The notes under the pieces: generated by a model
What the model saw: only the letters and a program-made list of their open reading frames with translations
Told to the model about the DNA's origin: nothing
The model's database searches: none
Origin: an alpha proteobacterium AAP81b
Lineage (GTDB): Bacteria > Pseudomonadota > Alphaproteobacteria > Sphingomonadales > Sphingomonadaceae
NCBI GenBank assembly: GCA_001295935.1
Contig: LJHX01000135.1
Location: 1-34,816, forward strand
Length of the DNA: 34,816 bases
Direction of reading: 5' to 3'
Shown: one piece after another, positions 1 to 34,816 of the stretch
Position numbering within the stretch: position 1 is the first letter of the stretch
Layout: each line of letters opens with the position of its first letter
Position numbers and translations under genes: made by a program

Positions 1-111
1 GGTTACGATGCCCAAGGCATCGCGCCCTCCTCGCTCCTTGCCACGAACCAAAATCGCCGCCGTGCCGATGATCCAACCACCGTGAAAACCGCTCTAGCGC
101 ACCCGGCAATG

Positions 112-140
112 AAAAAGGGGTAGCCCCGAAAGGCTGCCCC
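112..140 (-). terminator. Intrinsic terminator of the rplJ-rplL transcript
   Basis: Read on the minus strand, a 9-bp GC-rich stem (arms 132-140 and 117-125, one G-U pair) with a 6-base loop is followed at once by five T. It lies about 160 bp past the rplL stop. This is the classical rho-independent form. The spacing suggests that the ribosomal protein transcript mostly ends, or is attenuated, here before the next minus-strand gene, which by usual gene order would be rpoB outside the window. Confidence 0.8.
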
Positions 141-191
141 CTGATCGATTGAAGGCAAGAGGGCCGCGGCAAAGCCGCGACTGACGTCAGA

Positions 192-220
192 CGGATCGGC
201 GACGAAGGGTCGCCGATCCG
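192..220. other. Perfect 11-bp inverted repeat in the rplL 3' spacer
   Basis: Arms 192-202 and 210-220 are perfectly complementary around a 7-base loop. A shorter GC-rich hairpin (about 164-179) and the palindrome CTGACGTCAG (181-190) follow on the minus-strand transcript. None has a T-tract. They lie between the rplL stop and the T-tract terminator, so they may be mRNA processing or stability elements. The 1-299 stretch otherwise shows no convincing gene; by usual order it is the rplL-rpoB spacer. Confidence 0.6.
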
Positions 221-299
221 CTGGCCGGCCAAGCGCCGAGTCCGCGCGCTTCACGTCTTTGCTGCGCAAAGCCGGTCCAGCGCGCGGCCGCGCTGCGGC

Positions 300-677
300 T
301 TACTTCAGTTCGACGGTCGCGCCGGCGTCCTCGAGCTGCTTCTTCCACTTCTCGGCGTCGGCCTTCGAGACGCCTTCCTTGACGGCCTTGGGAGCCGATT
401 CAACGAGCGTCTTGGCTTCGGTCAGGCCGAGGCCGGTGATGGCGCGGACTTCCTTGATGACGTTGATCTTCTTGCCGCCGTCGCCGGTCAGGACGACGTC
501 GAACTCGGTCTTCTCTTCAACCGCGGCGGCGGGCGCGGCGGCAGCGGCCGGGCCGGCGACGGCGACGGCAGCGGCGGCCGAGACGCCCCATTTTTCTTCA
601 AGCATCTTGGCAAGGTCGGCGGCTTCGAGGACGGTCAGCGACGAAAGCTGTTCGACGATGGAATTGAGGTCAGCCAT
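300..677 (-). CDS. rplL: 50S ribosomal protein L7/L12
   Basis: This 125-residue protein is the ribosomal stalk protein that recruits translation GTPases. The N-terminal dimerisation segment (about 1-32) is followed by an Ala/Pro-rich flexible hinge (about 34-53). The C-terminal factor-binding domain contains the conserved stretches EFDVVLTG and [19 protein letters not shown]. The length is normal for the family. It is the last gene of the ribosomal protein run on this strand and lies 34 bp behind rplJ, so the two are surely co-transcribed. Strong hairpins and a T-tract terminator follow it. Identity is not in doubt. Confidence 0.98.
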
Positions 678-711
678 TTAAGGTCTCCAGATAAGCGTGG
701 TTGCGATGGGG

Positions 712-1242
712 TCAGGCGGCTTCTGCGGTTTCGTTCTCGCTGTCGCCATAGGCGGCGAAGACCCGCGCCAGCTTGGCGGCGGGCGCATTGGCCAGCTGGG
801 CAAGCTTGGTGGCGGGGGCAACGATGACGCCGATGATCTTGGCGCGCAGTTCGTCGATCGACGGCAGTTCGGCCAAAGCCTTGATACCGTTCACATCGAG
901 CATCTGCCCGGGCAGCGAGCCACCGACGATTTCGAACTTGTCGGTCGTCTTGGCGAAATCGACTGCCACCTTGGCCGCGGCGACCGGATCGGTCGACGTG
1001 GCAAAGGCCACCGGACCGGTGAGCAGGTCACCGATCGGCTGATAGGGCGTGCCGTCGAGCGCGATGCGCGCCAGACGGTTCTTGGTCACCTTGAAGCTCG
1101 CGCCGGCGGCGCGCATCCGGTTGCGCAGGTCGGTGACCTGGGCGACCGTCAGCCCGTGGTTGCGGGTGATGACGATGACCGACGTTTCGGCGAGCGTCTT
1201 GGCGAGCCCCGAGATCATTTCGGCTTTTTCGGCGCGATCCAT
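712..1242 (-). CDS. rplJ: 50S ribosomal protein L10
   Basis: This 176-residue protein forms the base of the L7/L12 stalk and binds 23S rRNA. The N-terminal globular domain (about 1-130) carries the family segments IVITRNHGLTVAQVTDLR and FKVTKNRLARIAL. The C-terminal helix, rich in Ala and Lys, is where L7/L12 dimers attach. A good ribosome-binding site (GGAGAG) lies just before the ATG. The gene sits between rplA and rplL, but is separated from rplA by 344 bp, which is typical where an L10-binding mRNA leader controls rplJL. In the family, L10 or L10-L7/L12 represses its own translation through such a leader. Confidence 0.97.
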   Translation of the reverse strand: MDRAEKAEMISGLAKTLAETSVIVITRNHGLTVAQVTDLRNRMRAAGASFKVTKNRLARIALDGTPYQPIGDLLTGPVAFATSTDPVAAAKVAVDFAKTTDKFEIVGGSLPGQMLDVNGIKALAELPSIDELRAKIIGVIVAPATKLAQLANAPAAKLARVFAAYGDSENETAEAA

Positions 1243-1586
1243 GGTCTCTCCTTCAGTTCGGCCATGGCGGATGCCAGGGCCGGTTGCGGCCGGTTAGGGC
1301 CTCGGAGCCAAGGGGCCTGAAGGGGTGCTTCGGGCCCATTGGCCCGTCCGCAAAGGATCGCTCGATCGGCGCAGCGTCTGCCGGCCTCACAAGACCCCGA
1401 TCGCCATCGCACGGCAAAGGGAGCAATCGTTCCTCGTCTCATGCCGGCCCGGGTTTCCCCGGTTCAGGCCCCGAAGGGCACCTGCAATCTCGGACGGTGC
1501 CGCGCCTCGGAAGAGGAGCGGCAAGGCGGCGGCCCATACACAGGGCCGCCGCCGATGACAAGCCCCGCTTGCCGCGGGGCATTCGA
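1243..1586 (-). promoter_or_regulatory. rplA-rplJ spacer, probable L10 leader region
   Basis: This 344-bp non-coding stretch precedes rplJ. On the minus strand it holds a perfect 11-bp inverted repeat (1525-1535 with 1543-1553), a 7-bp GC stem just past the rplA stop (1562-1568 with 1574-1580), and several GC-rich complementary blocks close to rplJ. In most bacteria the rplJ 5' region is a structured autoregulatory leader. The position and size here fit that, but I cannot demonstrate the L10 kink-turn by eye. The stems near rplA could also cause partial termination between rplA and rplJ. Confidence 0.5.
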
Positions 1587-2285
1587 TCAGATGATGTTGC
1601 CGACCGTCGTCGTGTCGACACGGACGCCGGCGCCCATCGTCGAGCTGAGCGCCACCTTTTGGAGGTACTTGCCCTTGGCGCCCGACGGCTTGGCCTTGAT
1701 GATGGCGTCGAGCAGCGCGTCGAAATTGGCGCGCAAATCCTCGGCCGAGAAGCTCGCCTTGCCGAGGCGGCCGTGGATGATCCCGGCCTTTTCGACGCGA
1801 TATTCGACCTGGCCGCCCTTGGCCGCCTTGACCGCCTCACCGACGTTCATGGTGACGGTGCCGAGCTTGGGGTTGGGCATCAGCCCCTTGGGGCCGAGCA
1901 CCTTGCCGAGGCGGCCGACGAGACCCATCATGTCGGGCGTCGCGATGCAGCGATCGAAGTCGATGGTGCCGCCCTGGACGATTTCAAGCAGATCCTCGGC
2001 GCCGACGATATCGGCGCCGGCGGCGCGGGCTTCATCGGCCTTGGGGCCGCGCGCGAAGACGCCGACGCGGACGGTCTTGCCGGTGCCCTTGGGCAGGGTG
2101 ACGACGCCGCGGACCATCTGGTCGGCGTGGCGCGGATCGACGTTGAGGTTGAGCGCGACTTCGATGGTCTCGTCGAACTTGGCGGTCGCCAGGTCCTTGA
2201 CCATCTGGATCGCGGTTTCGAGCGGATAGAGCGCTTCGGGATTGACGGTGGCAGCGAGTGCCTTGGCCTTCTTCGACTGTGCCAT
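1587..2285 (-). CDS. rplA: 50S ribosomal protein L1
   Basis: This 232-residue L1 stalk protein binds 23S rRNA and helps release the deacylated tRNA. The start is the ATG at 2285, giving an N-terminus of [10 protein letters not shown]; the reading frame is open further upstream but that extension overlaps rplK and is not L1-like. Family segments include [16 protein letters not shown] near residue 40 and [12 protein letters not shown] near 130. It starts 4 bp after the rplK stop, so the two are translationally linked. In the family L1 also represses the L11-L1 mRNA. Confidence 0.97.
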
Positions 2286-2289
2286 GATA

Positions 2290-2724
2290 TCAGCCCTCCA
2301 CCACTTCGAGGCCCATCGCGATGGCACTGCCTTCGATGGTCCGGGTTGCCGCGTCGATGTCGTGCGCGTTCAGGTCAGGCATCTTCACCTGGGCGATCTC
2401 GCGCAGCTTGCTGCGGGTGATCTTGCCGGCGGGCGCGCCCTTGCCCGGCGTCGTGCCGCCCGACTTGAGGCCGGCGGCTTCCTTGATCAGGAAAGAGGCC
2501 GGCGGCGTCTTGGTGATGAAGCTGAACGAGCGATCGGCATAGACGGTGATCACCGTCGGGATCGGCGTGCCCTTGGTGAGGCTTTCGGTCTTGGCGTTGA
2601 AGGCCTTGCAGAATTCCATGATGTTGACGCCGCGCTGGCCGAGCGCGGGGCCGATCGGCGGGCTGGGGTTGGCGCTGCCGGCTTTCACCTGCAGCTTGAT
2701 ATAGCCGGTAATCTTCTTTGCCAC
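2290..2724 (-). CDS. rplK: 50S ribosomal protein L11
   Basis: This 144-residue protein forms the GTPase-associated centre with 23S rRNA and is needed for the RelA stringent response. The N-terminal domain shows the Pro-rich segment [20 protein letters not shown]. The C-terminal RNA-binding domain shows the late motif [14 protein letters not shown]. Length is standard. It is preceded by nusG (69-bp gap) and followed after 4 bp by rplA, the usual bacterial order. Confidence 0.98.
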
Positions 2725-2793
2725 GGGGGCTCTCCTGTTGTGGTGCGTGCGGCAGCCGGAGGCTGCCTCCCACGGGTGGAAGTCGAAAGGGCG

Positions 2794-3330
2794 TTATTTC
2801 GCCTTTTCGACCTGTTCGAAGCCGAGTTCGACGGGGGTTGCCCGGCCGAAGATCGACACCGAAACCTTGACGCGGCCATGGTCGAAGTCGATTTCCTCGA
2901 CCAGGCCGTTGAAGCTGGCAAACGGCCCATCGAGGACGCGAACCTGGTCGCCGATCTCGAAATTGGCCTTGCGCTTGATCTTGGCCGCAGGGGTTTCCTC
3001 GACCTTGGTGTTGAGCATCCGCGAGGCTTCGGCCTCGCTGATCGGCTGCGGCTTGTTTTGCTGCCCGAGGAAGCCCGTCACCTTCGGGGTGTTCTTGACG
3101 AGGTGATAGACGTCGTCGGTCATCTCGAGCTTGGCGAGGACATAGCCGGGCATCGACTTGCGCTCGACCTGGCGCTTCTTGCCCTTGAACACCTCGGTAA
3201 CGGTTTCGGCGGGCACCGCGACTTCGTCGATGAAGGCATCGAGCCCCATGCGCGTCGCTTCGGTGAGGATCGCCTCGCGAACCTTGTTCTCGAAACCCGA
3301 ATAGGCGTGGATGATGTACCAGCGAGCCAT
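2794..3330 (-). CDS. nusG: Transcription termination/antitermination factor NusG
   Basis: This 178-residue protein binds RNA polymerase through its N-terminal NGN domain (starting RWYIIHAYSGFENKVREAI) and couples it to Rho or to ribosomal S10 through its C-terminal KOW domain. The KOW motif is visible as FEIGDQVRVLDGPFASFNG from about residue 124. Both domains are complete and the length is normal. Its ATG overlaps the secE stop codon by one base, so translation is coupled to secE. The gene then leads into rplKAJL. Confidence 0.97.
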   Translation of the reverse strand: MARWYIIHAYSGFENKVREAILTEATRMGLDAFIDEVAVPAETVTEVFKGKKRQVERKSMPGYVLAKLEMTDDVYHLVKNTPKVTGFLGQQNKPQPISEAEASRMLNTKVEETPAAKIKRKANFEIGDQVRVLDGPFASFNGLVEEIDFDHGRVKVSVSIFGRATPVELGFEQVEKAK

Positions 3331-3581
3331 CAGGCAGTGGTCCCCGCGAAGCTGAGCAGGAAGCGGACGAAGCCGCCGATCACCTGGTCGACGCCGAGGA
3401 AGAACACCGCGAGGATCGTCGTCATGATCAGCACCATCACCGTCATGCGCATCGTCTCGGCCGGCGTCGGCCAGACGACCTTGCGCGTTTCGGTCCGCAC
3501 CTGCTGGACGAACTCGCCGGGGGAGACCCGGGGTTTCTTCGGCTCGGCACGGACAGGCGCCGCGCCTTTCAGAGTGGCCAT
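3330..3581 (-). CDS. secE: Preprotein translocase subunit SecE
   Basis: This 83-residue short-form SecE stabilises SecY in the inner-membrane Sec channel. The conserved amphipathic segment VQQVRTETRKVVWPTPAET (residues about 25-43) precedes one transmembrane helix (about 45-68). The ATG at 3581 gives the normal bacterial short form; the open frame upstream runs back into tRNA-Trp and is not coding. The stop codon overlaps the nusG start. It lies downstream of tRNA-Trp with a hairpin plus T-tract between them, so it may be expressed by read-through from the tRNA promoter. Confidence 0.95.
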   Translation of the reverse strand: MATLKGAAPVRAEPKKPRVSPGEFVQQVRTETRKVVWPTPAETMRMTVMVLIMTTILAVFFLGVDQVIGGFVRFLLSFAGTTA

Positions 3582-3615
3582 CGATTCGGTCGCTTCTCGC
3601 TTACTTGAAAACACC

Positions 3616-3645
3616 AAAAACCGGCGCCGGGTGACCGGTCGCCGG
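3616..3645 (-). terminator. Terminator/attenuator between tRNA-Trp and secE
   Basis: On the minus strand, bases 3645-3621 fold as a 6-bp stem (CCGGCG with CGCCGG), a bulged A and a further 4-bp stem with loop TCAC, followed by TTTTT at 3620-3616. That is a full intrinsic terminator signature, 35 bp before the secE start and about 50 bp past the tRNA-Trp 3' end. Because no obvious separate secE promoter is visible, partial read-through (attenuation) is the likely arrangement; this is inference. Confidence 0.6.
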
Positions 3646-3694
3646 TGGAACCTGCCAGCATCTGTGCCACCCGCCACGCTTTTGCAAGCGCGAC

Positions 3695-3770
3695 TGGCAG
3701 GAGTGGAGGGGCTCGAACCCCCGGCCCTCGGTTTTGGAGACCGATGCTCTACCAGCTGAGCTACACTCCT
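3695..3770 (-). tRNA. tRNA-Trp (CCA anticodon)
   Basis: The 76-nt cloverleaf has a 7-bp acceptor stem (AGGAGTG with CACTCCT), a TAGCTCAGCTGGTAGAGCA D-arm, an anticodon loop CTCCAAA with anticodon CCA, and a T-arm containing GGTTCGAGC. Discriminator G and the terminal CCA are genomically encoded. Placement just upstream of secE matches the common bacterial tRNA-Trp-secE-nusG arrangement; tuf, which often precedes it, is absent here. Confidence 0.96.
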
Positions 3771-3785
3771 AGCGCCGGACGGCGG

Positions 3786-3814
3786 GCTATAGCGGGGCAC
3801 CGCCCGGCGTGCAA
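3786..3814 (-). promoter_or_regulatory. Sigma-70-type promoter for tRNA-Trp/secE operon
   Basis: On the minus strand TTGCAC (3814-3809) and TATAGC (3791-3786) are separated by 17 bp. The -10 lies 15 bp before the first base of tRNA-Trp, so transcription should start only a few bases before the tRNA. It is back to back with the tRNA-Gly promoter. The match to housekeeping promoters is by eye. Confidence 0.65.
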
Positions 3815-3831
3815 GCCGATGCGGCAGCGGG

Positions 3832-3860
3832 TTGAATGCCGCCGCCGGCGCGGCTATCCG
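3832..3860 (+). promoter_or_regulatory. Sigma-70-type promoter for tRNA-Gly
   Basis: TTGAAT (3832-3837) and TATCCG (3855-3860) are separated by 17 bp. The -10 ends 11 bp before tRNA-Gly, the right distance for a start just upstream of the mature tRNA. It is divergent from the tRNA-Trp promoter, with less than 20 bp between the two -35 elements. Confidence 0.55.
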
Positions 3861-3871
3861 ACAAAGGCACT

Positions 3872-3945
3872 GCGGGTATAGCTCAATGGTAGAGCACTAG
3901 CCTTCCAAGCTTGTGATGCGGGTTCGATCCCCGCTACCCGCTCCA
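3872..3945 (+). tRNA. tRNA-Gly (TCC anticodon)
   Basis: The 74-nt cloverleaf has acceptor stem GCGGGTA with TACCCGC, discriminator T and an encoded CCA end. The anticodon loop is CTTCCAA, giving anticodon TCC. The T-arm contains GGTTCGATCC. The anticodon stem has one T-T mismatch, which some Gly tRNAs tolerate. A run of six T begins a few bases after the 3' end and may help stop transcription. Confidence 0.95.
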
Positions 3946-4026
3946 GCCATTTTTTCGATCGACGCCGGCTTAATCGCCCCTGCCCCTTGCCGTTCCCCTT
4001 TGCGGCGCGGATGAAGGAGGGCAGGA

Positions 4027-5091
4027 ATGGCGGCTGAGAACAGGCGGATCGAGCGGGCGGCAGGTGCCGCAGGCGCCGATGCCGCTGCGGCGCCCAGCCT
4101 CGTCTGGTTCGATCAGGTGCGCAGCCTCGCCGTAGCCCATCGCCTGGTCCTCGATCCGCCGACCTATGCGCTGCTCTGGCGCTACGTCCGCGACGAGGAT
4201 CACGCGCTCAGCCTCGCCATCGATACCGCCATTGCGCTCGGCAGCTTCAGCCAGGCGGCGATCGCCGACCTCGCCCGCGCCCATGGCGGCGACAGCAAGG
4301 CCGAAGTCACGGCGCTCGTCGCCGCGGCGCACGGCCAGGCCGAGGCGCTGACCCGGCGGATCGAGGCCGGGCGCACCGATATCGCCGACTATGGCCGCGC
4401 CATCGCCGATGGCGGCGCCCGCCTCGAAGGCCCGCTCGACGCCGGCGCGCTGGCGGCGCTGCTGGCGCAGCTCGGCGCCGCGACGACGACGATGCAGGCC
4501 GCCAATACCCGTCTCGAAGGCGAACTCGCCGCCGCCGCCTCGGAAACCCGCGGCCTCGTCGAGGCGCTGGGCAAGGCCGAGCGTGCCGCCGTCACCGACG
4601 CGCTGACCGGCGTGCTCAACCGCCGCGGCACCTTCGAAGCGCTCGGAAAGGCGCAAGCGAGCGCCCGCGAGGCGGGCAGTGAGCTTGCCGTCGCCATCGT
4701 CGATATCGATCATTTCAAGCGCTTCAACGACCGTTTCGGCCATGGGCTCGGTGACGAAGTCCTGCGCTTCGTCGCCGGCCACCTCGCCGACCGGGTAGCG
4801 CCGACCGGCGGCTTCGTCGGCCGCCTTGGCGGCGAGGAGTTCGTCGTCGTCATCCCCGACCATGATATCGCCGGCGGGGTCGGTGTCATCGATCGCGCCC
4901 GCGCGGCGCTCGCCGGGCAAATCCTGCGCAACGCCGCCGATGGATCGAGCATGGGGCGGATCAGCTTTTCGGCGGGCGTCGCCGGCGACCGCGCCGACGA
5001 TGATTGCGACAGCCTGGTCGAACGCGCCGATCGCGCCCTCTACACCGCCAAGCGCATGGGACGCGATCGCGTCGTTCCCGATCGCAGCTAA
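4027..5091 (+). CDS. GGDEF-domain diguanylate cyclase
   Basis: This 354-residue soluble protein should make cyclic di-GMP from two GTP. The C-terminal GGDEF domain begins at about 188 (TDALTGVLNRRGTFE). It carries IVDIDHFKRFND (metal-binding Asp) and the active signature GGEEF at 268-272. The RxxD inhibitory site expected at 259-262 is replaced by PTGG, so primary product inhibition is probably absent. Residues about 25-90 resemble the all-helical N-terminal region common in alphaproteobacterial cyclases; a helical linker follows (about 95-185). No membrane segment or signal peptide is seen. A strong AGGAGGG precedes the ATG. It is flanked by two tRNA genes and has no obvious operon partner, so the input signal is unknown. 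Confidence 0.92.
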   Translation: MAAENRRIERAAGAAGADAAAAPSLVWFDQVRSLAVAHRLVLDPPTYALLWRYVRDEDHALSLAIDTAIALGSFSQAAIADLARAHGGDSKAEVTALVAAAHGQAEALTRRIEAGRTDIADYGRAIADGGARLEGPLDAGALAALLAQLGAATTTMQAANTRLEGELAAAASETRGLVEALGKAERAAVTDALTGVLNRRGTFEALGKAQASAREAGSELAVAIVDIDHFKRFNDRFGHGLGDEVLRFVAGHLADRVAPTGGFVGRLGGEEFVVVIPDHDIAGGVGVIDRARAALAGQILRNAADGSSMGRISFSAGVAGDRADDDCDSLVERADRALYTAKRMGRDRVVPDRS

Positions 5092-5120
5092 GCCCGGCGT
5101 TCTCCGCCGCCGCTGTGCCG

Positions 5121-5149
5121 TTGACTCGGGCGCGGGGTTTCGCCACTAG
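5121..5149 (+). promoter_or_regulatory. Possible promoter for tRNA-Tyr
   Basis: TTGACT (5121-5126) lies 17 bp from CACTAG (5144-5149). The -35 is good but the -10 is weak, and the tRNA begins more than 70 bp downstream, which would require 5' leader processing. It is the best candidate in the 131-bp gap. Confidence 0.3.
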
Positions 5150-5222
5150 GCGCGCTCTTCGCGCCGCGAAGTCCGGCCGCGCTCTGGCGCAGCAGGCGCG
5201 CGGCGGTTGCGCGCAAGCGCGT

Positions 5223-5309
5223 GGAGGGGTGGCCGAGCGGTCAATGGCAGCAGACTGTAAATCTGCCGGGTTTCACCCTACGTTGGTTCAAATCCAACCC
5301 CCTCCACCA
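5223..5309 (+). tRNA. tRNA-Tyr (GTA anticodon)
   Basis: This 87-nt class II tRNA has acceptor stem GGAGGGG with CCCCTCC, discriminator A and an encoded CCA. The anticodon loop is CTGTAAA (anticodon GTA). A long variable arm (CGGGTTTCACCCTACG) and T-arm GGTTCAAATCC fit tRNA-Tyr. A 7-bp GC hairpin (5314-5320 with 5330-5336) lies just after the 3' end and may mark transcript termination or processing, though no T-run follows. Confidence 0.96.
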
Positions 5310-5428
5310 GCCGCCGCCCGGTCATGACGCGGGCGGGTCGTCCCGCCGCCACCACGATCCATCGCCGAATTCGCCCTTCGCCGCGAACCCTCGCGCCGAA
5401 TGTGCGTTGGCAGGGGTCGGAGGTTCCC

Positions 5429-5992
5429 ATGCGCAACATCATCATTCTTACCGCTCTGTCGCTCGGCGCCACGACGGCGCTTGCGCAACCTGCCGGCGCC
5501 CCCGCCGAGCCGGCGGCAACCGCCGCGCCCGCGGCTCCGGCGCTCAGCGTCGGCGCCACGGTGTACCATACCAGCGGCGAGGCCGTTGGCACGATCAAGG
5601 CGATCGGCGCCAATGGCGTCGTCGTTTCCACAGGCAGCAACGAGGTGACCATCCCGGCAGCGTCGTTCGGCGCCGGCGCCAATGGCCCGGTACTCGCCGC
5701 GACCAAGGCCGATATCGACGCTGCCGCCGGTGCTGCCAACGCCCAGCGCACCGCCGCGGTCGGCCAGCTTGTCGTGGCAGGGGCGCCCGTCAAGGGCGCC
5801 GCCGGCAATGTCGTCGGCACCATCAAGGCGCGCGACGGCGATTTTGCCGTGCTGACAACGCCGCGCGGCGAGGTCCGCCTGCCGCTGACGTCGTTCGCGG
5901 TCATCAACAACGCGCTGTCGATCGGCATGACCGCGGCTGAATTCGATGCCGCGGTTGCCACCGCCACCCAGGCCACCCGTCCGGGCGGTTGA
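5429..5992 (+). CDS. Secreted protein with two PRC-barrel-like repeats
   Basis: This 187-residue protein is of unknown function. It starts at the ATG after a clear GGAGG, giving a signal peptide (MRNIIILTALSLGATTALA) and a mature protein from about residue 20. A Pro/Ala-rich stretch (about 20-40) is followed by two similar beta-rich units. The first (about 41-84) contains VGATVYHTSGEAVGTIKAI and the second (about 112-155) contains VAGAPVKGAAGNVVGTIKAR. Each reads as a short barrel of the PRC type, so a domain duplication is likely. An Ala-rich C-terminal tail follows. It lies between tRNA-Tyr and rlmB, 40 bp before the latter. Such proteins are common in sphingomonads, usually as periplasmic hypothetical proteins. 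Confidence 0.75.
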   Translation: MRNIIILTALSLGATTALAQPAGAPAEPAATAAPAAPALSVGATVYHTSGEAVGTIKAIGANGVVVSTGSNEVTIPAASFGAGANGPVLAATKADIDAAAGAANAQRTAAVGQLVVAGAPVKGAAGNVVGTIKARDGDFAVLTTPRGEVRLPLTSFAVINNALSIGMTAAEFDAAVATATQATRPGG

Positions 5993-6031
5993 TCGCTTTG
6001 CCGGATCGCGTGTCGGCGGCTATGGCAGGCC

Positions 6032-6787
6032 ATGGGCCGTCGACCACATCCGAAAAACCAGGGCCAGAAGAGCCCCTTTCCTCGCCTTTACGGCCGGCAT
6101 GCCGTGTTCGCGGCGCTGGCCAACCCCGAGCGCAGCTTTCGCAAGCTGCACGTCAGCCATGAAACGGCGCGACAGTTCGAGATGCCTGCCGGCGTCACCA
6201 TCCAATATGGCGACGACCATGATCTCGGCCGGCTGATCCCCGCCGACGCGCCGCACCAGGGTTTCGTCCTCGAAGTCGAGCCCCTCGAATCGGTCTGGCT
6301 CGGCGACATCCTGGCAGCGGCGCAGGGCGATGCGAAAAAGCGCCCGATCGTCGTTCTGGACCAGGTGACCGACCCCCATAATGTCGGTGCCATCATGCGC
6401 TCGGCGCTGGCCTTTGGCGCGCGCGCCATCGTCACCCAGGATCGCCATTCGCCGGGCGAGACCGGCACCTTGGCGCGCGCGGCCTCGGGAGCGCTCGAGA
6501 AACTGCCCTGGTCGCGCGTCGTCAATCTTGCACGCGCGCTCGACGAGATCGCCGAGGCGGGCTTCTGGCGCATCGGCCTCGACGGCAGCGCCGACACCGA
6601 CATCGAAACCGCGCTTGCCGCGACGACGCCGTGCCTGGTGCTCGGCGCCGAGGGCGAGGGGCTGCGGCCGCTGACCCGCGAGAAATGCGACCAGATCGCC
6701 CGGCTGCCGATCGCCGCCGAGGTCGAGAGCCTCAACGTCTCCAATGCCGCGGCGATCGCGCTTTATGCGGCGGCGCGCCGGGGCTGA
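6032..6787 (+). CDS. rlmB: 23S rRNA (guanosine-2'-O-)-methyltransferase, RlmB/TrmH family
   Basis: This 251-residue SpoU-class methyltransferase has a trefoil-knot SAM site. The N-terminal substrate-binding domain begins near LYGRHAVFAAL (19-29). The three SpoU motifs are all present: motif 1 VLDQVTDPHNVGAIMRSAL (about 108-126) with the conserved Asn and Arg, motif 2 LVLGAEGEGLRPL (about 202-214) and motif 3 ESLNVSNAAAIALY near the C-terminus. In the family RlmB methylates G2251 of 23S rRNA; other TrmH paralogues modify tRNA, so the exact target is inference. The stop codon overlaps the start of the next gene by one base, implying coupled translation. Confidence 0.92.
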   Translation: MGRRPHPKNQGQKSPFPRLYGRHAVFAALANPERSFRKLHVSHETARQFEMPAGVTIQYGDDHDLGRLIPADAPHQGFVLEVEPLESVWLGDILAAAQGDAKKRPIVVLDQVTDPHNVGAIMRSALAFGARAIVTQDRHSPGETGTLARAASGALEKLPWSRVVNLARALDEIAEAGFWRIGLDGSADTDIETALAATTPCLVLGAEGEGLRPLTREKCDQIARLPIAAEVESLNVSNAAAIALYAAARRG

Positions 6788-7758
6788 TGCACGTCCTGCT
6801 GACCGGGTCGTCGGGCTGGCTCGGGCGGCATCTGGCGCCGCGGCTGCGCGCCGCCGGGCATAAGGTCACCGGGCTCGATGTGGCGCCGGGGCCGGACACC
6901 AACGTCATCGGCTCGGTCGCCGACCGCGCCGTCGTCGACCATGCCTTCGCATGCGGGGTCGAAGCGGTGATCCATGGCGCGGCGCTCCACAAGCCCGACA
7001 TCGCGCGCTACCCGGTGCAGGCCTTCATCGACGTCAATGTGACGGGCACGCTCAACCTGCTCGAAGCGGCGCGCGCGGCCGGGCATGACCGCTTCGTCTT
7101 CACCTCGACAACGTCGCTGATGATCGACGCCAACGTCCGCGCCGAAGCCGGCGACGCCGCGGTCTGGCTCGACGAAAGCCATGGCCCGCTCGCCCCGCGC
7201 AACATCTATGGCGTCACCAAGCTCGCCGCCGAGGGCCTGTGCCGGCTCTACGCCACCGACCATGGCCTCGCCGCCGTTGTGCTGCGGACGGGGCGCTTCT
7301 TTCCCGAGGACGACGACACCCACCGCGTCCCCGCCGGCGACAACCTCAAGGCCAATGAGTTGCTGCATCGCCGCCTGACCGTCGAGGATGCCGCCGATGC
7401 CCATGTGGCGGCCCTGGCGCGCGCCCCGGCGCTCGGCTTCGACCTGTTCCTGCTGTCGGCGCCGACGCCCTTCGCGCGCGCCGACGCCGCCGAACTCAAG
7501 CGCGACGCTGCCGTGGTCATCGCGCGCTGCTTCCCGGATGCGCCAGCGCTTTATGCAGCGCGCGGCTGGACGCTGCCGGCGAGCATCGGCCGCGTCTATG
7601 ACGCCGGCCACGCCGAACGGCGCCTGGGTTTTCGCGCCGCGACAAGCTTTGCCAAGGTGCTGGCGGCGCTACGAACCGGGGCGCCGCTGCCCTTCGCTCA
7701 TGATCCGGCGTACCAGTCGCCGGTGCTTGCCGGCGGCCTGGCTTCGGCGGTCAGCTGA
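6787..7758 (+). CDS. NAD(P)-dependent epimerase/dehydratase, extended SDR
   Basis: This 323-residue Rossmann-fold enzyme carries the extended-SDR glycine motif TGSSGWLG (7-14), the central VNVTGTLNLLEAA segment (about 84-96), the FTSTTS strand (105-110) and the catalytic YGVTK (Tyr141, Lys145). The family acts on nucleotide sugars or related carbonyl/hydroxyl substrates using NAD(P). The ATG overlaps the rlmB stop, so it is probably co-transcribed with rlmB, although no functional link is evident. Its last 8 bp overlap the 3' end of panD on the opposite strand. Substrate cannot be predicted. Confidence 0.88.
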   Translation: MHVLLTGSSGWLGRHLAPRLRAAGHKVTGLDVAPGPDTNVIGSVADRAVVDHAFACGVEAVIHGAALHKPDIARYPVQAFIDVNVTGTLNLLEAARAAGHDRFVFTSTTSLMIDANVRAEAGDAAVWLDESHGPLAPRNIYGVTKLAAEGLCRLYATDHGLAAVVLRTGRFFPEDDDTHRVPAGDNLKANELLHRRLTVEDAADAHVAALARAPALGFDLFLLSAPTPFARADAAELKRDAAVVIARCFPDAPALYAARGWTLPASIGRVYDAGHAERRLGFRAATSFAKVLAALRTGAPLPFAHDPAYQSPVLAGGLASAVS

Positions 7759-8119
7759 CCGTCTGGCCAGCGACTTCGCTGAGGTCGCGCAGGAAGCGAT
7801 TGTCAGAATCGACCAGGATCACCCGAGGCTCGACGGGCGCGGCGGCGAGCTCGAAGCCCATGATGATGATCTGCTCGCCGGCCTCGATGAGATGCGCGGC
7901 GGCGCCGTTCATGGCGATATAGCCGCTGCCGCGCGGCGCCGTCAGCACATAGGTTTCCAGCCGCGCCCCCGAGGTGTTGGAGACGACGAGCACCTTCTCG
8001 CCCGGCCACAGCCCGACGCGATCAAGCAAATCGGCATCGATGCTGATCGACCCGACATAGGCAAGGTTCGCTTCGGTGACGGTGGCGTTGTGAATCTTGG
8101 AGCGCATGAGCCAGCGCAT
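7751..8119 (-). CDS. panD: Aspartate 1-decarboxylase (pyruvoyl enzyme)
   Basis: This 122-residue proenzyme makes beta-alanine from L-aspartate for pantothenate and CoA synthesis. It cleaves itself at Gly23-Ser24 (AYVGS) to form the pyruvoyl cofactor, matching the Gly24-Ser25 site of the E. coli enzyme. LLDRVGLWPGEKVLVVS and GYIAMNGAAAHLIEAG are family hallmarks. I chose ATG 8119 because it aligns with known N-termini and has GGAAAG about 11 bp upstream; an in-frame GTG at 8131 and an ATG at 8107 are alternatives. It follows gshA by 48 bp on the same strand and overlaps the convergent epimerase gene at the stop codons. Confidence 0.93.
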   Translation of the reverse strand: MRWLMRSKIHNATVTEANLAYVGSISIDADLLDRVGLWPGEKVLVVSNTSGARLETYVLTAPRGSGYIAMNGAAAHLIEAGEQIIIMGFELAAAPVEPRVILVDSDNRFLRDLSEVAGQTVS

Positions 8120-8167
8120 GAGCGGCAACACTTTCCGGCAATGGCAGGGAGGCCCGCGCGACGCTCT

Positions 8168-9541
8168 TCAGTAGCTTTCGGTCGCATAGACGCGGGTGAT
8201 ATCGCCATCCCAGGCGCCTTCGTAAAGGGCCAGCAGCCGATCGGCGTTGGTTTCGCCGGATTCCGCGATGATCCGCAGCGGGCTGAGGAAGCCCTGCTCG
8301 CTGTCGCCCATACGGTTGAGACGGGCGCGACGGGCGAGGCCGGCGTCGGCGATGGCGAGGACCTCGCGCGCCAGCCCCTGCAGCGTCCCCGTTCCGGGGC
8401 AGGCGGCGGCGAGCGCCCGCGTCGGCACTTCGTCGCGCAACCGCTGGTGATCCTCGGCGCTCCAGTCCTTGACGAGGTCCCAGGCGGCATCGAGGCTGGT
8501 GGCGTCGTACAGCAGCCCGACCCACAGCGCCGGCAGCGCACAGATTCGGTCCCAGCGCCCGCCATCGGCGCCGCGCATTTCGAGATAGGACTTCATCCGG
8601 ACTTCGGGGAAGGCGGTCGACAGATGGTCCTTCCAGTCGCCGACGGTCGGCTTCTCGCCGGGCAGCACGCTCAATCGGCCATCGAGAAAGTCGCGGAAGC
8701 TGAGCCCGGCGGCGTCGATATAACGGCCGTCGCGGTAGACGAAGTACATCGGCACATTAAGGGCATAGTCGGCATAGCGTTCGAAGCCGAAGCCGTCCTC
8801 GAAAACAAACGGCAGCACGCCGGTGCGCGCCGGGTCGGTATCGGTCCAGATATGGCTGCGGAAGCTCTTGAAGCCGTTGGGCCGACCTTCGGTGAAGGGC
8901 GAATTGGCGAACAGCGCGGTGGCGAGCGGCTGCACCGCCAGCGACACGCGAAACTTCTTCACCATGTCGGCTTCCGACGCATAGTCGAGGTTGGTCTGGA
9001 TGGTGCAAGTGCGCAGCATCATGTCGAGCCCGAGGCTGCCGACGCGCGGCATGTGCGCCCGCATGATGGTATAGCGGCCCTTGGGCATCACCGGCAGCTC
9101 GGCGCGCGCCTTGTCGGGCCAGAAGCCGAGCCCGAGGAAGCCAAGGCCGAGGCGATCGCCGACCTCGCGGCATTGCTGGAGATGACGGTTCGATTCGGCG
9201 CAGGTTTCGTGGATCGTCTCGACGGGCGCCCCCGACAGTTCGAACTGGCCGGCGGGTTCGAGGCTGATGGCGCCATCGGCGCCTTTCAGGGCAATAACAT
9301 TGTCGCCCTCGGTCACCGGCTCCCAGCCATAGGCAGTCATGCCGGCAAGCAGGTCGCGGATGCCGCCGGGTTCGGCATAGCCCGGCGCGGTGAAATCGGC
9401 TTTGCGATAGACGAATTTCTCGTGCTCGGTGCCGATTCGCCACTGGTCGGCGGCTTTGCAGCCATTTTCGAACACCGCGACCAGCGGCGCGCGGCCTTCG
9501 ATGATCGTGTCGTCGCCCGTGGCCGCCTGCTGGTTGCTCAT
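8168..9541 (-). CDS. gshA: Glutamate-cysteine ligase (plant/alphaproteobacterial type)
   Basis: This 457-residue enzyme joins glutamate and cysteine with ATP, the first step in glutathione synthesis. The N-terminal region shows WRIGTEHEKFVYRK with the metal/ATP-site EHE. Further hallmarks of the plant-type GCS2 fold are LEPAGQFELSGAP, MPKGRYTIMRAHMPRVG and TCTIQTNLDYASEADM. The ATG at 9541 gives MSNQQAATGD, as in relatives; the frame is open upstream but that stretch lacks family sequence. It probably forms an operon with panD. Other parts of the glutathione pathway are not in the window, although a GST-like gene lies 1.6 kb away. Confidence 0.95.
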   Translation of the reverse strand: MSNQQAATGDDTIIEGRAPLVAVFENGCKAADQWRIGTEHEKFVYRKADFTAPGYAEPGGIRDLLAGMTAYGWEPVTEGDNVIALKGADGAISLEPAGQFELSGAPVETIHETCAESNRHLQQCREVGDRLGLGFLGLGFWPDKARAELPVMPKGRYTIMRAHMPRVGSLGLDMMLRTCTIQTNLDYASEADMVKKFRVSLAVQPLATALFANSPFTEGRPNGFKSFRSHIWTDTDPARTGVLPFVFEDGFGFERYADYALNVPMYFVYRDGRYIDAAGLSFRDFLDGRLSVLPGEKPTVGDWKDHLSTAFPEVRMKSYLEMRGADGGRWDRICALPALWVGLLYDATSLDAAWDLVKDWSAEDHQRLRDEVPTRALAAACPGTGTLQGLAREVLAIADAGLARRARLNRMGDSEQGFLSPLRIIAESGETNADRLLALYEGAWDGDITRVYATESY

Positions 9542-9656
9542 GAACGGCGCCTTAGCCGGCGGGGCGGCGCGAAGCAATTGAGTGGCGCTTGAACACGGCA
9601 CGCATCGACCTCGGCGCCGCTCGCGTATAAGGTCGCGACAACCAGCAAGCCGGGGG

Positions 9657-10586
9657 ATGTCCGTGAAAGCTTGGCAGCATGCGATCGCACCGGGGGTGCT
9701 GACGCTGGCATTGGCCGCGCCCGCCGCGGCCGCCGACCGCCCGGGATCGAGCGACCACCCGCTGTTCCCGCGCTACGACGGGGCGACGATCACCGAATAT
9801 GACGTCAAGGCCTATGACGAGGCCAAGCTCGCCCAGGCGCGGATCGTCGGCCGGCCCGAGGACGACAAGCCCGGCACCTTCCTGCGCGCCGAAGGCAAGG
9901 TATCGAGGATCGGCTATGACATTCCCAAAGGCCGCTCCGTCCTCGAGGTCTGGCGCAACTATCAGGAACTGCTGCGGACGCAGGGCTTCCGGATCGTCGC
10001 CACCTGCGAGCAGCGCGAGGGCTGCGGCAATGGCTATTGGCGGCTGCGCCGCCGTGGCGGCGGCGACCTGACCGACACGCGCTATGCCCTTGGCCGCCGC
10101 GCCGATGGCACGCTCGCGGCTGTCCTCGTCATGAAAAGCAGCATCTACGATGTCGCCAATGTCGAGCTGACCATTGTCGAGCCGAAAGCGATGGAGAACC
10201 GCATCACCGTCGTCGATGCCGGCGCCATCGGTCGCGACATCGCCGCGTGGGGGCGCGCCATCGTCTATGCCATCCAGTTCGATACCGACAAGACGGTGCC
10301 GACCGCCGCCTCGGCGCCGCAGCTTGCCGAAATCGCCCGCTATATGAAGACCAGCCGCAAGCCGGTGCTCGTCGTCGGCCACACCGATGCTGCCGGCGAT
10401 TATGCCTATAACGTCAAGCTCAGCCAGGGCCGCGCCGCCGCCATCACCGCGGCGCTGGCCAGCGCGCATGGCGTCGATCGCGCCCTGCTCACCCCCGTCG
10501 GCGTCGGCATGGCGGCACCCGTCGCCAGCAACGCCACCCCCGCCGGCCAAGCGAAGAACCGCCGCGTCGAAATCGTCGCGCGCTGA
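9657..10586 (+). CDS. OmpA-family outer-membrane/peptidoglycan-associated protein
   Basis: This 309-residue exported protein begins with a signal peptide (ending near AAPAAAA, residue 26). The middle region (about 30-190) starts with DHPLFPRYDGATITEYD and looks like the DUF4892-type domain seen in some OmpA proteins; I am less sure of that label. The C-terminal OmpA domain has IQFDTDKTVPT, the peptidoglycan-binding VVGHTDAAGDYAYN segment (about 238-252) with the LSQGRAAAI helix, and the terminal KNRRVEIV. It probably anchors to the cell wall from the periplasm. The start is set by the ATG after GGGGG. A TATAAG at 9626-9631 may be part of its promoter. The lipoprotein gene follows after 27 bp. 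Confidence 0.85.
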   Translation: MSVKAWQHAIAPGVLTLALAAPAAAADRPGSSDHPLFPRYDGATITEYDVKAYDEAKLAQARIVGRPEDDKPGTFLRAEGKVSRIGYDIPKGRSVLEVWRNYQELLRTQGFRIVATCEQREGCGNGYWRLRRRGGGDLTDTRYALGRRADGTLAAVLVMKSSIYDVANVELTIVEPKAMENRITVVDAGAIGRDIAAWGRAIVYAIQFDTDKTVPTAASAPQLAEIARYMKTSRKPVLVVGHTDAAGDYAYNVKLSQGRAAAITAALASAHGVDRALLTPVGVGMAAPVASNATPAGQAKNRRVEIVAR

Positions 10587-10613
10587 CCCGCACCTTCAAC
10601 CAGGAGACCGTCG

Positions 10614-11138
10614 ATGCGCCTGATTCGCCTTGCCCCCGCGGCGCTGCTGCTCACCCTCGCCGCGTGCGGCGGCGGTGACGAGAAGACGACGACAATCGAC
10701 ACCGGTAACGGCAAGATGACCGTCAGCCAGGGCAGCGATGGCGAGGGGCAGACGCGCATCGAAACCACCGGCGACAATGGCGAGAAGGTGACGATGACAG
10801 CGGGTCCAGCGACCGCCTGGCCCGCCGATGCCCCCGCCTTCGCCCCGGCGCTGCCCGGCGCCACGGTCGTCCACACCATGGGCGGCAACGACGGCAAGAC
10901 CACCAGCCAGATGGTGATGTACGAAACGACGACGCAAAGCCCGGAGGAAGTCGTCGCCTTCTACAAGGAAAAGGCCCGCGCCGCCGGGCTCGGCAAGGTT
11001 ACCCAGATCGCGTCGGCGGGCAATTTCATGTTCGGCGCCGAGGACGAGGCGACCGGGCGCACCCTGTCGGTGCAGGCCGGGAAGAGCGACGGCAAGACCA
11101 GCGGCGCCGTTACCTACGCCATCAAGCCCAAGGGCTGA
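10614..11138 (+). CDS. Lipoprotein of unknown function
   Basis: This 174-residue protein has a lipoprotein signal with lipobox LAAC (Cys18), so it should be lipidated in the periplasm. Residues 19-65 are rich in Gly, Asp and Thr and look disordered. The rest, including SPEEVVAFYKEKARAAGLGK (about 104-123), resembles the small alpha/beta domain seen in many hypothetical lipoproteins that begin with 'EEVVAFYK'. CAGGAGA precedes the ATG. It follows the OmpA-family gene by 27 bp, suggesting an envelope operon. No specific function can be assigned. Confidence 0.8.
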   Translation: MRLIRLAPAALLLTLAACGGGDEKTTTIDTGNGKMTVSQGSDGEGQTRIETTGDNGEKVTMTAGPATAWPADAPAFAPALPGATVVHTMGGNDGKTTSQMVMYETTTQSPEEVVAFYKEKARAAGLGKVTQIASAGNFMFGAEDEATGRTLSVQAGKSDGKTSGAVTYAIKPKG

Positions 11139-11150
11139 TCGACGCCTCGC

Positions 11151-11804
11151 TCAGGCGGCGAGCGTGAACAATCGCGCCATCGTCGTGCGGGCGAAGCTCG
11201 GGCGGTCCTGCATGCGCTCGAGATGGGCGACGAGGTTGCCGCGCCCCGCCACGAGGCGCGGCCATTCGGGAGTCATCACCAGCAGATCGAGCAGCGCGGC
11301 GACGTGAATATCTGCCAAGGTGATGGCCTCGCCGACAAACCACTGCCGTGGCCCCAGCCAGCGCGACAGCTCGCCGAACACGAGGTCGGCACGCGGCAGG
11401 ACCGCGGCAACGGCAGCCTCGTCGGCGGGGGTATCGGTCAGTTGCGGCCCGATGATGCGCTGCTGAACCAGCACGCTGGCACAATCGCCGAACAGATAGG
11501 CGTCGGTAATGCCCAGCAGCTGGTCCATCCGTGCCGCCAGCTGCGGCGTTGCCGGAGTCAGTAGTGGCTGCGGCAGCACGCGGTCGAGGTAGCGCAGGAT
11601 CGCCTGGGTCTCGTAGAGGTGGAAACCGCGGTGATCGAGGATCGGCACCCGGCCGAAGGGGTGCAGACGGCGATGCCCGGGGGTGTCGAAGCTGCCGGGC
11701 TGCACCGCGTCGAAGCGCCAGTCGGCACCCTTTTCGGCCAGCGTCGCCAGCACCGACCGGCAAAAGGCACTGCCCGTGACACCGTGGACAACGAATTCGG
11801 CCAA
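11151..11804 (-). CDS. Glutathione S-transferase family protein
   Basis: This 217-residue protein has a thioredoxin-fold N-terminal domain (VTGSAFCRSVLATLAEKG, then GRVPILDHRGFHLYETQAI with the cis-Pro and the glutathione gamma-glutamyl-binding Glu-Thr) and an all-helical C-terminal domain (ITLADIHVAALLDLL). The family conjugates or reduces substrates with glutathione. The start is inferred to be TTG at 11804, because a perfect AGGAGG sits 6 bp upstream and no ATG or GTG fits; the frame stays open much further upstream antisense to the next gene. It is convergent with the lipoprotein gene and divergent from the amidohydrolase. Confidence 0.88.
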   Translation of the reverse strand: MAEFVVHGVTGSAFCRSVLATLAEKGADWRFDAVQPGSFDTPGHRRLHPFGRVPILDHRGFHLYETQAILRYLDRVLPQPLLTPATPQLAARMDQLLGITDAYLFGDCASVLVQQRIIGPQLTDTPADEAAVAAVLPRADLVFGELSRWLGPRQWFVGEAITLADIHVAALLDLLVMTPEWPRLVAGRGNLVAHLERMQDRPSFARTTMARLFTLAA

Positions 11805-11918
11805 GGCCGGCCTCCTGCCATCGTTCCGCTTCTGTTCGCCCCTTCTACTTCCGCCAGTGCCGGCGTCAAGGCCGGGCGTGGTATCGCTGGTGCAAATCGC
11901 GGCAGCAGGAGCGGCGCC

Positions 11919-13661
11919 ATGCATGATCTCGTCATCCGCAACGGCACTATCGTCGATGGCAGCGGTCGGCCGCGCTTCACCGGCGACCTCGCCATGGATG
12001 GTGACCGCATCAGCGCCGTCGGCACCGTGACCGCCCGAGGCCGCGAGGAAATCGACGCCGCAGGGCTGATCGTCGCGCCGGGGTTCGTCGACGTCCATAC
12101 CCATTATGACGGCCAGGCGACGTGGGACTCGGAAATGGCGCCATCGTCGTGGCATGGCGTCACCACCGTCGTCATGGGCAATTGCGGCGTCGGCTTCGCG
12201 CCGGCCGCGCCCGACCGCCACCAATGGCTGATCGGGCTGATGGAAGGCGTCGAGGACATTCCCGGCACCGCGCTCGCCGAAGGCATGCGCTGGAACTGGG
12301 AGAGCTTTCCCGAATATCTCGACGCGCTGGAAGAACGCCCGCGCACCATCGACGTCGCGACCCACGTCCCCCATGGCGCGGTGCGTGCCTATGTGATGGG
12401 CGAGCGCGGCGCGCGCAACGAAGCGCCGACCGAGCATGAGATCGCCCGGATGTCGGCGATCGTCGAGGAAGGCCTGCGCGCCGGCGCGCTCGGCTTCTCG
12501 TCGAGCCGCACCATCCTCCACAAGTCGATCGACGGCGAAGTCGTCCCCGGCACCACCGCCACCAAGGAAGAGCTGATCGGCATCGGCCGCGCCGTCGCCC
12601 GCGCCGGGCATGGCGTTTTCGAAATCGCCTCCGACCTGCGCCGCGAATGGGACGAATTCGGCTGGATGGGGCAACTCAGCCAGGAAACCGGGCTACCGGT
12701 GACCTTCGCCATGCTCCAGTCGATCGCCAAGGAACTGAGCTTCGACGAGCAGATTGCGGCGATGACCGAGTGGAACGCCAAGGGCGCCAATATCGTCGCC
12801 CAGATCGCCATCCGCGGCAATGGCGTGCTGATGGCGTGGCGCGGCACCGTGCACCCCTTCCTGTTCAAGCCGGCCTGGGCAGAGATTTCGGCGCTGCCTT
12901 GGGACGCGCAGTGGGCGAAGCTGCAGGACCCGGCGTTCAAGGCGCGGATGCTCGCCGAGGCCGATGTCTATCCCGACAGCGACGTCGTCGGGCTTTTGAT
13001 GGCGGTCGCGCAAGGCTTTGCGCTGCAATACGAGATGACCGACGGCTTCGACTATGAGCCGACCCAGGCCGAAACCGTCGCGGCGCGCGCCGCCGCCGCC
13101 GGGGTCTCGCCGGCCGAATATGCCTATGATTTGATGAGTCGCGACGGTGGCACCGGCTTCATCTATTTCCCGATCCTCAACTACGCCGATGGCAATCTCG
13201 ATTTCGTCGCGCCGCTGTTCGAGCGTGACGATGTCGTGCTGTCGCTATCCGATGGCGGCGCGCACTGCGGGACGATCTGCGACGCGGCGTCGCCGACCTA
13301 TCTCCTCCAGCATTGGGTCCGCGACCGCGCGCGCGGCACTATCAGCCTCGAAAACGCCATCAAGCGCCAGTGCAGCGACACGGCACGCCTCTATGGCATG
13401 CATGACCGCGGCGTGCTGGCGCCGGGGATGCTCGCCGATGTCAACATCATCGACATGGGCGCGCTCAAGCTCGGCAAGCCGTGGATGGCGTTCGACCTGC
13501 CGGCCGGCGGCAAGCGCCTGTTGCAGAAGGCCGAGGGCTATCGCGTCACCATCAAGAGCGGTGTCGTGACCTTCCGCGATGGCGTCATGACCGGCGCGCT
13601 GCCCGGCGGGCTGGTGCGTGGACCGCAGCAGTCGCCGGCGGTGGCGCTCGCCGCCGAATAG
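11919..13661 (+). CDS. Amidohydrolase, N-acyl-D-amino-acid deacylase family
   Basis: This 580-residue enzyme belongs to the metal-dependent amidohydrolase superfamily, in the D-aminoacylase branch. The small beta-sandwich domain begins [15 protein letters not shown]. The first metal ligands lie in [10 protein letters not shown] (His60, His62). The branch-specific NCGVGFAP (Cys89) and the late [12 protein letters not shown] (Asp metal ligand) are visible. The family hydrolyses N-acyl-D-amino acids or related amides; the length is larger than the roughly 480 residues of classical D-aminoacylase, so the substrate may differ. AGGAG lies 8 bp before the ATG. An MFS transporter of an organic-anion type lies 0.7 kb away, but on the other strand. 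Confidence 0.87.
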
Positions 13662-13673
13662 ACCTGTGGGCGT

Positions 13674-14243
13674 TCAGGCGTGAAAGCCCGGCCGGCGCGG
13701 CGGCGCCGGCGGGGTGCGCCAGGCCCAGATCGTCCCGGTCAGCACGATGGCCAACGCGGCCAGTTCGATAAGTTGATGGATTTTGAGCCCGGCGACGCGG
13801 AAGCCCAGCGTCACATCGAGATGGTGGAACGACGCCGCGCGCACGACGACAAAGGCACCCCGCGCAAGAAGGCCGGCGAGGGCGAGCAACACCGGCGAAC
13901 GCAGGCCGTCGACCAGCCGGGCAAGTCGCGTGCCACCGACCACCGTTCCGATGGCAAGGCCGATGAGGAACAGGATCTGAAGCTGGCGGCGTCCGGCATA
14001 CCAGCCGCCGTCGCGCGCCAACGAACGCAGCACTGCGGTGAACTCGGTCTGCAAATCAAGCTGCTTGTTGACCCCGAGCGAAAGCAGCACGAGCGCCGCT
14101 GCGGTCCAGAATTGCCGTTCGCGGTCGCTGGTGACACCGCGGATCTGCCACGCGATGGCCATGGCGACAAAATAGCCCGTCACCGCGAGCCACGGGACCA
14201 CGCCCGCATCGTGCACCGCGAAATGCGGGATATCCGACGACAT
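13674..14243 (-). CDS. Multi-pass membrane protein of unknown function
   Basis: This 189-residue protein shows about five hydrophobic segments (for example WLAVTGYFVAMAIAWQI, AAALVLLSLGV, LQILFLIGLAIGTVVGG, LLALAGLLARGAFVVVRA and LAALAIVLTGTIWAW), so it is an inner-membrane protein. The ATG at 14243 gives MSSDIPHFAVHD. The 100-bp gap upstream is clearly richer in A and T than the surroundings and likely holds the promoter, yet no good ribosome-binding site precedes the ATG. I do not recognise the family with certainty and assign no function. Confidence 0.7.
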   Translation of the reverse strand: MSSDIPHFAVHDAGVVPWLAVTGYFVAMAIAWQIRGVTSDRERQFWTAAALVLLSLGVNKQLDLQTEFTAVLRSLARDGGWYAGRRQLQILFLIGLAIGTVVGGTRLARLVDGLRSPVLLALAGLLARGAFVVVRAASFHHLDVTLGFRVAGLKIHQLIELAALAIVLTGTIWAWRTPPAPPRRPGFHA

Positions 14244-14343
14244 AGCGATACCGTAACGTCCCGATGCTGACAGGAAAATTACAGATGCTTCCGAAATAGT
14301 GCTTTCGATAGGGTAAAAGCGCCAAAACCGCGCGCAGCGATCG

Positions 14344-15618
14344 TCAGTCGACGAGCTTTTCGCCACTTGCCCAAGCCAGCCAGCTGATCGCACCCAGCAG
14401 CGCGACGCCCGCGGCAAGCAGGAAAGTCGCGGTATAGGTCCCGGTCAGGTCGAGCAGCCAACCAGTGATGGCGACGCCGACGATGCCCGGGATGGTCGCG
14501 AAGGTGTTGGTGAAGCCATAGAGCGCCGCGGCATGGCGCGGCGCGATGTCGAGGTGATTGCAGGCAAAGCCGCTGCTGCTGAACGAATAGAACGCCATCG
14601 TCAGGCACAGCACGGCGAGCGCGGCGTTGGCGCCGCTGACTTGCGACGCCAGCAGCATGCCGCCGGCAACGCCGAGCATCGCCGTCGTCTGCATCGTCTT
14701 GCGCACCAAGGTGATGCTGGCGCCGCGCGCCACCCAGCGGTCCGCAAACCCGCCGACCAGCGGCCCGGTGATCATCGCCGTCAGCCAGGGCAGCGCCGAG
14801 AACAGCCCCGATTTGGCGGTGGCAAGATGCTGGACGTCGTGAAAGTACGACGGCAGCCAGGTCAGCATCAGATAGAGCAGCCAGGTCGTCGTCGTATGGT
14901 TGATGACGATCGCCCAGACCGGCTTCAGCCGCAGCAACTGCCCCCAGGGCATCGGCACCGGCTTGCTGTCGAAATCGTCGATTTCGGCCAGGCCGGCGCG
15001 CTCGGCGACGGTGATCGTCGGATGCACCGCCGGAGTGGCATGAACGACAGCGAACCACAGCACCGCAAACACCAGCCCGATGCCGCCAAAGACATAGAAG
15101 GCCGCCTGCCAGCCATAATCCTCGACGAGCAGCCCCGACGCCGACAGGCCGAGAACGGTGCCCGCCGGAATGCCGGCGAACATCGCGCTGACGGCGCGGG
15201 TACGCTCGGCCGGCACCAGCCAGCGCGCGTACAGCGCGATGATTGCCGGGAAATTCGCCGCCTCGCCCATGCCCATCAGGATGCGCACGGCGATCAGCGC
15301 GGCGAAGGAGGTGCCGGCGGCCAGCGGCGTCAGCACGGTGAACAGCGACCAGGCGGTCAGCGCCACCCCGAGCACCAGCCGCCCGCCATAGCGCCCGGCG
15401 AGCCAGCCGCCGGGCGTCATCAGCAGCAGATAACCGATGAAGAAGGACGACAGCACACTGCCCTTGGTCGCCTGCGACCAGCCGAACTCGGCCGCCATCG
15501 GAATGACCGCGACCGAGATGTTCACCCGGTCGATGTAGCAAAGCATCGTCGCCAGGAAGCACATGCCGACAAGCAGCACCCGCTTCGGCACGCCGGCGCG
15601 CAAGGCAAGGCTGGTCAT
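14344..15618 (-). CDS. MFS transporter, anion:cation symporter-like
   Basis: This 424-residue protein has 12 predicted transmembrane helices in two six-helix halves. The family A-like motif lies between helices 2 and 3 (GGWLAGRYGGRLVL), and helix 1 begins CFLATMLCYIDRVNISVAVI, a form typical of the ACS branch that includes D-galactonate, glucarate and SLC17-type carriers. ILMGMGEAANFPAIIALYARW is another hallmark of that branch. It probably imports an organic acid with protons or sodium. It is transcribed toward the membrane protein gene and starts 51 bp downstream of ugd; the three minus-strand genes could share a transcript. Substrate is unknown. Confidence 0.88.
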   Translation of the reverse strand: MTSLALRAGVPKRVLLVGMCFLATMLCYIDRVNISVAVIPMAAEFGWSQATKGSVLSSFFIGYLLLMTPGGWLAGRYGGRLVLGVALTAWSLFTVLTPLAAGTSFAALIAVRILMGMGEAANFPAIIALYARWLVPAERTRAVSAMFAGIPAGTVLGLSASGLLVEDYGWQAAFYVFGGIGLVFAVLWFAVVHATPAVHPTITVAERAGLAEIDDFDSKPVPMPWGQLLRLKPVWAIVINHTTTTWLLYLMLTWLPSYFHDVQHLATAKSGLFSALPWLTAMITGPLVGGFADRWVARGASITLVRKTMQTTAMLGVAGGMLLASQVSGANAALAVLCLTMAFYSFSSSGFACNHLDIAPRHAAALYGFTNTFATIPGIVGVAITGWLLDLTGTYTATFLLAAGVALLGAISWLAWASGEKLVD

Positions 15619-15669
15619 CGCTGCAATCTCCCCGCCGCCATCAAGCCCGAGCGGCGGGTGGCTGGCAAG

Positions 15670-24156: not shown

Positions 24157-24501
24157 ATGATGCAGACGATGTTCGATATCGACGAAGTCGAAGCGCTGCT
24201 GCGCGCCGCCGCCCGGCGCGGCCATGGCCTCAGCTATTCGGAAGCGCTGCAGGCGCTGGGCCTGCACTTTACCCGGCCCAAGATGCGGGCGCTTTGCAAG
24301 CTGCTCGACGCCATCGACGACCGCGCCGCGGCGGCGGGCGAGCCCGAGCTGGCGGTGCTCGTCGTCCGCGAAAGCGACGGCCTGCCTGGCCAGGGCTGGT
24401 GGGTGAACCGCCCCGGCGCCGCGCCCTGGACGGGACCAGCGGCACGCGAGCATGTCCGCGCCGTGCAGCAGCTGGCGTTCGACTGGTGGCGGGAGCGCTG
24501 A
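24157..24501 (+). CDS. Small conserved protein of unknown function
   Basis: This protein of about 114 residues is soluble and mixed alpha/beta. Visible segments are GLSYSEALQALGLHFTRPKM, the helix ALCKLLDAIDDRAAAAGEPE, the strand LAVLVVRESDGLPGQGWW and the C-terminal helix VRAVQQLAFDWWRE. Similar small proteins occur in sphingomonads, sometimes mislabelled as ribose-phosphate pyrophosphokinase, but no PRPP-binding motif is present. The start is uncertain: ATG at 24157, 24160 or 24169, or GTG at 24142. A terminator ends about 20 bp upstream, so the gene needs its own promoter within or beyond the terminator, or relies on read-through. It is convergent with radC, one base apart. Confidence 0.75.
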   Translation: MMQTMFDIDEVEALLRAAARRGHGLSYSEALQALGLHFTRPKMRALCKLLDAIDDRAAAAGEPELAVLVVRESDGLPGQGWWVNRPGAAPWTGPAAREHVRAVQQLAFDWWRER

Positions 24502-24502
24502 C

Positions 24503-25180
24503 CTACAGCAGCCCCTGGGCGCGCATCGAGACATGGCCGCCGCGGCCGATGATGACATGATCATGGACGCTGAGCCCCAGATGCCGCCCGGCCTCGATGA
24601 TCGCCCGGGTCATGGCGATATCGTCGCGCGACGGCTGCGGATCGCCCGACGGATGATTATGGACCAGCACCAGCGACGACGCGCCGAGTTCGAGGGCGCG
24701 CTTGACGATCTCGCGCGGATAGACCGGTGCCGCGTTGATCGTGCCTTCGCCCATCGCCTCGTCGCGCATCACCATGTTGCGGTTGTTGAGGAAGACGACG
24801 CGAAATTCCTCGGTGGTGCGGTGCGCCATCGCAGCGTGGAGATAGTCGGTCAGCGCCTGCCATCCCGCCAGCACCGGCCGGTCGAGCGCGGCGGTGCGCA
24901 GCGCGCGCAAGGCCAGCGCCTCGACGAACTTGATCGCCGCCGCCGCCCCCGGTCCCAGCCCCTCGACGCGCGCCAGCTCGGCCGGGCTGGCGGCGAGCAG
25001 CGCCGGCAAATTGCCGAATTCATCGAGCAGCTGCTTGGCGAGCGGCTTGGTGTCGCGCCGCGGGATGGCCAGCCCGAGCAGATATTCGAGCAGCTCATAA
25101 TCATGAAAGCCGTCGCCGCCGCCGGCGAGCAGCCGGGCGCGCAGGCGATCGCGGTGGCCGGCGGGATCGACGGTCGACAT
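24503..25180 (-). CDS. radC: RadC family JAMM/MPN+ protein
   Basis: This 225-residue protein carries a helix-hairpin-helix-like segment (VEGLGPGAAAAIKF, about 72-86) and a C-terminal JAMM metalloprotease-like domain with His174, His176 and Asp187 in HNHPSGDPQPSRDD. The original link of RadC to DNA repair has been withdrawn and its role is unclear; metal-dependent isopeptidase- or nuclease-like activity has been suggested for the fold. The ATG at 25180 was chosen; upstream frame is open but Ala/Pro-rich and not RadC-like. It is divergent from the NTF2-like gene with 171 bp between them. Confidence 0.93.
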   Translation of the reverse strand: MSTVDPAGHRDRLRARLLAGGGDGFHDYELLEYLLGLAIPRRDTKPLAKQLLDEFGNLPALLAASPAELARVEGLGPGAAAAIKFVEALALRALRTAALDRPVLAGWQALTDYLHAAMAHRTTEEFRVVFLNNRNMVMRDEAMGEGTINAAPVYPREIVKRALELGASSLVLVHNHPSGDPQPSRDDIAMTRAIIEAGRHLGLSVHDHVIIGRGGHVSMRAQGLL

Positions 25181-25351
25181 GGGCACCAGTCTGCGGGGCG
25201 GCGCCGGCGCATTCAAGGGGGCGGCCGCCGCGCCGCCAAGAGCGTCCGCCACTTCCTTACTCCCGCGCTAGGTATTCGCAGCGCGCTCAACGCGCTTTCG
25301 CGACACGCAACTTCGCGCCATAACGCCGGCCTGATCCGCCGGGGGGCCGTC

Positions 25352-25708
25352 ATGCACAACAAAGCCGCAAACTACGTCGACGCCTTGACGGAGCGCGATC
25401 TCGCGCAAGTGCTGGCGCTGCTTACCGACGATGCCGCCGTGCACGGTCCCGATGGCGCGATTCGCGGCCAGGCCGACATCTGCCGGTTGTTCCGGCGGCG
25501 GTTTGCTCTGGGCGCAACGCTCGACGTTACCGACATGACCGTCGACGGCAGCGCCGTCACCATCGCCTATCGCGCCCAGCTTTGCGGCGCCGCCGCCGAT
25601 GGCCGCGACCTGCTGCGCTTCGCCGCCGACGGGCGGATCGCCGAAGTCCGCCTGCAACCCTCGCTTGCCGAACGCCTGGCGCTCGCCCCGGTCGCCGGCC
25701 ACGCCTGA
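25352..25708 (+). CDS. SnoaL/NTF2-like protein
   Basis: This 118-residue protein fits the NTF2-like cone fold: an N-terminal helix (NKAANYVDALTERDLAQVLA), the segment LLTDDAAVHGPDGAIRGQAD, then strands LDVTDMTVDGSAVTIAYRAQ and DLLRFAADGRIAEVRL. Members are small isomerases, hydrolases or binding proteins; the function here is unknown. A GGGGGG run 6 bp upstream is a loose ribosome-binding site. Its 3' end is 6 bp from the convergent kdpE 3' end. Confidence 0.78.
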   Translation: MHNKAANYVDALTERDLAQVLALLTDDAAVHGPDGAIRGQADICRLFRRRFALGATLDVTDMTVDGSAVTIAYRAQLCGAAADGRDLLRFAADGRIAEVRLQPSLAERLALAPVAGHA

Positions 25709-25714
25709 CGCGCA

Positions 25715-26398
25715 CTACCCCTGCAGGCGATAGCCGACCCCGGGCTCGTTGCGGATCAGCCGCGGCCGGGCGGGATCGTCCTCGAGCTTCTGGCGCAGAT
25801 TGCGGATGACGATGCGCAGATAATCGAGCGCGTCTTCATGCGCCGGCCCCCAGACCTCGCGCAGGATGACGGTGTGGCGGATGACGCGATCGGGAAAGCG
25901 CGCCAGTTCGGCGAGCACGCCATATTCCTTGGGGGACAGATGGACCTCGGCACCCGCGCGGGTGACGCGGCGATGAGCGAGATCGATGACGATGGCGCCG
26001 ATCTCGACGCGGTCGCTCAGCGCGCGCGCGCCCAGGCGATGCCGCAGCGCGGTGCGCAGCCGCGCCAGCAGCTCGTCGGTATCGAAGGGTTTGACGAGAT
26101 AATCATCGGCGCCGAGATCGAGCGCCGCGACCTTTTCGGCGGTGTCGGTGCGCGCCGAAACGACGAGCACCGCGGCGCCGCCGGCTTTCAGCAGCCCGAT
26201 CGCCTCGATGCCGTCGCGATCGGGCAGCCCCAGGTCGAGCAGCACGGCGTCGGGCTTGTCGATCGCCAGCGCCGACAGCGCTTCGCGGACGCTGCCGGCT
26301 TCGACGACGGCATAATCGCCGCGCGCCAGCGCGCCGCGCAACAGGCGGCGGATGGCCGAATCGTCTTCGACGACGAGGATTTTGAGGGGGGCGGGCAT
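25715..26398 (-). CDS. kdpE: Response regulator KdpE
   Basis: This 227-residue OmpR-type regulator has a receiver domain with acidic pocket Glu11/Asp12/Asp13, phospho-acceptor Asp55 (LLDLGLP), Lys103 (LVKPF), and a C-terminal winged helix (HLSPKEYGVLAELARFPDRV through RNEPGVGYRLQG). The sequence and the nearby kdpFABC make KdpE the best call. KdpE normally pairs with KdpD and switches on kdpFABC at low potassium. Here it is intact but cut off from kdpD: it lies downstream of kdpC, separated by a divergent SHOCT gene, while kdpD sits past the other end of the operon. With kdpD broken, it may be unphosphorylated or driven by another kinase; this is inference. Confidence 0.88.
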   Translation of the reverse strand: MPAPLKILVVEDDSAIRRLLRGALARGDYAVVEAGSVREALSALAIDKPDAVLLDLGLPDRDGIEAIGLLKAGGAAVLVVSARTDTAEKVAALDLGADDYLVKPFDTDELLARLRTALRHRLGARALSDRVEIGAIVIDLAHRRVTRAGAEVHLSPKEYGVLAELARFPDRVIRHTVILREVWGPAHEDALDYLRIVIRNLRQKLEDDPARPRLIRNEPGVGYRLQG

Positions 26399-26519
26399 GG
26401 CTCAAGGGGTAACGCGTTGGTTGTGCGCGAAGCAAGGCAGCGGCGTCATCGCTTCGTGAAGTGTCCGCGGGCGCCAAGCCCGCAAGCTTGCCGCTCATAC
26501 CGTCCCGCAGGCTAATCCG

Positions 26520-26547
26520 TTGCTTGGCCGTTGCCAAATGCTATAGA
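26520..26547 (+). promoter_or_regulatory. Possible promoter for the SHOCT-domain gene
   Basis: TTGCTT (26520-26525) and TATAGA (26542-26547) are 16 bp apart, ending 29 bp before the ATG. The surrounding DNA is noticeably more AT-rich than the flanking genes. Confidence 0.4.
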
Positions 26548-26576
26548 ACTGCTGTCGCCGAAGCGGGGTTGGGAAG

Positions 26577-26945
26577 ATGTTGGAAAAACGCGGTACCGGT
26601 CGCCTATTTCTGTGGGGATTGGTCTGGACAATTGTCATATGGTTCGTCGGCCTCATTCTTGCCGGGTTCGTTGCTGGGCTAATGGACCCCGCTAACGCCC
26701 AACAGGCTGGCCAGGAGATTGGTCGCGAGCTCAGCGGCCCGTTGTTTTTGTTGGCCATGGTGGTTTCGGCTGTTCTGACATACGTTGGCATCTTGCCGGG
26801 GACGCGTAAACAAGCCGACGTTCAGGCAGGTCGTGAGGCTTCGATCGACTATGCCGGCCTGGAGCGGCTCGCGGCGTTGCGGGATAGTGGCGCGCTTACC
26901 GATGAAGAGTACGCGGCGCAAAAGGCCAAGCTGCTGCGCCCCTAA
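26577..26945 (+). CDS. Small membrane protein with C-terminal SHOCT domain
   Basis: This 122-residue protein has two transmembrane helices (about 10-34 and 54-73) and a C-terminal SHOCT (short C-terminal) domain at about 93-121 (LERLAALRDSGALTDEEY then AQKAKLL). SHOCT domains are thought to mediate oligomerisation. The ATG follows GGGAAG. Its codons include more A and T than its neighbours, which may mean later acquisition. It lies between kdpE and kdpC, on the opposite strand to both, where one would expect a continuous kdp operon. No function is known. Confidence 0.8.
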   Translation: MLEKRGTGRLFLWGLVWTIVIWFVGLILAGFVAGLMDPANAQQAGQEIGRELSGPLFLLAMVVSAVLTYVGILPGTRKQADVQAGREASIDYAGLERLAALRDSGALTDEEYAAQKAKLLRP

Positions 26946-27009
26946 TCCTGGCGGACGATAAAGGTAGTATTTCGCTGGCATCCTCGACGCGCTGGCCAAC
27001 GGCTGCGGC

Positions 27010-27600
27010 TCACGGCTTTCCACGTGCCAGCGGCCGATCGGCATCGAGCGCCAGATTCAGCGCCAGCACATTGACGCGCGGCTCGCCGAGCAGCCCGAAC
27101 AGCGGCGCCTCGACCCGTGCTGCGACCAGCGCCTCGACCTCGGCGACGCTCAACCCTCGCGCGCGCGCCACCCGCGCCGCCTGGAAGCGCGCCGCCGCCG
27201 GCGAGATGTGGGGATCGAGCCCCGACGCCGACGCCGACAGCAGGTCGCCGGGCACCGCGCCCGTCGCGCCGAGTGCCGCCTTGTCGGCGACGACGCGATC
27301 GACCAGCGCCTGCGAATTGGGGCCGAGGTTCGATCCCGACGAGGCAAGGCCATCATAGCCCTTGCCCGCCGCCGACGGCCGGCCGTGGAAATAGCCCTCG
27401 CCGACAAAGTCCTGGCCAATCAGCGCCGAGCCGATGACCTTGCCGCCGGCGTCGCGGATCAGGCTGCCATTGGCGGCGGCGGGAAAGGCCAATTGGCCGA
27501 CGCCGGTCAGCGCCAGCGGATAGGCGAGGCCGAGGAGGGCGGCGAAGAGCAGGGTCATCACCAGCGTCGGGCGCAGGGCCGAAGTCAGGTCGGAAAGCAT
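27010..27600 (-). CDS. kdpC: Potassium-transporting ATPase subunit KdpC
   Basis: This 196-residue single-pass membrane protein stabilises the KdpFABC complex and assists ATP binding. One helix lies near the N-terminus (RPTLVMTLLFAALLGLAYPL). The conserved GSALIGQDFVGEGYFHGRPS and SGSNLGPNSQALVDRV segments and LDPHISPAAARFQAARVA are all present. Length fits the family (about 190). It follows kdpB after 20 bp. No lesion is seen in it. Confidence 0.95.
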   Translation of the reverse strand: MLSDLTSALRPTLVMTLLFAALLGLAYPLALTGVGQLAFPAAANGSLIRDAGGKVIGSALIGQDFVGEGYFHGRPSAAGKGYDGLASSGSNLGPNSQALVDRVVADKAALGATGAVPGDLLSASASGLDPHISPAAARFQAARVARARGLSVAEVEALVAARVEAPLFGLLGEPRVNVLALNLALDADRPLARGKP

Positions 27601-27620
27601 GGCACGAACCTTTGCAGAAT

Positions 27621-29654
<2,034 letters not shown>

Positions 29655-29667
29655 GATCGCCGGTTCC

Positions 29668-31367
29668 TCAGAACAACTGGCCGCGGCGCGTCGCGACATG
29701 GTCGGCGATCGGCCCCAGCGCCAGGCTTGGCAGGAAGGTGAGGCCCCCGAGGATGAGGATGACTCCGACAAGGAGACCGATCCACAGTGGCCCGGTGGTG
29801 GGGAAAGAGCCGGCGCCGGCCGGAGCATGCTGCTTGGCGGCAAGGCGGCCGGCGATGGCGAGGACGGGGACCATAATGAAGAAGCGGCCGAGCCACATCG
29901 CCACCGCCAGCAGGCCATCGTACCAGGGCGTCGCCGCGGTCAGCCCGGCGAAGGCCGAGCCATTGTTGGCGGCTGCCGAGGTGAAGGCATAGAGGATCTC
30001 CGAGAAGCCATGCGGCCCCTTGTTGAGCGGCCCCGCCAGCCCCGCCGGGAGCACCGACGACAGCGTGGTCAGGCCGAGGATGCACAAGGGCAGCGTCGCG
30101 ATGGCGAGGACGGCTAGCTTGACCTCGCGCGCCTCGATCTTCTTGCCGACATATTCGGGCGTCCGCCCCACCATCAGCCCGGCGACGAAGACCGCGAGGA
30201 TGGCGAAGAGCAGAAAGCCATAGATGCCGGCGCCGACGCCGCCGACGATCACCTCGCCGAGCTGCATGTTGATCAGCGGGATCATGCCGCCCAAGGCGGT
30301 GAAACTGTCGTGCATGGCGTTGACGGCGCCGCAGGAGGCGGCGGTGGTGATCGCCGCGAACAGCGCCAGGCGGCGATGCCGAAGCGGACTTCCTTGCCCT
30401 CCACGTTGCCGCCGGCGAGGCCGAGCGCCTGGAGGTGGGGGTTGCCCGCGGCTTCGGCGGCGTAAGCCACGGTGACGCCGGCAAGGAACAGCAGCGCCAT
30501 CGCGGCGAGGATCGCCCAGCCCTGGCGGGTGTCGCCGACCGCCTTGCCGAAGGTCCAGGTCAGCCCGACGCCGATGACGAAGATCGACAGCATCTGGACG
30601 AGGTTGGTAAGCGCACTAGGATTCTCGAAGGGATGCGCCGAATTGGCGTTGAAAAAGCCGCCGCCATTGGTGCCGAGCATCTTGATGGCTTCCTGGCTGG
30701 CGACGGGGCCGAGACCGAGGCTTTGGGTCGCGCCTTCAAGCGTCGTCACGTCGACCGAGGCGGCAAGCGTCTGCGGCACGCCGCTGGCGATGAGGAACAG
30801 CGCATAGACGATCGAAACGGGGAGCAGCAGGTAGAGCGTCACCCGCGTCATGTCGGCCCAGAAATTGCCGATACCTGTCGCCTGGCGCCGCGCGAAGCCG
30901 CGGAACAGTGCGAAGGCGATGGCGATGCCGGTCGCCGCCGACAGGAAGTTATGGATGGTCAGCGCCAGCATCTGGGCGAGCGGCGACAGCGTTTCGCCCG
31001 AGTAGCTCTGCCAATTGGTGTTGGTGGTGAAGCTGACCGCGGTGTTGAAGGCGAGATCGGGGCTCTGCGCCGCCAGGGCGCGCGGGTTGAGCGGCAGCAC
31101 GTCCTGCAGGCGCAGCACGGCATAGGTGAACAGCAGCAGGCCCGTGTTGAAGGCGAGCATGTGAAGCGCGTAGCGCCGCCAGCCCTGATCGGCGTTCGGA
31201 TCGACGCCGGCGAGGCGGTAGAAGCCCATCTCGACAGGGCCTAGCACCGCGTGCAGCGGCGTCCGCCGGCCTTCATAGAGGACGAACAGCCAGGCGCCGA
31301 CGGGCTTGGCGAGCGCTGCCAGCAGCGCGATGAACAGCGCGATCAGCGCCCAGCCTTGCAGGGTAAT
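29668..31367 (-). pseudogene. kdpA: Potassium channel subunit KdpA, frameshifted
   Basis: KdpA is the K+-conducting subunit of KdpFABC. The N-terminal two-thirds (31367 to about 30369) carries TTNTNWQSYSGE and LGTNGGGFFNANSAHPFENP of the selectivity filters, up to [11 protein letters not shown]. The frame then fails at 30367-30368: one base is missing in what is normally a Ser/Ala codon pair. The correct protein resumes in the next frame ([20 protein letters not shown]) and continues to the stop at 29668, including the [12 protein letters not shown] filter. Restoring one base gives about 566 residues, the normal length. There is also no ATG, GTG or TTG at the 5' end: the codon where Met is expected, just before TLQGWAL, is ATT, with GAGG 5 bp upstream. 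Sequencing error is possible for the frameshift. Confidence 0.85.
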
Positions 31368-31374
31368 GGATGCC

Positions 31375-31464
31375 TCAGAAGCGTTCGGGGCGAAGCAGCG
31401 CCGCGACGAGATAGACGAGCAGCCCGGCGGCGGTGACAGCGGCGAGAATGAGATCGATCGCCAT
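31375..31464 (-). CDS. kdpF: Potassium-transporting ATPase subunit KdpF
   Basis: This 29-residue peptide reads MAIDLILAAVTAAGLLVYLV followed by AALLRPERF. A single transmembrane helix with the C-terminal RPERF is the signature of KdpF, which stabilises the KdpFABC complex in the membrane. It ends 7 bp before the ATT where kdpA should begin and starts 3 bp after the preceding tiny ORF, so it is translationally linked to both. No lesion is seen. Confidence 0.93.
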   Translation of the reverse strand: MAIDLILAAVTAAGLLVYLVAALLRPERF

Positions 31465-31467
31465 GGC

Positions 31468-31551
31468 TCAGGCGCCGTCGCACAGGCGGACAAAGGCGAG
31501 CGTCAGGGCGAACAGCCCGGCGACGACGGCAAGCCAGACAAGATCGAGCAT
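31468..31551 (-). CDS. Tiny membrane ORF upstream of kdpF
   Basis: This 27-residue ORF encodes one hydrophobic helix: MLDLVWLAVVAGLFALTLAF followed by VRLCDGA. AGGAG lies 8 bp before its ATG, a better ribosome-binding site than that of kdpF, and its stop is 3 bp from the kdpF ATG. It is the first gene of the operon. It resembles KdpF in size and hydrophobicity but lacks the RPERF end. Small helical ORFs in front of kdpF occur elsewhere, usually unannotated; a role as a second accessory peptide, or only as a leader for coupled translation, is inference. Confidence 0.65.
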   Translation of the reverse strand: MLDLVWLAVVAGLFALTLAFVRLCDGA

Positions 31552-31646
31552 GGCGGAACTCCTGCGCAAGCCCGCATCGGGGCCTCGACAGGCGCGGCTC
31601 TAGGCGCCCCCGCCATTAGGGTGCGCCGGCGAAAGCCCGGCGGTGG

Positions 31647-31663
31647 CATTAAGCCGGCATAAA
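31647..31663 (-). promoter_or_regulatory. KdpE-box-like operator
   Basis: On the minus strand the sequence is TTTATGCCGGCTTAATG. The E. coli KdpE site is TTTATA, 5 bp, TTTACA. Here TTTATG and TTAATG are separated by exactly 5 bp, and the two halves form a direct repeat (TTATGCC/TTAATGCC). It lies 96 bp before the first ORF of the kdp operon and 53 bp from the kdpD start, in the AT-richest part of a GC-rich intergenic gap. Confidence 0.5.
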
Positions 31664-31715
31664 GTCGCCGGGGGCCGCCATGGTGTCGGCGGCAGCGCTG
31701 ACATAGACCATCGCC

Positions 31716-33091
31716 ATGCCCGGCGACCGCCCCGATCCCGACGCCCTGCTCCGCGCCGCGCGCCGCGAAGGTCGCGGCCGGCTGAAGATCTTCCTCGGCG
31801 CGGCGCCGGGGGTCGGCAAGACTTTCGAGATGCTCCGCGAGGGCGCCGAGCGGCTGAAGGCCGGCGAGGATGTTGTCATCGCCATCGTCGAAACCCACGG
31901 CCGCGCCGAGACCGAGGCGCTGGTGACGCCCTTCGAAGTCATCCCGCGCCGTAGACACGCCTATCAAGGCCAAACGCTCGCCGAGATGGACCTCGACGCC
32001 GTGCTGGCGCGGGCGCCGACCCTGGCGCTGGTCGATGAGTTCGCCCACAGCAACGCGCCGGGAAGCCGCCATCCCAAGCGCTGGCAGGATGTCGAGGAAC
32101 TCCGCGACGCCGGCATCCATGTCTATACGACGCTCAACGTCCAGCATGTCGAAAGCTTGGGCGATGTCGTCGCCAGCTTCACCCGCGTCCGGGTGCGCGA
32201 GACGGTGCCCGACAGCGTCTTCGACGATGCCGAGATCGAAGTCGTCGACCTGCCGCCCGACGAGCTGATCGAGCGGCTGAAGGCCGGCAAGGTCTATATC
32301 CCTGCCGAGGCGAGCCGGGCGCTCGACCGCTTCTTCTACAAGGCCAATCTCTCTGCCTTGCGCGAAATGGCGCTGCGGCGCGCGGCGCAAAGCGTCGACC
32401 TCGCCATGCTCGAGCACCTCGACGCCAGCGCGCTGCCCGGCACCTTCGCCGGCGGCGCACGCCGCTGACCGCGGTGTCGGCGGCGATCGACGCGCTGGCC
32501 GCCGAGCACGACACCGCCGACACGGCCACGGCGCGCGGCGAAGTCGCGCGGCTGAAGCGCTTCCTCGACAATCTTCTCGACATGGTGCGGATCGATTCGG
32601 GCGCGCTGGTCATCCGCCCCGAACCCATCGACCTGACCGACGCCGTCGCCAGCGCGGCGCACGATCTGCGCGATCTGCTAGCGCGCCACAGGATCGACCT
32701 CGCCGTGCCGCCGACGCTGCCGTTGGTTTCGGCCGACCCCGGGCTGCTGCATCACATTCTCATCAACCTGATCGGCAACGCCGCCGTCCATGGCGCCGAG
32801 ACGGGCGCCATCACCCTCATCGGCGATCGGCGCGGCGACATCGTCACCCTGGCGGTGCGCGACACCGGGCCGGGGTTGGCGCCGGGCAGCGAGCGCCGCA
32901 TTTTCGAGACCTTCGCGCGCGGCGCGGGCTCCGATCGCCACGGCGGCAGCGGGCTGGGGCTGGCCATCGCCAAGGGTTTCGCCGACGCCATGGGGCTGGC
33001 GCTGACCGCCGCCAACCACCCCGATGGCGGCGCCGAATTCACCCTGGCCTTTCCCGTCCGCACGCCGCCGCGCGCCGCGGCGGCGCACTGA
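31716..33091 (+). pseudogene. kdpD: Sensor kinase KdpD with internal deletion
   Basis: KdpD senses low potassium and phosphorylates KdpE. The N-terminal KdpD domain (31716-32455) is good: Walker A GAAPGVGKT (28-36), DEFAHSNAPGSRHPKRWQDV and TTLNVQHVESL. It ends at about residue 245 with LPGTFAGG. In the next frame, from 32456, the kinase core follows with RTPLTAVSAAIDAL, N box ILINLIGNAAVHG, G1 VRDTGPGL and G2 GSGLGLAIAKGF, to the stop at 33091. Intact KdpD is about 890 residues. About 430 residues are missing: USP domain, four membrane helices, GAF domain and the H-box His. The junction also shifts frame, so the N-terminal half stops at 32466-32468. The C-terminal half could start at GTG 32474 but would lack the histidine. 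Confidence 0.88.
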
Positions 33092-33206
33092 GCAGCGACG
33101 CCACCGAAACTTTTCGCGTGGCCGCGCTTTTTGCACGCGACCTCTCGACTTCGCGCGGCGTTCGCCGCCAAGAAACCCCGTTCCGCTCCCGTCAAAGGCC
33201 CACCGC

Positions 33207-34292
33207 TTGACCGAGACCGCTGCCCCCACCCCGCCGCCCGCCGCCGCCTCGCCCGTGTCGGCGAGCGAGGATCTGGCGCCGCGCGCCGTCCACGCCGCGC
33301 GGCTGTTCCAGCAGACGATGGTGGTCATGGCCGGCCTGGCGCTGGCGCTGATCGCCTGGCAGCTGACGCAGTTGCTGCTCGTCGTCTTCGCCTCGGCGCT
33401 GGCGGCGCTGATGTTCCATGGCTTCGCGCAGCTGCTGCAGCGCTGGCTGAAGCTGCCCTTCGGCGTCGCGCTCGCGCTTGCCGTGCTGCTGCCGCTGACC
33501 ATCCTTGTCGTCATCTTCGGGCTGTTCGGCAATCTGATGGTCAGCCAGTTCTCGACGCTCGCCGAGCAATTGCCGGCGGCGCTGCGCACCACCGAACAAT
33601 GGCTGCGCGGCACGCGCATCGGCCGCGAGGCGCTCGACGCCGCCAAGGGCTATGCCCCCGAAGTCGGCACCATCGTCGGCTTTGCCCAGTCGACGCTCGC
33701 CAATGTCGGCTCGGCGGCATCGGCGCTGGCGGTGATCGTCGTCGGCGGCGTCTACCTCGCCGCCCAGCCGGGGCTCTACATCGGCGGCATCAAGGCGATG
33801 GTCGGCAGGCGCGACCGCGCCGGTGCCGAAAAGGTGCTCGGCAATCTCCACACCGCGCTGCTCGCCTGGCTGCAGGGCCAGGCGGTCGGCATGGCCTTTG
33901 TCGCCATCGGCACCTCGATCGGCCTCAGCCTGGTCGGCATCCCGTCAGCGGTCGCCATCGGGCTGGTCGCCGGGCTGTGCGAGTTCGTGCCCTATCTGGG
34001 GGTGATCCTGGTCTCGATTCCGGCAACGGCGATCGGTTTTTCGATGGGGGTGCAGAGCGGCATCTTCACGGTGATCGCGCTCGTCATCGTCCAGCAGCTG
34101 CAGGGCAATGTCGTGACGCCGATGGCACAGGGCCGCCTCTCCGACCTGCCGCCGGCGCTGACCATCTTCAGCCTGATCGCCGCGGCGTCGCTGGCGGGGC
34201 CGATCGGCGTCGTGCTGGCAGTGCCGCTGACGGTGGTGGCGATGGTGCTGGTGAAAGCGATGCTGGGGATCGAGAAACCGGCGGGGGGGTAA
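33207..34292 (+). CDS. AI-2E family transporter (PerM/UPF0118)
   Basis: This protein of about 361 residues has around eight transmembrane helices, among them AGLALALIAWQLTQLLLVV, GVALALAVLLPLTILVVIFG and VLAVPLTVVAMVLVKAML. The C-terminal hallmarks of the family are PYLGVILVSIPATAIG, NVVTPMAQGRLSDLPP and IGVVLAVPL. Family members include the proposed AI-2 exporter TqsA and Na+/H+ antiporters, so the substrate is open. No ATG fits the N-terminus; TTG at 33207 with AAAGG upstream is my choice, and a GTG at 33255 is possible. It follows the broken kdpD by 115 bp. Confidence 0.85.
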   Translation: MTETAAPTPPPAAASPVSASEDLAPRAVHAARLFQQTMVVMAGLALALIAWQLTQLLLVVFASALAALMFHGFAQLLQRWLKLPFGVALALAVLLPLTILVVIFGLFGNLMVSQFSTLAEQLPAALRTTEQWLRGTRIGREALDAAKGYAPEVGTIVGFAQSTLANVGSAASALAVIVVGGVYLAAQPGLYIGGIKAMVGRRDRAGAEKVLGNLHTALLAWLQGQAVGMAFVAIGTSIGLSLVGIPSAVAIGLVAGLCEFVPYLGVILVSIPATAIGFSMGVQSGIFTVIALVIVQQLQGNVVTPMAQGRLSDLPPALTIFSLIAAASLAGPIGVVLAVPLTVVAMVLVKAMLGIEKPAGG

Positions 34293-34297
34293 GTTCC

Positions 34298-34455
34298 CCT
34301 CTCCCGCTCGCGGGAGAGGCGAGTCGCGCGCCAGCGCGCCGGGTGAGGGTGGACCCGACTTCCGCGGCAGAAGAACACCCTCACCCGCTCGCCCAAGAGG
34401 GCGAGTCGCCTCTCCCGCAGCCGCAGGCGACGCGAAGCGTCAACCGGGAGAGGGG
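34298..34455. repeat. Composite inverted-repeat cluster
   Basis: The 174-bp gap between the permease and the ccmI-like gene is built of nested palindromes. CCTCTCCCGC/GCGGGAGAGG (34298-34319) is a 10-bp perfect stem. GTGAGGGTG pairs with CACCCTCAC about 40 bp further on. CTCGCCC/GGGCGAG flanks AAGA. A final GGGAGAGG (from about 34447) pairs with the opening CCTCTCCC. This is the structure of REP/BIME-type intergenic elements. It probably also stops transcription of both convergent genes. Confidence 0.7.
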
Positions 34456-34466
34456 GGATGCCGTGC

Positions 34467-34816
34467 CTAAATCCCGATCTCCGCCGCGCCGGCGCGGATG
34501 CGCGCCTGCGCCGCGGCATCATCGGCGAAGGCCGCCAGCGCCGCATCGCGCGCCGCGCGCGCCTGCCCGAGTTCGCCGAGCACCTGGCGGGCGCGCATCA
34601 GCCGCAGCCAGCCGGCCTCGTCGCGCGGGTTGGTCTTCAGCCGCGCGGCGAGGCCGTCGACCATGCCGCGAATCATGCCCATGCGTTCCGCCGGCGGCAT
34701 CGCCGCGGCGCCGGCGACCTGTTCCTGGCTCGGGCCGGGCAGCACCCCGGCGGGCGGCCCGCCTGCCCCCGCGGCGGCGCCGCCGAGGCCGGGCATTGGC
34801 TCGGCGGGCACCGTCG
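34467..34816 (-). CDS. C-terminal part of a CcmI-like cytochrome c biogenesis protein (partial)
   Basis: The 3' end of a gene that continues past the right edge of the window. The visible 116 or so residues have a Gly/Pro/Ala-rich linker, then MIRGMVDGLAARLKTNPRDE and WLRLMRARQVLGELGQARAA, a tetratricopeptide-type helix pair, and the end ARIRAGAAEIG. This combination is typical of the C-terminus of CcmI/CycH, the TPR chaperone that presents apocytochrome c for haem attachment. Another TPR protein cannot be excluded because only the end is visible. It converges on the AI-2E permease across the repeat cluster. Confidence 0.6.
   Translation of the reverse strand, partial: TVPAEPMPGLGGAAAGAGGPPAGVLPGPSQEQVAGAAAMPPAERMGMIRGMVDGLAARLKTNPRDEAGWLRLMRARQVLGELGQARAARDAALAAFADDAAAQARIRAGAAEIGI

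Follow-up and report, generated by a model that had tools for sequence, protein, structure and literature searches.

Loss of the middle of kdpD and a one-base loss in kdpA point to a probably inactivated Kdp potassium-uptake unit in a Sphingomonadaceae genome

Introduction

The KdpD domain was described by Silberberg and co-workers as an atypical serine kinase (PMC11018627). In vitro, residues 1–230 of E. coli KdpD alone phosphorylate KdpB at S162, more strongly than the full protein does at equal amounts. The adenine pair of the E. coli domain is W39/R190, with the Trp helping to hold ATP (PMC11018627). Short KdpD proteins (KdpD/Usp, family NF038185) occur naturally in Deinococcus and cyanobacteria; they contain the N-terminal KdpD domain but no histidine kinase (PMC11018627, PMC5716572). 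In Francisella tularensis SchuS4 both kdpE and kdpA are pseudogenes, so that a single unit has lost part of its regulator and pump genes (PMC6584805).

Here we describe a kdp unit in a stretch of 34,816 nucleotides, hereafter referred to as the window, which is one whole contig (G000:C41) of the draft genome of alphaproteobacterium AAP81b (3.45 Mb, 207 contigs). The unit shares its gene order with full-length KdpD loci of the divergent type found in Sphingomonadales, represented by its closest relative L041, in which kdpD likewise faces away from kdpA. Unlike L041, the window lacks 1273 bp of kdpD, with the remainder out of frame, has a broken kdpA and carries a SHOCT gene between kdpC and kdpE. 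The natural short KdpD proteins resemble the kdpD remnant in the window in having a KdpD domain without a histidine kinase, but they keep the Usp domain (PMC11018627, PMC5716572), and the window fragment falls below the NF038185 cut-off. The E. coli KdpD-NTD construct (residues 1–230) covers nearly the same protein extent as this remnant and, like it, keeps Walker A and B; that protein, however, was made and assayed with an intact pump (PMC11018627), whereas kdpA in the window is broken and any activity of the fragment is putative. In Francisella, regulator and pump genes are also partly lost together, but other genes are hit: kdpD is present in SchuS4 and is listed as a pseudogene in LVS (PMC6584805).

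Results

The kdp unit occupies the right end of the window, and the end of kdpD lies 1.7 kb from the contig end. Its order is kdpE, a SHOCT gene on the opposite strand, kdpC, kdpB and kdpA on the minus strand, followed by kdpD facing away on the plus strand. The features are as follows.

25715–26398, minus strand: kdpE response regulator, intact (domain match and motifs)
26577–26945, plus strand: SHOCT-domain gene that separates kdpC from kdpE and is read from the opposite strand (domain match)
27010–27600, minus strand: kdpC, intact; start taken at the methionine of MLSDLT
27621–29654, minus strand: kdpB, intact, with TGES, DKTGT and GDGTND; start taken at the methionine of MTAHTT
29668–31493, minus strand: kdpA, broken into two frames where one base has been deleted, near 30366/30367; Pfam KdpA match 2–323 above ~30369 and 325–547 below ~30366
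31716–32468, plus strand: kdpD 5′ fragment of 250 aa, a complete KdpD N-terminal domain of the serine-kinase type, ending with TGA at 32466–32468
32455–32457, plus strand: deletion junction with at most 3 bp (GCG) common to both ends; 1273 bp missing relative to L041, from comparison with relatives
32456–33091, plus strand: kdpD 3′ fragment, the DHp domain from just after the H-box His and the ATP-binding domain, with the stop at 33089–33091

An earlier sequence-only reading held that kdpD had lost its middle, that its N-terminal domain had been fused to the kinase core in a different frame and that the first half met TGA at 32466. The junction and the stop were both found as described: the N-terminal domain (31716–32456) gives way at 32456 to the kinase core, which is read in another frame. 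The frame from 31716 contains the complete KdpD domain according to Pfam (PF02702, profile positions 2–210 of 210, E = 7.7e-92, 306.9 bits) and ends with residues LPGTFAGGARR before the TGA. Its Walker A motif, LGAAPGVGKT (G-X5-GKT), is identical in 35 of 35 aligned relatives, and Walker B (VDE) is retained in LALVDEFAHS. The residue after GKT, at the position of E. coli W39, is Phe in the window and also in all 35 relatives.

The second frame opens at 32456 with RTPLTAV and matches Pfam HisKA from profile position 14, plus HATPase_c. It contains the NLIGNA, DTGPG and GSGLGL motifs of the ATP-binding domain. The phospho-acceptor His of the H-box is absent, the frame starting after the HDL position. 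The frame is open upstream as far as 32039; a possible restart codon is GTG 32474, with the TGA of the first frame 5 bases upstream. When the two pieces were scanned apart against NF007793 (KdpD sensor histidine kinase), scores of 325.2 and 125.2 bits were obtained, both below the cut-off of 1123 bits; against NF038185 (KdpD_non_kinase) the N fragment scored 282.1 bits (model positions 3–232 of 373; cut-off 550 bits). The PF02702 match is the only one genome-wide in G000, and no further kdpD was found there.

The size of the loss was determined by comparison with 80 loci from named genomes (the best 80 of 360, hence not a random draw). The spacing between two marks, the codon aligned to residue 249 of P0001 and the RTPL motif, was measurable in 79 of them, L104 being cut by a contig end. 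It ranged from 1251 to 1281 bp and was a multiple of three in every measured locus. In the window they overlap by 7 bp; thus, 1273 bp are lost relative to L041 and the frame is shifted, in agreement with the ~1.3 kb proposed earlier. The R/K-TPL motif follows the residues HDL in 77 of the 79 loci and HDF in one; the remaining locus, L046, which was first measured one codon off, has HDLR at the H-box. Since HDL or HDF directly precedes R/K-TPL in relatives, the phospho-acceptor His has been lost from the window, and the proposed loss of histidine autophosphorylation is supported.

Pfam scans of the missing stretch in two relatives (L041 and L025) revealed only the DUF4118 transmembrane domain and the start of HisKA. 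DUF4118 is found in both of these relatives and is absent from both window pieces. Of the parts listed as lost in the sequence-only reading (USP, transmembrane, GAF and the His), the transmembrane part and the His are indeed missing; the names Usp and GAF for the rest of the stretch come from the literature (PMC11018627), not from the scans. With the His, the transmembrane part and the input parts gone, the histidine kinase is predicted to be unable to work, and as judged from sequence the histidine kinase activity of KdpD is gone. The stronger claim that the protein cannot phosphorylate itself holds for histidine only: in E. coli the domain that survives here acts on its own as a serine kinase (PMC11018627), and the serine-kinase arm of the N fragment may survive in unregulated form.

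The breakpoints could be placed closely by means of conserved codons. In all 79 loci the residue that follows the N-side break is Glu (68) or Asp (11), which places A at the second codon base, where the window has C. On the C side the codon before R/K encodes Leu or Phe, with T at the second base, where the window has G. These bases limit the sequence shared by the two ends to at most 3 bp (GCG, 32455–32457). Such a length is not beyond chance, and the suggestion that a GC microrepeat favored the deletion is not upheld; we rejected a microhomology-driven deletion as unproven.

A search of the G000 assembly for the missing middle listed one match, of 19 bits and 28% identity. The same query recovers the whole stretch in six of seven congeners and remnants in the seventh (G015). 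The possibility that the middle lies on another contig of G000 was rejected, as no convincing match was seen in the assembly.

One open kdpD frame of at least 868 aa is present in 77 of the 80 loci; one locus is broken (L063) and two are cut by contig ends (L049 and L104). This excludes the alternative, raised earlier, that the halves are always separate proteins. The N-terminal domain of the window is 87% identical to that of L041, and the C part is 70–73% identical.

The account of the damage given in the sequence-only reading is correct for kdpD as read but incomplete, as kdpA carries a frameshift too and kdpC is parted from kdpE by a SHOCT gene. The kdpA product is the K+-conducting subunit of the pump. 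The kdpA lesion shows up in three ways; in one of them, an alignment with five relatives, a single base of kdpA is missing in the window alone and present in all five. The kdpB, kdpC and kdpE genes are open, with family matches over nearly the whole profile or with motifs retained. The kdpC–kdpE intergenic gap, in which the SHOCT gene lies, is 611 bp, whereas the match ends lie 12–167 bp apart in 32 relatives that share the layout, and no match to the SHOCT protein at E 1e-6 was seen in the 44 loci searched.

As a control for reading-frame quality, 25 non-kdp frames, picked by codon composition and covering part of the window, were scanned; 19 had a Pfam match and six had none. The best Pfam domain is nearly whole in one frame in 18 of the 19. 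The other, GSDH (18272–20122), matches profile positions 112–261 of 332 and is open over 616 aa.

Two kdp layouts were found among the 80 loci: kdpD is divergent from kdpA, with kdpE after kdpC, in 35, and kdpD is in line in 44; the layout of L056 was not placed. In a tree of the N-terminal domain the window adjoins L041 (support 0.81) among divergent-layout loci, and one clade (support 0.93) contains the window, all 35 divergent loci and L056. The kdp unit of the window thus belongs to the divergent-kdpD kind. In contrast, in the six congeners with whole kdpD the gene is in line after kdpC. It follows that the unit may have been acquired from outside or may be a survivor of an older type.

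A KdpA match is present in eight of 24 genomes of the genus (seven of 21 among the more complete ones). KdpA is whole in six of the eight, broken in the window and in pieces in G015. In the latter congener (L119, G015:C207) kdpA, kdpB, kdpC and kdpD are eroded by several internal losses, far more than in the window; remnants of kdpC and kdpD run together, and kdpE, near the contig end, is seen in part only. Hence kdp is dispensable in the genus. G000 encodes Kup in one intact frame, and its genome gave no match to TrkH.

The age of the lesions was assessed by a coarse drift test. For each gene we counted how many alignment columns invariant in all other sequences are broken by the window, and the count was repeated for each relative. 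Each gene was represented by 33–36 sequences, the window among them, out of at most 36 (35 divergent loci and the window); sequences that gave no match, or that covered less than 85% of the length of the window piece, were left out. The window breaks 1 of 124 invariant columns in the N piece and 1 of 49 in the C piece of kdpD, 1 of 131 and 2 of 138 in the two kdpA pieces, 3 of 426 in kdpB, 0 of 60 in kdpC and 1 of 85 in kdpE. In each gene the rate of the window is equalled or exceeded by at least five relatives (5 of 34 for kdpB, 9 of 34 for the kdpD C piece). No relaxed constraint is seen in the kdpD remnants by this test, both pieces being within the range of relatives, and relaxed constraint was rejected as proof of pseudogene status because no fragment shows accelerated change. 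Since no drift is visible, the lesions would be either recent or in part not real: the pattern fits recent loss of kdp function or, for some lesions, sequence error.

Discussion

We consider it likely that the window carries a recently inactivated Kdp potassium-uptake unit, an ordinary kind of event in which a dispensable potassium system is lost. In the proposed course of events an internal deletion of ~1273 bp took the transmembrane/input part out of kdpD together with its phospho-acceptor His and left the remainder out of frame, and a separate one-base loss split kdpA; both changes are present in the sequence as read. The ends of the deletion, with at most 3 bp in common, suggest illegitimate recombination. 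The SHOCT gene, which lies between kdpC and kdpE, probably arrived later. The combined kdpD and kdpA lesions would leave KdpE without a cognate kinase and the cell unable to make the KdpFABC pump. The cell would then presumably depend on Kup.

If so, annotation calls for caution: a genome may list kdpB, kdpC, kdpE and “kdpD” and yet, by sequence, have no working Kdp. The locus is also a small case of pump loss in its genus, with kdpA not seen in 16 of the 24 genomes.

The most serious alternative, which we hold to be unlikely but far from negligible, is that an assembly or sequencing artefact or a mixed population is at work, and that the source strain, or most of its cells, has intact kdpD, kdpA or both. 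The draft state of the genome, with its 207 contigs, the position of kdpD only 1.7 kb from a contig end and the lack of drift in the fragments are what would be expected in this case, and in another genome, G030, kdpA, kdpB, kdpC and kdpD are broken many times in a way that looks like sequence error. Yet the missing middle is on no other contig of G000, and the 3 bp or less shared by the deletion ends are probably too short for collapse of a repeat or of the assembly graph by a short-read assembler. Moreover, of the 19 other Pfam-matched frames of the window, 18 span their domain unbroken and the last is an open frame. The kdp indels of G030 itself were taken as probable draft errors rather than decay.

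Recent inactivation of the whole unit also has to be weighed against loss of the histidine kinase arm alone, with the N fragment persisting by itself as an unregulated serine kinase that keeps the pump switched off by phosphorylating KdpB. The in vitro activity of E. coli KdpD 1–230 on KdpB S162 (PMC11018627) gives this a precedent, and in the window the 250-aa frame spans the whole KdpD domain, with Walker A and B and the TGES motif of KdpB intact. Against it, the sensing parts are gone, the conservation of the N fragment is no higher than relatives predict, and the residue at the position of W39, which in E. coli helps to hold ATP, is Phe, though this is also so in 35 of 35 relatives. KdpE is kept, yet close to 95% of KdpD proteins in species with KdpE are reported to have a histidine kinase domain (PMC11018627). 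Above all, kdpA is frameshifted, leaving no working pump to regulate, and for this reason we regard such a surviving kinase as improbable. It would be just as improbable, in our judgment, that the deletion made a tandem serine–histidine kinase into a bare unregulated serine kinase which locked KdpB off and so freed kdpA to decay; the locus would then be a naturally arisen counterpart of the KdpD-NTD construct, at an initial stage of Kdp dismantling. Were the bare KdpD domain made, the strain would let the recently described serine-kinase arm be studied in a natural setting without its sensor.

We find it hardly credible that the two fragments form a working two-chain KdpD, through restart at GTG 32474 or −1 slippage, in the manner of the split KdpD-N and sensor kinase of Deinococcus: split versions do exist (PMC5716572, PMC11018627), the TGA at 32466–32468 lies 5 bases before the GTG and no stop interrupts the C frame back to 32039, but phospho-transfer to KdpE is not expected from a C part without the H-box His, transmembrane or GAF part, the layout occurs in 0 of 80 loci, and no slippery heptamer was seen on inspection by eye.

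In a wider draw of the family, a KdpD domain was found in 110 of 397 genomes (including that of the window) at 113 listed places. By our count 105 of the 113 are in frames of 868 aa or longer. The other eight fall short of this and belong to G000, G030, G008, G428, G274, G240 and, twice, G318; those of G274 and G240 are close to contig ends and may be cut. In G008 (L120, contig C89, ~6611–7039) a 187-aa frame contains a partial KdpD domain (profile positions 2–153, ~32–35% identity) in a genome without a KdpA match. In L063, from Sphingomonas sp. Ant H11, the kdpD of an in-line kdp unit is broken mid-gene by frame changes and has an open frame of 527 aa.
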